Program-made: the position numbers and the translations under genes
The notes under the pieces: model-generated
Databases searched by the model: none
What the model saw: only the letters and a program-made list of their open reading frames with translations
What the model was told of the DNA's origin: nothing
Origin: Akkermansia muciniphila
GTDB lineage: Bacteria > Verrucomicrobiota > Kiritimatiellia > RFP12 > JAAYNR01
DNA: 64,000 nt
Assembly: GCA_945870025.1 (NCBI GenBank)
Contig: CAMBQN010000009.1
Span: 1 to 64,000, forward strand
Direction of reading: 5' to 3'
In this document: one piece after another, positions 1-64,000 of the stretch
How positions within the stretch are numbered: the stretch's first letter is position 1
How the letters are laid out: each line of letters begins with the position of its first letter

Positions 1-162
1 GCGCGTGACGCCGTGCAAGTCGGAGACAATCTCCGACCTGCTCCGTAGAGGCATAGAGGGTGGTGTATTCATAGTCCCTAGTTTACTAGGGACTGTTGCC
101 GAATACAAGAGCAAAATTCAACTTCCAGCAAAAAAATGACTTTGCACCCACCCTTGACGCGA
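1..162. repeat. Spacer with two perfect hairpins
   Basis: No convincing gene is seen in this spacer. Positions 19-26 and 30-37 form a perfect 8-bp stem (GTCGGAGA) around a 3-nt loop. Positions 73-82 and 85-94 form a perfect 10-bp stem (AGTCCCTAGT) around TT. Neither is followed by a clear T-run on either strand, so they look more like small palindromic repeats than classical terminators, although either could end the minus-strand operon that reads towards them. Confidence 0.5.
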
Positions 163-387
163 CTACCAAGACAAAACAGGTCGGTACCGCACGATCACGA
201 TGCCCGATCCGCCTTTGCCGCCAGTCCCGCCTGTGTTTCCACCGCCGCCACCACCGCCTTCTTGCTTCTGTTCCACGACATCCTTCAACGCCTTGAGATC
301 CTTCCCCTCCGGGTCGCCCTTTGTCGTGGCGATATAGCCGCCCTCGCCGAACTCGTTCCAGGCATAGACCAGCACACGCGATCGACT
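163..387 (-). pseudogene. C-terminal remnant of GH99-like/WbsX protein fused to a glycine-rich tail
   Basis: This open stretch lies immediately after the TAG of the upstream SUMF1 gene and in the same frame. Its first part reads VLVYAWNEFGEGGYI, which resembles the C-terminal end of the GH99-like (WbsX-type) family. It then runs into a poly-Gly stretch and GGSGIVIVRY, a motif typical of glycine-rich tails of surface proteins. The only candidate start is a GTG at 375 with no ribosome binding site. The N-terminal catalytic part is absent, so it is most likely a recombination remnant. It could be expressed only by stop-codon readthrough. The family match is from memory of the motif. Confidence 0.55.
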
Positions 388-1863
388 CTACTGCGGAGCC
401 GTGCGCACACAGCGGAACTTGCCATCGTTCCGGCGTGAGGTATCCGCTACGGCGGCGTCCAGGCGGTCGGACACTCGCGTCTGCTCCAGACCTGGGACGT
501 GAATGTAACGCCGCCCGGAGCCTACGGCGTCCGCCTGCGGCCAATCGGCGGGCAACGCCAGTGTGCCAAGGCCGTGCGTGCCCTTGAAGCTCCGGCCCCT
601 GGCGTTGCCAACCGTCACCGCGCGCTCGCCGTGGGTCTCCCAACTCTTGATCGAGTCCCAGGGCCAGACTCCGATGCCGGCAATGCCCCAGTAGGACGGA
701 CCGACTTCCTGGATAACCGGTACGCGAAACCCGCGCACCGCCTTTTCCAATTCCAGCTCCGTCATCGGCCGCAGGCCCGCCCAAGCCGCGAAGCTCACGC
801 CGTCTTCCCACGAAATATAGCGCATGGCCGCCCCGTCACGCGGTCCACCAAGGCTGAACTTGTACGTATAGTTCGGCGCGGTCCCGCTCCTGATGACTCG
901 GCCGCCCTCCGCGCAGTATCGCGTGTCCGACTGCGCAGCCGTCAGGGTCTCGAGGAACTCAGACCAGTTGCGGTTGGTGATGTGCTTCTTCATGCAATAG
1001 AAAGCCTTGTAACCGTTCGGGAAAATGGACGGAATCTCCCCGCCGTCTTCCGGCTGGGCGCCAGGGCGCGCCCAGAGTCGGCCCGGCTGCCGGCCAGTGG
1101 GGATCGCGGCGGCGCTCAGCACCCGGTACGGCGGCGCCTGGGTTCCTTCGGCAGCAAAGGCGTAGAAGGAGCCGGACTCCCAGCCGCCCGCGCCCAGGTA
1201 GAACGGGCCCTCCGCCACATGAACCATCGCAAGGCCAAACGGCCGGATCTGGGCCTTGCCGAAGTCCGCGATTCCCTGCAAACCGGTCAAGTCACAAACC
1301 AACGTGACACCGCACGCTGTAACGGTGCCCCCGCCCTGCTCCGCCCGCCGGAGGAATACGCCGGTGAAGCCGTCCTGGCCCGCCGGTACGAGAAACTCCA
1401 GAAGCGTGTCGCGGCTCTCGGACCTGAAGATGTCAGGGCTCAATTCTATTCCCGCCGTCCGCTGCGAGTCCAACCGGCCTTGGTAATACGGCAAGCCGAC
1501 GGCGGCAGCGGGCGTGGGCGGCGGGATAGCCGTCTGGCCGTAGCCCGTCGGATTCAGCACGCGGTCCGCCACCAGCCGGACGTGCTGCCACGCGGACTTG
1601 TCGTCAGCCCGAACCTTGAGAAAGACCCAGGCCGCGTCGTGGTTGATATCGTTCCGCCAGGAATCCTCCCAGCGGACGTCAAACCGGACGGTCGCGGTCT
1701 TCGCGTCGCGTGCGGCAACCGTTACGTTCGCAAACTGCACCCATGGATCGAAGCACACGGTTTTCGAGTCGCGTCCCTCGACAAAGCCCCCCGCCTTCGC
1801 GCCGGCGACAGCGACAAGCAGGACCATGGCGCACGGGAACAGTGTTTTTTTGCAGTCAATCAT
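388..1863 (-). CDS. Exported single-domain SUMF1-like protein
   Basis: This is a 491-aa protein with a signal peptide (hydrophobic core at residues 10-24). About 150 residues follow that resemble the module found before every SUMF1 domain in this window (core DAAWVFLKVR). A SUMF1-fold domain then spans about residues 210-488, recognised by FYCMKKHITNRNWSEFLE, GLRPMTELELEKAVRG and a closing FRCVRTAP. The ATG overlaps the stop of the upstream 1416-aa gene by 4 nt and is preceded by GGAGGTGAAACC, so the two are translationally coupled. The paired cysteines of true formylglycine-generating enzymes are not seen, so sulfatase activation is unlikely. A binding or structural role at the cell surface is inferred. 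Its close paralogue is at 6196-7695. Confidence 0.85.
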   Translation of the reverse strand: MIDCKKTLFPCAMVLLVAVAGAKAGGFVEGRDSKTVCFDPWVQFANVTVAARDAKTATVRFDVRWEDSWRNDINHDAAWVFLKVRADDKSAWQHVRLVADRVLNPTGYGQTAIPPPTPAAAVGLPYYQGRLDSQRTAGIELSPDIFRSESRDTLLEFLVPAGQDGFTGVFLRRAEQGGGTVTACGVTLVCDLTGLQGIADFGKAQIRPFGLAMVHVAEGPFYLGAGGWESGSFYAFAAEGTQAPPYRVLSAAAIPTGRQPGRLWARPGAQPEDGGEIPSIFPNGYKAFYCMKKHITNRNWSEFLETLTAAQSDTRYCAEGGRVIRSGTAPNYTYKFSLGGPRDGAAMRYISWEDGVSFAAWAGLRPMTELELEKAVRGFRVPVIQEVGPSYWGIAGIGVWPWDSIKSWETHGERAVTVGNARGRSFKGTHGLGTLALPADWPQADAVGSGRRYIHVPGLEQTRVSDRLDAAVADTSRRNDGKFRCVRTAPQ

Positions 1864-4800
1864 GGTTTCACCTCCATATCGAACACCAGATCATCTATCC
1901 GACGGCCGTCCTTGGCGTCGTGGAACAGCACGTAGAGATTCCCGAGACCGTGCGGGCCATTCGCATCCGCATGGCACTGGACCAGCAGCGTATTGGCGCC
2001 CTTGCGAATATGAACCGGCTTGCGCAGCTCCTTCGCGCCCGGCCGCGAGTCGTACACGACCTCGCCGTTGAACCAGACGCGGCCGCGGAACGGCGGCGCC
2101 CCTTCAACCGGATTGATGCCCTGCAGCAGCAAGGTGTTGTCCAACCAGGTGTTGTTGATGGCTTCCCGCCCCATGTGGAGAACGGCTTCCCGGTCGGCGG
2201 GCGCCGTCATCCGGGTGGCCGCCTGCACGATCGAATTCTTCGCCGGCAGCGGCGCGAGCTGGCCGAGCCAGAGGCTAACGCCATGCGTCACGGTCTTCCA
2301 ATCCCCGCGCCGTTTGTCGAGTTTGAAGATGTCCAGCGGCGGCACCCAGTCGCTCTCCAGCTTCTTCGCGTCCTTCTGGGCAGCGGATTCTGTCATACCG
2401 GTCGACTCCAGAACCCCATCCAGGCCGTCCGTTCCCTTTTCCAATGTTCCGTCCGATTCACTCATCGCCACCGCCGCCCCGGTCAGGATCTGCCGCCGGC
2501 CGACCCACCAGCGCGATTGGACGCGCAGTTCGGCCACGACGTCGCAGGACTGCGGCTCGCCTTTGGCCATCGTAACGAGATAGGGCAAGCGATAGAGGCC
2601 AGAAGCGGTGAAGACCTGGCCCGGAATGGCGAACGCAGCCTCGGCGTTACCGCCAGCGGCAAGTTCGACGTTGCGCTTGGCCTCGGCTACCTTGACGCCA
2701 GGCGCCGGCGTCATCTCGAACGTCAGCGACTGCGGCCGGTCCGTGACATTGGTGACCAGCAGCGCCACCGTGCCACCGTCGATCGAGCCGATCACCGGCG
2801 GCGTCTCCGCAAGCGGATCCAGCAGCGGCAGCAGGACTGTCTGTTCGGCCAGCACGTCCCCGCCGGGTATCTGGATCCGGATGGGCAGAATCTGTCCCCG
2901 GCGGACGGCGCGCCCAGTCTGGCGGGTCAGTATCGTTAGAATCTTGAACGGGGTGGCGGCCTTCGGAGCCGCAGTGAAGGCGCGCGACGCGGCGCCTTGC
3001 GGGAAGCACGCCGCAGGCATCGGCGTGGTCACTTCAACCTTCATCGACTGGTCGGTGTCGTTGTGGAATCGGCCCGAGAGATAGAACACGGATACGTCCA
3101 GTGCGCGCAAGTCGGGCAACGGGTCCAGTTCCAGTCTGAACCCCGCACGCGGCAACGCGCCGGCGACCGCCGGCGCTGCCGGGGCGGTACGGACGCCGCG
3201 CCAGCCGTTGAAAACGGGATTGGGCAGCCGTCCGCTCTGGCGGGCGGTATCTTCGCCGGTTGCATACGGCCTGCGGGACGACACCGGGCCGAGGCTGCAC
3301 CCGCTGCCGCGGCTCATGGTGCCATCGGCCTTCGGAGGCGGCCAGTCGGCGGGCAGGGCCGTTGTGCCAGGACCGTGCGTGCCCGCAAACGCCCGCGCCG
3401 CCGGAGTCGCCACCGATACCACGCGGCCATACACCATGCCCAAGTTCAACTCACGGAAACCCCAATACGCGGCGGCGGTCTCATTAGGCCGCGGCTCCAG
3501 GGGGCCGCGACAGGCCTTTTCGTACTCGAGTTCGGTCATCGGCCGCAGCCCCGCCCAGGCGCCGAACGCTGCCCCTTGCCACCAGGTCAGTCCGAGCGCG
3601 TCCGCAGATCCATCCATGACAACAGCCGGCCCGTTCCCTGCGCGATAGGCATGGTCGGCTGACCGGACATCGGACTGCATCGCGAGAAAACCGGCAAACT
3701 GACCCTGCTTGATCGAGTACTTCATGCCGTAGAACGCCCGGTAGCCGTTGGGGAATGCCGCCGGAATTTCGCCGGCGTCCGAGCCATCTGGCAGCACGCC
3801 CGTAGCCCAGAGCCGGCCGGCCTGCGGGCCGGTAGGAATCGTGCCCGCGTCCAGCACCCGGTACGGCCGCGTGTTCTGGCTGCCGTCGGTGTACTGGTAG
3901 AAGCGGTTCTGCTCGGCACCGCCCGAGCCCAGAGAGAACGGCCCTTCGGCGACATAGACCATTTCGAGGCCGAAGGCATGGAGAGAAGTGTTCAGTGTTC
4001 GGTGTTCAGTGTTCAGTGATTGAGCGTCGCACACTACGGTCACGCCTTTCGCCGCAAGTGGACCGGTTCCCGCTGCGGCGCGTTGGATGAATACACCCAT
4101 GAAGCCGTCGGGACCGGCGGGCACGACACATTCCAATTTCGTGCCTTCGCCCTGACCGTAACCCGTCGGGTTGAGAGTCTTGTCCGCGACCAATCTCACA
4201 TGCTGCCACTCGGCCGCGCCTGCTCCGAGCTCCGTAGCGGAGCCCTTGGTCCGCGCCTTGAAAAAGACCCAGGCGGCGTCGTGGTTGGTCGCGTTCCGCC
4301 AGGAGTCATCCCAGGCGATGTCGAACTTGAGTGTCGCGGTCTTCGCGTCGAGCGGCGTCAGGGACAGGTTGGTAATGCGCAACGCTTCGTTGAACCACGC
4401 CGCAGCATTCGTGCTCTCGTCCGGCAAGGCGACGGGCGCCTGACCAGCCGCCGCCGAACGCACGAACCGGAATCCGCAGGATCTTCGCCGTCCCCATGTG
4501 GAAAGAAGGAGATTCTCCCGGTGCGAGACGTGCCACCGGGTCTCGGGCGTGCCACCCTCTCCGCCACGCCCTGCCTCGGCAAGACCGAGCGCCCGCCAAT
4601 CGTCTGGACCGGTCGGCGTGCCCACCCCGTGTCGACCCGCGTAATGCCGGCCACTGGGGTGGCCCAGGCTCACCGTCATGTCCCACAGGCTGCCGCTCAA
4701 GTCCAGAACCCCCCAGTACGACGCTCGGGCCGCAGCGCGTCCGCCATCCGCGCCCGGCGCAGAGCCGCCCCAGGCATATTCGTCCGGACTGGGCTTGAGC

Positions 4801-6110
4801 GGACCCCGGCAGGCCTTTTCAAATTCCAGCTCCGTCATCGGCCGCAATCCCGCCCAGCCGGCGTATGCCATGCCGGCGGACCACGTTATGCCGCTGCACA
4901 CACTCCCCGGCGCCGCCGCCACATACTTCGCCGCCGAGCCCGCGCCCTCAACCCTGATTTCGACGGCGCTCCCCAGGTCCTTCTGCAAAGCCGCCTGCCC
5001 TTCGGCGCTGACGCTGTTGCTGTTGCTGTTGAGATAAGCCTCCCAGTCGCCCTGTGTAATCTCGCGCTTCATGCAATAGAACGCCGAGAAGCCCTTGGGG
5101 AACGGGGCCGGCAACGGCTGCGTCAGCACGCTGTTGAAATCGTCGGATGTGAACAGGCCATCACTGTTTCCGAGGTTCTTTGAATCCGCGCCGCCCAAAG
5201 TAAGCGCCGCTTCACTTTCGATCCGGAACGGCGCGGTCGTGACGCCGGCCGTGAATGGACCCGCAACGCCATTGGTTGTGCCGTCGCCGGTGCGAAAGCG
5301 CGGTATCCCCCGCTCCGAGAGACCCCGGCGAGAGTCCACAACGCCATTGGTTGTGCCGTCGCCGGCCCAGAAGGCCCCCTCGGGCACATAGACCATGGCG
5401 ACGGCGAAGACCTGAATTTCCGTCTTGTCAGCCTTGTCCGCCGCATCTTTCGCCGTTGTGGAGGCCGTGATCATCTTGTCCACTTCGTTGGCTACCGGAT
5501 CGAATGCCTCGTCCAGCGAGATGCCTGCTTTGCCGCCATTGGCCTTCCGTGCGGCTGGCGCGCGGCTGCCGGGCACGACTATCTTGTCCACGCTCGCCAC
5601 ACCGTCCGATGCGTGCAGCCACCGCAGCGTCACGCCCTTCCAGACGTTCGGGCCGAACCCGGGTGCGCCGCGGTAGACAAACACCCCGAGCCCGCGACGT
5701 CCGTCATCTGCTGGCCCCACATCCAGTCTGGCTCCGGCCGGAACCGAGAAGTCGGCCGTGTTTGTCGAAAGCGTGGCGTGCGACCAGCCGTCCGCGCCGG
5801 GTTTGCGGAACTTGATGAACACCCAGGCCGCGTCCCAGTTCTCCAGCGACAGCTTGCCCTTGCCGCCATGTTGTTCCTCGCCCACATCCCAGGTCTCCCG
5901 CCATGACTGATCCCACGCGAGATCGAACGTGATCGTGCCCGCGCCCTTGGCATCGGATGGCTTGCAGCTTACGTTGGTGATCCGGATGGGGTCGGCTTTC
6001 CCCGTGCCCGTGAACCGCGCATCAACGGGGTCAGCCGCCCAAACCGACGTGGCCACTAACGCCAGCAGTGTGCAAGAGGCGAAGGGCCAATAGACAGTTG
6101 TCTTCTTCAT
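1860..6110 (-). CDS. Large exported double-SUMF1 protein
   Basis: This protein is about 1416 aa. The ATG at 6110 was chosen because GGAG lies 6 nt upstream; an in-frame ATG at 6122 lacks such spacing. After a signal peptide (to about residue 25) the order is: unnamed module (NWDAAWVFIKFR), SUMF1 domain 1 (about 240-560, closing CGFRFVRSA), second module (about 580-700), SUMF1 domain 2 (about 715-960, closing GWRGVRTAP), an uncharacterised beta-rich region, and a C-terminal domain with KGANTLLVQ, like the galactose-binding-fold appendages of glycosidases. No enzyme active site is evident. It carries two local oddities: a heptamer repeat in the linker before SUMF1 domain 2 and a 75-bp direct-repeat insertion in SUMF1 domain 1. 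It is the paralogue of 7692-11948. An extracellular adhesion or carbohydrate-binding role is inference. Confidence 0.85.
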   Translation of the reverse strand: MKKTTVYWPFASCTLLALVATSVWAADPVDARFTGTGKADPIRITNVSCKPSDAKGAGTITFDLAWDQSWRETWDVGEEQHGGKGKLSLENWDAAWVFIKFRKPGADGWSHATLSTNTADFSVPAGARLDVGPADDGRRGLGVFVYRGAPGFGPNVWKGVTLRWLHASDGVASVDKIVVPGSRAPAARKANGGKAGISLDEAFDPVANEVDKMITASTTAKDAADKADKTEIQVFAVAMVYVPEGAFWAGDGTTNGVVDSRRGLSERGIPRFRTGDGTTNGVAGPFTAGVTTAPFRIESEAALTLGGADSKNLGNSDGLFTSDDFNSVLTQPLPAPFPKGFSAFYCMKREITQGDWEAYLNSNSNSVSAEGQAALQKDLGSAVEIRVEGAGSAAKYVAAAPGSVCSGITWSAGMAYAGWAGLRPMTELEFEKACRGPLKPSPDEYAWGGSAPGADGGRAAARASYWGVLDLSGSLWDMTVSLGHPSGRHYAGRHGVGTPTGPDDWRALGLAEAGRGGEGGTPETRWHVSHRENLLLSTWGRRRSCGFRFVRSAAAGQAPVALPDESTNAAAWFNEALRITNLSLTPLDAKTATLKFDIAWDDSWRNATNHDAAWVFFKARTKGSATELGAGAAEWQHVRLVADKTLNPTGYGQGEGTKLECVVPAGPDGFMGVFIQRAAAGTGPLAAKGVTVVCDAQSLNTEHRTLNTSLHAFGLEMVYVAEGPFSLGSGGAEQNRFYQYTDGSQNTRPYRVLDAGTIPTGPQAGRLWATGVLPDGSDAGEIPAAFPNGYRAFYGMKYSIKQGQFAGFLAMQSDVRSADHAYRAGNGPAVVMDGSADALGLTWWQGAAFGAWAGLRPMTELEYEKACRGPLEPRPNETAAAYWGFRELNLGMVYGRVVSVATPAARAFAGTHGPGTTALPADWPPPKADGTMSRGSGCSLGPVSSRRPYATGEDTARQSGRLPNPVFNGWRGVRTAPAAPAVAGALPRAGFRLELDPLPDLRALDVSVFYLSGRFHNDTDQSMKVEVTTPMPAACFPQGAASRAFTAAPKAATPFKILTILTRQTGRAVRRGQILPIRIQIPGGDVLAEQTVLLPLLDPLAETPPVIGSIDGGTVALLVTNVTDRPQSLTFEMTPAPGVKVAEAKRNVELAAGGNAEAAFAIPGQVFTASGLYRLPYLVTMAKGEPQSCDVVAELRVQSRWWVGRRQILTGAAVAMSESDGTLEKGTDGLDGVLESTGMTESAAQKDAKKLESDWVPPLDIFKLDKRRGDWKTVTHGVSLWLGQLAPLPAKNSIVQAATRMTAPADREAVLHMGREAINNTWLDNTLLLQGINPVEGAPPFRGRVWFNGEVVYDSRPGAKELRKPVHIRKGANTLLVQCHADANGPHGLGNLYVLFHDAKDGRRIDDLVFDMEVKP
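3988..4015. repeat. Heptamer array (GTGTTCN x4) inside a coding region
   Basis: Four tandem 7-nt units of the form GTGTTCA or GTGTTCG lie inside the 1860-6110 gene. On the coding strand they give the low-complexity linker NTEHRTLNTS between the module and SUMF1 domain 2. The paralogous gene has a different heptamer array (9801-9842) at the same place. Confidence 0.85.
5264..5365. repeat. 27-bp direct repeat bounding an in-frame insertion
   Basis: A 27-bp sequence starting CAACGCCATTGG occurs at 5264-5290 and again at 5339-5365, exactly 75 bp (25 codons) apart. It duplicates the peptide GDGTTNGV in SUMF1 domain 1. The paralogue at 7692-11948 has only one copy, so this gene gained 25 codons. 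Confidence 0.85.
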
Positions 6111-6126
6111 GGTCATCTCCATTCTC

Positions 6127-6176
6127 TCGATGGCTATCGACCACTATCGAATGCAATCGACCGCGGTCGTAGATCT
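6127..6176. repeat. Period-10 TCGA array upstream of an RBS
   Basis: TCGA recurs at 6127, 6137, 6147 and 6157, with a TCGT at 6167, giving an exact 10-nt period. The last units include the 12-bp palindrome CGACCGCGGTCG. The array lies between the two SUMF1 gene pairs and ends a few bases 5' of the GGAG that serves the ATG at 6110. Confidence 0.8.
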
Positions 6177-6195
6177 GTTGCTGGCCTTTCGACCT

Positions 6196-7695
6196 CTACT
6201 CCTTTGGGGCGCTGCGCACGGCGCGCATCTTGTACGACATCAACCGCCGCGGGTCCGCAGCGTCGGCGAGAAACCGGTCGGAGAGGAGCGTGCGCGCCAG
6301 GTCGACGTCGGTGAACCGGTAGTGCGTGCAGCGGAAGCCGGCGCCGACGGCATCCGCCTGCGGCCAGTCCGACGGCACCACGGCGGTCCCGTTGCCGTGT
6401 GTGCCCTTGAACCCGCGGCCATTGGCGTTGCCCACCGTCACCGCCTGCTCGCCCTGGGGGTGCCAACCCTTGAAGGCGTGCCATGCCGCGCTACTGAACG
6501 GTTCGATGCCCCAGTAACTCGCGCAACATTCGTCGGCCAAAGGCAAGCGCGGGCCGCGTACCGCTTTCTCGACCTCGAGTTCCGTCATCGGCCGCAAACC
6601 GGCCCAGGCCGCAAATGCCGCGCCGTCCGGCCAGGACATGCCGAAGCATCCCGCGCCACACCGGGGATCGCCGGAGTGGTGTTGATACGTGTAGTTCGGA
6701 GCCGTGCCCGTCCGCGAAACCTGGGTGTGACTCCGGCCGGTGTAGGCGACTCCCCGGATCCACTTGGCGGAGGTGTTCCATCGCTCTTCCGCTTGAGCGA
6801 CGGGGATGGTTTCTAAGAACCAGGCGTATTGCCGGGATGTGATGTGCTGCTGCATGCAGTAGAACGCCGCGTAGCCGTTGGGGAACGAGGCCGGAATCTC
6901 GCCGCCATCCTCCGGTTGAGCGGCGTTGCGCGCCCAGAGCCGGCCCTGCTTCTTGCCCGTCGGGATCGCTCCGGAGCCGGTCACCCGGTACGCCGGCGCG
7001 CTCTGGTGGTCCTCGGTGTACGCATAGAACGCGTTCGCCTCCGTGCCACCCGATCCCAGATAGAACGCGCCTTCGGGCACATAGATCATCTGCAGTCCGA
7101 ACGCCCGTATCTGCGCCTTGAGGGGATCCGCCAGTCCCTTGCAGGCGGTGGTGTCCCAGACCACCGTCACGCCGTGCGCGCGCACGGTCCCGACGCCCGG
7201 ATCGGCGCGCCTCAGGAAGAAGCCGGTGAGGCCGTCGGCACCAGCCGGAACCAGGAATTCCAGGAGCGTATCACGCTCTTCCACCGCGAAGAAGAACTCA
7301 CGGCTGCGTTCCAGCCCGCCGGGTTTGTCGTAGTCCGCCCGCCCCGAAAGGTAGGAGGGCAGGCGAGTCTCCTTGCGCGGTGGCGGCAGGATGATCTTCT
7401 CCTGGCCATAGCCGGCCGGATTCAGCGTACGATCCGCGGCCAGCCGCACGTGTTGCCACTCGGACTGATCGTCGGCGCGCACCTTGAAGAACACCCAGGC
7501 CGCGTCATGATTGATGCCGTTCCGCCACGAGTCCTCCCAGTCGACATCGAAGCGGATGGTCGCGGTCTTCCCGTCGCGCGCGATGACCGTCACGTTGGTG
7601 ATGGGAACCTGCGGATCAAAAGGGTTGCCGGCTGTGCCGGTGTCGACCAGAAGAGTGCCGAGCAGCGCTGACAATATGAAGCGGGTCCTATTCAT
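6196..7695 (-). CDS. Exported single-domain SUMF1-like protein (paralogue)
   Basis: This is a 499-aa protein with a signal peptide (MNRTRFILSALLGTLLVDTGTA). The DAAWVFFKVR module follows and then a SUMF1-fold domain with FYCMQQHITSRQYAWFLE and GLRPMTELEVEKAVRG, closing MRAVRSAP. It matches the 388-1863 protein along its whole length. Its ATG overlaps the stop of the upstream double-SUMF1 gene by 4 nt and carries the same GGAGGTGAAACC leader, so both gene content and translation signals were duplicated together. The active-site cysteines of formylglycine-generating enzymes are not seen. The function is unknown; secretion to the cell envelope or surface is inferred from the signal peptide. Confidence 0.85.
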   Translation of the reverse strand: MNRTRFILSALLGTLLVDTGTAGNPFDPQVPITNVTVIARDGKTATIRFDVDWEDSWRNGINHDAAWVFFKVRADDQSEWQHVRLAADRTLNPAGYGQEKIILPPPRKETRLPSYLSGRADYDKPGGLERSREFFFAVEERDTLLEFLVPAGADGLTGFFLRRADPGVGTVRAHGVTVVWDTTACKGLADPLKAQIRAFGLQMIYVPEGAFYLGSGGTEANAFYAYTEDHQSAPAYRVTGSGAIPTGKKQGRLWARNAAQPEDGGEIPASFPNGYAAFYCMQQHITSRQYAWFLETIPVAQAEERWNTSAKWIRGVAYTGRSHTQVSRTGTAPNYTYQHHSGDPRCGAGCFGMSWPDGAAFAAWAGLRPMTELEVEKAVRGPRLPLADECCASYWGIEPFSSAAWHAFKGWHPQGEQAVTVGNANGRGFKGTHGNGTAVVPSDWPQADAVGAGFRCTHYRFTDVDLARTLLSDRFLADAADPRRLMSYKMRAVRSAPKE

Positions 7696-10600
7696 GGTTT
7701 CACCTCCATATCATACGACAAATCCAGAATGGGCGCGCCGTCCTTCGCATCGTGGAACAGCGCAAACAGGTGCGGCAGTTGCCCTTTGCCATCCGGCCCC
7801 GTTTCGAACTGGATCAGCATCGTATTGGCACCTTTCTTCAGCGGGATGGACTTAGGCGCCGGCGATTTCGCACCGGGGCGCGAATCGCGCACGACCTCGC
7901 CGTTGATCCATACCCGCATCGGCGGCGGATAAAACCCTGGGGCAGAGCCGCCGTCAACCGTTGCCAGCACGGCACCGTCAAGCCACGTCCAGCCATCGGT
8001 CTCGAAACCGAACTTGAGAATCGTGGCGCGATCCGCCGGCGCGATGACGCGCGTGGCGGCGGAGATGATCGTCTTGCCCTTGGGCACGGGCTTCAGAGCC
8101 CGTGGCCACAGACCCGCCCCGTGTGTGACGGTCTGCCAGCCCTTGGGAAGTCCGCCTGCCTTGAAGACTCCGGCGGAGTCCACGTTCCAGGCCGCGTCCG
8201 CAGGATTCGCCTTCGGCGTATCGAGCCCGGCGATGCCCAGGTCCACGTCACCTGCTCCGCCATCCGGCAAATCGCTACCGGCATCCAGCGTCAGTCCTCC
8301 GGTCTTGATCTCATGCTGGCGGACCCACCAGTGCGACTGCAGGCGCACCTCGGCCACCGCCACGCCGGTCTGCGCCGCGCCGTTGGCCGGAACAACGCGA
8401 TAGGGAATCCGGTAGAAACCCTCGACGGCGGAAGCATCCCGGCGGCTGGCCGCGAATGGAGACACAACGGTCTCGCCGGCGGGGACGTCAATGCGGCGAC
8501 TGGTCTCGGACATGACAATCTCCGGCGGCGGTTGAAGTTCGATTGTCAGCGCCCGGGGCTTATCGGCGCTGTTGCCCACGCGAACCGTCACCTTGCCGCC
8601 GTCGAATGTGCCGATGACCGCCGGCTTTTCCAGCAAGGGATCGCTCAAAATCAACTTGGCCATGGCCTCGGCCAGCACCTCACCGTCCTTCTTTCGGACA
8701 GACACCGGAAACGATTGGACGCGCCGAGCGACACGCGCGGTCTGACGGGACACCACCATCAGGATCTTGAACTCCGTGGCGGTTTTCGGCGCCGCAGTGA
8801 AGGCGCGCGACGCGGCTCCATCCGGGAAACAGACGTCCGGTAACGGCGAGACCAGTTCCACCGACAAGGCCTGGTCGCCGGCATTGTGAAAACGACCGGC
8901 GAGGTGAAAGATCGCTACGTCCAGATCTCCTATGGCTGGCAGCGGCAGCAATTCGAGCTTTGATCCCCCGCTCGCCGTTACGGACTTGGCAACCGTCGTC
9001 GGGTTCGGCGCCGTACGTACGCCGCGCCAACTGTCGGTATCACTTTCCGCATACACCCGATGACGTATAGAAGGCCTTGTCCCCACGATGCCTTCCCCGT
9101 ACGAGGGTCTCACCCTCCAACTGCCCCCACGTTGCGCGATGGACGGCTGCGCACCTTGCGGCCAATCCGCAGGCAGGGACGTTGAGCCGCCGCCGTGGGT
9201 TCCGGCATATTGCAGTCCCCCGGGACGTCCGACCGACACCATGCGCTGGACCAGTCCATCAGAGGCGAGATCGCGAATGCCCCAGTATCCCGGCCCGATC
9301 TCATCCGGAACCGGTTTGCGCGGTCCGCGCCACGCCTTCTCGAATTCCAACTCGGTCATCGGCCGCAGACCCGCCCAGGCGCCGAACGCAGTTCCCTGCT
9401 CCCATGTCACCCCCTGCAGGAATGCCCAGCTAACCTTGGCGAGAGACATACCGTTGCCCGGTCGGCAGGCGTGATAGTATGCACGCACATTCGACTGCAT
9501 GCCCAGGAACCCGGCAAACTGTCCCTGCTTGAGCTGGTACTTCATGCAATAGAAGGAGCGGAATCCATTGGGGAAGGCCGCCGGGATCTCGCCTGCGTCG
9601 GATCCGTCCGGCTGAACCCCTGTGGCCCACAACCGGCCCTCCTGCGGTCCGGTCGGGATCGGCCCGGCGTCCGTCACTGGGTACGGTAACGCGTCCTGAC
9701 TGCCATCCGTGTACTGGTAGAAGCGGTTCGGCTCCGTACCGCCGGACCCCAGATAGAACGGCCCTTCCGGCACATAAACCATTTCGATGCCGAAGGCGCT
9801 GATTTCAGGTTTCAGGTTTCGGGTTTCAGGTTTCCGGTTTCCGAACGTTGCTTCGAGATCCACGACCACGGTGACCCCCTTGGCCGACAGCGGACCCGTG
9901 CCGGGCGCGGCGCGCTGGAGGAACACGCCGGTGAATCCCTCCGGGCCATCCGGCACGACATATTCCAGCTTCGTTCCAGATTCCTGGCCGTAGCCCGTCG
10001 GGTTCAGCACCTGATCGGCCACCAACTTCACATGCGCCCAGTTCGTGCCTCCGGCGGTCCTGGCTTTGAAGAAGCCCCAGGCCGCATCGTGGTTCGTTGC
10101 GTTGCGCCAGGAATCGTCCCAGCCGATATCGAACGTGATCGTGGCGGTCTTTCCGTCGCCCGGCTGCATCGTCACGTTCGCGATGCGCAACTGTTCATTG
10201 AAAAGGCTCTGCGGACTATCCGTCCGTGCGGCCCCTTCGCTCGTCGCGCTCTGAGGCCGCCCCGAGCCAACCGAACGAACCGCGCGGAACCCGCAATACG
10301 CCGCGCCCCCGATACGGGTCCCGCTGCTGCGATCCGATACGCGCATGACGTTCAACCAGTTTGTGGCACCACGCCAGATCATCCCCCCACCCAGCATCCA
10401 CCAGCCCGGCCGCCCGGCCAGAATATCCGGCCGATTCTCATTCTTGAAACACCCTCCGAAATCATCCCACTCGTTTAGATCGCCAACCCGTCCTTCGCCG
10501 TGTGCGCCGTCAAACTGCCTGCCGATCGGCCGTCCGACGGCCACCGTGTTCTCAATAAGGTTGCCGGTCAAATCCAGAATCCCCCAGTACGAGGCGCCCC

Positions 10601-11948
10601 CGCGCGCACGATCACTGTCAGCAACAATATTGGTCGTGGCCGTTCCCCAGGCAAACTCGTCAGGCACAGGTTTGATCGGCCCACGGCAGGCTTTTTCGAA
10701 TTCCAGTTCCGTCATCGGCCGCAGCCCGGCCCATGCGGAGAACGCCAGTGCATCGCGCCACGCCAAACCGGCGCAAGCCACGTGCGGCGCGTCGGTTTCG
10801 TATTTCGCCAGCCGTCCGGCACCGGCCAGCGTGATTCCCCTTTTCCCCTCGTTTTCCTTCTCACCCACAAAAACCTTCATGGCGGCCTGTTGTTCGCTGC
10901 TCAGCGTGTTCAGAAGTGCCGTCATTTCGCCGCGGGTCACCTCATCGCGCATGCAGTAGAATGGCGCAAAGCCCTTCGGAAACGCCGACGGCAGGAACCG
11001 CGTCTGACTGACCGAGAAATCGTCGGTGGAGAATACGTTGTCCCGGTTGCCCAGGTTCCCGCGGTCAGCGCCTCCCAGCGTCAGCGCCGCCTCGCTCTCG
11101 ACCCGGAAAGGCGCTGTCGTGTTTCCGGACGAGAACTGCCCGGCGACTCCGTTGGTGGAACCGTCGCCGGCCCAGAACGCACCTTCCGGGACATAGACCA
11201 TCCGGATAGCGAAGATCCGGATTTCCGTGGTTCCGCTCGTCTTGCTCGCGTTGACTTCTGCCTTCGCGTTTGCTTCTTCGAACATCCTGCCGATCGGGTC
11301 ATCCTGCGGTTCGGAGAGCTTCTCCATGTCGTCCTTCGGCGCGCCCCGGGCGATCTGCGGTGCCCGTGCCTCGCGGTCGCCGGCAACAACTACCTTGTCC
11401 GGGTTGGGCACTCCGTCTGCATCGCACAACCAGCGCACTTTCAGGCCTTTCCAATCGTTCGGCCCGCGCCCGGGAGCGTTGCGGCAGATGAACACGCCGA
11501 GGCCGCGCCTGTCGCCTGTCCCGATACCCGTCGAGGGGTCATCGTTCAGACCAACGTCCAGCGTCGCGCCGGCGGGAACCGTGTGATCCGAGGCGTTCGT
11601 CGACAGCGTGGCGTGCGACCAGCCGTCCGCGCCGGGTTTGCGGAACTTGATGAACACCCAAGCAGCGTCCCAGTTCTCCAACGACAGTTTGCCCTTGCCG
11701 CCTGATTGCTCCGGTGCCACCTCCCACGCCGCGCGCCAGGACCCATCCCACGCGAGATCGAACGTGATCGTGCCCGCGCCCTTGGCATCGGATGGCTTGC
11801 AGCTTACGTTGGTGATCCGGATGGGGTCGGCTTTCCCCGTGCCCGTGAACCGCGCGTCGGCGGGTTCTGCCGCCTGCGCCGATGAGGCGGCCAGCAAAAA
11901 CAGTGCGCAAACGGCAACGGGCAAATGGACTTTTGTCATATTCTTCAT
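7692..11948 (-). CDS. Large exported double-SUMF1 protein (paralogue)
   Basis: This protein is about 1418 aa. The ATG at 11948 is preferred because GGAGAAGG sits 2-9 nt upstream; ATGs at 11960 and 11975 are alternatives. The domain order is as in 1860-6110: signal peptide (core VAVCALFLLAASSAQA), module (NWDAAWVFIKFR), SUMF1 domain 1 (GLRPMTELEFEKACRGP, YCGFRAVRSV), second module, SUMF1 domain 2 (GWRGVRTAP), a beta-rich region and a C-terminal KGANTMLIQF domain. SUMF1 domain 1 lacks the 25-codon insertion found in the paralogue. The linker before SUMF1 domain 2 is encoded by six GGTTTCN heptamers. It is the first gene of the four-gene minus-strand array. Its function is unknown beyond a likely extracellular role. 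Confidence 0.85.
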   Translation of the reverse strand: MKNMTKVHLPVAVCALFLLAASSAQAAEPADARFTGTGKADPIRITNVSCKPSDAKGAGTITFDLAWDGSWRAAWEVAPEQSGGKGKLSLENWDAAWVFIKFRKPGADGWSHATLSTNASDHTVPAGATLDVGLNDDPSTGIGTGDRRGLGVFICRNAPGRGPNDWKGLKVRWLCDADGVPNPDKVVVAGDREARAPQIARGAPKDDMEKLSEPQDDPIGRMFEEANAKAEVNASKTSGTTEIRIFAIRMVYVPEGAFWAGDGSTNGVAGQFSSGNTTAPFRVESEAALTLGGADRGNLGNRDNVFSTDDFSVSQTRFLPSAFPKGFAPFYCMRDEVTRGEMTALLNTLSSEQQAAMKVFVGEKENEGKRGITLAGAGRLAKYETDAPHVACAGLAWRDALAFSAWAGLRPMTELEFEKACRGPIKPVPDEFAWGTATTNIVADSDRARGGASYWGILDLTGNLIENTVAVGRPIGRQFDGAHGEGRVGDLNEWDDFGGCFKNENRPDILAGRPGWWMLGGGMIWRGATNWLNVMRVSDRSSGTRIGGAAYCGFRAVRSVGSGRPQSATSEGAARTDSPQSLFNEQLRIANVTMQPGDGKTATITFDIGWDDSWRNATNHDAAWGFFKARTAGGTNWAHVKLVADQVLNPTGYGQESGTKLEYVVPDGPEGFTGVFLQRAAPGTGPLSAKGVTVVVDLEATFGNRKPETRNLKPEISAFGIEMVYVPEGPFYLGSGGTEPNRFYQYTDGSQDALPYPVTDAGPIPTGPQEGRLWATGVQPDGSDAGEIPAAFPNGFRSFYCMKYQLKQGQFAGFLGMQSNVRAYYHACRPGNGMSLAKVSWAFLQGVTWEQGTAFGAWAGLRPMTELEFEKAWRGPRKPVPDEIGPGYWGIRDLASDGLVQRMVSVGRPGGLQYAGTHGGGSTSLPADWPQGAQPSIAQRGGSWRVRPSYGEGIVGTRPSIRHRVYAESDTDSWRGVRTAPNPTTVAKSVTASGGSKLELLPLPAIGDLDVAIFHLAGRFHNAGDQALSVELVSPLPDVCFPDGAASRAFTAAPKTATEFKILMVVSRQTARVARRVQSFPVSVRKKDGEVLAEAMAKLILSDPLLEKPAVIGTFDGGKVTVRVGNSADKPRALTIELQPPPEIVMSETSRRIDVPAGETVVSPFAASRRDASAVEGFYRIPYRVVPANGAAQTGVAVAEVRLQSHWWVRQHEIKTGGLTLDAGSDLPDGGAGDVDLGIAGLDTPKANPADAAWNVDSAGVFKAGGLPKGWQTVTHGAGLWPRALKPVPKGKTIISAATRVIAPADRATILKFGFETDGWTWLDGAVLATVDGGSAPGFYPPPMRVWINGEVVRDSRPGAKSPAPKSIPLKKGANTMLIQFETGPDGKGQLPHLFALFHDAKDGAPILDLSYDMEVKP
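9801..9842. repeat. Heptamer array (GGTTTCN x6) inside a coding region
   Basis: Six consecutive 7-nt units of type GATTTCA, GGTTTCA, GGTTTCG and GGTTTCC encode the linker NRKPETRNLKPEIS of the double-SUMF1 protein. The same heptamer forms the core of the ~140-bp intergenic elements at 44067-44198 and 55528-55673. Confidence 0.85.
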
Positions 11949-11960
11949 GGCCTTCTCCAT

Positions 11961-11984
11961 AGCGACACCGTTCACGGTGTCGCT
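11961..11984. repeat. Perfect 10-bp-stem hairpin just 5' of an RBS
   Basis: AGCGACACCG (11961-11970) and its exact complement (11975-11984) form a stem around the loop TTCA. The hairpin ends directly before the GGAGAAGG that serves the ATG at 11948, so in the transcript it would sit at the edge of the ribosome binding site. Confidence 0.7.
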
Positions 11985-12120
11985 TGGCTCACGTTTCAGC
12001 CCGCCGCATGCGGAACCGCGTAGAAATTAGCGCCAGCCAAAGTCATCTGCGCAAAGCATAGTCTCTTTTCCCCCCGAACCGCAAGCGGGAAAGAAACCCC
12101 GCAAGGGACGTTCCTCAATG

Positions 12121-12150
12121 GCGCCTTATGTTGCGCGCAACATAAGGCGC
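12121..12150. repeat. 30-bp perfect palindrome
   Basis: The 15-nt arm GCGCCTTATGTTGCG is followed directly by its exact reverse complement. The surrounding AATGGCGC...TAAGT recurs uninterrupted, in inverted orientation, around 12256-12268, as if the palindrome core were inserted into that sequence. Confidence 0.8.
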
Positions 12151-12174
12151 TAAGTGAAGGGGCTATTGCCATCT

Positions 12175-12242
12175 TAATCGTAATCCTAATCTTAATCTTA
12201 ATATACTGGTGGAGAACGGATTACGATTACGATTATGATCGG
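12175..12242. repeat. Fold-back of two period-6 arrays (TAATCN / NGATTA)
   Basis: Five tandem TAATCN units at 12175-12204 face four GATTAN-like units at 12219-12242 in inverted orientation, so the segment can fold into a long imperfect hairpin. Nothing coding is seen here. Confidence 0.75.
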
Positions 12243-12363
12243 AAGCATCGCTTAACTTAGCGCCATTCGGGACGGTCCTTCCCTCAGCCCGACAATGATC
12301 GCGACAACGCATCGCCCGCACTCGTCGGCCGGGGTTGCGCTTTCGGTCTACGAGTATGAGTTA

Positions 12364-12447
12364 TCGGGGTCGGGGTCGGTATCGGAATCGGGGTCGAAAT
12401 TCCGTTGGTTTTATCGATACCGATACCGATCCCGACCCCGACGCCGA
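12364..12447. repeat. Fold-back of two period-6 arrays (TCGGNN / NNCCGA)
   Basis: Six TCGGNN-type units at 12364-12399 face five NNCCGA units at 12418-12447 across a ~20-nt centre. The 607-bp spacer 11976-12582 holds this, the TAATCN fold-back and the 30-bp palindrome but no gene. A short open frame through it translates only to Asp/Pro repeats. Confidence 0.8.
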
Positions 12448-12582
12448 TGGTCCCATCTCCAAAATTAGAATTGCTGGCTTTCCGGCTTGCTCCCGACCCA
12501 AAATCGCATTACACTGGCCGCACGTGGAATAATGGCACCATGTATTCGGCGTGAACCGGCAACAGATTGGGAGCTAAGCGGA

Positions 12583-14001
12583 ATGACTTCACTGACTCAT
12601 GACGACACCGGCCAGGCGATGCCGGGCGGTCTGCTGCAACAGGCCATCGAAGCGACGCCCGCCTGGCGGTGTCTTCCCATACAGGCACACACGCCCGACT
12701 TTCATCTCGTCTCGTTCCCTCCCGCGCCTCATGCGGCGGGTTCGGAATGGTACTGGATCTATGACGGGGCTCATAAAATCGGGCTGATCCAGACGTGGAA
12801 CAAGGAAATTGAAATGTTCCGGTTTGCGCCGCCAGCGGCGGACGAGACGGTGGATTACACGATTCCGCCGGTCCACCATTGGGCGACGCTGGTCGGCGCC
12901 AAGATCTCCATCAACGCGCCGCTCTGGGAGACGCCCAATCCGGCGTTCCAGATCGAGTTTGTATCGCGCGCGGGGGCCGTTCTGGAATTCAAGACCGTTA
13001 CGAAACTAGGCTGCGGAGCCGTTGGCGAGGGCACGTTTCGGTTGGCATGGGACACCCGGCTCGGCTATGTGTGGCAGTGCGGCATGCACGGCACCATGGC
13101 CGCCCCAAAATGGACCGAGTTCTGCAACCTGCTCGCAGGCGGGGTGTCGGTGTCCCAGGACTCCCGCAAACGCTGGCAGAAAGTGATGAACGGCGTCGCC
13201 CCCGGAAAAATCACGTGGTTCTATCACAATCCGCTGAACTTCCCGCGGATCGGCCTGGCCTCCAATGGGTTCACCGGGTTTGTGCGTGAGCCGGATATGA
13301 ATCCGTTCGTGGCGCTCGAATCGGTCAACGGCCCGGTCCGCATGGCGACCTGCGACTTGTGGTATGACCTGGGCATCCAGACCGAGGTGCCCGCAACGGC
13401 GGAAGCGGACGGACTCCATCATCTCCGCGCCCGCTACCGCTTTTTCTCGGTTCCCGCCACGGTGGCGGAGACGCTCGAACAGCAGGCGGAATCGCAGAAT
13501 GCGGGGGCGAGCGACATCCCCGGTTTCCGGTTGGGCGTGGTCAACGATTTCGAGCAGGGGGTCAACGGCGGCGAAGTCTATAATGGTTCGACCTGGCGTA
13601 ACGTGACCGTGGATCGCACCGGGGGGCATTCAGGATCGGTTTCATTGAAGGTGTCGGGCAAGGAGCGCGGTATGCCCGCCGTGGGCACGCCCAACCGGTC
13701 CGGCACCGCCACCTACGGCGAGTCGGCCAAACACTACCGGCTCAGCGTCTGGGTCCGGACGGAATTGACCGACGGCGAGGCCTGGATCGCGGTGGATGAC
13801 TGCATCTGGAATTGGGACGATGTGCGGGCCACGCGCCGCAGTACCGGCATCGTCGGCACGACCGGTTGGACGAAACGGACGATCGAATTCCAGCCCGCCC
13901 CGGATAATCCGTTCCTGTTGGTCAAACTCTGCGTCGACGGCACCGGCGATGCCTGGTTTGACGACTGTGAACTTATTGAGGTGCCGCCGGGAAACGCGTA
14001 A
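12583..14001 (+). CDS. Protein with C-terminal carbohydrate-binding-like jelly roll
   Basis: This protein is about 472 aa from the ATG at 12583; upstream in-frame ATGs exist (12487, 12532) but run back towards the repeat region. Residues 1-300 are aromatic-rich and beta-like and match no family I can name. From about residue 320 to the end the pattern (VVNDFEQGVNGG, GHSGSVSLKVSG, YRLSVWVRT, WTKRTIEF, AWFDDCELIE) is that of the CBM4/9-like galactose-binding fold common in glycoside-acting proteins. There is no signal peptide. The ribosome binding site is weak (AAGCGGA next to the ATG). It is followed 23 nt later by a small membrane protein gene. A role in carbohydrate recognition is inferred only from the C-terminal fold. 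Confidence 0.7.
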   Translation: MTSLTHDDTGQAMPGGLLQQAIEATPAWRCLPIQAHTPDFHLVSFPPAPHAAGSEWYWIYDGAHKIGLIQTWNKEIEMFRFAPPAADETVDYTIPPVHHWATLVGAKISINAPLWETPNPAFQIEFVSRAGAVLEFKTVTKLGCGAVGEGTFRLAWDTRLGYVWQCGMHGTMAAPKWTEFCNLLAGGVSVSQDSRKRWQKVMNGVAPGKITWFYHNPLNFPRIGLASNGFTGFVREPDMNPFVALESVNGPVRMATCDLWYDLGIQTEVPATAEADGLHHLRARYRFFSVPATVAETLEQQAESQNAGASDIPGFRLGVVNDFEQGVNGGEVYNGSTWRNVTVDRTGGHSGSVSLKVSGKERGMPAVGTPNRSGTATYGESAKHYRLSVWVRTELTDGEAWIAVDDCIWNWDDVRATRRSTGIVGTTGWTKRTIEFQPAPDNPFLLVKLCVDGTGDAWFDDCELIEVPPGNA

Positions 14002-14024
14002 TCGGAAGAAAGATCCTCTTTGCC

Positions 14025-14615
14025 ATGAGGGAGTTCCCCGCCAACTACCGGATGGAAGACGGTTTGATGGTAATCGACTTGCGCCTGCAGCGTGTCGCGC
14101 AGTTGTTCAACACGTTTGACCCCGCCCCCTTTCATGAACGCGATCTCGATGACGATGCCGAGGCGTATATCGTGGCTTGCGCCCGCGAGATTACGCATCG
14201 GCAGCGTTTCAAACTGGTGGTCCACCTGCCGCCCGAAGAGGCCGCCCGCGAGAACCCACATCAGTTGGAAAAGGCGGTGAACCACTACTTCCTCTATCGC
14301 GCGCAGCAGCAACGCCGGGAGTTGCGGCAGGTATTCCGGCACGGACGCTGGAGCCTGCTGGTGGGGTTGACGGCGCTGATCGGCAGTCTCTGCCTGCGGG
14401 CCGTCATTTCGGTGCTGGACCCCCCCATGCATCTGCTGATCAGCGAGATCGTATCCGAAGGCCTGTTGATTATCGGATGGGTCGCCATGTGGCGGCCGGC
14501 TGAGCAGTTTCTGTACGCCTGGCACCCCACACGCCAGACCTTTCTGGTCTATCGCAGCCTCAGTTCCGTCGGCGTGGAGATCCGCGCGCGCCCCGGCGGA
14601 CCGGGCCTGGCGTAA
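14025..14615 (+). CDS. Hypothetical membrane protein
   Basis: This is a 196-aa protein of unknown family. Residues 1-105 are charged and likely cytoplasmic (REITHRQRFKLVVHLPPEE). Two hydrophobic segments follow, at about residues 108-127 (WSLLVGLTALIGSLCLRAV) and 132-152 (LLISEIVSEGLLIIGWVAMW). The tail after them is short and soluble. It lies 23 nt after the gene at 12583-14001 and probably forms an operon with it. An in-frame ATG at 14052 is an alternative start. No catalytic motif is apparent. Confidence 0.65.
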   Translation: MREFPANYRMEDGLMVIDLRLQRVAQLFNTFDPAPFHERDLDDDAEAYIVACAREITHRQRFKLVVHLPPEEAARENPHQLEKAVNHYFLYRAQQQRRELRQVFRHGRWSLLVGLTALIGSLCLRAVISVLDPPMHLLISEIVSEGLLIIGWVAMWRPAEQFLYAWHPTRQTFLVYRSLSSVGVEIRARPGGPGLA

Positions 14616-14630
14616 CGCGAAGGGGGATCC

Positions 14631-14705
14631 ATGAATCCAGCCGGCGCCAACCTCTACAATCGTGAAGGACTCCCCGCCTCGCCATTCCGCACGGACGCAT
14701 GGTAG
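14631..14705 (+). pseudogene. C-terminal remnant resembling sialate O-acetylesterase
   Basis: A 24-codon frame reads NPAGANLYNREGLPASPFRT and ends DAW-stop, much like the extreme C-terminus of SASA-family sialate O-acetylesterases. An AGGGGG precedes the ATG, but nothing upstream in frame continues the family. It is best read as the fossil end of a deleted esterase gene. The family assignment is from motif memory and the fragment is short. Confidence 0.45.
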
Positions 14706-14714
14706 ATCACGGCA

Positions 14715-15650
14715 TTAACCGCGAGCTGAGTAAAAGGGATAGCGCTCGGAATGTTCGGATGGTTTCTTGCTTAACCAGCGCTTATACATCCAGAGCCAGT
14801 ATTCCGGATGCGCGCGGACTTCGCGTTCAATGGTGGCGAGCATCTGCTGCGTCAGCAGGCGGGTGGTTTCGGTGCTGGCGCTCGCTGGCGGCGGAATGGT
14901 TTCAGTAACGTAAATCCGATAATGTCCCCCGCGTTGCGGCGCGCAGAAGGCAATGAAGATTTCACTGCCGGTTTTGGCGGCCAGCGCCGCCGGCGCGGGC
15001 GTCACGGGAACCGGCAGATCGAAGTAGTCGACCCAGATGCCGCCTTCTCTTTCGTGGGTGTTCTGGTCCACCAGAAAGGCTGTTTTTCCGCCGGCGCGCA
15101 GAATGGCGAACAGCTTGCGCAGAGCGCCTTCGCGCGGAATGATCTTTTGTCCGGTCACTTCACGCCGCGCAATCAACAACCGGTTCACCTCCGGATTCTT
15201 GACAGGCATGGCGATGCTGTGGAGCGGGAATCCGCGAAGGGCCATGAATTGTCCGACGACTTCCCAGTTGCCGAAGTGAGCGCCGACGCAGATCTGGTTC
15301 TTTTCGCGGAAGATCGGCTGCATGCTGTCGTCGATGTGGACATAGCGTGTCAGCCGTTCTTCCGAACGGGTGCCAAACCAGATCACGTCGAGAAAGGTGC
15401 GAGCCATCGTGATATAGGCCGCCTGTAGAATCGCTTTTTTCTCGGCGGCCGTTTTTGTGCTGCCGAACGCCACGTCGAGGTTTGCAAGACCGATCCGCCG
15501 TCCCACGTGATCAAAACAGAATCCGATATGTCCTCCGAGCCACGCAAGGCCAAGCACGGCCCAGCGCGGGAGCCGCGGAACAAGAGTGAGCCCGACGCGA
15601 ACGGCGGCGGTTTCAAATGGGCGGCGAAAATTTCTGTAAGCTTTACTCAT
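14715..15650 (-). CDS. LpxL/HtrB-type lipid A acyltransferase
   Basis: This 311-aa protein has the typical length and pattern of the lysophospholipid acyltransferase family that adds secondary acyl chains to lipid A at the inner membrane. It has an N-terminal hydrophobic anchor (about residues 28-46), the catalytic H-x4-E motif as HFGNWE (His125, Glu130), a DQNTHEREGGIWVDYFD block and a PAALAAKTG block. The end EYWLWMYKRW also fits the family. It stands alone on the minus strand, convergent with the genes before it. It supports an LPS-containing outer membrane. Which acyl chain it transfers cannot be said. Confidence 0.9.
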   Translation of the reverse strand: MSKAYRNFRRPFETAAVRVGLTLVPRLPRWAVLGLAWLGGHIGFCFDHVGRRIGLANLDVAFGSTKTAAEKKAILQAAYITMARTFLDVIWFGTRSEERLTRYVHIDDSMQPIFREKNQICVGAHFGNWEVVGQFMALRGFPLHSIAMPVKNPEVNRLLIARREVTGQKIIPREGALRKLFAILRAGGKTAFLVDQNTHEREGGIWVDYFDLPVPVTPAPAALAAKTGSEIFIAFCAPQRGGHYRIYVTETIPPPASASTETTRLLTQQMLATIEREVRAHPEYWLWMYKRWLSKKPSEHSERYPFYSARG

Positions 15651-15801
15651 AGTGATAAGAAACCGTCCTTGGGTCCGCGTCGGCGCTCACGTGCCGCAAC
15701 CAAGCCAGAACCGATAATAGGCGGGGATGTCATGAGAAGGATCATGCCAGAAGCGTCAATAGACGTCAAGCAACGCAAGGCACCCCGTGCAGCAATTCTA
15801 A

Positions 15802-16035
15802 TCCGATAGCGATTTCGATTTCGACTGTTATGCGAGTTGCAACAACGTCATCCTCGAGCGCCGGGGCGGCGAGAAGCGGGTTTACATGCCTGTCTATGGC
15901 GTGCCTGCGTTCGACCGGGCCGCAGGAGCAGCCTTCGAGAAAGAGGGCTGGCGCGTCATCCCGGTGCGCGTCGGTAAACTCTACCGACACACGGGATCAC
16001 TCCGGTGCCAAGTCGGCATCATCACGCGGCGCTGA
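15802..16035 (+). pseudogene. C-terminal remnant of an agmatine/peptidylarginine deiminase-like gene
   Basis: The frame is open from a TAA at 15799-15801 to a TGA at 16033-16035 but has no plausible start. It encodes CNNVILERRGGEKRVYMPVY, then VPAFDRAAGAAFEKEGWRVI and KLYRHTGSLRCQVGI. This ending resembles deiminase/amidinotransferase-family enzymes, and the catalytic N-terminal part is missing. The 5' end of the fragment is a TCGATT-type period-6 array, so the break coincides with a repeat. The family call is moderate. Confidence 0.45.
15803..15826. repeat. Period-6 NCGATT array
   Basis: Four hexamers (CCGATA, GCGATT, TCGATT, TCGACT) lie at the truncation point of the deiminase-like fragment. 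The spacer 15651-15801 otherwise shows nothing recognisable. Confidence 0.6.
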
Positions 16036-16202
16036 CGAACGCTTCGCGCTGTACGAGTCGATCACCGCGCCGCTGTTGCCGACGGAGAAGAAGGGACGGC
16101 GGGGCGCGGCGAGCCGGTGATCAGAAAGAGGGCGATTGATCGGATTCTTGAAGTGCGGTTGCGCGGAAGCGCCGGGTGATGACAGAGCGATGGCGTTCCC
16201 GC

Positions 16203-16889
16203 CTATTCCGGCCAGGTTAATGACTGGACGGGGCACGCCAAGACACACTCAGAACACCGCAGGCAATCCGGTTCGTTCACGACGCCGGTCGCCTGGTGTG
16301 TGAGGATCGGAAGGTTCATGGGGCAGACCTTTTCACAGAGGTGACACGTCCGGCAGGTGGCGGCATTCAACCGCAGTTGGCCCCGGTGCCCGCCCACGGC
16401 GGCCTGCACCGTGCCAATGGGGCAGAAGGTGCACCAGGTACGCGGGTGAAAGAAGAAGGCCAGCACCACACCGATGAGTGTGGTCACCACGCACATCAGC
16501 CAGAAGACGCGCCCCCAGTGTTCCGGGTTGGCCGGATCCAGCGAGGCGCGCCAGACCATGACGCCCATCAACGCCGCAAAGACGAGCCAGCGGAACACGC
16601 GGTTGCGCAGGATGACGGGGATGGCCTGCACCCGGCTCGCTAGCGGCATGATGCGATCAAAAAAGCCGCCGCGCGGACACAGGTTCCCGCAGACATAGCG
16701 ACCCCGAAAGATGCCGCCGATCATCCCCAGAATCATGACCACCGGCACCGTGTAGCCGAGGTAAGGATACTTCCATCCCAAGGCGATCACGAGGATGACG
16801 ATGGGCGCTAGCGCCCACTGCACCCAGCGCCGCCGCTGGTTCTTCCAGAGCGTATATCGGGTGACGGATGGGTTCACGCGGTGCGTCAT
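16203..16889 (-). CDS. Membrane polyferredoxin (NapH/CcoG-like)
   Basis: This is a 228-aa membrane protein with about four hydrophobic segments (for example residues 24-40, 44-60 and 127-147). It has two cytoplasmic CxxxCP-type motifs, CGNLCPRGG and CTFCPIGT. Two [4Fe-4S] ferredoxin motifs close it: CRTCHLCEKVCPMN and CLRCSECVLACP. This is the NapH/RdxA/CcoG arrangement of electron carriers that pass electrons across or along the inner membrane. The start ATG overlaps the stop of a 39-aa gene upstream, so both are co-translated. No partner oxidoreductase is adjacent, so its electron donor is unknown. Confidence 0.85.
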   Translation of the reverse strand: MTHRVNPSVTRYTLWKNQRRRWVQWALAPIVILVIALGWKYPYLGYTVPVVMILGMIGGIFRGRYVCGNLCPRGGFFDRIMPLASRVQAIPVILRNRVFRWLVFAALMGVMVWRASLDPANPEHWGRVFWLMCVVTTLIGVVLAFFFHPRTWCTFCPIGTVQAAVGGHRGQLRLNAATCRTCHLCEKVCPMNLPILTHQATGVVNEPDCLRCSECVLACPVQSLTWPE

Positions 16890-17005
16890 GCTCCTTGTGA
16901 CGACTCGGCCAGACGCTTTTTAGCGAGCTTGGCGGCTTTCTTTTCCTTGATGGTCTTGGCAGGCTTTTTTCTGATTTCTTTATGAGCATCCTGTGATTTT
17001 GCCAT
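16886..17005 (-). CDS. Small lysine-rich protein (39 aa)
   Basis: A 39-aa frame starts MAKSQDAHKEIRKKPAKTIK and is rich in Lys and Ala, with a likely helix and no hydrophobic segment. A clear AGGAGT lies 8 nt before the ATG. Its stop overlaps the ATG of the polyferredoxin gene by 4 nt, which argues that it is real and co-translated. It resembles small basic conserved hypothetical proteins; its role is unknown. The 232-bp spacer to the divergent gene at 17238 presumably holds promoters for both sides. Confidence 0.65.
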   Translation of the reverse strand: MAKSQDAHKEIRKKPAKTIKEKKAAKLAKKRLAESSQGA

Positions 17006-17237
17006 ATACCTGACTCCTGTGGCCCTCACGGCCACTGCTCGTGAACGGGAATGGTTTTTCAGGCCGGACGGGCACGCGCCCATTGGACCCGGCATGAAAA
17101 AAACACATTCACGGGGGAAAGTGTGACAGAAGAGGACGGGATGTGTCAAGAACGGTGCTGGAAATAAGTGCACGTGTTCGGGGAAATGGTGTATATTCAA
17201 TCCCGTGACAACCCGCGATACCCCCCGGAGGCAGATC

Positions 17238-20200
17238 ATGAACAGACTCGTTGTGATGACATCGTTGACGGCTGCTATGGCGCTTCAATCGGTGGCTGAA
17301 GGAGATATCAAACCGCGCGACCTGACGCCCGTGACGTGGATGGAGGCGCCCGCGCACCCTCCTGTCGAGATCGTGCGCGACGGCGTTGCCATGGCGGTGG
17401 TCTATGTGGCTGATCCCAAGGCAAGGGAACTGCTCAATCCGAATCGAAAAGACAAACCCGCTTTCAAGCAACTGTTTAATCAACTGATTGAGACGGTCGG
17501 CCTCGCCACCGGCGCAAAGCTGGAACTGGTCAGCACCAATCCGCCCGCCGACAAACTAGCCATTGTGATCGGCGATTGCGAGGAAACGCGAGCGGCCGGC
17601 ATCGATGCGGCGCAACTGCCGCCCGAAGGTTTTGTCGTCAAGACAGCACCCAACCGCGTTTACCTCGTGGGCAGCACGCAGCGAGGCGATGGCACGGCCT
17701 GGGCCGTGGCCGACTTTCTGGAGCGGTTCGTCGGAGTCCGCTGGTACTGGCCGACGCCGTACGGCGGGCGCTCGGTTCCGCAGGCTGCCTCGCTCGTCAT
17801 CCCACCGACCCATTACCGGGATCAGCCGGTCTTTTCTTACCGGCGCATGTACCAGGACTGGTATTGGCTGCAGGCGCGCTCGAGCGACGAGCAGATTCTT
17901 CCGATGGCGCCCGGCGCCGGCGCCGAGAACCAGGAGACGCTCTGGCTGGGCGATCATTTTACGTTGATGCGTCAGGCCAACTGCTGGCCGTATGAGGCCG
18001 TGCAACAGGGCGCGCGCATTTTCGAGTTCATGAACAACACGCTGAAGACCAACGCGGCCCTGTTTGCGATCCGGGAGGATGGCAGCCGGAACTACGCCAC
18101 GTTCTGCTACAGCGCGCCGGAGCTGATCGCCTGCTATGTCGATAATCTGGAACGGGCGTGGGACAAGGGCGGCAAAGGCACGTTTATCGGCGGCATCACA
18201 CGCGCCAGCGTCACCCTCTGGCCCTGCATGGACCTGGGCAACAACTCCCTGGTCTCCGCCTGCCGCTGTCCGGCCTGCAGGCAGATGTCCGCGAAGGGTG
18301 GCGATGCGCTGCTGATGGGCGATTTCGTGAAGCGATTGTGCGAGGTCGTCAAGCAGCGCTGGCCCGACAAGAAGGTGATCTACGTGCCGTGGGGAATCAA
18401 GACATGCCCGGAAGAACTGACGTTCCCCGACAACCTCGTGGTGGCATCCCTTGATCTGGGCACGATGGGACTTTTGCACCAGCCCACCATCCGCCAGGAG
18501 CAGGAAGGCCTCCTGCGCACCTGGTCCGGGAAGTCGGGAAGGCCAGTCACCATGTGGATCGACTTCGCCGGTCCCGGCGACTGGACGCTCGGTCCGGTTC
18601 AGTTCCCCCATCTAGTCAAGGAGTTCTACCAATCGAATCGCAACCGGCTGGACGGCGGTATGGTGCTCTCGTACGGCGCGGCCTGCTTCGTCACCGCCGC
18701 CCCGACGTACTACGTCTGGAACCGCGCGCTGTGGAATCCCGACGTGGACGTGGACGCGACGCTGGACGAGCTGTGCAAGCGGCTCTTCGGCGCGGGCGCC
18801 GCGAGCGCCCGCGAACTTCTGCGGCTGGAGTGCGACCGCTGGCAGAAGACCGTCCTCTCGCGCCCGTTGCGGATTGCCGAGCAGCGCGTTCCACCGAAAC
18901 TGTTCCGGGAAATCTGGCCGGCCGATGTCGTGGCCCGGATGAAAGAGCTGCGCGACCAGGCGCTGGAAGCGATCGAGCGGACCGGCGACACGGCGGCCCG
19001 CAAGGCCTTTCTCTATTGGACGTGGTCGATGGATGCTTTCATCGCGTATGCCGAGTCCATTGACGAGGCGCCGTCGCCACGGGACGCTGCCGTCGTCACG
19101 CCCGTCGCCGAAGATCCCGCCGCAGCCGCGCGGTTCCGGGGCGGCCTTGCCGAAACCAACCAGGTCCGGATCGACAACATCCGTCTGGACAAGGTTCCTG
19201 CCGAAGGGGAAAGCGCGGTGCGGTTCGATTTCTCCTGGGGCCACACCTGGCGGGCCCGGTGGACGGAGCCAGCTGCGCAGAACGTGACCGGCAAGGACCT
19301 TCCTGTCGAGAGCTGGAGCGCGGCCTGGGTGTTTGCCAAATATCGGATTCCGGGCCGGGAGAAGGATGGGTATTTTCCTGCGACGCTCGCGCCGGATCGC
19401 GCCCGGCACATCGTGCCCAAGGAGATGACGCTCGATGTCGGCCTCACCGGAGGCACTTCGACGGGGCTCAGTGCAAGCAAAGGAATGGGCGTATTCATCT
19501 ACCGTGCCGCCTCCGGGCACGGGCCGCTCGCGCTCAAGGATGTGAGCCTGCTGTGGCTCCACGGCGCCGATGGCGTGACCAACCCCGCCGCGGCCGACGT
19601 GCAGGTCTTCGCCATCGAGATGGTCTATGTGCCGCGCGGCGTGTTCCACGTCGGTTCAGGCGGAACCGAGCCCGGCTGCTTCACGGACGGCTCGTGGACC
19701 GACGGGGCCACTACACCCTTCCGGGTGGATGCCGACTGGAGCGGACCGGTGGCGGAAGGCGCCAACGCCCGGCGCATCGGTGGAAAGCCCGGACGGCTTT
19801 GGGGCATCAGCGAATTCGGGCTGGACACGATCGGCCCCGAAGGCGCCCTCGTCAATGGCTATCCGACCGGTTACGAGCCTTTCTACTGCATGCGGCACGA
19901 GGTGACGCGCGGGCAGTTCACGGCGTTCTTGAACACGATGTCGAGCGCGGCTTTTGCCGGCACTTCGGGCGGCGATAGCTCGCACGCGGGCGCCACTTAC
20001 ACCGCCGTCGGACGGTACGCCCTTTCGGGAGTCTGGCCGAATTTCACGGCGGCCAAACCCTGGCAGGCGTGCAATCTGCTTTCGTGGTGGGACAGCGCTC
20101 AGTACGCGGCGTGGGCGGGATTGCGGCCCATGACCGAGCTGGAGTACGAAAAGGCCTGCCGCGGACCGCGCCTGCCGGTGACGAATGCGTTTGCCTGGGG

Positions 20201-21425
20201 TTCAACCGATATCGCCCGGACAGAATACACCGCGACCCGCGAGGGAGCGTCTGACGAGCGGATGACGGGTACTGACGCGCCGGCCATCGGCAACGCCAAT
20301 TACGACCTGACCCTGCCGGCCTATTTCGGCGGTCCGACGCGTGGCGGCGTGAGCGCGATACCCGGCAGTCCGATGCGCGCGGGGGTTTTTGCGACGCCGA
20401 ACAGCGGACGCGTCGCCGCAGGCGCTTCGTACTGGGGCATCCTCGATCTGAGCGGCAACGTGCGCGAACAGGTGGTGACGGTCGGCAACGCCAGGGGACG
20501 CTCGTTCGGCGGCTCGCACGGCACGGGAACGTTGGATGTTCCCGCCGATTGGCCGCCGATTTCCGGAAGCGACCTTGCCATCGGCACCGGTTATCGTGGC
20601 GGATTCTTCGGCGATTTACCCGCTCCTCTGCGCACATCGGATCGCAGTCGCGCGGTGTTCAAGGAAAGGGAGGCGTCCTTCAGCCGGGAATCACGCTCGG
20701 AAGCGAACGGCTGGCGCGGCGTGCGCACGGCGCCCGACGCCGCCACAAAAAGCGCGGCCGAGAGTTTGGTTGCCGTGACGGTCGACCGGTTGATGCCGCG
20801 CCTGACACAGGCGGTTACCGTGGACGGCGTACTGGGCGAGTGGGTCGGCCAACCGACGCTGACGCGGAGCAGCCTGTTTCAAATCTTCCCGGAGGACCGC
20901 CGCCGTTCAACGGGACGCCAGGCGCTGTGGCAGGGGCCGAATGATTTGGGCGTCTGGGCGTGGTGGGGATCGGACGGAGAGGCGCTCTGCGTGGCGGCCG
21001 AGGTGAACGACGACAAGCACGTCAACCGGCAAACCGGCGGCATGATCTGGAATGGCGATGCGATGCAACTGGGTATCGCCATTTCCACCAATGTCCACTG
21101 GAATCTCGGCGTGGCGCTCACCACGAACGGCGCCGCCTTCCATGTGTTTGAAGGCAAAGGCGACGCGCTCGCCAAAACGGCGACCTGCGCCGTGGTGAGG
21201 GACGAATCGGCCAAGAGCACCCGTTACGAGCTGCGTCTGCCGCTGGCGGATCTTGGCGTGAAGCCGGGCGAGTCCTTCGGGTTCAACGTCGTTATTCTGG
21301 ATGACGACGACGGCGCCGGGTCCCGATACTGGTTCCAACTGGCGCCGGGCCTGTGCGGCCGGACGCCCAAGGCTCCGCCGCCCTGGCAAACCTATCCGCG
21401 GTACATCTTGGAGACGCTGCTTTAG
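17238..21425 (+). CDS. Secreted DUF4838 - SUMF1 - CBM9-like fusion protein
   Basis: This protein is about 1395 aa. The ATG at 17238 follows GGAGGCAGATC and begins a signal peptide (MNRLVVMTSLTAAMALQSVA). Residues 40-600 resemble DUF4838, a family related to alpha-glucuronidase-like enzymes (FLERFVGVRWYWPTPYGG, CRCPACRQMSAKGGDA). Residues about 640-780 carry the SWSAAWVFAKYR module shared with the SUMF1 proteins at the left end. A SUMF1 domain follows at about 795-1165 (FYCMRHEVTRGQFTAFLN, GLRPMTELEYEKACRGP, GWRGVRTAP). The C-terminal ~210 residues look like a CBM9/DOMON-type sugar-binding domain (VDGVLGEWVG, WNGDAMQLGI, YELRLPLADLGV). It may be a secreted glycoside-processing enzyme with accessory domains. 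The substrate and catalytic residues are not established. Confidence 0.85.
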   Translation: MNRLVVMTSLTAAMALQSVAEGDIKPRDLTPVTWMEAPAHPPVEIVRDGVAMAVVYVADPKARELLNPNRKDKPAFKQLFNQLIETVGLATGAKLELVSTNPPADKLAIVIGDCEETRAAGIDAAQLPPEGFVVKTAPNRVYLVGSTQRGDGTAWAVADFLERFVGVRWYWPTPYGGRSVPQAASLVIPPTHYRDQPVFSYRRMYQDWYWLQARSSDEQILPMAPGAGAENQETLWLGDHFTLMRQANCWPYEAVQQGARIFEFMNNTLKTNAALFAIREDGSRNYATFCYSAPELIACYVDNLERAWDKGGKGTFIGGITRASVTLWPCMDLGNNSLVSACRCPACRQMSAKGGDALLMGDFVKRLCEVVKQRWPDKKVIYVPWGIKTCPEELTFPDNLVVASLDLGTMGLLHQPTIRQEQEGLLRTWSGKSGRPVTMWIDFAGPGDWTLGPVQFPHLVKEFYQSNRNRLDGGMVLSYGAACFVTAAPTYYVWNRALWNPDVDVDATLDELCKRLFGAGAASARELLRLECDRWQKTVLSRPLRIAEQRVPPKLFREIWPADVVARMKELRDQALEAIERTGDTAARKAFLYWTWSMDAFIAYAESIDEAPSPRDAAVVTPVAEDPAAAARFRGGLAETNQVRIDNIRLDKVPAEGESAVRFDFSWGHTWRARWTEPAAQNVTGKDLPVESWSAAWVFAKYRIPGREKDGYFPATLAPDRARHIVPKEMTLDVGLTGGTSTGLSASKGMGVFIYRAASGHGPLALKDVSLLWLHGADGVTNPAAADVQVFAIEMVYVPRGVFHVGSGGTEPGCFTDGSWTDGATTPFRVDADWSGPVAEGANARRIGGKPGRLWGISEFGLDTIGPEGALVNGYPTGYEPFYCMRHEVTRGQFTAFLNTMSSAAFAGTSGGDSSHAGATYTAVGRYALSGVWPNFTAAKPWQACNLLSWWDSAQYAAWAGLRPMTELEYEKACRGPRLPVTNAFAWGSTDIARTEYTATREGASDERMTGTDAPAIGNANYDLTLPAYFGGPTRGGVSAIPGSPMRAGVFATPNSGRVAAGASYWGILDLSGNVREQVVTVGNARGRSFGGSHGTGTLDVPADWPPISGSDLAIGTGYRGGFFGDLPAPLRTSDRSRAVFKEREASFSRESRSEANGWRGVRTAPDAATKSAAESLVAVTVDRLMPRLTQAVTVDGVLGEWVGQPTLTRSSLFQIFPEDRRRSTGRQALWQGPNDLGVWAWWGSDGEALCVAAEVNDDKHVNRQTGGMIWNGDAMQLGIAISTNVHWNLGVALTTNGAAFHVFEGKGDALAKTATCAVVRDESAKSTRYELRLPLADLGVKPGESFGFNVVILDDDDGAGSRYWFQLAPGLCGRTPKAPPPWQTYPRYILETLL

Positions 21426-21450
21426 GAATCGGGCAAGGGAGGAGTCTGTG

Positions 21451-22284
21451 ATGCGTGAGCTATTTTTGGGCATTCCCGCTGGGCTGTGGTTGATGCTGGC
21501 TATTGCGCTGGCCGTCTCGGCACTTGGATTTCTCCGCACGGTCTACTTTGTCAGCATCGGATATGCGTTTTCGATTGTGGCCATGGCGATAGTTGCGTCG
21601 GTCCTGATGCGTCAGAATCTCGCGTGGGTCGCCTTGGCGCAGGGCCTTGGATTGGTGGTGTGGGGGGGGCGGTTGGGCTGGTTCATCGTGGCGCGCGAGC
21701 AGGCGCCGTCGTACCAGAACGAACGCCGAGAGAACAATCAGCGCGGCGTGGGGCTGGCCTGGTGGACGAAAGGACTGATCTGGATCGGAGTGTCGCTGCT
21801 CTATGTTTGCATGTACTCGCCACATTGGTATATGCTCGCCGCCGCCCCGGCAGACTTGCTCGCGCCTTCGACACGGGCGCTGGCGATCGCCGGCCTGGGA
21901 ATCCTCTGGGGGGGGAACGTGATCGAGATGATCGCCGATCGTCAGAAATCACGCTTCAAGTCGCGGCATCCTAGGACGTTTTGCAATGTCGGCCTCTACC
22001 GCTGGGTGCGCTGCCCGAATTACTGGGGCGAGATCATGGTCTGGATGGGCAGTTGGATGGTCGGACTCGGGTGCTATCACAGTCCTGCGGCATGGGTGAT
22101 GGGCCTGGCCGGGTTGGTCTGCATCGTGCTGGTCATGATGGGATCCACTAAACGGCTGGAGGCAACCCAGGCGCAGCGCTATGGTGAAAGCGCGGAGTTC
22201 AGAGACTATATCCGCACCGTGCCGGTGCTGTTTCCGTGGCTTCCGGTTTATAGTCTCCGGAACGTGCGCGTGTATCTTGAGTGA
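21451..22284 (+). CDS. Membrane protein, DUF1295/ICMT-like
   Basis: This is a 277-aa integral membrane protein starting at the ATG after GGGAGGAGTCTGTG. It has about seven hydrophobic segments. The C-terminal half (SRHPRTFCNVGLYRWVRCPN, YWGEIMVWMG, and ERYG-like AQRYGESAEFRDY) follows the pattern of the steroid 5-alpha-reductase/isoprenylcysteine methyltransferase-like family DUF1295. It lies 25 nt after the DUF4838 protein and its stop overlaps a possible GTG start of the next gene, so it is probably in the same transcript. The substrate is unknown. Confidence 0.75.
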   Translation: MRELFLGIPAGLWLMLAIALAVSALGFLRTVYFVSIGYAFSIVAMAIVASVLMRQNLAWVALAQGLGLVVWGGRLGWFIVAREQAPSYQNERRENNQRGVGLAWWTKGLIWIGVSLLYVCMYSPHWYMLAAAPADLLAPSTRALAIAGLGILWGGNVIEMIADRQKSRFKSRHPRTFCNVGLYRWVRCPNYWGEIMVWMGSWMVGLGCYHSPAAWVMGLAGLVCIVLVMMGSTKRLEATQAQRYGESAEFRDYIRTVPVLFPWLPVYSLRNVRVYLE

Positions 22285-22307
22285 GGCGTGCGAGTATTGA
22301 TCCATCC

Positions 22308-24551
22308 ATGAATATCATGACCCCTGCCAATCGTTCGGACACGCTCGCCACCCTCGCCACGATCGGGGAGTGGGCCGCTCTGGGTTTTTATGAGGCGCTG
22401 GATGAACCGTGGCCGCGCACCTATGGCCGTGCCTTCCGTCGGCTCTATGAGCGCATGGACATCGTGTTGATGCCGGGGCATCGCCTCGTGCCGTGCGAAC
22501 CGCTCCCCCGCGCTAGGACCATGCAAAGCCATCAGACCTGGACGGCGGCGAGCCTAATCTGCGACTTCGAACACAACGCCGGTCTGCGCCTCAACTTCAA
22601 CATCGCCGAGGAACGAAAAATCCAGTTTCCCGCGCAGGCCGCTTTTATTGACCAGCTCTGCGCCGATCTGAAGGGGCGTCTCCCGTGTTTCGGCGGCTAC
22701 ACACACAGCAATCCGGACATCCGGCGCGTCGTGGGTGAAGGGTTCCTCGCCATGGTCCAGGAACTCGACCAGGAACTCCGGTTGGTCGAGGCGGAGCGGC
22801 AGACCGCACCGTCCCCGGAACTCGACACCGCCTGGAACCTGCTGCTGGCCCTGAAGGACTACACCACGGGTGTGGCCGCCTTCCACCGCCGCATCGGTGA
22901 GGCGTTGACACAAGCCATAGCCACCGAAGCCGACGCCCAGCGCCGCGCTACGCTCGCCACCACCGCCGCCGCGTGGCGCAAGGCCTTTCTGCATCCGGCG
23001 GACTCCTTTCTCGAAGGACTCCTGGCGGTCCATTTCTGCTGGATGCTCGACGGCCATGACAGCATCGGGCGCTTCGACCAGGTGCTCGGGCCGCTCTTCG
23101 ACAAGGATCTGGCCGAGGGCCGCCTCACGCTTTCCGATGCCCGGGAGTTGCTGGACGAGGTGTGGCAGTATTTCGAGCATCTCAACGGCTGGAACCTTCA
23201 GCTTGGCGGACGCACCCCCGCAGGCCACGATGGCTGCAACCGCCTCACCCTCGAATGCCTGGAGGCCTGTCAGAGAAACAAGTTCCGCCGCCCGAACGTG
23301 GCCTTCCGGATTACCTCGGACACGCCGGACGCGGCGCTCGAACACGCCTTGCGGGTGCTCGCCAACGGTTCAGGTCGCCCCGCCCTCTACAATGACGATC
23401 TCTATATCCGTACCCTCCGGGAACTGGATCTGGGGCTGACTGAGGCGGATGCGAGGGAGGTCGGCTTTGGCGGCTGCACGGAGACGATGATCCCCGGCAT
23501 GTCCAACGTCGGCAGCCTGGATGGCGAGCTCAACCTGGCGTGGTGCCTCTCCCTCGCCCTACGCGACGGGTACGACGCGATGCAACGCCGCCAAGTAGGA
23601 CCGCACACCGGCGCCCTAGCCAGTTTTGCTACCTTTGAAGAGCTGCTCGCCGCCGTGCGCCGGCAGATCCAATATGCCACGGACCTGCATGTGAGCTGGC
23701 TCAAGGACGCTTTGCGCCGCCGCTTCACCGAAGGCGACCCGAAACTCTACCGCACCTTCTTCACCCGTGACTGCGTACGTAACCGCAAGTCCTTCGAAGG
23801 GGGCGGAGCCCGCTACAACTGGTCGGTCGTCTCCTACCATGGCATCGCGAATCTCATTGATTCGCTCTACGCCGTGCAGCAACTGGTATACTCCGAGAAA
23901 AGCATCACGGCGACTGAACTGACCGCCGTGCTGGATGCCGATTTTGCCGGCCCCCGGGGCGCGGCGGTGCGCCAGCAGATCGCGGCGCTGCCGAAGTTCG
24001 GCAACAATCGTCCGGAGGTGGACGCGCTGGGCCGCGAGATCATCGGTTTTGCCTGGCGCGAATTGCTGGCCCACGAGACCCCGCGTGGCGGCCGGTTCCT
24101 GCCGTCCTGCATCCTGTTCACCACCTACTACCTGGCCGGCTTGGCGGTGCCAGCCACACCGGACGGGCGGAAAGCAGGCGAGGTACTGGCCGACTCCGTC
24201 GGTCCGGCTCAGGGACGGGATCTGCTTGGGCCAACCGCCCTGTTCAATTCCGTGGTACACCTGCCACTAACTCTGGCGGCGGGCACGCCGGTCCTCAATC
24301 TCCGCCTCGGCAAGCGCCTGTTTGCCACGGATGAAGGCGTGCACAAGGTCGCCACTCTGGTGCGCACCTTCTTCGCCCAAGGCGGGATGCAACTGCAGCT
24401 TTCAGTGCTCGACCAGACTGAACTGCTCGCCGCCCAACGAGAGCCGGAGAAGTACGCCAACCTCATTGTCCGCATCGGCGGGTACAGCGAGTATTTCACC
24501 CGCCTCAACCGTGCGACTCAGGACAGCGTCATTGCCCGCGTGGAACATTGA
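22308..24551 (+). CDS. Glycyl-radical enzyme 1 (pyruvate formate-lyase family)
   Basis: This protein is about 747 aa from the ATG at 22308; a GTG at 22281 overlapping the previous stop is an alternative. The family hallmarks are present: an active-site cysteine in FGGCTETMIPG (Cys390, glutamate two residues on) and the C-terminal glycyl-radical loop RIGGYSEYF (Gly725). The CxE spacing is that of the dehydratase/lyase branch of GREs, not the Cys-Cys of true pyruvate formate-lyase. Otherwise it does not match a GRE subgroup I can name. It opens a cluster with an IclR regulator, an alcohol dehydrogenase, two more GREs and one activase. It is cytoplasmic and oxygen-sensitive by family. The substrate is unknown. 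Confidence 0.85.
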   Translation: MNIMTPANRSDTLATLATIGEWAALGFYEALDEPWPRTYGRAFRRLYERMDIVLMPGHRLVPCEPLPRARTMQSHQTWTAASLICDFEHNAGLRLNFNIAEERKIQFPAQAAFIDQLCADLKGRLPCFGGYTHSNPDIRRVVGEGFLAMVQELDQELRLVEAERQTAPSPELDTAWNLLLALKDYTTGVAAFHRRIGEALTQAIATEADAQRRATLATTAAAWRKAFLHPADSFLEGLLAVHFCWMLDGHDSIGRFDQVLGPLFDKDLAEGRLTLSDARELLDEVWQYFEHLNGWNLQLGGRTPAGHDGCNRLTLECLEACQRNKFRRPNVAFRITSDTPDAALEHALRVLANGSGRPALYNDDLYIRTLRELDLGLTEADAREVGFGGCTETMIPGMSNVGSLDGELNLAWCLSLALRDGYDAMQRRQVGPHTGALASFATFEELLAAVRRQIQYATDLHVSWLKDALRRRFTEGDPKLYRTFFTRDCVRNRKSFEGGGARYNWSVVSYHGIANLIDSLYAVQQLVYSEKSITATELTAVLDADFAGPRGAAVRQQIAALPKFGNNRPEVDALGREIIGFAWRELLAHETPRGGRFLPSCILFTTYYLAGLAVPATPDGRKAGEVLADSVGPAQGRDLLGPTALFNSVVHLPLTLAAGTPVLNLRLGKRLFATDEGVHKVATLVRTFFAQGGMQLQLSVLDQTELLAAQREPEKYANLIVRIGGYSEYFTRLNRATQDSVIARVEH

Positions 24552-24566
24552 TACCGAAAAAGCCTC

Positions 24567-24600
24567 TTGAACATGTCCAGTGTTCCATATACGATATACT
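24567..24600 (+). promoter_or_regulatory. Candidate promoter for the IclR gene
   Basis: TTGAAC (24567-24572) is followed after 17 nt by TACGAT (24590-24595), with an overlapping TATACT at 24595-24600. It lies in the 79-bp gap before the IclR-type gene, after the first GRE gene. This is a pattern match only. The segment would also be a natural place for the regulator to bind its own operator. Confidence 0.3.
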
Positions 24601-24630
24601 CATTCCTCAAGCGGAATAAGGCGGTGCGTG

Positions 24631-25464
24631 ATGGTGAAGAAGAAAGAAGAAGGACATGGCGCGGCCTATTCGGCCCCGGCGGTGGACATGGCGCTGGATC
24701 TGGTGGAATTCCTCGCGGAAAATCCCGGGGCTTTCGGCATCAACGACCTGTCGCGGCGCCTCGGACTGGCGGTCAACTCCGTGTATCGAGTCCTGCGGCG
24801 CCTCGCGGCCCGCGGCTATGTGGAGTTGGACCCGGCCTCGAACGGCTACCAGCTCAGCACGCAGTTCATTTCGCTCGGCATGAAGTTGCACAACCGCATC
24901 GACCTACGGGTACGTGCTCGCAGGCATCTTGAGCGACTCGCTGCCGAGACGGGCGAGACGTGCCAGATCCATACGCTCCAGCAGAACCGGATGCTGGTGC
25001 TGGACTCCGTGGCGCCGGGCACTGATTTCTACCTCCGGGTCACGCCGGGAAGCCTCCTGTGCGCCCACGCCAATGCCTTCGGCAAAGCCGTGCTCGCCTT
25101 CCTGCCTGCGGAGCGCGTGCAGGACATTCTGGCGGCAGGGATGCCTGCGCTTACGGAGCACACGCATACGAGTTCCAACGCACTCGTGCGGGAACTTGCG
25201 GTCACGCGACGCTCGGGGCTTTCCTATGACCGCGAGGAGTATTCCACGGGAATCTACTGTGTGGGGGCGCCGGTCTTCGACGTCCAGGGCGCCATCGTCG
25301 CCGGCCTGGGCGTGACGGGACTCGCGAGCCGCCGAACTGCGGCGACGGACAAGAAACTGCGCAGCTTGGTCCTTGACTGCGCCGCAGCCGTCTCATCCGA
25401 CATGGGATACACGGGAAGTCAGTTCGGTGATTGGAAAAATTTGTTGAAGCAGGTTAAGTCATAG
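24631..25464 (+). CDS. IclR-family transcriptional regulator
   Basis: This protein is about 277 aa from the ATG at 24631. The N-terminal ~80 residues form a winged helix-turn-helix (GINDLSRRLGLAVNSVYRVLRRLAARGYV is the recognition region, residues about 38-66). The C-terminal effector-binding domain (about 95-260) has the IclR signature RSGLSYDREEYSTGIYCVG and a closing GVTGL. IclR proteins usually sense small acids and control neighbouring catabolic genes. Position between GRE1 and the alcohol dehydrogenase suggests it controls this cluster. The effector is unknown. Confidence 0.9.
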   Translation: MVKKKEEGHGAAYSAPAVDMALDLVEFLAENPGAFGINDLSRRLGLAVNSVYRVLRRLAARGYVELDPASNGYQLSTQFISLGMKLHNRIDLRVRARRHLERLAAETGETCQIHTLQQNRMLVLDSVAPGTDFYLRVTPGSLLCAHANAFGKAVLAFLPAERVQDILAAGMPALTEHTHTSSNALVRELAVTRRSGLSYDREEYSTGIYCVGAPVFDVQGAIVAGLGVTGLASRRTAATDKKLRSLVLDCAAAVSSDMGYTGSQFGDWKNLLKQVKS

Positions 25465-25482
25465 CATAAACAGGAGTTCATT

Positions 25483-26622
25483 ATGAGCAGCGCGTTTGAG
25501 TTCTCGATCCCAGTGAAGATCATCTTCGGCCCCGGCAAACTGGCTGAGGCGGGCGCCCAGATCGCCGGGCTGGGCAGGAAGGCCCTGCTGGTCTGCGGGG
25601 CGGTTACGGCTAAAAGCGGCCTGGCCGAGCGCGTGCGCAACTTGGCGACGGCAGCGGGTGTGGAGGTTACCCTCTATACCGGCTCCGTGCCCAACCCGAC
25701 GACCGACTCCATCGACGCGGGCGCCGCCGTCTGCCGCAAGGCGGGTTGCGATGTCGTCGTAGGCTTGGGCGGCGGCTCGGCCATCGACACGGCCAAGGCC
25801 ATCGCGGTGGCAGCCACACATAACGGCCCGATCTGGCCCTATGCCATGGGAGAAAAGGCGGTCACGGCGGCCACGCTGCCGGTGGTAGCGATCACAACGA
25901 CCTCAGGAACAGGGAGCCACTGCACCTGCTTCTCCGTGATCACAAATCCGAAGACCAACCAGAAGCCGGGCTTGGGCTCGCCGCACATCCTGCCACGCGT
26001 GGCGGTCGTGGATCCCGGACTGATGCTCAGCGCGCCGCCAGCGCTCACGCTCGTTACGGGTTTCGATGTCTTCGCGCACGCGGTCGAGGCCTATACGTCG
26101 AAGGCGGCGAACCCGCTGAGCGATATGTTCGCCGAGCAGGCGATCACACTCCTTGCCCGGAACCTGCCAACGGCCTACCGCAACGGCACCGACATCGAGG
26201 CCCGCTCCGCCATGGCGCTCGCCGACACCTGCGCCGGCGTGGCCATCTGCCACGCCGTGGTCTCGCTCGGACACGTCATGGCGCACGTCATCAGCGGACA
26301 CTTCCACGACATCGCGCACGGCGACGCCCTCTTCTGCGTCTACCGCGGCGTCCTGGCGCACAACGCCGCTGCGCTGCCGGAGAAACATGCGTGGATCGCC
26401 GGACAGCTTGTGCCGGGGTGCCAGGACGTCGTCAAGGCCTTCGACACGTTCTTCGCGCCCTTCCCGTTTGAGAACCGGCTCAAGAGCAAGTTCCTGGGGT
26501 CGGATCAGATCGCCGAGTTGGCCCAGGAGACGTTCACTTACATGAAGGGCATCACAGAGCTTAATCCTGTCAAGGCCGATGTTGAAGACGCCCGGCGCAT
26601 ACTGGTATCATCATTGCAGTAG
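25483..26622 (+). CDS. Iron-containing alcohol dehydrogenase
   Basis: This 379-aa protein is of normal length for the group III (Fe-ADH) family. The nucleotide-binding GGGSAIDTAKA is near residue 93. Metal ligands fit Asp195 and His199 in GFDVFAHAVEAY, and His264 and His279 in the histidine-rich GHVMAHVISGHFHDIAHG block. An AGGAG lies 8 nt before the ATG. It sits between the IclR gene and GRE2. In comparable GRE clusters such enzymes interconvert the aldehyde product and an alcohol, or oxidise an alcohol substrate, with NAD(H). Which applies here is not known. Confidence 0.9.
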   Translation: MSSAFEFSIPVKIIFGPGKLAEAGAQIAGLGRKALLVCGAVTAKSGLAERVRNLATAAGVEVTLYTGSVPNPTTDSIDAGAAVCRKAGCDVVVGLGGGSAIDTAKAIAVAATHNGPIWPYAMGEKAVTAATLPVVAITTTSGTGSHCTCFSVITNPKTNQKPGLGSPHILPRVAVVDPGLMLSAPPALTLVTGFDVFAHAVEAYTSKAANPLSDMFAEQAITLLARNLPTAYRNGTDIEARSAMALADTCAGVAICHAVVSLGHVMAHVISGHFHDIAHGDALFCVYRGVLAHNAAALPEKHAWIAGQLVPGCQDVVKAFDTFFAPFPFENRLKSKFLGSDQIAELAQETFTYMKGITELNPVKADVEDARRILVSSLQ

Positions 26623-26660
26623 GCAGGGCTGCGTCGCACCGCGCACGGAGGAATCGGAGC

Positions 26661-28937
26661 ATGCATAACTTGCGTGAAGAACTCCACGCCTACTACACCC
26701 CGCTCCGGCTGGATCGGATTGCCGAAAACGCCGTGTACGTGGCGCGGCGCGACGCCATTTTCGCCGCCATGGATGCCTATGAAACGGCTAACCCCGATAC
26801 GCACCCCTACCTGCTGAAGGCACGGTTGCATGAGGAGATCGCCCGGCGCAGCGAACCCGTCATCTTCCGCCACTCACCGTTCTTCTTCGAACTGGGCGTG
26901 CGCCCCGCCGAGTGCTGGGGCGCACCCACGGAATGGGCACCAGCCAGTTGGATGCTGTGCCGCCGCAATCCGCGCGTGCAGCAAACGGAGCGGATGCGAT
27001 GGATTCATCATTTCCGTTCTCGCAACGACAAGAGCCCGGTCAAGCTCTGGAACATTTGGGATGTCTTTGACTACGATCATCACTGTCTGGCCTACACCCG
27101 ACTGCTCGACGTGGGCGTTAACGGCATCCTGAGGGAAATCGCCGAGGAGCAATCGCCGGACAATTCGCCAGAGAAAGCAGCGTTTCTGGAGGCGGCTGCC
27201 CGCGGTTGCCATGCCCTGTTGACCTTGGCGGGACGCTTCGCCGAACGCGCCGGAGCCATGCTCCAGACGGAGGCCGATCCGCGCGTTCACAGGAATCTCG
27301 AGCGGATGGCCGCCTCCGCGGCGCATGTTCCGGCCCATCCGCCGCGCACGTTCTATGAAGGGCTGGCCATGCTCTGGTTTCTGCGCGAAGCCACCGCCTC
27401 GCTCGAAGACATCGGCATTTCCGTGCTTGGCCATGTGGACCGTTTGCTGATCGGCCTCTACCGGGCCGACTTGGCGGCCGGGCGCCTGGACGAATCCGAG
27501 GCGCGCGACCTTCTCGCCCGCTGGATGTTGCCGACCGATATCAAATTCCATGTTGACGACAATCCCTGGCCGGAGACCAGCACTTGCATGGAACTGGGCG
27601 GGTGCGATGCCGACGGCGCCCCGGTCTACAACGAACTGACCCGCATGATTCTTGATGTCCACCGCGAGCACGGCATGATCAACCCGAAGCCCAACTGCCG
27701 GATCAGTGCCGCCTCCGCCGAGGACTATCTGCGCCAGATCGCGGCTACGACGCTGGGTGGGCACAACAACTTTGCCCTGATCAACGACGATGTGCTGATC
27801 CCGGCCTTCCTGCGCGCCGGCAAGACCCTTGCGGAAGCCCGTCTCTATGTCAATGGCGGCTGTCAGGAACCGATGGTCGAAGGGGTCGAGCACAGCGCCG
27901 GTGCCTTCTATTACTTCAACCTGGCCCGCGCCTTCGATCTCAGCTTGCGGCCGGTGGAACATGCCGCCGGCCAGGAAATCATCCCCGAGGCTGAGCAGCA
28001 CCTGCCGGAGCCGTTGACCGCTAAGGCCGACTTTGAAACCTTCTATCAAGATGCGCTGACGCGCATCCAGGCGCTGATCCGCCTCGGTGCCGATTGGGTC
28101 AGGGAACTTGGCCAGCGTACGTGGGAGATTCAGCCCTGCCCTCTCTTCTCCGCCAGCCTGGCCGACTGCCTCAGCAGCGGGAAAGACTACACCGCTGGTG
28201 GCGCACGCTACAACCCCTCCGGCATCTGCCTCGTCGGTTTCGCGACGGTGATCGATTCCCTGGCTGTGATCCGACGTGCTGTCTTCGATGAGAAATGGTT
28301 GAGTCTTGACGAATTGAACCAAGCCTTGGCCGCCAACTGGAAAGGCTATGAGGCCCTCCGCGCCCGCATCGTGGCACTGCCTAAGTTCGGACATGACGAG
28401 CCAGTGACCAACGCGTTGGCCCGCCGCCTGGCCGCCGACCTGGGCGGTTTTGTCCGCCTTCTCGAGAACGAACGCGGCGGAAACTTCCAAGCCAGCCTCT
28501 TTGTGTACTACTTCTTCCGGTGGAGTGGCGTCGATGTCCGGGCCACCCCTGACGGACGCGGCTGCGGCGAGCTGCTAAGCCAGGGTGTAGCTCCTGCCCG
28601 CCTTCATCCGCCGGAGCATCTGACCGATGTCTTCCGCACCTTGACCCACATCGACTTTGCCGATCTCCCCGGCAACTCGGTCGTCGATATCCAACTGCCG
28701 GCGGGTGGCGTCTTGCAGCCGGCGGAACTGGTCGCGCTGATCCGCGCCTTCGTTTGCCTGAATGGGCCCACGCTTCAGCTCAACTGCGTCTCGCCCGCAG
28801 TCCTGCGCGAGGCTCAGGGAAGTCCGGAACGCCACAGGGATCTGATTGTGCGTATTTCAGGACTTTCGGCCCGTTTCGTCGCGCTTACGAAGGACGTTCA
28901 GGATGAAATCATCTCCCGCACGATGATGGTAACATGA
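26661..28937 (+). CDS. Glycyl-radical enzyme 2
   Basis: This 758-aa protein starts at an ATG after GGAGGAATCGGAGC. Cys401 lies in NGGCQEPMVEG, again with glutamate at +2. The radical loop is RISGLSARF (Gly734), with Leu where Tyr or Phe is usual. Its N-terminal half (HFRSRNDKSPVKLWNIWDVF) differs clearly from GRE1 and GRE3, so the three are distinct subfamilies and not recent duplicates. It is cytoplasmic and dependent on the radical-SAM activase encoded downstream. No shell proteins or encapsulation tails of a microcompartment are seen nearby. The substrate is unknown. Confidence 0.85.
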   Translation: MHNLREELHAYYTPLRLDRIAENAVYVARRDAIFAAMDAYETANPDTHPYLLKARLHEEIARRSEPVIFRHSPFFFELGVRPAECWGAPTEWAPASWMLCRRNPRVQQTERMRWIHHFRSRNDKSPVKLWNIWDVFDYDHHCLAYTRLLDVGVNGILREIAEEQSPDNSPEKAAFLEAAARGCHALLTLAGRFAERAGAMLQTEADPRVHRNLERMAASAAHVPAHPPRTFYEGLAMLWFLREATASLEDIGISVLGHVDRLLIGLYRADLAAGRLDESEARDLLARWMLPTDIKFHVDDNPWPETSTCMELGGCDADGAPVYNELTRMILDVHREHGMINPKPNCRISAASAEDYLRQIAATTLGGHNNFALINDDVLIPAFLRAGKTLAEARLYVNGGCQEPMVEGVEHSAGAFYYFNLARAFDLSLRPVEHAAGQEIIPEAEQHLPEPLTAKADFETFYQDALTRIQALIRLGADWVRELGQRTWEIQPCPLFSASLADCLSSGKDYTAGGARYNPSGICLVGFATVIDSLAVIRRAVFDEKWLSLDELNQALAANWKGYEALRARIVALPKFGHDEPVTNALARRLAADLGGFVRLLENERGGNFQASLFVYYFFRWSGVDVRATPDGRGCGELLSQGVAPARLHPPEHLTDVFRTLTHIDFADLPGNSVVDIQLPAGGVLQPAELVALIRAFVCLNGPTLQLNCVSPAVLREAQGSPERHRDLIVRISGLSARFVALTKDVQDEIISRTMMVT

Positions 28938-28979
28938 GATGCGGGCGGACCTGGATTCCCGTGAGGAAGAACTAACTGT

Positions 28980-29027
28980 ATGAACGCATCACAACCCGGA
29001 TCTCGCCGCCCCTCGGAGAATTACTGA
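28980..29027 (+). CDS. Possible 15-aa leader peptide before GRE3
   Basis: ATG at 28980 after GAGGAAG begins MNASQPGSRRPSENY and stops at 29025-29027, one base before the ATG of GRE3. The ribosome binding site of GRE3 (CGGAGA) lies inside this frame. The tight spacing would allow translational coupling. Whether it is expressed is not known; it is too short to judge by codon use. Confidence 0.3.
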   Translation: MNASQPGSRRPSENY

Positions 29028-29028
29028 T

Positions 29029-31377
29029 ATGAACAGCGAAAAGCCCACCGCGCGTCTATCGAGCAGTATCGCCACCTTGCGGTCAGACGTCATGGCCCGC
29101 AAGGGATCGTTTGTGTCTACCGTCAATCCGCTATTGTGCGATGTGGCCCTGTGGCGGTCGTTTACGCCGGGGCAGTCGCGCGTCCAGCGGCGGGCAGCGT
29201 TTCTGCGCGAACTGGTTGTTCTGGCGCCTGTCGAGATCGGCCCGGTGTGGACACTGGCCGGCGAGCACCTGCGGCCGCTGCACGCTGGGGTGGGAGCGTG
29301 CGGCAATCCCGAGTTAGCCGCGCGCTTTGCCGAGTTCGGCATCGACGCGGCCGAGGCGGAGAATGTCCGGCGATGCGCCGCGGCGTGGAACGGTGATACC
29401 GGCACGACCATGCCGCGGGGGACGCTCCATACGGATGTTGGTGTTGCCGCACCGGGCAGCCATAACGGCAAGGGCGGTTGGGGCGGAGCCACAGGCATGG
29501 ACGTCTTCTGGTCCATTGGTTGGGTTGAGAACCACAGCGTTCGCGACTTTGCCAAAGTCATACGCATCGGTTTCGCTGGAATCCTGGCGGAGATTGACGC
29601 GGCCCTGGCGGGCGGCGACCTGACGGACCCCGATTTCCCGCGGAAAGAGAACTTCTGGCGTGGCGCTCGGAGCGTCTGCGAGGCCGGCATGCTCCTTGGC
29701 AAGCGCTATGCGGAACGGGCGGCGGAGCGGGCGGCCGCTTCGGCCGATTCGGATGACAAGGCACGGCTGGAGCGGATGGCCGAAGCCTGCGCGCAGGTGC
29801 CGGCCCGCGGCGCCCGCAACTTCCACGAGGCGGTTCAGGCGCTGTGGTTCGCGCACATCCTCACCTGCGGCGAGGATGGCATCAACGCCAACTCGATCGG
29901 TCGCCTCGACCAAATCCTCTTCCCCTACGGCCAGGCCGGTCTCGCGGACGGCTCGCTCACGCAGGACGCGGCGCTCGAGCTGATGGAGGAGTTGGCTTGC
30001 AAGCTCTACCTTGATTACGACGTGCAAGCCATCACGCTGGGCGGCGTGGACCGGCACGGCAACTGCGGCGTCAACGACTTGAGCTACCTCATCCTTGAGG
30101 CCACCCGGAACGTGGGGTTCATCCGCGACGTCTCCATTCGCGTCAGCAAGAACTCGCCGCCCCGCTTCCTCCGTCTCGCCGCCGAACTGATCGTCGAGGG
30201 CGGCGGCATCCCCTTCCTCTTCAATGACGACTGCTTCATCAAGGCCTTGACCGACCGCGGCATTGCCGTCGAGGACGCGCGGGACTACGCCCCCATCGGC
30301 TGCATCGAGTTGACCATTCCCGGCAAGGCCAACCCGCACGCCGTGTCGGGCTGGTTCAACGCCGCCAAGTGTCTCGAGCTGGCCTTGTTCGACGGCGCCG
30401 ATCCGCGGACCGGCGTCCAACTGGGGCCGAAGACCGGCACGCTCGGCGATCACCCGACCTTCGAGAGCCTCCTGGCCGCGTATGACACACAGGTCGAATT
30501 CTTCGCCCGGCGCATGGCCTATCACTGCAACCGCGGCGAGCTGCAACAGCGGGAGCGTGGTCCGCTCCCTTGCTGGTCAATCATGACCGACGATTGCATC
30601 GCCCGCGGGCGTGACATCACCGACGGCGGGGCGATCTACAACTACCACTCCATCTGCCTGCTCGGCACGGCCAACACCGCGGACTCCCTGATGGCGGTCA
30701 AGAAGTGGGTCTACGACGAGAAGCAGCTCGGTGCCGCCGAGCTGCTCGACGCCTTGCGAACCGATTTCGCCGGCAAGGAGGAGCTGCGGCAGAGATTGCT
30801 GCGGGACGCGCCGAAATACGGCAACGACACCGAGGAAGTGGACCTGCTCGCGAAACGCGTTGACGACCATTTCATCGATCTGATGGACACCCTGCGCAGC
30901 CCACTTGGCGGGCGTTACTTCGTGCACCTCTTCTCCTTCCTGTGTAATCTGGATTTCGGGAGATGTCTGGGCGCCACACCGGACGGCCGCAAGGCCGGAG
31001 AACCCATTGCCTATTCGCTGTCGGCGCAACAGGGCCGCGACGAGCGCGGCGCCACCGCCATGCTCAAGTCGCTCGCGCGCCTGCCGCACAACCGGGCAGC
31101 GGGGGCATCGGCGGCGATCATCGAGCTCGATCCGGCCGTGGTCGAGGGGGAGCCGGGTGTCGAGCGCTTGACCACGCTCATACGTGCGGCCCTGGCGATG
31201 GACATCGGCCAGCTCCAGTTCAACGTCGTCACTGTCGAAAAGCTCCGCCAGGCACAAAAGGACCCGGAACACTTCGGGGACCTCCCGGTGCGTGTCGCCG
31301 GCTTCTCCCAGAAGTTCAAACTGGTTCCCCCCGATCTGCAGGAACACATCATCGCCCGCACCAAGCACACATCATGA
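29029..31377 (+). CDS. Glycyl-radical enzyme 3
   Basis: This is a 782-aa protein. The catalytic cysteine is Cys425 in PIGCIELTIPG, and the radical loop is RVAGFSQKF (Gly758), close to the family consensus RVxGYxxxF. It ends ELxEHIIARTKHTS-like, typical of the dehydratase group of GREs. A distinctive glycine-rich stretch, APGSHNGKGGWGG, occurs near residue 141. Its stop overlaps the ATG of the activase gene by 4 nt, making it the most likely cognate partner, though the same activase may serve all three. The substrate is unknown. Confidence 0.85.
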   Translation: MNSEKPTARLSSSIATLRSDVMARKGSFVSTVNPLLCDVALWRSFTPGQSRVQRRAAFLRELVVLAPVEIGPVWTLAGEHLRPLHAGVGACGNPELAARFAEFGIDAAEAENVRRCAAAWNGDTGTTMPRGTLHTDVGVAAPGSHNGKGGWGGATGMDVFWSIGWVENHSVRDFAKVIRIGFAGILAEIDAALAGGDLTDPDFPRKENFWRGARSVCEAGMLLGKRYAERAAERAAASADSDDKARLERMAEACAQVPARGARNFHEAVQALWFAHILTCGEDGINANSIGRLDQILFPYGQAGLADGSLTQDAALELMEELACKLYLDYDVQAITLGGVDRHGNCGVNDLSYLILEATRNVGFIRDVSIRVSKNSPPRFLRLAAELIVEGGGIPFLFNDDCFIKALTDRGIAVEDARDYAPIGCIELTIPGKANPHAVSGWFNAAKCLELALFDGADPRTGVQLGPKTGTLGDHPTFESLLAAYDTQVEFFARRMAYHCNRGELQQRERGPLPCWSIMTDDCIARGRDITDGGAIYNYHSICLLGTANTADSLMAVKKWVYDEKQLGAAELLDALRTDFAGKEELRQRLLRDAPKYGNDTEEVDLLAKRVDDHFIDLMDTLRSPLGGRYFVHLFSFLCNLDFGRCLGATPDGRKAGEPIAYSLSAQQGRDERGATAMLKSLARLPHNRAAGASAAIIELDPAVVEGEPGVERLTTLIRAALAMDIGQLQFNVVTVEKLRQAQKDPEHFGDLPVRVAGFSQKFKLVPPDLQEHIIARTKHTS

Positions 31378-32294
31378 GTACGGACATGAATGGCATCGTC
31401 TTCGACATCCAGAAGTTCTCCATCCACGACGGCCCCGGCATACGCACGACCGTCTTCCTCAAGGGGTGTCCCCTGCGTTGCCTCTGGTGCCACAATCCGG
31501 AGTCACAGGAGCGTGCCGCCGAAATCTCCCTCATCCCCTCCAAGTGCATCGGCTGCGGACATTGCTTCCATGCCTGTCCGCAAGGCGGACACGTCATGGG
31601 CGAGGACGGGAACCGCGCCTTCCACCGGGAGCGTTGCCAGCGCTGCGGCGTCTGCGCCGAGAAGTGCTACGCCAAGGCTCTCGAACTCATCGGACGGGAG
31701 ATGACCGTCGAGGAAGTGATCGCGGAGGTCGAGAAGGACAAGCCTTTCTACGAGACCTCGGGCGGCGGCATGACCGTCTCGGGCGGCGAGCCACTCTTTC
31801 AGTTTGAATTCACGCTGGCCCTGCTCCAAGAGGCCAAGCGGCGCGGACTCCACACCTGCATCGAGACCTCCGGCTTCGCACCGTTCGAACGGCTGGAGCA
31901 GATCAGGCCCTTGGTCGATCTCTTCCTCTACGACTACAAGGAGACCGATCCCGCCCGCCATCAGGAGTATACCGGTGCGCCGCGGGAGGTCATCGTCGAC
32001 AACCTGATCCGCCTCGACCAGCTCGGGGCGAAGACCATCCTGCGCTGCCCGATCATCCCCGGCCTGAACGCCCGGGCCGACCATTTCGCAGGGATCGCCG
32101 CCATGGCAAACCGACTTCACAACATCCTCGAGGTCAACCTCATGCCGTACCATCCGCTCGGCCAGTCGAAGAGCGAGCGCATCGGCAAGCCCGCCCCCAT
32201 GGACGACGTCACCTTCCCCGAGGCCGCCACCGTCGCTGCCTGGGAGGCAACCGTCGCCGCCGCCACGCGTGTGCCCGTCAAGAAGGGGAGCTGA
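31374..32294 (+). CDS. Glycyl-radical enzyme activating enzyme (radical SAM)
   Basis: This 306-aa protein installs the glycyl radical on its partner using S-adenosylmethionine. The radical-SAM motif CxxxCxxC is CPLRCLWC (Cys32, Cys36, Cys39), preceded by the family start FDIQKFSIHDGPGIRTTVF. An inserted ferredoxin-like domain carries two [4Fe-4S] motifs (Cys58-Cys68 and Cys88-Cys98), as in activases of non-PFL GREs. SGGEPLFQ is the glycine-rich SAM-binding strand. ATG chosen at 31374 because it overlaps the GRE3 stop (ATGA). It is the only activase in the window. Confidence 0.93.
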   Translation: MSTDMNGIVFDIQKFSIHDGPGIRTTVFLKGCPLRCLWCHNPESQERAAEISLIPSKCIGCGHCFHACPQGGHVMGEDGNRAFHRERCQRCGVCAEKCYAKALELIGREMTVEEVIAEVEKDKPFYETSGGGMTVSGGEPLFQFEFTLALLQEAKRRGLHTCIETSGFAPFERLEQIRPLVDLFLYDYKETDPARHQEYTGAPREVIVDNLIRLDQLGAKTILRCPIIPGLNARADHFAGIAAMANRLHNILEVNLMPYHPLGQSKSERIGKPAPMDDVTFPEAATVAAWEATVAAATRVPVKKGS

Positions 32295-32314
32295 CCATGA
32301 GCCTAGAAACGGCT

Positions 32315-32333
32315 ATAGACTGTTAGGCTATAA
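32315..32333. terminator. Hairpin between convergent genes
   Basis: TATAGACT and AGGCTATA pair with one mismatch around GTT, in the 47-bp gap between the activase (plus) and the FHA protein gene (minus). The position suggests a bidirectional terminator, but no T-run follows on either strand. Confidence 0.3.
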
Positions 32334-32341
32334 GGTCACTT

Positions 32342-34177
32342 CTACCACTGGAAGACACCGAACTTGGAAGGATGGTGGAACTCGCGGCTCTTGTCGTAGA
32401 CCGCGAACCAGCTCTGCAGTTGCCAGTCTTCCTTCTGCCCGCGGAAATTGCGGCAGAAATTCACCGCCCAGCGGGTGCCGTCCTTCGGCGGACCCCCGAG
32501 GCGGTCGAACGGAATCAGAATTTCGCAGGACCATTGGCCCGAATCCTTGTTGACGCTAGTCTTGATCGTCAGCGCCGCGTCCCATGGCTCAGCACGGCTC
32601 CTCGATTCGGCCGTCTTGTAGTAGCCGGTCCAGTAGAGACCCTTGGAATTGACAATCAGTTGGCAGTAATCCTGGCGGTCGAAATTGGTGTCCAGGAAGA
32701 TCTCAACGGAATCGTCTTGGATCAGATGCGAGGCCTCTGCGGCGTCGGCTCTGGCGATGAGCTGGGACACGTCTGGATCCGAGCAAACAAAGGAAATATA
32801 AAGGCACTGCCGCCCCTGCACGTCGGTTTTGCTGACGTAGCAGTAGGTGGGCGGCTTGGCTTCCGGAGGCGGCGACCCGGGCGCATGCATACGAAACGCC
32901 CCGCTCTTCCAACTCTTGGCGGTTTCATCCGTCGTGACCATGCCGTCGATCTTGAGGGTGTCGCTTCCATCCCCGCTCTTCATCTGCGCCAGTTGTTCGG
33001 CGATGTGCGCCACCGGTATAAAGGTTCCCTTGTAGGCTTCGAAATTAACGGGGCTGGGTTTCAGCGCGGCCATGAGGGCCAGGCGCTGCGACCGGTCACC
33101 GGGTAGGCTGCCCCCGCGCACCGGCTCCTGGAGGCCGGTGGTGGCGGTGCCAGATGCCGAGACCTGAAAAGTCGCCCGACTCAGGCTGCTGTCGTCCGCC
33201 TTGATCTGGAATCGCCCCAGGTCTGTGGATTGCCGCACGGCATCCGCCTCGGCCACGGACAAACGCCGCATGGGCGCCCCGCCGCTCAACGCCACCTTCT
33301 CGCGCTGCACCGCCACCACCCTGTTCTGGGCCAGCTCGGGCAGCGCCGCCAGCTTCTCCAGAGGCAGAGACTCCCTCGCAAGCTTGGGAGGAGCCAACGT
33401 GGGCTGAGTCTCGCGTGATAGTACCGGCTCAGCGGTAACCGATTCGACGGGCTTGATCTCGGGCTTGAGCAGGTCCGGCGTGGTCGTGGTCGGCTCGGTC
33501 GGCGTAAAGGTCTGGCGATTGACCGTGTCCAAAGAACGGACAGCGTCCGCCGCTGGCGCACTGGCCTGATCGGCCAGCATCGTCACCTCCACCGGCGGCT
33601 GGGCCGGCTCGAACACCTCTTCCCGGGGAACGAGCAGCACCAGAAGCGCCAGGATGGCTATGAGCGCGCCCATCGACGAGAACGCCTTGCGCAGCCGATC
33701 GCGATGCATGTAGCCGGCGCATGTGTTCAGATAACCGGGAGGAATGACATAATCGCGGATCAGGCCCGCGCAAAGATCCGCGACGTTGACATGGGTGCGC
33801 CGGTCGCGCGCTTCGGGGTCGCTCGGCGCAAACATGAACTGGTGACATCCCGCCGTGATGATGTCGCCGAAAATCACCTTGTCGCGCTGCGTGTGCCGAT
33901 GGTTGAGAAAGACCCGCGCATCGGGATGGGCTTCCATGATCCACACGTTCGTACAGGCTTCGTGGGTGCTGTCGCAGTGATGCTTGTGACGGACCAGCGT
34001 GAACGCGCGGGAAGGCACCAGAGGATCACACATCACCAAGTCGTTGTCGGTCCCGGCGCCTATTCGAATCTCGTCGCTGCCGGTGACCACTTCGCAGGCC
34101 TCCACGCCAGCCACGCGGCCCAGGATGCGTACCCTGTTGGCGTCGTGAACGGAAGGTCTGGAGGCGTTGTCGGCCAT
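32342..34177 (-). CDS. FHA domain - TM - CBM9-like protein (TonB/TolA position)
   Basis: This is a 611-aa protein. Residues about 12-115 look like a forkhead-associated domain (IRIGAGTDNDLVMCDPLVPS, VFLNHRHTQRDKVIFGD), which binds phosphothreonine in known cases. One transmembrane segment lies at about 170-187 (GALIAILALLVLLVP). A Pro/Ala/Glu-rich linker spans about 190-420. The C-terminus (about 430-611) resembles a CBM9-type domain (YISFVCSDPDVSQL, DDSVEIFLDTNF, WSCEILIPFDRLGG, RWAVNFCRNF). The predicted topology is FHA in the cytoplasm and the sugar-binding-like domain in the periplasm. It directly follows ExbD (1-nt junction), where a TonB- or TolA-like protein would be expected. The combination is unusual; its function is inferred only from context. 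Confidence 0.75.
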   Translation of the reverse strand: MADNASRPSVHDANRVRILGRVAGVEACEVVTGSDEIRIGAGTDNDLVMCDPLVPSRAFTLVRHKHHCDSTHEACTNVWIMEAHPDARVFLNHRHTQRDKVIFGDIITAGCHQFMFAPSDPEARDRRTHVNVADLCAGLIRDYVIPPGYLNTCAGYMHRDRLRKAFSSMGALIAILALLVLLVPREEVFEPAQPPVEVTMLADQASAPAADAVRSLDTVNRQTFTPTEPTTTTPDLLKPEIKPVESVTAEPVLSRETQPTLAPPKLARESLPLEKLAALPELAQNRVVAVQREKVALSGGAPMRRLSVAEADAVRQSTDLGRFQIKADDSSLSRATFQVSASGTATTGLQEPVRGGSLPGDRSQRLALMAALKPSPVNFEAYKGTFIPVAHIAEQLAQMKSGDGSDTLKIDGMVTTDETAKSWKSGAFRMHAPGSPPPEAKPPTYCYVSKTDVQGRQCLYISFVCSDPDVSQLIARADAAEASHLIQDDSVEIFLDTNFDRQDYCQLIVNSKGLYWTGYYKTAESRSRAEPWDAALTIKTSVNKDSGQWSCEILIPFDRLGGPPKDGTRWAVNFCRNFRGQKEDWQLQSWFAVYDKSREFHHPSKFGVFQW

Positions 34178-34615
34178 CTAGGGAGTTCCTGTTCTGGATT
34201 TTGCGAGCGTCAGCAGGGAGAACTTCGGGAAGCCGGCATCACGAACCGCATCCATGACGGCCACGACATCCTGATAAGGAACCGCCTTGTCAATCTGGAT
34301 GTCGACCGGTTGTTTCGCCGCCGGCCCGGACATTTGCTTCAGGGCTTCGCCGAGCTTGTCAAGTGACGTCATTACCTGGGAATTCAGGGTGATCTCGGGT
34401 TGCGCGTCTTTCATCCGGTACGTGATCACCAATCGTTCTTCGTTGGCCGACTTGACGCCGCTGGTCGAATCCGGCAACTGCAGCTCGATCTGCGTCGGTT
34501 TGGTAATGCTGGACGACAGAACGAAAAACACGAGCAGTTGGAAGATGACATCCATCATCGGCGTCATGTTGATGGAGTCGTTCTCCGGTATTTCGTGCCG
34601 CTTGAGCTTAGCCAT
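34178..34615 (-). CDS. ExbD/TolR-family protein
   Basis: This 145-aa protein has one N-terminal transmembrane helix (residues 19-38) carrying the conserved proton-path aspartate, Asp22 in NMTPMMDVIFQLLVFF. A periplasmic domain follows, ending VDIQIDKAVPYQDVVAVMDA, the usual ExbD/TolR fold. It overlaps the ExbB gene by 8 nt and abuts the FHA protein gene. ExbD works with an ExbB pentamer to convert the proton gradient into force on an energy-transducing partner. Confidence 0.92.
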   Translation of the reverse strand: MAKLKRHEIPENDSINMTPMMDVIFQLLVFFVLSSSITKPTQIELQLPDSTSGVKSANEERLVITYRMKDAQPEITLNSQVMTSLDKLGEALKQMSGPAAKQPVDIQIDKAVPYQDVVAVMDAVRDAGFPKFSLLTLAKSRTGTP

Positions 34616-35252
34616 GGTTGCTCACCGCCCTCCCACGCCGGCCCAGCCATTCCTTGATTTCCGCTAGGTAGATATCGAGCAGATGCAGTATCTGGTTGGT
34701 TTCCTTGCGAATATACTCCAGAGCAATCAGGACGGGAATTGCAATGAGGAGTCCCGCCACGGTGGTGATGAGCGCCTGGTAGATACCGCTGGCCAGATTC
34801 CGAGGATCGGTCGCGGCTGTACGTTCGATCGCGATGAAGGCCACCACGAGTCCCCAGACGGTGCCCAAGATGCCCAGCAGGGGCGCGATCTGGGACATGT
34901 TGACCAACCACCCGCGCGACTTCTCGATGGAAACCATCTCGGACAGGATCACCTTTTCCGTGGCCGCCTCAATATCGCTCTCGCCATCCTTGATCCTCTG
35001 AAGCCCCTCCCCGATCACGCGCCCGATCATTCCCTTGGTACGCGCGGCCAGAATGATCGCTTGATCCAGCGAGTTGTCCTTGAGCGCCGAGCGCAACTCG
35101 AAATGGAACTTATCTCCGTTGATCTTGTTCCGGCGGAGGTAGATCAGACGCTCGATGAAGAGGGCGATGGCAATCAGCGCCACCACCCCGAGTGGAATCA
35201 TGAAAATACCGCCCTTGACGCACATATCGATGGTGTTTGCTATCCAGCTCAT
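34608..35252 (-). CDS. ExbB/TolQ/MotA-family proton channel
   Basis: This 214-aa protein has three transmembrane segments: about 15-34 (IFMIPLGVVALIAIALFIER), 118-142 (LLGILGTVWGLVVAFIA) and 161-180 (ALITTVAGLLIAIPVLIALEY). The G-T-V-x-G and T-T-x-A-G-L motifs are those of the MotA/TolQ/ExbB family. It lies 3 nt after the TPR gene and overlaps exbD, so TPR-ExbB-ExbD-FHA is one operon. It forms the inner-membrane stator channel. Confidence 0.93.
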   Translation of the reverse strand: MSWIANTIDMCVKGGIFMIPLGVVALIAIALFIERLIYLRRNKINGDKFHFELRSALKDNSLDQAIILAARTKGMIGRVIGEGLQRIKDGESDIEAATEKVILSEMVSIEKSRGWLVNMSQIAPLLGILGTVWGLVVAFIAIERTAATDPRNLASGIYQALITTVAGLLIAIPVLIALEYIRKETNQILHLLDIYLAEIKEWLGRRGRAVSNHG

Positions 35253-35255
35253 GCT

Positions 35256-37907
35256 CTATTCTCCTTGGGGTGCTTTTACTTTCTGGGCCGCCAGTTCCCG
35301 CCACTTGGCGGAACCCGGCGAGGTCCCAGCAGACTTGATTACCTCGTTCCATTTGCTCACCGCTGTCGTCTTGTCGCCCAGCGCGGCATAGCATTCCGCC
35401 GCGCGGCAGCCCGCGGCATCGGGCCATTCGTTGTAGGGATAGGCGGCGAGCACGGTCTCGTAAGACGCCAGCGCATCGGCGTAGCTGCCGGCCAGCCGGT
35501 CGGCTTCACCCCGGAAGAAATGAATCATGGCGGGGGCGAGCGTGGAACCGAAGGTCTTGGGCGGCAGGGCCGCCTCGTTGGCCGCCAGGTCCGCAGCCAG
35601 TTTGTCAGCCCATTTCTTGAGGTCGGTCTTCTTGTCGTTGGAGGCCAGCCACTGCAGAAGGAGGGACCCCGACGCATAGTAGCGCGGACCGTTCGGAGCG
35701 TAGTCTTTCATCAACGCTTCGAGCCGCGTGCGCACGCTGTCCGAGGCGCTGGCCGCAGCGGTTGTCCTGGCCAGCACAGCGACGGCGGCCTCGAAGGCGC
35801 CGCCGGGTACGTTCGTGCCCAGTTGGGACAACCAGTAGGAGAGACCCTGGTCCCCCGAACCCGCCTGGAGCCGGGCCTTGGCCAGGCTGGCGTCGAGCGC
35901 GGCAGCGTAGGCCTCCGGCAGGGCCTTTCTGTCCTTGTCCGCCACGGCATACCATTTCACGGTCTCCGTCCAGTTCGTCGCGCGTTCGTAGCTGACGGCA
36001 GCCTCGTAGGCGTAAGCCGGCACATCCTTGAAAGACTCGTGCAACGCCCCGTACTGGGCGGCGGCTCCCGGAAAATCGCCGGCATTGAAAAGCGCACGGG
36101 CCCAGGTTTCGCGGCTGTCGCGCGCCAGCTTGGCCTCGCCCCCCAGGAGCGGGCAGGCGGCTTCGAACTGGATGCGGGATCCGGCGAAATCGCCGTTGGC
36201 GAAGAGCGCTTTCGCCAGTTGCTCGCGCAGCTCGCCCTCCTTCTCAACCTTGCCGCCGGCCAGGATACGCTTCCAGATCTCGGCCGCGTTCTTGTAATCG
36301 CCCTTGGCCGCGTAAATCTGCCCCAGCAGACGAAGCCCCTTGTCAAGAAGACCGGGATTCGGCTTCGCCTGCTCCAACGCCTGTAACGTTTTGATGGCCT
36401 CGTCGTTTTCCTTCTGTTTGACCGCGACCACGGCGCTGTTATACAGCGCTTCGTGATAGGCTTCGGCGCCGAGCGTCTTCCTCGCGCTGGCTCCGGCCAG
36501 GAGATCCTTGAAGAGCGCGCGGGCCTTCGCGTAGTCCTCTTTCTGGAGGGCGGCGTTGGCAATCTCCAGCCGCGCCCGCGGCGCCTCGGCGCTGCCAGGC
36601 TGACGCACCAGGAATTCCTCGAGCAGCTTCAGCCCCTCATCCAGGCGTTTGGCCTTCTTCAGGGCTGCAAAATAAATTTGGGCCGCCGCGCCTTCGCGGG
36701 GCGTGCCTTGAAGAAGCGGATAATCGTCCTTCATCGACGGCAGCAACGCAGCCTCATCGGACGCCTGGGCCAGGCCGAAAACCTTGAGATAAAGCACTTC
36801 GGGAAGCTTGTCCTTCGGAAGATAGTCCCGCGTTTCGGCGATGACTTTTATCAGGCGGCGCGCGTCGCCGGAGTCGCTGGCCAGGCGAATCTTCAAAAGT
36901 GCGGCCTGCGCGAGAAGGTCCTGCTTCTCTCGGTCCGGCAGATTGCCGGCCTTCTCCATCACCTGCTGAAGAACCTTCTCGGCATCATTGGTGCGACCGC
37001 CGGCGAGCAGGCATTCGCTCAGAGCCAAGAGTGCCGCCGGCGGCGCAGGCGGATTCTTCATGTCCCGGACCGCCGCCTCAAGGGGGGCCGTGGCGTCCTT
37101 CAGCCGGTTCAACCTGATGAAGGACTGGGCAAGCGTAAAGCATGTGCGCGGATAGAGGTCGCTGCCGGCTGGCACCTTGATCGCCTCCTTCTCGACTTCG
37201 GCTGGCTTGTTCAGGGCCAGGAACGCCTCGGCGCGGACCATGGCCGCCATGTCTTCCTTGACTCCCGGAACGCCACCGACGGACAGGTCGAGCAGAGCCT
37301 GGTATTGTTCGGCGCGGTAGTAGAGATCGAAGAGCTTGACGGCCATTGCCGCCCGGTCGGCGCCCAGTGCCAGTGCCGCCTGGTAGGCCTTCAGCGCAGG
37401 CTTGATGTTGTTCCCGGCATAGAGCGCTTCGGCATACATCACGGCCGTGTTGCGCTTGTCGGCGGCTTCCAAGCTGTTCTTGTCGATCTTCTCATAGCGC
37501 TGGATGACCGCATCGAACTGCGCGGCCGCGTAGTCCATGTAAAGGACCGTCAGGCCCGCCTTGCGACATTCGGCGGCATGCGGGTACTTCTCAATCAGCG
37601 TGGCGTAAGCCTTGCGTGCATCGTCGGTCTTGCCGCCCTTCTCATAAGCCAGTCCCCGGGCATACTGGTACCGGGCGCGATGGGCTTCGGTAAGGTCCGG
37701 CAGGGCTTCCCGCTCGGCAATCTTCTTCAGCGCCGTTTCCCACTGTCCGGCGTTGTAGAGGGTGACAACCACATTGTACTGGGCCTCTTCCACATCCGCC
37801 GCGCGCGCCATCAAGCATGAACAAACGAAGATCACCGTCATCACACGGACTCCGACGACCCTTCGCAGCTTGCCCGGAATTTCTCTTTCATAAATCCGCA
37901 TACGCAT
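35256..37907 (-). CDS. Exported TPR-repeat protein
   Basis: This 883-aa protein has an N-terminal signal sequence (hydrophobic core VMTVIFVCSCLMARA). A start at 37841, preceded by GGAG, is an alternative to 37907. The rest is almost entirely helical tetratricopeptide-like repeats (ARYQYARGLAYEKGGKTDDA, AYAEALYAGN-type units). The last 120 residues (AYPYNEWPDAAGCRAAECYA) resemble the BamD/CpoB TPR style. It is the first gene of the ExbB-ExbD-FHA operon. In Tol-Pal systems a periplasmic TPR protein (CpoB) is also encoded with the motor. This one is far larger and may scaffold partners of the energised complex. Confidence 0.8.
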   Translation of the reverse strand: MRMRIYEREIPGKLRRVVGVRVMTVIFVCSCLMARAADVEEAQYNVVVTLYNAGQWETALKKIAEREALPDLTEAHRARYQYARGLAYEKGGKTDDARKAYATLIEKYPHAAECRKAGLTVLYMDYAAAQFDAVIQRYEKIDKNSLEAADKRNTAVMYAEALYAGNNIKPALKAYQAALALGADRAAMAVKLFDLYYRAEQYQALLDLSVGGVPGVKEDMAAMVRAEAFLALNKPAEVEKEAIKVPAGSDLYPRTCFTLAQSFIRLNRLKDATAPLEAAVRDMKNPPAPPAALLALSECLLAGGRTNDAEKVLQQVMEKAGNLPDREKQDLLAQAALLKIRLASDSGDARRLIKVIAETRDYLPKDKLPEVLYLKVFGLAQASDEAALLPSMKDDYPLLQGTPREGAAAQIYFAALKKAKRLDEGLKLLEEFLVRQPGSAEAPRARLEIANAALQKEDYAKARALFKDLLAGASARKTLGAEAYHEALYNSAVVAVKQKENDEAIKTLQALEQAKPNPGLLDKGLRLLGQIYAAKGDYKNAAEIWKRILAGGKVEKEGELREQLAKALFANGDFAGSRIQFEAACPLLGGEAKLARDSRETWARALFNAGDFPGAAAQYGALHESFKDVPAYAYEAAVSYERATNWTETVKWYAVADKDRKALPEAYAAALDASLAKARLQAGSGDQGLSYWLSQLGTNVPGGAFEAAVAVLARTTAAASASDSVRTRLEALMKDYAPNGPRYYASGSLLLQWLASNDKKTDLKKWADKLAADLAANEAALPPKTFGSTLAPAMIHFFRGEADRLAGSYADALASYETVLAAYPYNEWPDAAGCRAAECYAALGDKTTAVSKWNEVIKSAGTSPGSAKWRELAAQKVKAPQGE

Positions 37908-38287
37908 AGTGGCTTGCTATTAGCAGGAAGCGCGCCAACAGCACCGACCGTTCACCTTTTCATATAACAGTTTGAAACCCCGCCGATTCCGGGATACCTT
38001 TCCCTTCAGAGCCGGGACCTACGCATACAGGAATAGGCACTATCAGCGACCGGCAGCGTCTGGCGGTACTCGAAACAGCGAAGCATGGAGCCTTGTCGAT
38101 TACATGGGACAGACCCCCAGCAATTCCCTGACTACGACACCGATCCGGACCTCGCTTACGCGAACGAATAATCGTCTGCGATGGGGCAGGTGTATCTTTT
38201 TTCAGCCACAAAGACGCTGTTTGGCGGTGACTTACGTTCAGCCATTGCTACTTGACGTTTCATTCCGCTTCAGACAGACTCCTCTCC
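37908..38287. other. Intergenic spacer between divergent operons
   Basis: This is a 380-bp gap between the TPR gene (minus) and the GH28 gene (plus). It should hold both promoters, but none stands out. A frame ending FPDYDTDPDLAYANE-stop at about 38171 has no start and no family that I recognise. It could be another gene-end fossil, but this is weak. Confidence 0.4.
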
Positions 38288-39859
38288 ATGAATTCGCTAC
38301 TCCAGACCGTTTCCGGTTCGAACACCTTCAGTATTCGTGATTTTGGCGCCACGGGTGACGGCAAGGCCAAGGATACGGAGGCCGTTCAGCAAGCCATCGA
38401 TGCCTGCACCGCCGCTGGCGGGGGCCGCGTCTATTGCCCGCCCGGCACCTATCTGCTGGGCACCATGACCCTCAAGGACAACGTCGAGTTGTACTTGGAA
38501 GCCGGCTGCACGCTGCTGGCGTCGCCCGAGTTGACGGACTACGAGCCCAACTACCTGATCTACGCCAAGGATGCCCGCCAGATCGCGATTCGCGGGCGCG
38601 GGACGATTGACGGCAATGGGCGGAGTTTCTTGAGCCCCCCGTCGTTGCCGTCCCCGCGGGCCTGGATGCCGCGCGGACCGATCCCCAAACACCGGCCACG
38701 GGCGGTGGTGCACTTCATCGATTGCGTTCATGTCTGGATCACCGATGTTCTGTTTGTGGACGCCATGTTCTTCACCGTCTGGCCCCTGGGCTGCGACCAC
38801 GTGCGCATCCAGGGGATCACGATCCGCAGCAACCGGTTGTCGTGGAACGCCGACGGCGTGGACCCGGATTGCTGCCGCGATGTGCGCATCAGCGACTGCT
38901 ACATTGAAGCGGGTGACGATGCCATCGCCGTCAAGAGCGACAGCCATCGGCTGGGCCGCCAGAAGGCCTGCGAACAGATTGTCGTCACCAACTGTACGCT
39001 GATCAGCCCCATGTGCGGTATTCGCATCGGCTACGAGGGCGACAGCCCGATCCGCGATTGCACCTTCAGCAACCTCAACATCATCAACTCGCGGCGCGGG
39101 ATTTGCGTTCAGGTGGCGACGCACAGGCCATTTCCGGGTATGGCCTCCGCGTTTGAGGGCATCCTGATCGAGCACGGTCCCGCCATCGAGAATATCTCTT
39201 TCTCCAATATCAACTTGGACACGATGAAGGCTTTCTTCTTCTGGGTGGACCACGAGGCGTCGGCACCGGGGTGCATCCGCAATGTGAGCTTCTCCAACAT
39301 TTCGGGCTCAACTGAGCGCAGTTCCTACATCTGCGGCTCCCCGACCATCCCGTTGGAGGAGCTGCGCTTCAGCAATGTGCAGCTCACTGTCAACGGCGAA
39401 ACCGACGACCAGTATGCCCGCGTGGTACCGGATCCGTATGGTCACGATCAAGGACGCTGGGGCAATTGGGGAACCAAAGGCATACCGTGCGCTTTCTACT
39501 TTCGTTACGTCCGCGATCTCGATCTGCACGATGTCCGCGTGAAGTGGGGCCGTCTGGCAGGTCCGTGGATGGAAGCGATCCGCATGGAAAACGTCACGCG
39601 CTGCGATCTGAGCGGGTTGGTGGCGCGCCAGGCGCAGAGTTGTCCCGATGCCGCGGCTGTCCGCATGAACCACGTCCGCGATGTCTTGGTGCGCGGGTGC
39701 CGCGCCGAGGCGGGCACCGGCACCTTCCTTAGCGTGGAAGGCGCCGACAGCGCCGGCATCACGCTGGTCGGAAACGACTTCCAGCGCGCCGCGCGCGCCT
39801 GCCATTTTCACCCGGAAGTACCGCAGACAACTGTTGCGTTTGGGGACAGGATCGGGTAA
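38288..39859 (+). CDS. Glycoside hydrolase family 28 (polygalacturonase-like)
   Basis: This protein is about 523 aa from the ATG at 38288; an ATG at 38252 is possible. It is a right-handed beta-helix enzyme with the GH28 opening FSIRDFGATGDGKAKDTEAV and GGGRVYCPPGTYLLG. The catalytic aspartate motifs are NADGVDPD (near residue 190) and GDDAIAVKSD (near 210). An IRIGYEG segment and later SNINLDTMKAFF repeats complete the helix. GH28 enzymes cut pectic polysaccharides or related uronides. No signal peptide is seen, which suggests action on oligosaccharides inside the cell, or an unrecognised leader. It precedes a GH94 phosphorylase, forming a carbohydrate-use gene pair. Confidence 0.9.
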   Translation: MNSLLQTVSGSNTFSIRDFGATGDGKAKDTEAVQQAIDACTAAGGGRVYCPPGTYLLGTMTLKDNVELYLEAGCTLLASPELTDYEPNYLIYAKDARQIAIRGRGTIDGNGRSFLSPPSLPSPRAWMPRGPIPKHRPRAVVHFIDCVHVWITDVLFVDAMFFTVWPLGCDHVRIQGITIRSNRLSWNADGVDPDCCRDVRISDCYIEAGDDAIAVKSDSHRLGRQKACEQIVVTNCTLISPMCGIRIGYEGDSPIRDCTFSNLNIINSRRGICVQVATHRPFPGMASAFEGILIEHGPAIENISFSNINLDTMKAFFFWVDHEASAPGCIRNVSFSNISGSTERSSYICGSPTIPLEELRFSNVQLTVNGETDDQYARVVPDPYGHDQGRWGNWGTKGIPCAFYFRYVRDLDLHDVRVKWGRLAGPWMEAIRMENVTRCDLSGLVARQAQSCPDAAAVRMNHVRDVLVRGCRAEAGTGTFLSVEGADSAGITLVGNDFQRAARACHFHPEVPQTTVAFGDRIG

Positions 39860-39918
39860 TCTATTCGCCGCTTGAGCCCAGGCGGGTTCAGCTCCACACA
39901 GTTACGGGAGATAAACGA

Positions 39919-42381
39919 GTGAAATACGGTTATTTTGATACAGAGAAGAAGGAATATGTGATCCAGCGTCCGGACACGCCATTGCCCTGGATCAACTACT
40001 TGGGCACCCAGAATTTCTACGGTATGATCTCCAACTCCGGCGGCGGCTATTGCTTCATGACGGATGCCCGGAAAAGGCGTCTGACCCGCTATCGCTACAA
40101 CAACATCCCCATGGATTCCGGAGGACGTTACCTCTATGTCCGCGACGCGCAGACCGGCAAGTCCTGGGCGCCGGGCTGGATGCCGGTGAAGGCGGAGCTG
40201 GATGCTTACGAATGCCGTCATGGTCTGGGTTACACGACCATCACCGGAGAGAAGGACGGCGTCCGCGTCTCGACGCGCTATTTCGTCCCCTTCAACGAGA
40301 ACTGCGAAATCTGGGAGACCGACGTCACCAATACGGGGAAGCAAGAGAAGCGCATCTCCCTGTTCAGCTTCGTGGAGTTCTGCCTCTGGGAGGCGCTCAA
40401 TGACGCCACCAACCTGCAGCGGACGCTGAACCTGGGTGAGGTGGAGGTGGTCGGCAACACGATCTACCATGTTTCCGAATACCGCGAGCGGCGCAATCAT
40501 TTCGCCTATTTTGCGACGAGCGCGGACATCGCCGGCTTTGACACCGACTCCCAGAGTTTTCTCGGCGCGTACAACGGTTTCCACGAACCCCAGGTCGTGA
40601 CCGAGGGCAAGAGCCGCAACTCGATGGCCTGCGGGTGGAACCCCTGCGGTTCGCACGGCATCGAGATCACGCTGAAACCCGGCGAGACCCGGAAGATTAA
40701 CTTCATGCTGGGTTACGCGGAAAACCCCGAGGACGAGAAATTCAGCTCCCCCGGCGTGATCAACAAGAAGTATGTCGCGCCCACGATTGCCAAATACCTC
40801 GACCGCCGGAACTCGGAGGCGGCGTTCAAGGCTCTGGTTGCGGAATGGCAGGACCTGACCGGACGGTTCCAGGTGGAGACGCCGTATGCCAATCTGGACA
40901 TGATGGTCAACACGTGGAATCAGTATCAGTGCGTGACCACCTACAACATGGCGCGCTCCACGTCCTACTACGAGACGGGGATCGGACGCGGCATCGGCTA
41001 CCGCGATGCCTGTCAGGATTTGTACGGCGCGGTCCACATCATGCCGCCGGCGCGGTCGCGCGAGCGGATCCTCGAGCTGGCGGCGATCCAATGGCGCAAC
41101 GGCGCCACGTACCACCAGTACCAGCAGCTCGACAAGAAGGGCAACGCCACCATCGGCGTCGGCTTCAATGATGACCCGCTGTGGCTCATCCTGGGAACGG
41201 CCACCTACATCAAGGAGACCGGCGACTGGTCCATCCTGGAGGAGCAGGCCGCCTTTGACAACAATCCCAAGGACACCGCGACGCTCTACGAGCACTTGGT
41301 GATTTCGGTCAACCACATCATGGAGCATCGTGGTCCCCACAAGCTGCCGCTCGTGGGACGCGCGGATTGGAACGACTGCCTGAACCTGATCATGACCAGC
41401 ATCAAGCCCGGCGACACGTTCCAGGGCGATGCCACGCATGCGAGCCTCACGGACGCGATCGGCAGCGTGCCGGAAAGCCTGATGATCGCGGGGCAGTTCG
41501 TCTGGGCGGTGAGCGAGTTCATGCGCATGGCCCAGCATAAGAAAGACGCGAAGCACGCCACGATGGCCGCCGCCGCAGTCAAGGAAATGCAGGATGCAAT
41601 CATCGCCCACGGCTGGGACGGCGAGTGGTTTGTTCGCGCCTTTGACCGGTTCGGCAAGAAGATTGGCTCCAAGGAAAATGCGGAAGGGCAGATCTTTGCC
41701 GAGTCGCACGGGTGGATCGGCATGGCCTCGGTCGGTAAGGAAAACGGCATGCTGGCCAAGGCGTTGGACGCGGTCAAGCAGCGGCTCTTCTCGCGGCATG
41801 GCATCGTGCTGCAGCAGCCGGCGTACACGAAGTACAACTTCTATCTGGGCGAGATGACGTCCTATCCCCCGGGCGTCAAGGAAAACGGCGGCATCTTCTG
41901 TCAGCCCACCGGGTGGCTGACGATCGCCGAGTGTAACATCGGACGCGGCGACACGGCCATGGAGTACTACGCATCCATCTGCCCGGCCGAGCGGGAGGCC
42001 ATCAGCGACGTTCACCGGTGCGAACCCTATGTCTACTCGCAGATGATCGCGGGACCCGATTCCGCGCGCTTCGGCGAGGCCAAGAACTCGTGGCTGACGG
42101 GCACCGCCGCTTCGTCGTTCCTGGCCGTCTCGCAGTACATTCTGGGCATCAAGCCCGATTATGACGGCCTGCTGCTGGACCCGTGCGTCCCGAAGCAATG
42201 GGATGGCTTCCGCGTGCAGCGCAAGTTCCGCGGCGCGAGCTATGATATTCGAGTCACCAATCCCTCGCATGTGAGCAAGGGCGTGAAGCGGGTCACGGTG
42301 GACGGCCAGGAAATTGCCGGCAGTCTGCTGCCCGATTTCAAGGACGGCAAAACGCATCGGGTGGATGTGGTAATGGGATAG
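39919..42381 (+). CDS. GH94 glycoside phosphorylase
   Basis: This 820-aa protein starts at a GTG 8 nt after GGGAG. It has the GH94 (former GT36) layout: N-terminal beta-sandwich (NYLGTQNFYGMISNSGGGY), an (alpha/alpha)6 catalytic domain with conserved DWND (Asp483-Asp486 in GRADWNDCLN), and a C-terminal beta-domain ending VTVDGQEIAGSLLP. Enzymes of this family split cellobiose, cellodextrin, chitobiose or similar beta-glycosides with inorganic phosphate, giving a sugar 1-phosphate. The sequence looks cellobiose-phosphorylase-like, but the exact substrate needs subfamily comparison. It is cytoplasmic, with no signal peptide. Confidence 0.92.
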   Translation: MKYGYFDTEKKEYVIQRPDTPLPWINYLGTQNFYGMISNSGGGYCFMTDARKRRLTRYRYNNIPMDSGGRYLYVRDAQTGKSWAPGWMPVKAELDAYECRHGLGYTTITGEKDGVRVSTRYFVPFNENCEIWETDVTNTGKQEKRISLFSFVEFCLWEALNDATNLQRTLNLGEVEVVGNTIYHVSEYRERRNHFAYFATSADIAGFDTDSQSFLGAYNGFHEPQVVTEGKSRNSMACGWNPCGSHGIEITLKPGETRKINFMLGYAENPEDEKFSSPGVINKKYVAPTIAKYLDRRNSEAAFKALVAEWQDLTGRFQVETPYANLDMMVNTWNQYQCVTTYNMARSTSYYETGIGRGIGYRDACQDLYGAVHIMPPARSRERILELAAIQWRNGATYHQYQQLDKKGNATIGVGFNDDPLWLILGTATYIKETGDWSILEEQAAFDNNPKDTATLYEHLVISVNHIMEHRGPHKLPLVGRADWNDCLNLIMTSIKPGDTFQGDATHASLTDAIGSVPESLMIAGQFVWAVSEFMRMAQHKKDAKHATMAAAAVKEMQDAIIAHGWDGEWFVRAFDRFGKKIGSKENAEGQIFAESHGWIGMASVGKENGMLAKALDAVKQRLFSRHGIVLQQPAYTKYNFYLGEMTSYPPGVKENGGIFCQPTGWLTIAECNIGRGDTAMEYYASICPAEREAISDVHRCEPYVYSQMIAGPDSARFGEAKNSWLTGTAASSFLAVSQYILGIKPDYDGLLLDPCVPKQWDGFRVQRKFRGASYDIRVTNPSHVSKGVKRVTVDGQEIAGSLLPDFKDGKTHRVDVVMG

Positions 42382-42424
42382 GGACGTCCGCGCAATAGAG
42401 CTGGTGCGCTTGGGATTGGGGCCT

Positions 42425-42446
42425 GCCCGCAGGCAGCGCTGCGGGC
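42425..42446. terminator. GC-rich hairpin after the GH94 gene
   Basis: GCCCGCAG (42425-42432) pairs perfectly with CTGCGGGC (42439-42446) around a 6-nt loop and is followed by GGTTT. It lies between the GH94 and epimerase genes and may end or attenuate the first transcript. The T-run is short. Confidence 0.35.
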
Positions 42447-42467
42447 GGTTTCCGGGGGAGATGAATC

Positions 42468-43511
42468 ATGACCGAACGGGTTCTGATCACGGGCGGAAGC
42501 GGCTTTCTGGGCATCAATCTAGTCCGGCATCTCCTGAGCAAGGGCATCACGGACATTCGCGTGCTGGATGTGGCGCCCTTTGATTATCCGGAGAGTGGCC
42601 GCGTCACCTTCATGCCAGGCGACATCCGCGACCGGGCCGCGGTCGCGCGCGCGGTGGCCGGAGCCACGTGGGTCGTGCATACGGCTGCCGCGCTGCCGCT
42701 GTATTCCGAGGCGGACATCCTCTCCACCGACATTGACGGCACGCGCAATCTGCTGGAGGCGTCTCGTGCGGCCGGGGTGCAGCGATTCGTTCACATCTCC
42801 AGCACCGCAGTCTACGGCATCCCCGACCATCACCCGCTCCTAGAGACCGATCCAATGCAGGGGGTCGGCCCCTACGGCCGGGCCAAGATTGCCGCCGAGG
42901 AGGCGTGTTTGGAGTATCGGCGGCAGGGGATGTGCGTGCCGATCCTGCGGCCCAAGTCATTCATCGGTCCCGAGCGGCTCGGGGTCTTCGCCCTGTTCTA
43001 CGACTGGGCGCGCGACGGCCGCAATTTTCCCATGATCGGCAGCGGCAATAACCGCTATCAGTTGCTCGATGTGCAGGACCTGTGCGAGGCGATCGGACTC
43101 TGCCTGACGCGGGACACGGCGATCGTGAACGACACCTTCAACATCGGTGCCAAAGACTTCACCACGATGAAGCAGGATTACCAGGCGGTTTTGGACCGCG
43201 CCGGTTTCGGCAAGCGGATACTCGGTTTTCCTGCGCGCCCGATGATCTGGACGCTGCGTGTGCTGGAAGCGATGCACCTCTCGCCGCTTTACAAGTGGGT
43301 GTACGAAACGGCGTGTGAGGATTCGTTTGTGAGCATCGAGAAGGCCGAGCGGGTGCTGGGTTACGCGCCGATCTATTCCAATCGCGACGCGCTGGTGCGC
43401 AATTACGAATGGTATCTCAAAAATTATCAGACCTTCAAAAAGGCTGCGGGTGTCTCGCACCGGGTGCCGTGGAAACAGGGGATACTCGGCGTCGTCAAAC
43501 GGTTTTTCTAG
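42468..43511 (+). CDS. NAD-dependent epimerase/dehydratase (extended SDR)
   Basis: This is a 347-aa extended short-chain dehydrogenase/reductase. The Rossmann motif GGSGFLG lies at residues 8-14. The catalytic pair is Tyr136 and Lys140 in YGRAKIA, with HISSTAVYG before it. A GGGGGAGATGAATC leader precedes the ATG. The C-terminal part (FVSIEKAERVLGYAPIYSNR) is as in sugar-nucleotide epimerases and 3-beta-HSD-like enzymes. It probably acts on a nucleotide sugar or other hydroxylated substrate with NAD(P). The neighbourhood gives no firm substrate. Confidence 0.88.
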   Translation: MTERVLITGGSGFLGINLVRHLLSKGITDIRVLDVAPFDYPESGRVTFMPGDIRDRAAVARAVAGATWVVHTAAALPLYSEADILSTDIDGTRNLLEASRAAGVQRFVHISSTAVYGIPDHHPLLETDPMQGVGPYGRAKIAAEEACLEYRRQGMCVPILRPKSFIGPERLGVFALFYDWARDGRNFPMIGSGNNRYQLLDVQDLCEAIGLCLTRDTAIVNDTFNIGAKDFTTMKQDYQAVLDRAGFGKRILGFPARPMIWTLRVLEAMHLSPLYKWVYETACEDSFVSIEKAERVLGYAPIYSNRDALVRNYEWYLKNYQTFKKAAGVSHRVPWKQGILGVVKRFF

Positions 43512-43543
43512 GCGAGACGTGATGCAAAGAAAGCGAGTGATTC

Positions 43544-44062
43544 ATGAGCGATGCATGTCCTTGTGCCAGCGGTAAACCCTTTGGCGAGTGTTGCGAGCCC
43601 TATCTGCTCGGGCGGGTCAAGCCGCCGACGGCGGTGGCGCTGATGCGATCGCGCTACACGGCCTACGCCATGGGTGCGATTGACTATCTGTATCAGACCT
43701 CGAGCGAGCGCGTCCGCAAGGAGTTTGACGCCGAGGGCAGCAAGAAGTGGGCGCAGTCAGCCGAATGGACGGGCATTGAGATCATCCAGACGACGGGCGG
43801 CGGCGCGCAGGATGAGAGCGGGGTCATTGAGTTTCTCGCCCACTACAAGGTCAAGGAATCCGATTTTAACCATCATGAGCGGGCCGAGTTCGAAAAACGC
43901 GACGGCGTCTGGGTGTTCATGGACGGCAACATGATTGGTCCCGCGCCCGTGCGGCGCGAAGAACCCAAGGTCGGCCGCAACGACCCGTGTCCCTGCGGCA
44001 GCGGAAAGAAATACAAGAAATGCTGCGCCACGGCCCACGGAGCAGACGAGAAATCGAAGTAA
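43544..44062 (+). CDS. YchJ-family SEC-C metal-binding protein
   Basis: This 172-aa protein has an N-terminal SEC-C-like motif ([17 protein letters not shown]), a central YchJ/NTF2-like domain ([20 protein letters not shown]) and a second SEC-C zinc motif near the C-terminus ([16 protein letters not shown]). The arrangement is that of the YchJ family, whose cellular role is not settled. It follows the epimerase gene by 32 nt. The ~140-bp repeat element begins 5 nt after its stop. Confidence 0.9.
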
Positions 44063-44066
44063 TAGT

Positions 44067-44198
44067 GAGGCGCTTGCAAAACCCCAGCAAGCGCCGGTTT
44101 CAGGTTTCAGGAAGACGCAACATCGTGTGGTTCTTCCTGACACCCGAAACCTGACACCTGAACACTCCGCTTGCAAAACAGGGTTTTGCAAGCGGCTC
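44067..44198. repeat. 132-bp fold-back repeat element, copy A
   Basis: The element starts GAGGCGCTTGC and ends GCAAGCGGCTC. A left hairpin (44069-44077 with 44087-44095, 9-bp perfect stem) and a right hairpin (44167-44179 with 44183-44195, 13-bp perfect stem) flank a centre of GGTTTCA heptamers and their imperfect complements. The reverse complement of 55528-55673 matches it over the whole length, except that copy B has two more heptamers. It lies between the convergent ychJ-like and nifS-like genes, so the hairpins may also act in transcription ending. Confidence 0.9.
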
Positions 44199-44211
44199 AT
44201 AGTTCTAGAAA

Positions 44212-45372
44212 CTACGTTGTGACAAAGGGCGACAGGGCGCGCAGCTTGGCCACGACGCGGGGGACGTGGTCGAGCACGGTGTCGATGTCGGCGGCGGTGG
44301 TGTAGCGGCTGAGGCTGAAGCGGATCGAGCCGTGGACTGCCGTGAAGGGAACGCCCATGGCACGGATCACATGCGAGGGTTCGAGCGAGCCCGACGAGCA
44401 CGCCGACCCCGACGAGGCGCAGATGCCCAGATCGCTCAAGTGATACAGGATCGCCTCGCCTTCGATGAACTCGAAGCTGATGTTGAGGGTGTTGGGCAGG
44501 CGGTGGCGGGTGTCGCCGTTGATGCGGGCGTCGGGACAGGTCGCGAGCAGACCGGCTTCGAGCCGGTCCCGCAGGGGGGCCACGTGGGCGGCCTCCCCGG
44601 CCAGCGACGCGGCCGCGAGTTCGGCCGCCTTTCCAAGTCCGACGATGTAGGGGACGTTCTCCGTGCCGCCCCGACGGCCGTTCTCCTGATGTCCGCCGAT
44701 CATATAGGTCTTGAGCCGCGTGCCGCGGCGGACGTAGAGGGCGCCGATCCCCTTGGGCGCATGGAGCTTGTGCCCCGAAAGCGATAGCAGGTCGACCGGA
44801 GTGCGGCTGACGTCGAGCGGCACCTTGCCGACCGCCTGGACGGCGTCGGTGTGGAAAACGCCGCCGACCGACTTCACGAGCGCGGCGATCTCGTCAATGG
44901 GAAAGATCGTCCCCGTTTCGTTGTTGGCCCACATGAGGCTGACGAGGCCGTGTCCGCCAAAAAGCGCCTCGCGCAGCGCCGCGAGGTCGACCTGGCCGAC
45001 GCCGTCCACGGGCAGTTCGATCACGGTGTGGCCGTGCTCGCGGAAGTGGCGGCAAGGGCCGAGCACGGCGGGATGCTCCACGCGGCTGGTGATGAGCCGG
45101 GCCTGGGGTCCGAGGATTTCAGCTACGCCGTAGATGGCGGCGTTGTTGCTCTCGGTGCCGCAACTGGTGAAGATGATTTCCGACGGGTCGGCGTGGATCA
45201 ACGCCGCGACCTTTTCGCGCGCCTCCTCCACATGGCGCATGACGCGTCCGCCGAAGGCATGCATACTCGACGGATTGCCCCACAGATCGGTCAGAAAGGG
45301 GAGCATGGCATCCCGGACCTCGGGGGCGACGCAGGTGGTGGCGTTATTGTCCAGATAGACGAGGCGGCTCAT
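44212..45372 (-). CDS. nifS: Cysteine desulfurase (NifS/IscS family)
   Basis: This 386-aa class V aminotransferase-fold enzyme removes sulfur from cysteine for Fe-S cluster building. It starts with YLDNNATT. The PLP-binding lysine is Lys202 in SLSGHKLHAPKG. The active-site cysteine is Cys325 in SGSACSSGSLEPSHV, the NifS/IscS (group I) loop. The ATG overlaps the nifU-like stop by 4 nt. The name is by family and by pairing with a three-domain NifU. No nitrogenase genes are present, so general Fe-S assembly is the likely job. Confidence 0.92.
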   Translation of the reverse strand: MSRLVYLDNNATTCVAPEVRDAMLPFLTDLWGNPSSMHAFGGRVMRHVEEAREKVAALIHADPSEIIFTSCGTESNNAAIYGVAEILGPQARLITSRVEHPAVLGPCRHFREHGHTVIELPVDGVGQVDLAALREALFGGHGLVSLMWANNETGTIFPIDEIAALVKSVGGVFHTDAVQAVGKVPLDVSRTPVDLLSLSGHKLHAPKGIGALYVRRGTRLKTYMIGGHQENGRRGGTENVPYIVGLGKAAELAAASLAGEAAHVAPLRDRLEAGLLATCPDARINGDTRHRLPNTLNISFEFIEGEAILYHLSDLGICASSGSACSSGSLEPSHVIRAMGVPFTAVHGSIRFSLSRYTTAADIDTVLDHVPRVVAKLRALSPFVTT

Positions 45373-46220
45373 GACTTGCCCTCCTCAACGACGGTGATAT
45401 CGGGGGAGACGCATTCGCGAAGCTTGGCCTCGATCAGGCTGTGCCGTGTGGTTTCGGAGGCGTGGCAACCGGCGCACATGCCGCGGAAGGCGATGGTCAC
45501 GCGGTCGCCGCTGATATCCACCAGCTCGACATCGCCGTGGTCGCGCTGCAAGGCGGGGCGGATTTCGCGGGTGATGATCTCCTCGATCAGTTTGATCTTT
45601 TGCAGGTTCGTCAGCTTGCGCGGCGCCTCGGCCGGCGCGGTCTTCGTCTGCGTCCGCTCGGCGACGACGCCATCGACCAGTTTCTGGATCTCGTTACGGC
45701 ACAGGCCGCACCCGCCGCCCGCTTTGCAGAAATTCGTCACCTCATCGACAGAGGACAGGCCGTTTTCACGGGTGATGCGGAGGATCTCGTTTTCCGAGAC
45801 GCCGAAACAGGTGCAGACGATTCGTTCGTCCAGATGCCGCATGGCGGTCTCGCCGGTGCGGTAGTTGTGGATCGCCGCCTCCAAGGCCTCCCGGCCCATC
45901 ACCGAGCAGTGCATCTTCTGGTCGGGCAGGCCGCCGAGGGCCTCGGCGATCTGCTTGTTGGTGATCGTCCCGGCCTCTTCCACGGTCTTGCCGATCACCA
46001 TCTCGGTGAGGACGGAAGAAGAGGCGATCGCACTGGCGCAGCCGAAGGTCTGGAATTTCACCTCAGCGATGCGGCCGTCCGGCCCCAGCTTGAACATGAG
46101 CGTCAGCGCGTCGCCGCAGGCGAGCGCGCCAACGGTTCCCACGCCGTCGGGATGCTCAATCTTGCCGACGTTGCGCGGATTCCTGAAATGATCGAGCACC
46201 TTGTCCGTATAGTCCCACAT
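45369..46220 (-). CDS. nifU: NifU-type Fe-S scaffold, three domains
   Basis: This protein is about 283 aa from the ATG at 46220, which follows GGAGGATGCAAC; longer upstream frames lack such a signal. The IscU-like domain has Cys35, Cys61 and Cys105. The central [2Fe-2S] domain has Cys136, Cys138, Cys171 and Cys174, nearly the spacing of classical NifU. The Nfu-like C-terminal domain has Cys249-x-x-Cys252 in RGMCAGCH. Clusters are assembled here with sulfur from the coupled cysteine desulfurase. Likely clients in this window are the GRE activase and the polyferredoxin. Confidence 0.92.
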   Translation of the reverse strand: MWDYTDKVLDHFRNPRNVGKIEHPDGVGTVGALACGDALTLMFKLGPDGRIAEVKFQTFGCASAIASSSVLTEMVIGKTVEEAGTITNKQIAEALGGLPDQKMHCSVMGREALEAAIHNYRTGETAMRHLDERIVCTCFGVSENEILRITRENGLSSVDEVTNFCKAGGGCGLCRNEIQKLVDGVVAERTQTKTAPAEAPRKLTNLQKIKLIEEIITREIRPALQRDHGDVELVDISGDRVTIAFRGMCAGCHASETTRHSLIEAKLRECVSPDITVVEEGKS

Positions 46221-46270
46221 GTTGCATCCTCCTCCTGTCGCCGCGTTTTCGTGGCGTAAAGCAGGACACC

Positions 46271-46299
46271 AGTATAAAGGATTGGAGGGGGAATGAACA
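46271..46299 (-). promoter_or_regulatory. Candidate promoter for nifUS
   Basis: On the minus strand TGTTCA is followed after 17 nt by TATACT (46276-46271), about 50 nt before the nifU ATG. The -10 fits well and the -35 only partly. Pattern match only. Confidence 0.35.
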
Positions 46300-46332
46300 G
46301 CGTCATAAAAAAAGTTGTTCACCATATTTTGT

Positions 46333-46361
46333 TTGATGATCGTAAGCTGTTTTGGTAACAT
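46333..46361 (+). promoter_or_regulatory. Candidate promoter for the exopolysaccharide locus
   Basis: TTGATG (46333-46338), 17 nt, TAACAT (46356-46361), about 75 nt before the first gene of the locus. It shares the ~215-bp divergent spacer with the nifUS promoter candidate. Confidence 0.4.
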
Positions 46362-46435
46362 GAACACGCATTTGAGTCGGACCCGGTGAATAATGGCACC
46401 AGCGGACATTTCAGATTGCAGGGAGGCTCGAGTTG

Positions 46436-47113
46436 ATGAAGGAATCAGGACAAACGAGTTTGCGGGTGGTAGTCGTCGCGTTCCTATCTTCGGTACTGTC
46501 TGGATGCTTGCTGTTTAACGATGACAGTGGCGTGACGGGCGGATCCGGATCGGGCGTGCAATCGCCTCGGGGTACCATCGTCGATCCGGTCATTCGGGCA
46601 GGCCACTCCATACGCATCGGCGTGAGCGGCGCAGGCAAGAAAGAGGTAGAGGACATGCCGCGCGACGTGTCAGCCAAGGGTGAAATTCTGATGCCGCTGA
46701 TCGGCGTGGTTCCCTGCGACGGCCTTTCGCTTCAGGAGTTGCAGAAGAAGCTTGAGGAGCTTTACGGCCAGTACATTCACGAGCCGCAGATTTCCGTGAG
46801 TTTCATGTACGCGCCGGAAGGCGGAGGCTTATCGCCTTGGGGAACGGTGCTTGTGATGGGCGAAGTCAACCGCAAGGGGCCGGTCAACATTCCGCCGACG
46901 CGGGATCTGACGGTGTTGAAGGCGATTCAGATGGCCGGGGGCACCACGCAGATGGCGGCCCTTTCCAAGGTCTATGTGACCCGCAAGATTTCAGAAACCG
47001 AGCGCAGGCGCATCGAGATCAACCTCACCGCCATCGGACGCCAGGGCGATACACGCCAGGACATTGTATTGCAGCCGGATGATGTAGTATTTGTCCCCGA
47101 AACGATCATGTAA
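46436..47113 (+). CDS. Polysaccharide export lipoprotein (Wza/GumB-like, short)
   Basis: This is a 225-aa protein. The ATG at 46436 is taken over a TTG at 46433 because GGAGG lies 9 nt upstream. A lipoprotein signal ends in LSGC (Cys24). A Poly_export domain spans about residues 45-125 (VIRAGHSIRIGVSG, GEILMPLIGVV, LEELYGQYIHEPQISVSF). A single SLBB domain follows (VLVMGEVNRKGPVNIP, LKAIQMAGGTTQMAALSKVYV). It is much shorter than Wza (~375 aa) and lacks the second SLBB domain and the C-terminal helix that forms Wza's outer-membrane pore. It probably works with the beta-barrel encoded at 48230. Confidence 0.9.
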   Translation: MKESGQTSLRVVVVAFLSSVLSGCLLFNDDSGVTGGSGSGVQSPRGTIVDPVIRAGHSIRIGVSGAGKKEVEDMPRDVSAKGEILMPLIGVVPCDGLSLQELQKKLEELYGQYIHEPQISVSFMYAPEGGGLSPWGTVLVMGEVNRKGPVNIPPTRDLTVLKAIQMAGGTTQMAALSKVYVTRKISETERRRIEINLTAIGRQGDTRQDIVLQPDDVVFVPETIM

Positions 47114-47152
47114 ACGGGGCCGCGCGGCGGTGTTGGTTTTTTTAAAAAGTGC

Positions 47153-47181
47153 TTGCATGTTTTGGGGAACAAGCGTACTCT
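47153..47181 (+). promoter_or_regulatory. Candidate internal promoter in the EPS locus
   Basis: TTGCAT (47153-47158), 17 nt, TACTCT (47176-47181), about 85 nt before the exported-protein gene. It follows a T-rich run (GGTTTTTTTAAAAAG) after the first gene. Pattern match only. Confidence 0.35.
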
Positions 47182-47266
47182 TTTCACCAAACACCACAAT
47201 TCGGACCGCTGTCGTGCACGGTGTGTGATGAGGTCACTTGATAGATCAAGGAAAGAAGAGGGCATT

Positions 47267-48193
47267 ATGATAAAACATCTGGCTACGCTACTTGTTCTGG
47301 GCGCTTTGTGCGGAGTGGCCGACGTCGCGAAAGGGGCTGCCGATTATGGTGACTTGGCACAAAATCCGACGAAAATCGCCGCCGCGATGAAGGATTTGAG
47401 CGCGGAAGGGGCGCAGGCGTTTGCAACCGCACTGCTGAAGGCAGCCAACACGCTGCCGGTGGCGGAGGAGGTCAAGAACGGGCTTCTGGCGCAGATCGCC
47501 TATCAACTGATCGCGGGCAGTAAGAATAACGAAAGCAAAAAGGACATGCTGGTCACGGTATTCACCCAGGCAGACCCCCAATCTTTGCCTGGCATCTCCG
47601 ATGTCATCTCGGTCGGGTTAAGGGTGGGCCAGGAAAAGAACGAGAATAATATTACAAAGGCTGAGTTTCTGGAGATCGCCAAGTACGTGATCACGAGGGT
47701 TGAAAAGAAGACGAGCGCTGATGCCGCCACGGGCACCAAAGCCGATGCGAATGCGTTGATCCGGATTACGATGACGATCGCCACGTTCCAACGGGTGGAA
47801 GGCACGGGTCTTAATGAAGGCAAGGGTCTTACTCCGGCAGAAAAATCCAGTCTGGTTGGGAGTCTGGTTAGTAAAGATATTCAAACAGTCGTCGGGAACG
47901 TGGTGGCCGCCGCTGTTCTGAAAAATTATAAACCCATGTGCCTTGCGAACGGAATAGATGCGAAGGGAAATCCAACCGTTTCCTTGACTAAAGCCAATAC
48001 AACCACGGTGCCAAAGAAGCCCTTGGGGTTTGTCGGGACGACACCCCAGGTCGGAGGCAAAGAACAGACCGTCGTTGCCGATGATTTTCCACGCCAAGAA
48101 GGCACACATGAAGTGGTCGATGCGCCGCCGCCCTTTCTTTTCTCGACGCCGCTGTCCCCGGCCACCACGTATGAAGGACAAAAAATTAAGTAA
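47267..48193 (+). CDS. Exported protein of unknown function in the EPS locus
   Basis: This protein is about 308 aa from the ATG at 47267 after GGAAAGAAGAGGG. It has a signal peptide (MIKHLATLLVLGALCGVADVAKG). The body is helical and low in aromatic residues (AAAMKDLSAEGAQAFATALL, VAEEVKNGLLAQIAYQLIAG), with a Pro/Thr-rich tail. I recognise no family. Its position between the export lipoprotein and the outer-membrane barrel suggests a periplasmic role in polysaccharide export, but that is context only. Confidence 0.7.
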   Translation: MIKHLATLLVLGALCGVADVAKGAADYGDLAQNPTKIAAAMKDLSAEGAQAFATALLKAANTLPVAEEVKNGLLAQIAYQLIAGSKNNESKKDMLVTVFTQADPQSLPGISDVISVGLRVGQEKNENNITKAEFLEIAKYVITRVEKKTSADAATGTKADANALIRITMTIATFQRVEGTGLNEGKGLTPAEKSSLVGSLVSKDIQTVVGNVVAAAVLKNYKPMCLANGIDAKGNPTVSLTKANTTTVPKKPLGFVGTTPQVGGKEQTVVADDFPRQEGTHEVVDAPPPFLFSTPLSPATTYEGQKIK

Positions 48194-48229
48194 GGGTTTC
48201 TCATACGAGTAACAAACAATAGGAGCGTC

Positions 48230-49438
48230 ATGCAAGTTTCAAAATCAAAATCAGATCGGTATGTACCCTCGTATGGATGGACATATGTTCTTTCGGTTCT
48301 GGCTGGCCTAGGGCTGGCCGGACTGGCCGTTGCGGATTCAGCCATGACGCTGGACCCAATTGAGCCAAGCAATGGGATGAAATTTGGCGACTTGACTGTT
48401 TCGCCCTATTTGGATGTCCTTTACATCTATGATTCAAATTATAATCGGTCGAAAAATGGCGACAAAGCGGAGAGCGTCACTCTGAAGCCTGGTTTTGATT
48501 TCACTTATGAAAATGAGGGTCCTCACAAGTTTTCTGGAACGTTCTGGTATCTTCTTGAGGAATACTTCGACAAAAAACAGACTAACAGTGATCAGTGGAG
48601 AGAGCAACTGCAGTATCGCTACAGGTCCCCCCACGAAGTGACGTTCCGCGTGGATCAGTTTTTGGGAACTACCACCAAGAATTCTCCCGAGGGAAGTGTG
48701 GGTTACATCGATGAAGATCGGACCGACTACGCGATTCAGACGGCACTTCGGTATCCGATTTCACACAAGAATGCAATCGAGTTGATGGCGGGGGTCGAAA
48801 ATTGTGATTATAAGGACGAGCTTTCTAGTGATCGCAGGGCCTATCCGTTTGATTTCGATCTAGCCCACCGCATTTCAGAAAAGACCGATCTTTTGTTGGG
48901 AGCGGGATACACCATTGAGGAATCAAAGGGTCCAATAGGATCGTTTAATTCAAAAGCTTATCGTGTGATGACGGGTCTCGGTTCAGCGATGACTGAAAAA
49001 ATTTCCTATCGTGCTGAAATCGGCGCAGAAAGGTATGAATACGGTAACGGGGGAAGTTTGGAATGGGGACCCTACTACAGAATGCAGTGGGCGTGGCAGG
49101 CCTCGCGCAAATGGGTCTGGAGGCTGGTGGGAACAGGCAAGAACCAAAGCGCTGCGGAAGCGGGTAATTATGGTCCATACTATAACGGATCGCTGAGTGC
49201 CGCATACCAAATGAATCGCAGAATGAGCTTGGTGGCAAGCACCACCGTCCAGTACAACGAGTATAATAAGCCGAAGCGTAATGAGCAAGAAGGGGTTTTC
49301 CGTTTGGACTACACGTATCGTCTGACCAAATATGCGAGTCTGCGTCTGGGAACGGAAGCCTCGCAGAAAACGTCAACGGATGCCGCCAATGAATATGATC
49401 GTTACCGTGTAGATGCGGGAGTGAATTTCCGCTATTGA
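48230..49438 (+). CDS. Outer-membrane beta-barrel protein
   Basis: This is a 402-aa protein. The ATG follows AGGAGCGTC. A signal peptide (core VLSVLAGLGLAGLAVA) precedes alternating amphipathic strands rich in Tyr, Arg and Asp (YLDVLYIYDSNYNRSKNG, VTLKPGFDFTYENEG). The C-terminus VDAGVNFRY ends in an aromatic residue, as expected for BAM-inserted barrels. AT-rich codons set it slightly apart from its neighbours. Similar barrels occur in exopolysaccharide operons as secretion channels. Such a role would complement the short export lipoprotein but is inferred. Confidence 0.8.
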   Translation: MQVSKSKSDRYVPSYGWTYVLSVLAGLGLAGLAVADSAMTLDPIEPSNGMKFGDLTVSPYLDVLYIYDSNYNRSKNGDKAESVTLKPGFDFTYENEGPHKFSGTFWYLLEEYFDKKQTNSDQWREQLQYRYRSPHEVTFRVDQFLGTTTKNSPEGSVGYIDEDRTDYAIQTALRYPISHKNAIELMAGVENCDYKDELSSDRRAYPFDFDLAHRISEKTDLLLGAGYTIEESKGPIGSFNSKAYRVMTGLGSAMTEKISYRAEIGAERYEYGNGGSLEWGPYYRMQWAWQASRKWVWRLVGTGKNQSAAEAGNYGPYYNGSLSAAYQMNRRMSLVASTTVQYNEYNKPKRNEQEGVFRLDYTYRLTKYASLRLGTEASQKTSTDAANEYDRYRVDAGVNFRY

Positions 49439-49475
49439 TTGGATTCGCATCTGATCCTTTTTGACAGACGTGAGG

Positions 49476-49510
49476 TCCACCCGGTTTGATTAACGGGTGG
49501 ATCTGTTTTA
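49476..49510 (+). terminator. Rho-independent terminator
   Basis: TCCACCCG (49476-49483) pairs perfectly with CGGGTGGA (49494-49501) around a 10-nt loop, followed by TCTGTTTTA. It lies 38 nt after the beta-barrel gene. A GTG at 49497 in frame with the next gene falls inside the hairpin, which favours the later ATG at 49539. Confidence 0.75.
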
Positions 49511-49538
49511 TGGGTGTCGCCGCCCTGTCGGATCGGCC

Positions 49539-50933
49539 ATGTGGATAAACAGTTGCACGATACATATTATCCTGGCCCTGATCTTCTCGGCGTGGGTCAG
49601 TAGTCTCCCCCTGATCGGCTTCTGGACCGGTTTGTTGTGGATCGTGATTTGTGGAATCGCGTTGGGCCTTATTGATCCAGTAAGGAAGGCTGAAGAAACG
49701 GTCGAACAGGCGCGCGCGGGTTTCCTTCTGCGGTTGATCCATGACCCCTTTCTCTATGCCGGAGTGGCAGCAATCGGCTTTTTCCTGAGCGAAGCGTTGA
49801 ACGGGGGCCGTCATTTGGTGTATCACCCGAAGGTCGGAGAATGGGCATTCACTTTGCCGGTCTGGCGATGGGGACCGTCGAGCGTAATGTCGGCAGACGC
49901 ATGGCGGACATTCACACTGGCCTTTGCCTGCATCGGTATCTGCGCGGTGTTGCGGCACGCAACAGGCAAGGCGGGGCGGATGCTGGTGCTTCAATGCATG
50001 AGTTGGCACGCTTCCGCGCTTGCCCTTTGGATGGTTGTTCGCCTCGCCTTGCAGCAGTTCCTGGGCCTTTACGGATTGCCTTCGTTGATCTTCTCGGCGC
50101 CTTCCGATGCCGTGGGGGCCTATTACGTGCTGATGCTGGCCATCAGTTGCGCGCTGGCGCTCGATCGCGGAATCCTTGGTCAATTCTCGCCGTGGATGGC
50201 GCTTCCGTTGATCCTTAATTTTTCAGGTGTTCTGCTCTCAGGTCATCCTCCGTCAATCCTTGTGGCCTGGGCTTTTACTGTTACCTATATCCTGTACGTG
50301 ATTCTCTTCGCATGGCCACTGTTTTCAATCGTCCAGATTACCAAGAAGATTGTCTTCGGCGTTGTTCCCTTTCTGATCGGTGGGGCCTTGTATGTTCGCT
50401 ATCACTCAGTCAATCTATTCATCTCTACGGCCTATGCGTCCGGAACCTGGGGCGACCTGATTGCCGGATGGATGCCGGGATATCAAAAATCGGTTGAGGC
50501 TGCCTTTCGTATCTGGGGCCAGCACCCGTGGATCGGCGTCGGATCGGGCGGATTCAAATCCTTTGCGCCCATGCACGGCCTCGTGGAATTCATGCGAGAG
50601 GATCGTCACGCGGGAAACGATCTCGCCGAATATCTCTGCGAACACGGTCTCCTGGGATGCGGGCTTGTCGCCCTTGCGTTCGGAACCATCATCATCGGCT
50701 ATGCTCGGAGACTCGCCCTATTGCCGGAGGTTTCCAACGGGTTCGGGACCTTGCCGGATCGGTGCCTGCTCTTCCGGATGACGCCGATTGCGGTCGTGCT
50801 CTCTCTCGGTTTGACGTGGGTGGGCGTTCTAAGTTTTTCAGGCGCGGTATTCCATAGCCCGTTTGTATCGCTATCATGGTGCGCGACGGTGACCTGTCTG
50901 GGAAGTTTTCTTCCCATGCGCAGGGCAATTTAG
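49539..50933 (+). CDS. O-antigen ligase/polymerase-like membrane protein
   Basis: This protein is about 464 aa with ten or more hydrophobic segments. The large loop near the C-terminus carries the Wzy_C/O-antigen-ligase pattern: WGQHPWIGVGSGGFKSFAP, then HAGNDLAEYLCEHGLLGCG. Such proteins polymerise or transfer lipid-linked polysaccharide at the periplasmic face of the inner membrane. The ATG at 49539 is preferred to the GTG at 49497. With the Wzc-like kinase next to it, a Wzy-type polymerase role is more likely than LPS ligation. No flippase is seen in the window. Confidence 0.8.
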   Translation: MWINSCTIHIILALIFSAWVSSLPLIGFWTGLLWIVICGIALGLIDPVRKAEETVEQARAGFLLRLIHDPFLYAGVAAIGFFLSEALNGGRHLVYHPKVGEWAFTLPVWRWGPSSVMSADAWRTFTLAFACIGICAVLRHATGKAGRMLVLQCMSWHASALALWMVVRLALQQFLGLYGLPSLIFSAPSDAVGAYYVLMLAISCALALDRGILGQFSPWMALPLILNFSGVLLSGHPPSILVAWAFTVTYILYVILFAWPLFSIVQITKKIVFGVVPFLIGGALYVRYHSVNLFISTAYASGTWGDLIAGWMPGYQKSVEAAFRIWGQHPWIGVGSGGFKSFAPMHGLVEFMREDRHAGNDLAEYLCEHGLLGCGLVALAFGTIIIGYARRLALLPEVSNGFGTLPDRCLLFRMTPIAVVLSLGLTWVGVLSFSGAVFHSPFVSLSWCATVTCLGSFLPMRRAI

Positions 50934-50939
50934 TATACT
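50911..50939 (+). promoter_or_regulatory. Candidate promoter for the Wzc-like gene
   Basis: TTCCCA (50911-50916), 17 nt, TATACT (50934-50939), overlapping the end of the ligase gene and about 58 nt before the kinase ATG. Pattern match only. Confidence 0.3.
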
Positions 50940-50996
50940 GAAAACTCCTTTTTTAGGATCAACGGCTACCAGCGAGCCAGGCAGGATGATGAACGC

Positions 50997-53480
50997 ATGA
51001 GCGAGAATACAGATCAAACTGAAGGTCGTGAGACGCCCGATAACCAGACGGATCCGCGACACAGCCCCGCTCACTATTCCGGGCGCGCTCCGTATCCGTC
51101 TGGGCCGGGCTATTCCGGGCGCGCTCCGTATCCGTCTGGGCCGGGCTATTACGGGCCGTCACCCTATGGCGCGTATGGACAATATGGCTATGGCGCGCCC
51201 AATTACGGTGGCGGACAGGCGGGGGCGAATGAGGCCGAGGCGTCGATCATTGGCGATGTGACGATCCAGCGGATGCTGCGTGTCTGCACGCAGCGGTGGG
51301 TCACCGTTTTGGTATTCGTAATTCTTGGCGCGCTCGGCGCATTCTTTGTGTTCAAGATCATGCCGACGATTTACGAGGCGACCAGCATGCTGGAGATGAG
51401 CATTCGACCGAGCCGGATTCTGGCCACCAAAAGCGCGATTGTTGAAACCGACACGACCGGAACGATGGAAGAGGTGTTTAACACCCGTTTGGCCCGGTTG
51501 CGCAGTCGGGCCATGCTGGAGCAGGTGCTGGCCCGCTATCACACCGACCACCCTAATTCTTCCGTTTCCGAAGAGGAGTTGATAGCGATCTTGTCTGGGG
51601 ATACCCGGATCACCCTGCAGCGCCGCTCGCGGCTGGTCGCGGTTTCCGTCCGGTCGATCAACGCGCAATTGGCGGCCGATATGGCTAATGCGTACGCGCT
51701 GACGGCCGAGACGTTCACCCAAGATGAGAACAAGTCTGTTTCCGAAGAAGCCGTCGCGTGGTTACGGTCGACGGTCGAGGTGCAGCGGCGGAAACTGTCA
51801 CAGGCCGATCAGGCGATTCTGGATTTCAAGGTCAGTACACAGGTGGACTCCTTTGAACAAGATAAGGAGGGCGTGAGCCTGGCGCTCGCACGCGTCAACG
51901 CCGACATCACCGATTTGGAGTCGCGCATCACCATGGCCGAGGAGATGCTGCTGACGCTGCAGCGGATACAGAACGAGCCGGACCGTTTCGGGTCGCTGCC
52001 GGACAGCACGCCGCGGGCTGCCGAAATAGCCCAAACCTATCAAAAGTGGCAGGATCAGATTGCCGAGCGTAATGCGATGCTCGCCCGCTATACCGCAAAA
52101 CATCCCGATGTGCTGGTCAAGGATAAAGAGGTCGCTGTCTATCAGGTCCAGTTCGCCGATACGGTGAAGCGTGCCTGCGATACGGCCGAGGCTAACCTGT
52201 CTCTGCTGAAGAGTCAGATGGAGCCGTTCAAGGTCAGGCGGACGGAACTGAGCAAGGTTTATTCCGACAAGCAGACCAAGATTGACGAGGCGGTGCTCCG
52301 CCTCCACCAGCTCCAGCGTGATCTCGATGTCAACGAACAAAGCTATCAGGCGCTTCTGAACCGGATGGAAGAGGCTCGACTGGCCCAGGACGAAAACATG
52401 TGTACCGTAAAAGTCGGCGAAACGAGCATGATCCCGCGCCAGCCAGTCAGCCCGCAACCCATGCTCATTTTTCCGGCCGGGCCTATCCTCGGTTTGCTCA
52501 TCGGCGTCCTGTTTATTCTCGTGATTGACCATTTGGAAGACAAGATAACGGATATCGCCGATATCGAGCAGCGCCTGCGCATGAAGGTGCTGTGCGTGCT
52601 GCCGCATGTGCAGAAGAGGAATCGCGAGGAATTGGCGTTGATAACGGCGGAGGACAAATTCTCCCATTTCTCTGAATCGTTCGCCAGTTTGCGCAGTCTG
52701 CTGGATTCCCCGCGCTACCGAGAGCACGCCAAAGTCGTGCTGCTTCTGAGCACACAACCCAGCGAGGGCAAGACGATCTCGTCTTCTAACTTGGCGCTTT
52801 CGTATGCTACAAGCGGTCAGCGAACACTGCTGGTTGATTTCGACATGCGCCGGCCGCGCCAAGCACGCATCTACAATATGTCGCGCGATGCCTTCGTCAG
52901 TCTTCCTCACACGCTCGACAAGAATGATCCGGCGCTCTTCGAGAAACTGCCCGTGCCGTCAGGCTTCGCGAACCTCGATCTTGTCTTGTCACGCGCCTCG
53001 TCGGAGATCAGTCCGGCCAACCTCATGGGTTCGGGCATTGTGGCACAGTTCATGGAGTGGGCGCGTCAACACTATGATCGGATCATCATTGACGCGCCGC
53101 CGTTCGGCATCGTGGGCGACGCGGTTGTTCTGGCATCGGTTGCCGACAGCGTGATCCTCATTTGCTGCCCGGACCGGACCCATTACGGACCGATTAAACA
53201 CGCGATCCGCCACCTGACCGAGGTCGGTGCGCGAGTGATTGGCGTCCTGGTGAATGATGTGGACTTTAGCCGCCGCAGTATGTTCAGCGGCTATGACTAC
53301 CACTACCGCTACTCCTACAGCTATGGTGGCAAGTATGCCTATCGCGGCGCTCCAGACGTGCGTCCGGAAATCCGGGTTGAGGAGCCTACGAAGCCCAACA
53401 CGGGTGTGGCAGAGGACTCGACTCCAGCGAAGGCAAAGAACACGCCTCCAGGTGTTGTGGTCGTCGCGGAAGAGGACTGA
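50997..53480 (+). CDS. Wzc-like polysaccharide co-polymerase with BY-kinase
   Basis: This is an 827-aa protein. Residues 1-75 are an unusual Pro/Gly/Tyr-rich cytoplasmic tail. A Wzz-type region follows, with TM1 at about 97-117 (WVTVLVFVILGALGAFFVF), long coiled coils (about 250-460) and TM2 at about 480-503. The tyrosine-kinase domain has Walker A STQPSEGKT (near 585), Walker A' TLLVDFDMRRPR and Walker B YDRIIIDAPPFG. The C-terminal tyrosine cluster FSGYDYHYRYSYSYGGKYAY (about 764-783) is the usual autophosphorylation tail. It controls chain length and export of the polysaccharide made by this locus. A second tyrosine-rich region at the N-terminus is not typical. Confidence 0.92.
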   Translation: MSENTDQTEGRETPDNQTDPRHSPAHYSGRAPYPSGPGYSGRAPYPSGPGYYGPSPYGAYGQYGYGAPNYGGGQAGANEAEASIIGDVTIQRMLRVCTQRWVTVLVFVILGALGAFFVFKIMPTIYEATSMLEMSIRPSRILATKSAIVETDTTGTMEEVFNTRLARLRSRAMLEQVLARYHTDHPNSSVSEEELIAILSGDTRITLQRRSRLVAVSVRSINAQLAADMANAYALTAETFTQDENKSVSEEAVAWLRSTVEVQRRKLSQADQAILDFKVSTQVDSFEQDKEGVSLALARVNADITDLESRITMAEEMLLTLQRIQNEPDRFGSLPDSTPRAAEIAQTYQKWQDQIAERNAMLARYTAKHPDVLVKDKEVAVYQVQFADTVKRACDTAEANLSLLKSQMEPFKVRRTELSKVYSDKQTKIDEAVLRLHQLQRDLDVNEQSYQALLNRMEEARLAQDENMCTVKVGETSMIPRQPVSPQPMLIFPAGPILGLLIGVLFILVIDHLEDKITDIADIEQRLRMKVLCVLPHVQKRNREELALITAEDKFSHFSESFASLRSLLDSPRYREHAKVVLLLSTQPSEGKTISSSNLALSYATSGQRTLLVDFDMRRPRQARIYNMSRDAFVSLPHTLDKNDPALFEKLPVPSGFANLDLVLSRASSEISPANLMGSGIVAQFMEWARQHYDRIIIDAPPFGIVGDAVVLASVADSVILICCPDRTHYGPIKHAIRHLTEVGARVIGVLVNDVDFSRRSMFSGYDYHYRYSYSYGGKYAYRGAPDVRPEIRVEEPTKPNTGVAEDSTPAKAKNTPPGVVVVAEED
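51075..51155. repeat. 36-bp tandem repeat in the Wzc-like gene
   Basis: Two exact 36-bp copies (51075-51110, 51111-51146) and the start of a third encode repeats of the 12-aa unit YSGRAPYPSGPG. The in-frame period can change copy number without breaking the gene. Confidence 0.85.
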
Positions 53481-53486
53481 TTGACG

Positions 53487-54557
53487 ATGGCAAACGACAA
53501 GCGCATCCTGGTGACCGGCGGAGCGGGGTTTATCGGCTCTGCGGTGATACGCTATCTGTTGCGAACGCAGAACGTTTGTGTGCTGAATCTGGACAAGCTC
53601 ACCTACGCGGGAAACCCCGAGTCGTTGCGCGAGGCGGCGGCTGACGCGCGCTATGCGTTTGTCCGCGCGGACATCGGTGATGCGGAGGCCGTCCGCCGGA
53701 CCTTTGAGACATTCAGCCCCGACGCGGTGCTGCATCTGGCGGCGGAATCCCATGTGGATCGCTCGATCGACGGACCGTCTGCCTTCATGCAGACCAACAT
53801 CATCGGCACGTATACCCTGCTGGAGGCGGCCCGGCGGCATTGGGCCTCATTGCCTGAGGCCCGGCGACGGACGTTTCGTTTTCAGCACATCTCCACCGAC
53901 GAGGTGTATGGCAGCCTGGGCGCGGATGGACTGTTCTCTGAATCCACGCCTTACGCCCCACGGTCACCTTATTCCGCCAGCAAGGCCGCCTCGGATCATC
54001 TCGTGATGGCCTGGCACCACACGTACGGCTTGCCTGTTGTGATCACGAATTGCTCAAACAATTACGGGCCCTACCATTTTCCGGAGAAGCTGGTTCCGCT
54101 AATCATTCTGAACGCGATCGATCTCGAGCCCCTCCCAATCTATGGTAAGGGCGATAACGTGCGCGATTGGCTCTACGTGGACGACCACGCCTGCGCGTTG
54201 GCGACCGTTCTGGATCGCGGCGTTTCGGGCGAGACCTACAACGTGGGCGGCTCGAACGAGCGCACCAACCTGCAGGTGGTGGAGACGATCTGTGCGGTTC
54301 TGGACGATCTGCGCCCCCGTCCCGACGGCGGCCGCTATGGCGATCTGATCACCTTTGTCGCGGATCGCCCCGGCCATGATCAACGCTATGCGATCGATGC
54401 GTCAAAGATTCGCCGGGAGCTGGGGTGGTCGCCGCAGGAAAGCTTCGAAACTGGCATTCGCAAAACCGTTCGCTGGTATCTGGACAATGCGTGGTGGTGG
54501 CAGCCTATCCGTTCCGGAACCTATGCCGGTGAGCGGCTCGGTCGGGGTGCGGGATGA
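53487..54557 (+). CDS. rmlB: dTDP-glucose 4,6-dehydratase
   Basis: This protein is about 356 aa from the ATG at 53487 (a TTG at 53481 is possible). NAD-binding GGAGFIG is at residues 11-17. [12 protein letters not shown] carries the catalytic Asp-Glu pair of the dehydratase subgroup, and Tyr162-x3-Lys166 (YSASKAA) completes the active site. [17 protein letters not shown] and [14 protein letters not shown] are strong RmlB signatures. It makes dTDP-4-keto-6-deoxyglucose for deoxysugar synthesis. RmlA, RmlC and RmlD are not in the window, so the final sugar is unknown. It overlaps the next gene by 4 nt. Confidence 0.92.
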
Positions 54558-55525
54558 AGCGCCTATCACTCAATGGTTATCTGGCGGCGCTTGAAGCGGG
54601 ACGCAAACCGTACCATGACGGCTATTATGCCATGTATTCGAGCCTGCTGGGCGGCATCGTCACCAACCCGGTGCTGATGCAGCTCCCGATTGATGACCAT
54701 CTGGTCCATCGCGGAGACGGGGTCTTTGACACGTTCAAATGCGTGGACGGCGCGATTTATAATCTCGACGCGCATCTGCATCGTTTGGAACGTTCAGCCG
54801 CAGCGATCGGCACCCGGTGGCCGGGCGGGGTGGGCGATATCCGCGCGCTGACGCTGGAAACCATTCGGGCCGGCGACCACCGCATGTGCTCGGGCCGGGT
54901 CATGCTCGCCCGCGGTCCCGGTGGGTTCGGCGTAAGCCCCTACGAGCCGCCCGAACCCTCGCTGTATATCATCGCCTACAAACTGGGCACACCCTTCATG
55001 GAATTGCACCCCGCTGGCGCGCGCGTGCGGCGCAGCCGGGTGCCGGCGAAGCCGTCGCAGTTTGCCGAGATCAAAAACTGTAACTACCTTCCCAATGTGC
55101 TCATGAAAGGCGAGGCTGTCGATTGGGGTGTCGATTTTGTCGTCGGCTATGATGCCGACAACCACCTCACCGAAGGCGCCACGGAAAATGCGGGGATCGT
55201 GACCCGATCGGGCGAACTGGTCTTCCCGAGGCTGGAGAATATTCTGGCGGGAACCTCGATGTTGCGGCTGATGGAGCTGGCGCAGGAACAGGTGTCGGCC
55301 GGCGCCCTGAAGGCGGTCACGATGCGCGACATCTCCGAGCAGGATGTGTTGGACGCGGCCGAGGTGCTGATTGTCGGTACGACGCTCAATGTCGTCGCCG
55401 TTTGCGAGTATGAAGGGTGCGCCATCGGACGGGGAACTCCCGGACCGGTCTGGCAATTGCTCAATGGTTTGCTGGAGCGCGACATTCTCGAAAATGACGC
55501 CTTGCGAACCCGGGTGTTTGGATAA
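54554..55525 (+). CDS. PLP-dependent aminotransferase class IV
   Basis: This 323-aa protein is of the branched-chain aminotransferase/aminodeoxychorismate lyase fold. It has [12 protein letters not shown] near the start, PLP-binding Lys174 in [10 protein letters not shown], and [12 protein letters not shown] and [14 protein letters not shown] later. It is translationally coupled to rmlB by an ATGA overlap. Sugar aminotransferases normally belong to other classes (DegT/AHBA), so a class IV enzyme in an exopolysaccharide operon is unexpected. It may supply an amino acid or act elsewhere. The substrate is unknown. Confidence 0.85.
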
Positions 55526-55527
55526 CA

Positions 55528-55673
55528 GAGCCGCTTGCAAAACCCTGTTTTGCAAGCGGAGTGTTCAGGTGTCAGGTTTCGGGTATCAGGATGAACCACA
55601 CGATGTTGCATCTTCCTGAAACCTGATCACTGAAACCTGAAACCGGCGCTTGCAGGGGTTTTGCAAGCGCCTC
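55528..55673. repeat. 146-bp fold-back repeat element, copy B
   Basis: This is an inverted copy of 44067-44198. The hairpins are 55531-55543 with 55547-55559 (13-bp perfect stem) and 55645-55653 with 55663-55671 (9-bp stem). It is 14 nt longer than copy A because of two extra heptamers in the centre. It starts 3 nt after the aminotransferase stop and ends about 20 nt before the EIIA ATG, so it fills nearly the whole gap. Confidence 0.9.
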
Positions 55674-55693
55674 AACAGGCAAGGCAGAATTAC

Positions 55694-56155
55694 ATGGATG
55701 CATGTCACGTGTTGACGGAACGATGTCGGGTTCGGTTTGACCCCGAAGGTGATGATCTTTACGCGGTCATTGAAACCTTGGCGGATGCCGCGGTGGCGGG
55801 CGGACTGCTACCGAAGGCGGGCCGCGACGAGGCCGTGCAGGCTGTCTTGAAACGTGAACAGAGCGGGTCAACGGTCTTGTCCGACGGAATCGCTTTTCCC
55901 CATGGCCGCACGGGTGTGGTTCCGCAACTGGCCTCCGTCTTGGGCGTGTTCCGAAACGGCCTCCAGACCACCGACCCCTCCAGCGGCGCGGCGATCTGGC
56001 TGGTGGCGCTGATCTTCGTGCCACTCCAAGGGGCCGGAAACGGACATATTCATTTTCTCGCCACGCTCAGCAAACGGCTGATCAAACCCGACGTGGTGGC
56101 GCTTCTGCGCACGGCCACACACGAGGCAGACGTACTCGCCGCACTGTTCGTCTGA
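55694..56155 (+). CDS. PTS EIIA (PtsN/fructose-type) domain protein
   Basis: This protein is about 153 aa from the ATG at 55694, after AAGGCAG and directly behind repeat element B. The phosphorylated histidine is His70 in SDGIAFPHGRT, the signature of the EIIA fructose/nitrogen-regulatory family. The rest (VALIFVPLQGAGNGHIHFLATLSKRL) fits that fold. No EIIB, EIIC, HPr or EI is in the window, so a regulatory PtsN-like role is more likely than sugar uptake. Confidence 0.88.
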   Translation: MDACHVLTERCRVRFDPEGDDLYAVIETLADAAVAGGLLPKAGRDEAVQAVLKREQSGSTVLSDGIAFPHGRTGVVPQLASVLGVFRNGLQTTDPSSGAAIWLVALIFVPLQGAGNGHIHFLATLSKRLIKPDVVALLRTATHEADVLAALFV

Positions 56156-56165
56156 CGCCGCGCGA

Positions 56166-57182
56166 TTACGTCGCGGGGATCTGGCGAATCAGTTCCGGGA
56201 GGATCTCGAAGAGGTCGCCGACGATGGCGATGTCGGCGATCTGCATCATCGGTGTGTCGGGATTTTTGTCCAGAGCGATGATGAGGTCGCACGACTGCAT
56301 GCCCACCAGATGCTGGATCTGACCCGAGATGGCGCAGGCCATGTAAACCTTGGATTGTACCGTCTGACCGGTCTGGCCGACCTGATGGGCGTAGGGAATC
56401 CATCCGGCATCCACCGCGGCGCGGCTGGCACCGACGGCGCCGCCGACGCGGGAGGCGAGCTGACGCAGCAGGTTGAATCCCTCGGGACCCTTGAGGCCGC
56501 GGCCGCCGGAGATGATGAATGAGGCGTCGCCGAGGTTGACTGCGGTCTCGGTGCTGTGAAAGACCTCGATCACGCGCTTGAGGGCGTCAGACGGGTCGGG
56601 CGTCAACGGTTCGCGGATGACGCGTCCCGTGCGGCGCGGGTCGGCGTCAAGCGCCTTCATCACGCGCGGCCGGACGGTGGCAAGCTGGGGGCGGTGGTTG
56701 GAGCAGCGAATCGTCGCCATGATGTTGCCGCCGAACGCAGGACGCGTCTGCAGCAGATCGCCGTTGTCGGGGTCGATCGCCAGTCCGGTGCAGTCGGCCG
56801 TGAGGCCGCAGTCGGCCAGCACGGCGACCCGCGGGATGAGCGCGCGGCCGCAGGTGGTGGCGCCGCACAGCACGCTTTCGGGGCGGTATTTGTCGATCAG
56901 TTGTACGAGGGTGCGGGCTGCGGCCTCATCGTTGAACGCGGCGAACGCAGGATCGTCAACCACGATCACGGCGTCGCAGCCGCAGGCGATCAGGCCGCCG
57001 GTCTGTCCGGCGACCCCGGAGCCGAGCACGATGGCCCAGACTTCCGAACCGCGGACATCGGCCAGGGCGCGCGCGGCCCCGACCAGTTCGTGCGTGACGG
57101 GCTGAATGTGGCCGGAGAGGACTTCGGCTACGACCCACACATTGCGGAAAGCTCCGCGTGCAACAGCAGGGTTCAAACGCAT
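56166..57182 (-). CDS. etfA: Electron transfer flavoprotein alpha subunit
   Basis: This is a 338-aa protein. Residues 1-200 are the N-terminal adenine-nucleotide-like domain. The C-terminal FAD-binding domain has SGGRGLKGPEGFNLLRQLA, GASRAAVDAGWIPYAHQVGQ and GQTVQSKVYMACAISG-type blocks typical of EtfA/FixB. An AAGGAG lies upstream of the ATG. It is the last gene of the C1 operon, 10 nt after etfB. The heterodimer accepts electrons from flavoprotein dehydrogenases, or bifurcates them. The partner is not obvious here, but MetF is two genes upstream. Confidence 0.93.
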   Translation of the reverse strand: MRLNPAVARGAFRNVWVVAEVLSGHIQPVTHELVGAARALADVRGSEVWAIVLGSGVAGQTGGLIACGCDAVIVVDDPAFAAFNDEAAARTLVQLIDKYRPESVLCGATTCGRALIPRVAVLADCGLTADCTGLAIDPDNGDLLQTRPAFGGNIMATIRCSNHRPQLATVRPRVMKALDADPRRTGRVIREPLTPDPSDALKRVIEVFHSTETAVNLGDASFIISGGRGLKGPEGFNLLRQLASRVGGAVGASRAAVDAGWIPYAHQVGQTGQTVQSKVYMACAISGQIQHLVGMQSCDLIIALDKNPDTPMMQIADIAIVGDLFEILPELIRQIPAT

Positions 57183-57192
57183 GGAAAGCTCC

Positions 57193-57981
57193 TTAGACGA
57201 GACTCCGTGTTCTCAATTCGTGCAACAGCTCGGCGGCACAGACGTCGGGCGATCCCGTGATGCGGCGCGAGGCCTTGTTGCGGGGCGGCGGTGGTTCGGT
57301 CTTGACGACGCGCGTGGGCGAACCATCCAGCCCGATCTTGGCCGTGTCGGCGCCGATCATCTCGGGCGTCCAGACGGGAATCTCCATCTTTTGCGAGGCC
57401 AGACGGCCCCGGAGCGTCGGGACACGCGGCGAGTTGATGTCTTTGACCACAGTGATCACGGCGGGGAGGGTCAGCTCGCAGACGTCATAGCCATCTTCGT
57501 GCATGCGCACGGCGACGAGGGTTTCGGGGGTAGCCGAACGCACCTGCATGACATGCGTCGCTTGGGGCCAGCCGAGGTGCGCCGCGATGCCGGGGCCGAC
57601 CTGTGCGGTGTCGCCATCCACCGCCTGCTTGCCGCAGATCACGAGATCGGCGCCGCCAAGTTTGCGAATGGCGCAGGCCAGGGCGTAGCTGGTGGCCCAG
57701 GTGTCGGAGCCGCCGAAGGCGCGGTGGCTCAGCAGAATGGCGCGGTCGGCCCCCTGCGAGACCGCTTCGCGCAGGACCGCCTCGGCCTTGGGAGGGCCCA
57801 TCGAGAGGACGACCACCTCGCCGCCAAACCGCTCGCGCAACAGCACGCCCTCTTCAACCGCATAGGTGTCAAAGGGGTTGAGGATGGCCTTGACGCCCTC
57901 GCGCACGATCCGCTTGGTCTCGGGATCGATCGAGGCGTCGTTGGTGGCGGGAACTTGCTTGATGCAGACCACGATGCGCAT
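57193..57981 (-). CDS. etfB: Electron transfer flavoprotein beta subunit
   Basis: This 262-aa protein begins MRIVVCIKQVPATNDASIDP and has ILNPFDTYAVEEGVLLRE and CGKQAVDGDTAQVGPGIAAH, classic EtfB/FixA blocks. An AAGGAAATTTAACC leader precedes the ATG. The 78-bp gap upstream contains a period-9 TCGA array that ends just before this ribosome binding site. It pairs with the EtfA encoded 10 nt downstream. FixA-type EtfB subunits often take part in anaerobic or bifurcating electron transfer. Confidence 0.93.
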   Translation of the reverse strand: MRIVVCIKQVPATNDASIDPETKRIVREGVKAILNPFDTYAVEEGVLLRERFGGEVVVLSMGPPKAEAVLREAVSQGADRAILLSHRAFGGSDTWATSYALACAIRKLGGADLVICGKQAVDGDTAQVGPGIAAHLGWPQATHVMQVRSATPETLVAVRMHEDGYDVCELTLPAVITVVKDINSPRVPTLRGRLASQKMEIPVWTPEMIGADTAKIGLDGSPTRVVKTEPPPPRNKASRRITGSPDVCAAELLHELRTRSLV

Positions 57982-57996
57982 GGTTAAATTTCCTTT

Positions 57997-58041
57997 TCGA
58001 TAACGTCGATATTATCGATGATGTCGATATTATCGATTCTG
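57997..58041. repeat. Period-9 TCGATNNNN array (x5)
   Basis: Five consecutive 9-nt units begin with TCGAT at 57997, 58006, 58015, 58024 and 58033. TCGATATTA occurs twice, and the array is partly self-complementary. It lies between metF and etfB and ends a few bases 5' of the etfB ribosome binding site. Confidence 0.85.
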
Positions 58042-58059
58042 AGGAACCGTCGCCCGGTG

Positions 58060-58857
58060 TTACGACACCCAGGTGTCGGTGATTAGGTGGTATTGGGTCT
58101 TGAAGCCGAGCAGGGAGAGATACATGCCGCACTGCGGATAGGTGCGGTGGAGGAGGCGGAGCGTCTCGATCGGATCAAAGACCGTGCTCTCGGGAATCTC
58201 GTAGCCGACGGCCTGAGAGAGAAGGTGCAGTTTCTTGCTCATCCACGCCTCGAGTGCGACGGGGAGCGGGCAGGTGGCGAGCAGCTTGTCGACTACGGCG
58301 TTGCGGGCGATCACCGGTTGCGTGATGACGAACATCGCGCCGGCGGCGATCTTGCGGTCCAGCTTCGCGAATTCGTGATCTTCGGGCTCGTAGGGATTGA
58401 ATGCCACGCCGAGGTTGAATGCGCCGGGATAGGTCTGCCCGATGTAGCGCAGGAGTTCGACAGAGGTCACGGACTCGACGCCCGAGGCGCCGATGTCGGC
58501 GGGTTCGAGCTTGGGCAGACGATCAGAGCCATCACCCGTGACCACGAGCAGGTCGCGGATGCCTTGGCCGATGCAGGCTTGCAGGATATCGTCGAGGTTG
58601 GCCTTGGTGTGGAAGGTGTTGAGGTGGATCATCACCTGATCGGGCTTCACGGACAGGCCCAGCTCCTGGATCATCTCCGTCCCCTGGAAGGAGAGATGCC
58701 CCATGGCGTTGTCGGTGAGACAAATGCAGTAGCCGCTGTCGAGGACGCGCTGATACTTCTCGGCAAAGGCCTGCAGGTCGGCGTCAAGCTTCTCCGAGTC
58801 CTGCTTGGGCGGCAGGATCTCGACATGATAGATGTGGTTGGCGATGTGTTTTTTCAT
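58060..58857 (-). CDS. metF: Methylenetetrahydrofolate reductase (MetF-like)
   Basis: This protein is about 265 aa from the ATG at 58857; a longer frame runs back into fhs. It is a TIM-barrel flavoprotein with VEILPPKQDSEKL at the start, CLTDNAMGHLSFQG, DLLVVTGDGSD and GVAFNPYEPEDHEFAKLDRK. These match the MTHFR family (FAD, folate and glutamate contacts), though it is somewhat short. It reduces methylene-THF to methyl-THF, using NAD(P)H or, in acetogens, other carriers. EtfBA directly downstream may be its electron partner. It lies 13 nt after fhs. Confidence 0.85.
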   Translation of the reverse strand: MKKHIANHIYHVEILPPKQDSEKLDADLQAFAEKYQRVLDSGYCICLTDNAMGHLSFQGTEMIQELGLSVKPDQVMIHLNTFHTKANLDDILQACIGQGIRDLLVVTGDGSDRLPKLEPADIGASGVESVTSVELLRYIGQTYPGAFNLGVAFNPYEPEDHEFAKLDRKIAAGAMFVITQPVIARNAVVDKLLATCPLPVALEAWMSKKLHLLSQAVGYEIPESTVFDPIETLRLLHRTYPQCGMYLSLLGFKTQYHLITDTWVS

Positions 58858-58870
58858 AAGGGCTTTCTGG

Positions 58871-60637
58871 CTAAAACAGGCCGGTGACACGACCAGTGGC
58901 GGTGTTGACGTCGATGCGGCGGAAAGCGGGGTCTGAGGCCGTGCCGGGCATCAGCTTGATGTCGCCGGCCACGGGGACGATGAATCCGGCGCCACGGTAG
59001 ACCATGAAATCGCGGATCGGCAGGGTCCAGCCGCGCGGACGACCCTTGGCGGATGGGTCATGCGAGAGGCTCAAATGGGTTTTTACCATGCAGGTGCCCA
59101 TCGTGCAGGTCTCGGGGTCCTTCTCCAGCACCGCCAGTTTCTCCTTGGCCGCCGGAGTGTAGGAGACGCCATCGGCGCCGTAGACCTGCGTGGCGATGGT
59201 GTGGATGCGGTCTTTGAGGGGCATGTCCAAGGGATAGAGAAAGCGGAATTCCGACTTCTGAGCGCAGGCGTCAACCACGGCTTCGGCCAGATCAATCGCG
59301 CCCTCGCCGCCCCGGGCCCAGTGGCGGCTCACAGCGACACGGGCGCCGGCCCCTTCGGCGGCACGGCGGATCGCCAGAATCTCGTCGTCATGGTCGGTGG
59401 CGAAATGATTGATGCACACCACCGGGGCGATGCCGCTCTTGCGAACGGTTTCGATGTGGGCGATGAGGTTCTCGGCGCCGCGTTCGACGAGGCCGGGATT
59501 GCTTTCGGTGTACGCCCGGTCGAGCGGTGCGCCGGGAGAGACCTTCGGTCCGCTGCCATGCATCTTGAGCGCCCGCACGGTGCAGACCACAACCGCTGCG
59601 CTGGGGGTGAGGCCCGAAAAGCGGCACTTGAGGTTCCAGAACTTCTCAAAGCCGATGTCCGCGCCGAATCCGCTCTCGGTGACGTGGTAATCGCCGAGTT
59701 TGAGGGCGATGCGGTCGGCGATGATGGAGGATTGGCCGATGGCGATGTTGGCAAAGGGGCCGGCGTGGACAAAAACCGGGTTGCCTTCGATCGTCTGGAG
59801 GAGGTTGGGGTAGATCGCCTTGTGCATCAGGGCGGTCATCGCGCCGGCGACATCGAGATCGCCGGTGGTGATCGGCTTGCCCGAGGTGCTGGTAGCGACG
59901 ACGATCCGCGCCATGCGTTCCCGCAAATCCTTGATGTCGCGGGCCACCGCGAGGATCGCCATGATTTCCGAAGAGACGGTGATGGCGAATCCGCTGCGCA
60001 TCATGAACCCGTCCATCTTGTCGCCGATGCCGATGATGATGTTGCGCAAGGCCTGGGCGGAGAAGTCCATGACCCAGTTCATGGAGATGGCGTTTGGATC
60101 GATCGAGAGGCGCTTGAGATTGCGAGTGGCGAGCGTGGCGTCGTCGTAATTGAACTCGTGCTGAAGGCGGCTGGTGAGGGCGACCATGGCGAGGTTGTGC
60201 GCATTAGTGATCGCATCGATGTCGCCGGTCAGGCCGAGGTTGAAATCGGTGAGCGGAATGCACTGGGCGAGGCCGCCGCCGGCCGCGCCGCCCTTGACGT
60301 TGAAGGTTGGCCCGCCCGAAGGCTGGCGGATGGCGCCGGTCACCCGCTTGCCCAGCTTGCCGAGACCGTCAACCAGGCCGATCGTGGTGGTCGTCTTGCC
60401 TTCGCCGAGCGGGGTGGGGGTGATCGCGGTGACGTCGATGTACTTGGCGTCGGGACGTGAGGCGAGGCGTTCCAGCACGCGCAGGTGGTTCACCTTGCCG
60501 ATGTGGTGGCCATAGGGCATCAGTTCGTCGGGGAGTATGCCGAGGTCGGCGGCGACGCGGGTGATCGGCTTCATGCCGGCTTCGGCGGCTTCGGCGATCT
60601 GCCAGTCTTTCATCTGAGTCGGGTCAAGTGTGGTCAT
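58871..60637 (-). CDS. fhs: Formate-tetrahydrofolate ligase
   Basis: This 588-aa enzyme joins formate to THF at the cost of ATP. The nucleotide-binding motif is [14 protein letters not shown] (near 72-85). It is followed by [20 protein letters not shown] and [19 protein letters not shown], which are diagnostic of Fhs. It is slightly longer than the usual ~555 aa. The leader is AGGAAATCCC, with a period-9 TCGA array immediately upstream. In anaerobes this is the entry step of the methyl branch of the Wood-Ljungdahl pathway, but it also serves ordinary C1 metabolism. Confidence 0.96.
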
Positions 60638-60648
60638 GGGATTTCCTA

Positions 60649-60675
60649 TCGATAATATCGAAATGATCGAAAAAG
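60649..60675. repeat. Period-9 TCGANNNNN array (x3)
   Basis: TCGATAATA, TCGAAATGA and TCGAAAAAG lie in tandem in the 40-bp gap between the methyltransferase gene and fhs, immediately 5' of the fhs ribosome binding site. The arrangement is the same as at the metF-etfB junction of this operon. Confidence 0.75.
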
Positions 60676-60677
60676 GC

Positions 60678-61697
60678 TCAGATCGTCCCCTCGCGGGTGG
60701 CGGTGATATAGTTCATGCCGTATTCGTCACGGCCGAGCAGCAGGTCCACGACGAGTCGGAACGGCTCCGAGGCGGGATCGAGGCCGTCGAGGATGGCGTC
60801 GTTGATCTGTAGGGGGTCGACGATGCCGCCGTCGCAGCCGCGTTCACGGCAGAGGCGGGTGAAGACCTGGTTGATGAGGGGGCGCTTGGGAAGTCCGTAG
60901 GAGATGTTGCTGAGACCGGGGGCGAAGTGGATCTCCGGGCCGTAGGCTTCGCGCATGGCGCTGATGGCATCGAGCACGGCGAGACCGTTGGCGCCGTCAA
61001 CCGAGATGGGGAAGACCAGCGGGTCGAGGTAGATGTCTGTGCGTTTAAAGCCATGGCGTTCCAGACTGGTCATGAGTTCTGCGACGTTGGCGAGGCGGGC
61101 TGCCACGGTGTCGGGCATGCCCGTGGCACCGGTGGCGCTGGCGATGATCTTGGCGCCGGCGGCGGCGGCCACCGGGATGGAGGCGGCGCGTTCGAGCGAG
61201 ACCGAGTTGATCATGGGCTTGCCGCGGGCGCGGTCACAGACGTCGATTCCGGCCTGGAGAATGTCGGGATTGGAGGAATCGATGCTCAATGGCAGCGGGC
61301 TTGCCCGTTGCAGCACCTCCGCCGTCCAGACAACGGCACGGAGCTTTTCGGCTTGATCCATGCTGAACTCGTCCACGTTGAGGTCGAGAAAGTGTGCGCC
61401 GGTCGCCTCCTGCTCGCGCGCCATGGCTTCCAGATAAGCGACACCGGCGGTCTGGTCATCGCCTTTTCCATACAAACCCTGCCAGACGGCGACGGCCATG
61501 TGGCGGACCTTGCCGTTGCGCCACTCCTCGCCGGCGACGACCGCCGGGGGGATCGGCAACGTGCACGGAACACCCTTGTTCTTAAAGGCGAGGGCGCTTC
61601 GTCCGTCGGGCAGGGTCACGACAAATTTTCCAGCGGTGAGACGAATGCGCGTGCAGTGAATGTTTTCACCGACGATGATGAACCGACCTGTGGCCAT
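60678..61697 (-). CDS. Methyltetrahydrofolate methyltransferase-family protein (pterin-binding TIM barrel)
   Basis: This protein is about 339 aa from the ATG at 61697 after GGAGGATTTTCC. It opens [13 protein letters not shown]. The pterin-binding barrel follows: [57 protein letters not shown] and [12 protein letters not shown]. These are the DHPS/AcsE-type motifs of enzymes that move the methyl group of methyl-THF to a corrinoid protein. An extra ~60 residues (20-80) separate the first strand from the rest, unlike the ~262-aa AcsE. It is the first gene of the fhs-metF-etfBA operon. No corrinoid protein or CODH/ACS is in the window. Confidence 0.85.
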
Positions 61698-61803
61698 GGA
61701 AAATCCTCCGGTTGCGCCGCATCCCGACAAGGGGCGTGCGTTGGGGTTTATTATGAGGCTAAAGCGCTCAGAAGCGCAATCGAAGTTTGGTGCTAATTTC
61801 TGT

Positions 61804-63705
61804 TCAGTAGGTGCGGCGGCGCACCGGGCGCGCTGCGGCCGCGCGTCGGGGAGCGGGCCACGCGATGCGGAAATCGGGAACGTCGCGCCGAACGACCCGG
61901 ATGCCGCGTGGCGTGAGGGAGATCTGACGGTAGTCGTCGGCGGTGACCGCGATCGAGCCGTCCGCCGCCAGCGCGTCAATCAGCGAAGCGATCTCGGCCG
62001 CTGGCACGTCGCTCAGCAAGCCGAAAGTCGAAAGCGCGTCGAGTCCGCGCTCGGTCAGATAGGGGTCTGGATCGGCTCGCAGCACCTGGATCACGCGCCG
62101 CGCGCCGTAACGTCCCTGCATGCGGCTGACGCAGGAGAGGATCTTCTGGATGACCAGCCACTGCGGCTCGGTGGGCGAGGCGAGGGCGCGCGTTTCGCGC
62201 GGCGCGCAGCGGTCGCAGCCGCCGCAGACAGCCGCCCCCGCCGTATCGCCGAAATAGGAGAGGATGTAGGCGTGGCGGCAGCCGGAGTGGTCGACAAAGC
62301 GAAGCATGGCCTGAAGCCTGCGGCCGTCGCGGTCGGCTTTGATCCGAAGGCCCTCGAACTGAGGCTTGAGCGCGGCCGCGTCAGCGCCGGGAACCAGCGC
62401 CGTGGTATGGACGCGTGTGCCGGTCTCCTGTTCGCGCCGGATCAGGTTGGCGCGTTCGAGCACCGCAAAGGCGGTGCGCACCGCCATGTCATTCTTCTGC
62501 CCGACGGCGGCGGCCCATGCTTCGAGCGACTGACGCTGCGGCCCGCTGGCGCAGTGTCGCTGGATATGCTCCCAGATGGCGAGGATGACGGCGGGGGAGG
62601 GATTGGCACCATCGACGAAAAACTGCTGCGTACGGACATCGGCGTAGTTAAAGAGCAGCTCGCACCAGGCGGGCTGACCGTCACGTCCCGCGCGGCCAAC
62701 CTCCTGATAGTAGGCTTCGACCGATCCGGGCACGTCCCAATGGATGACGAAGCGGACATTGTTGCGATCCACGCCCATGCCAAAGGCGTTGGTGGCGACG
62801 ATGACCGGGCTTTCGGCGGAAATGAAGGCGTCCTGTACGCGGGCGCGTTCGTCATCGGACAGCGCGCCATGGTAGAGAAGCGCGGGAGTACGGCCGGTGT
62901 CGCGGAGCAGATTGCAGACCCGTTCGGCCTGGCGGCGCGTGGCGACATAGACGATGCCGGTGTGGTGCGCGCGGATGCAAGCGCGGACGCGGTCGAGCTT
63001 GGCGGCATGGGTGGGCGTGCGGGTAACGGTTAGATGAAGGTTGGGGCGGGAGAACCCGTGAATGTGAACGGCGGGCGCGGCGCGCGGCGCGACGCCGAGC
63101 TGGAGCTGGGTGGAGATGTCCTCGCGCACGTCCGGCGTGGCCGTGGCGGTGACCGCCATAACCCGCACGCCGGGAATCTGACCGAGGGCGTTCCGGAGAT
63201 TGAGGTAATCGGGGCGAAAGTCGTGGCCCCACTGACTGATGCAATGCGCCTCGTCCACGGTCAGCAACGAGATCGGCGTTTGCGCCAGCGCTTCCACAAA
63301 ACGGGAGTTGCGGAACCGTTCGGGGGCGATGTAGACCAGCTTGAAACGGCCGGCTCGGAGGCGGGCCAGCCGCGACGCCATCTCCTCGGGATCGACCGAG
63401 GAGTTTAGAAAAGTTGCGGCAATACCGCGTCGCTCGAGGGCGTCCACTTGATCCTTCATGAGTGCGATCAAGGGCGAGATCACGAGGGTCGTGTGGGGCA
63501 AGAGAAGGGCAGTGAGCTGGTAGCAGAGGGACTTACCCGAGCCGGTCGGCATGACCAGCACGACATCGCGACCGGCGAGCGATTCGCGGATAGCCTCCAT
63601 CTGGCCCTCGCGAAAATCGGCATGACCAAACCAGCGGGCGAGCGCAGCCCGGATCGCGGTCGCGTCAGGAGATGGGCAGGCAGAGATGGGTGAGCGGTCG
63701 GTCAT
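61804..63705 (-). CDS. recQ: RecQ-family ATP-dependent DNA helicase
   Basis: This protein is about 633 aa from the ATG at 63705; further upstream codons lack the family pattern. It is a superfamily 2 helicase with FREGQMEAI, Walker A MPTGSGKS, DEAH box VDEAHCISQWGHDFRPDY, AVTATATPDVREDI and motif VI AYYQEVGRAGRDGQP. The RecQ-Ct zinc cysteines appear as CRHAYILSYFGD and CGGCDRC. The C-terminal ~100 residues (MQGRYGARRVIQVLRADPD) are winged-helix/HRDC-like. It acts in recombination and replication-fork repair. Confidence 0.95.
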   Translation of the reverse strand: MTDRSPISACPSPDATAIRAALARWFGHADFREGQMEAIRESLAGRDVVLVMPTGSGKSLCYQLTALLLPHTTLVISPLIALMKDQVDALERRGIAATFLNSSVDPEEMASRLARLRAGRFKLVYIAPERFRNSRFVEALAQTPISLLTVDEAHCISQWGHDFRPDYLNLRNALGQIPGVRVMAVTATATPDVREDISTQLQLGVAPRAAPAVHIHGFSRPNLHLTVTRTPTHAAKLDRVRACIRAHHTGIVYVATRRQAERVCNLLRDTGRTPALLYHGALSDDERARVQDAFISAESPVIVATNAFGMGVDRNNVRFVIHWDVPGSVEAYYQEVGRAGRDGQPAWCELLFNYADVRTQQFFVDGANPSPAVILAIWEHIQRHCASGPQRQSLEAWAAAVGQKNDMAVRTAFAVLERANLIRREQETGTRVHTTALVPGADAAALKPQFEGLRIKADRDGRRLQAMLRFVDHSGCRHAYILSYFGDTAGAAVCGGCDRCAPRETRALASPTEPQWLVIQKILSCVSRMQGRYGARRVIQVLRADPDPYLTERGLDALSTFGLLSDVPAAEIASLIDALAADGSIAVTADDYRQISLTPRGIRVVRRDVPDFRIAWPAPRRAAAARPVRRRTY

Positions 63706-63768
63706 GGGGGCAAGCTTAGCGTCTGGCGGGCGCCCCGTCAATTCGGTAATGCGTTCTGGCCATTGCGC

Positions 63769-63798
63769 TTGCTTTCCCTCCTGCCGCCGCCGTATAGT
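63769..63798 (+). promoter_or_regulatory. Candidate promoter for the right-edge gene
   Basis: TTGCTT (63769-63774), 18 nt, TATAGT (63793-63798), 64 nt before the ATG at 63863. It lies in the spacer that is divergent from recQ. Pattern match only. Confidence 0.4.
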
Positions 63799-63862
63799 AT
63801 CCGCGTGAAACCGGAGCGGACCGACGTGCACAGTTTCGGCCGGCGCAGGGGGGATTCAGAGA

Positions 63863-64000
63863 ATGCCGTGGGATCGGGGAACATACGGGTTGGAGTCTGC
63901 TTCTGGCGGCGGTTCGCCGCCGCTGTGGCCGCGTTTGTTCGCGGGAGTCGTGCTGGCAGCGGTGATTGTTCTAGGCGTGCGAGCCTGTCGATCGCTGGAG
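63863..64000 (+). CDS. N-terminus of a membrane-anchored protein (cut by window edge)
   Basis: Forty-six codons run from the ATG at 63863 to the edge in an open frame, preceded by GGGGGATTCAGAGA. The peptide has a short cytoplasmic start (MPWDRGTYGLES) and one hydrophobic segment (LFAGVVLAAVIVLGV, about residues 26-40), followed by RACRSLE. It is probably a single-pass inner-membrane protein facing the periplasm. The family cannot be told from this part. Confidence 0.55.
   Translation, partial: MPWDRGTYGLESASGGGSPPLWPRLFAGVVLAAVIVLGVRACRSLE

Follow-up and report, generated by a model that had tools for sequence, protein, structure and literature searches.

Heptanucleotide repeat arrays in the linker ahead of a SUMF1 domain and their relation to a dispersed family of genomic repeats

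Two coding arrays and the dispersed heptamers

In the 64-kb stretch of DNA analysed here, called the window below, all four SUMF1 proteins (4/4) exceed the curated cut-off of the FGE-sulfatase profile, PF03781. On the basis of this profile match, the two proteins whose genes bear heptamer arrays, P0001 and P0002, are assigned as probable members of the FGE-sulfatase/SUMF1-like family. The features are collected in Table 1.

Table 1. Features of the window considered in this work. The ends of the intergenic elements were judged by eye.
Feature	Coordinates	Strand	Description
Single-SUMF1 paralogue	388..1863	-	Ordinary linker QGIADFGKAQIRPFG
P0002 gene	1860..6122	-	1420 aa, FGE-sulfatase match; array-bearing paralogue 2
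Heptamer array of P0002	3988..4015	-	Coding strand TGAACAC TGAACAC CGAACAC TGAACAC; peptide LNTEHRTLNT; linker equivalent to that of P0001
Single-SUMF1 paralogue	6196..7695	-	Ordinary linker KGLADPLKAQIRAFG
P0001 gene	7692..11975	-	1427 aa, FGE-sulfatase (PF03781) match; array-bearing paralogue 1
Heptamer array of P0001	9801..9842	-	Coding strand GGAAACC GGAAACC TGAAACC CGAAACC TGAAACC TGAAATC; peptide GNRKPETRNLKPEI; linker preceding SUMF1 domain 2
Intergenic element, copy 1	44067..44198	+	Hairpin, heptamer arm, core, inverted heptamer arm, hairpin; ends GAG/CTC
Intergenic element, copy 2	55528..55673	-	Orientation opposite to copy 1

The window sequence reads GATTTCA GGTTTCA GGTTTCG GGTTTCA GGTTTCC GGTTTCC in the array of P0001 and GTGTTCA GTGTTCG GTGTTCA GTGTTCA in that of P0002, and Tandem Repeats Finder detects both. 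A first-pass annotation of the window had described these arrays as (GGTTTCN)6 and (GTGTTCN)4, placed before SUMF1 domain 2. Both are present at these places, and the four-unit formula is exact; in the six-unit one, five units are exact and one is GATTTCA. Since the two genes lie on the minus strand, the proteins read GNRKPETRNLKPE-ISAFGIEMVYVPEGPF and SLNTEHRTLNT-SLHAFGLEMVYVAEGPF, respectively. The second SUMF1-type part starts with AFG(I/L)EMVYV, and KPETRNLKPE (P0001) or LNTEHRTLNT (P0002) stands immediately N-terminal of it. The motif given earlier as ATGCCGAAGGC is the complement of the AFGI codons that come after the array.

The heptamer repeat is thus found outside the PF03781 match, in the joint ahead of the second SUMF1-like part. 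This linker, which runs between the preceding and the SUMF1 domain, varies in length and sequence across the protein family, a variability that suggests it is exposed. AlphaFold2 models of four window sequences had a mean pLDDT of 35, too poor for use. The closest relatives of P0001 belong to other families of the class (G341:C20, L306, with 78% identity, and G116:C80, L307, with 74%), the same-genus genome G001 giving only 63%. This identity pattern suggests that the gene pair at 7692-11975 may have been acquired by lateral transfer.

The heptamers are not confined to genes. Both intergenic elements are composed of GGTTTCA, GTGTTCA and GGTGTCA units, which bears out the earlier statement that they are built from linker-type heptamers and supports the notion of one repeat family both inside and between genes. 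In the genome from which the window comes (G000; 2.76 Mb, 59 contigs, 81% complete), many heptamers sit in this dispersed element of about 130-145 bases, the end word of which, CGCTTGCAAAAC, has 110 matches there. Complete elements also occur in the records of other genomes (the named MAGs L243, L275 and L300). With their inverted ends and many dispersed copies, the intergenic copies can be classed from sequence as putatively MITE- or REPIN-like; Rfam at gathering thresholds gives no family anywhere in the 64-kb window.

Searching G000 with three-unit patterns gave 36 matches for GGTTTCN and 217 for GNNTTCN, and 0 for a backwards-read control pattern. Tandem 7-base units are therefore above chance in this genome and occupy many unlinked sites across its 59 contigs, and by this head-to-tail arrangement beyond chance at many unlinked sites the arrays belong to the bacterial tandem heptanucleotide repeats. 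At C12:80930-81061 (L014), near a contig end and outside a long open frame, some nineteen heptamers (GGTTTCA/GGTTTCG/GTGTTCA) follow one another. Among the first 100 of the 217 places listed, coding arrays were found in at least eight SUMF1 linkers and at no fewer than three other sites. The latter are C23:19701 (L028), in an alpha-2-macroglobulin-like protein (PF00207), C1:141137 (L035), in a large protein whose scanned piece matches no Pfam family, and C2:111303 (L040), in a PF17132 alpha-L-rhamnosidase-like protein; each of these arrays is on the GA strand.

A 20-base composite, GGTTTCAGTGTTCAGGTTTC, occurs in at least 107 stretches of genome contigs, and the hosts, by record title and among the 80 matches listed, are Deltaproteobacteria, Desulfobacterales, Verrucomicrobia, Kiritimatiellae, Lentisphaerae, a Planctomycetaceae and Wenzhouxiangella. 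In the 107 loci, which were selected for holding the composite, period-7 arrays number 337, as compared with 5 to 62 for periods 5, 6 and 8-12. Further heptamer word families are present in loci L199-L305 (named MAGs, many of them Deltaproteobacteria or Desulfobacterales), with GCATGGG/GCATGGA, AATCTAC and CAACGTC arrays.

A linker repeatedly occupied by arrays

SUMF1 genes of the type described above were gathered from G000 and its relatives, giving 89 linkers and 1788 control windows from the same ORFs, and each was scored by its best 21-base stretch at lag 7 (matches out of 21). The hotspot is real: scores of at least 15 are reached in 13/89 linkers, which are related sequences rather than independent trials, and in 8/1788 control windows. 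At a threshold of 16 the numbers are 11/89 and 1/1788, the lone control resembling sequence ahead of a gene. At lags of 4, 5, 8, 10 and 11, a score of 14 was reached in 0/89 linkers.

Of the 13 array linkers, G000 contributes seven, G341 three, and G340, G321 and G008 a single one each. An eighth in G000, C57a (L198), lies beyond the 13 and was read by hand. Several spellings can be distinguished on the coding strand. TGAAACC is used in P0001, C41a, C42a and C10a; TGAACAC in P0002, C2a, C57a, G341:C20 and G341:C49; and CGACAAC in G340:C68 and G341:C5. The C26a array is a mixture of TGAACCC and TGAATCC, and the sequences of G008 and G321, as printed, show a GAAAATT array and a worn CTGCCTC array, respectively. 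The words mostly follow the pattern [T/C]GA, three A/C-rich bases and then C, that is, a YGA-NNN-C skeleton. At least six paralogues in G000 besides P0001 and P0002 thus carry arrays at the linker, single-SUMF1 genes among them. The idea that only double-SUMF1 genes have arrays holds for the window, where the two single-SUMF1 genes have ordinary linkers, but not for the genome, where the single-SUMF1 genes C41, C42, C26 and C10 bear arrays. As a hallmark of the double-SUMF1 genes the arrays are therefore ruled out.

We now turn to the lengths of the linkers. Between fixed flanking motifs, 55 of the 89 could be measured and 34 could not. Among the 55, 33 have 23 amino acids and four have 16, the rest being at 14, 18, 21, 22, 24, 25 and 27. 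Array linkers mostly have 23 amino acids like the ordinary ones, a pattern that resembles replacement more than insertion. Among the linkers compared, no pair with a cleanly bounded empty site turned up. Each of the four 16-residue linkers retains one unit-like remnant (CCTGAACGC in G341 L356, CCTGAACAC, CCGAACACC, and CCGAACAGC in G008 L393), and this leftover unit is TGAACAC-like. Several pairs differ by 21 bases. C10a and C10b are 21 bases of array apart with flanking DNA 88% identical, and G001:C19b (16) and G341:C5 (23), sisters at a support of 100, are seven residues apart. Other lengths are off the seven-residue step: P0001 has 27 residues, 4 more than the 23 of G341:C20, and G116:C80 has 21.

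The reading frame imposes a further constraint. Because 7 is not a multiple of three, every third unit of a pure TGANNNC array would be a stop. In the linker arrays, the 11 units with NGA as an in-frame codon have CGA in 10 cases, GGA in 1 and TGA in 0 (G321 contributed no unit chain to this count, and G341:C5 and G008 two units each). In the other phases 31/38 linker units start with T, similar to the 193/235 found for all G000 arrays in the fetched loci. The 0/11 in-frame TGA means that the arrays were readable at arrival or were made readable, and have been kept so. In every YGA-type array of the SUMF1 linkers, the GA strand is the coding one. Stops are wholly absent from the opposite strand, yet it would encode the hydrophobic GFRFQVS, and the simplest reason for the strand preference would therefore be protein-level selection for a polar joint.

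Inheritance, respelling and possible origin of the arrays

An IQ-TREE tree was built from 63 sequences with the linker excised; it includes 11 array tips and leaves out C2a and G341:C49 from the 13 array linkers. All 11 array tips and five one-unit linkers are united in one clade with moderate support (UFBoot 85), within which six genes with ordinary KGIT-like linkers nest at 96-99. Counting the residues as arrays, parsimony gives 4 changes, and 0/1000 label shuffles give as few, the shuffle minimum being 9; with strict arrays only, there are 7 changes, and 8/1000 shuffles are as low. If arrays never disappear without trace, 7 gains are required. In the IQ-TREE tree as in a FastTree one, genes with and without arrays are intermingled, and the FastTree tree places C2a/C57a in another, distant SUMF1 subfamily, which implies at least two entries of heptamers at the linker. 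The strong clustering means, on the other hand, that much of the array pattern is inheritance in one clade. The earlier view of independent arrival at the linker is thus correct in that entry took place more than once, but a large part of what is seen has been inherited. A derivation of the two window linkers from one non-repeat ancestor via point mutation was not found in the comparison of linkers.

Related genes can differ in spelling. P0001 (TGAAACC) and G341:C20 (TGAACAC) are sisters at 100, with 78% identity over the query, and C41a/C42a (TGAAACC) group with G340:C68 (CGACAAC) at 99. At the same time, one 33-base block is identical in C41a, C42a and C10a, and P0001 matches 32/33 of it, with flanks that are 59-70% identical between lineages (70% for C41a and C10a). 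It is important to point out that the frame forbids T in unit 3, so that the same word can give identical arrays separately, and identity alone is then no proof of conversion. The later conversion proposed in the first-pass annotation fits the respelling between orthologues, such as P0001 and its G341 relative, but no donor or conversion tract was seen. Both words that spell the linkers of G341, GTGTTC and GTTGTC, are also present as arrays in its genome-wide pool. In G340, where the linker word is GTTGTC (CGACAAC), a genome search found 0 three-unit GTTGTC arrays elsewhere, which counts against the own pool as donor there. By hand count, same-spelling pairs of arrays make up 5/18 within a genome and 5/48 across genomes, numbers too few to prove concert.

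The explanation that we favour, and that we consider rather probable, is that a dispersed heptamer family lodged two or more times at this tolerant linker and was then inherited, stretched, shrunk and respelled. The arrays would have entered the joint ahead of the SUMF1 domain from the genome's own family and been passed on with the gene, selection against in-frame TGA keeping them readable. Their length would then change by three units at a time (21 bases or 7 amino acids), which is the least change in whole units without a frameshift, possibly via slippage or (unequal) recombination between units, and the arrays would change spelling as a block, probably by being replaced or homogenised by others within the same genome. 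Several points speak against this explanation: the mostly ordinary length of the array linkers, the lack of clean empty-site pairs, the absence of three-unit GTTGTC arrays elsewhere in G340, the moderate clade support with ordinary linkers nested inside the clade, and the difference of 4 rather than 7 residues between P0001 and G341:C20.

We have also considered a single origin in the ancestor of the clade, followed by point mutation and small indels only, with nothing copied from the genomic repeats. The strong tree clustering, the TGAACAC-like unit kept in the four short linkers and the presence of TGAACAC in both G341 and G000 are in line with it. However, almost all units differ in the same manner between P0001 and its sister G341:C20, TGAAACC is common to three G000 gene lineages and absent from their relatives in other genomes, and C2a/C57a sit in another subfamily, so that we judge this scenario unlikely. 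Another option is selection at the protein level alone, which would favour a polar flexible peptide, with heptamers as no more than a cheap means of making it by local slippage from any sequence. The peptides are indeed similar (LKPETRNLKPE, LNTEHRTLNT, PTTDNRQPATE), and the common GA strand, despite the stop-free alternative, fits as well. But an amino acid preference cannot explain the 33-base DNA identity across diverged paralogues, and the linker units of G000 and G341 are words widespread in the rest of the genome, not arbitrary heptamers, which makes this option quite improbable.

That the hairpin-ended intergenic element inserts in genes and leaves its heptamer arms there is highly improbable. 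The units are the same and the element is abundant, as judged from its end word and the full copies in other records, but around the arrays in eight SUMF1-linker contexts there are 0 hairpin words, the core and the inverted arm are missing as well, and the linker arrays are nearly single-spelled compared with the mixed arms of the element. The lack of hairpin words near the linker arrays led us to reject the element as their source. A further candidate was that the linker descends from a 5' untranslated region taken in through a gene fusion, given that arrays in G341 abut start codons and that the M of EMVY is present in every linker found with the EMVY motif. Genes of the two-part layout with ordinary linkers surround the array clade, however, so that the joint looks older than the arrays, and this candidate is ruled out.

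Beyond the favoured course of lodging, inheritance and respelling, a sequence-directed process might keep copying the heptamer words of a genome to places where heptamers already stand, genes included, such that arrays in unrelated genes evolve in concert with the genome-wide pool and the linker is respelled species by species. We regard this as speculative and give it a rather small chance. If it were true, the shared YGA-NNN-C skeleton and the 20-base composite in several phyla would suggest a shared copying machinery, with template switching, or a reverse transcriptase that carries its own heptamer, as candidates.

Comparison with known heptanucleotide repeats

Heptanucleotide repeats in bacteria, some of them inside ORFs, are already known. 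According to a survey of long simple sequence repeats by Mrazek et al. (2007), as cited in PMC4679880, most repeat-rich prokaryotes have the heptanucleotide as their most frequent long unit, and slippage has been proposed. That survey, as cited, concerned any repeat, whereas here one word family, a specific protein linker and several genomes are involved. The literature search yielded no report of heptamers in SUMF1 linkers. As far as the literature searched shows, what is new is that one protein linker is occupied repeatedly, in several genomes and spellings and with length steps set by the frame. With a repeatedly hit linker, the frame as a built-in ruler and orthologues to compare, the system offers a record of how arrays arrive, lengthen and are respelled, and genes with seven-residue repeat peptides that match non-coding repeats point to a possible route to new protein linkers.

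The closest known system is the TAACTGA heptamers of marine Beggiatoaceae, Cyanobacteria and Bacteroidetes (MacGregor 2015, PMC4679880). The units here are not TAACTGA but GGTTTCN, GTGTTCN, GTTGTCN and kin. The TAACTGA repeats are likewise arranged head to tail at numerous unlinked sites; most lie between genes, their occurrence across phyla is patchy, and some are within ORFs, mainly at the protein periphery, as arrays are within ORFs here too. They also often stand directly before start codons. In G341, a start codon lies within 35 bases on the GA strand for 11/18 arrays, as against 3/18 on the other strand; for G000 the numbers are 22/65 and 12/65, a count that includes the elements and linkers themselves. 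At eight G341 loci (L439, L442, L444, L451, L454, L456, L458 and L459), long ORFs have arrays of CGACAAC, TGACACC, TGAACAC or related words on the GA strand just ahead of their ATG. This tentative likeness to Beggiatoaceae suggests that the heptamers may act at the RNA level outside genes, and a leader or ribosome-standby role is possible for the start-codon arrays of G341.

PMC4679880 finds no mechanism by which heptanucleotide repeats spread. The two systems differ in several respects. One word dominates in the TAACTGA system, words one base off being rare as repeats, while several words coexist here. Nor does the part of that paper used here describe a recurrent position in a paralogue family, a 21-base quantisation or a respelling between orthologues, all of which are seen in the present case.
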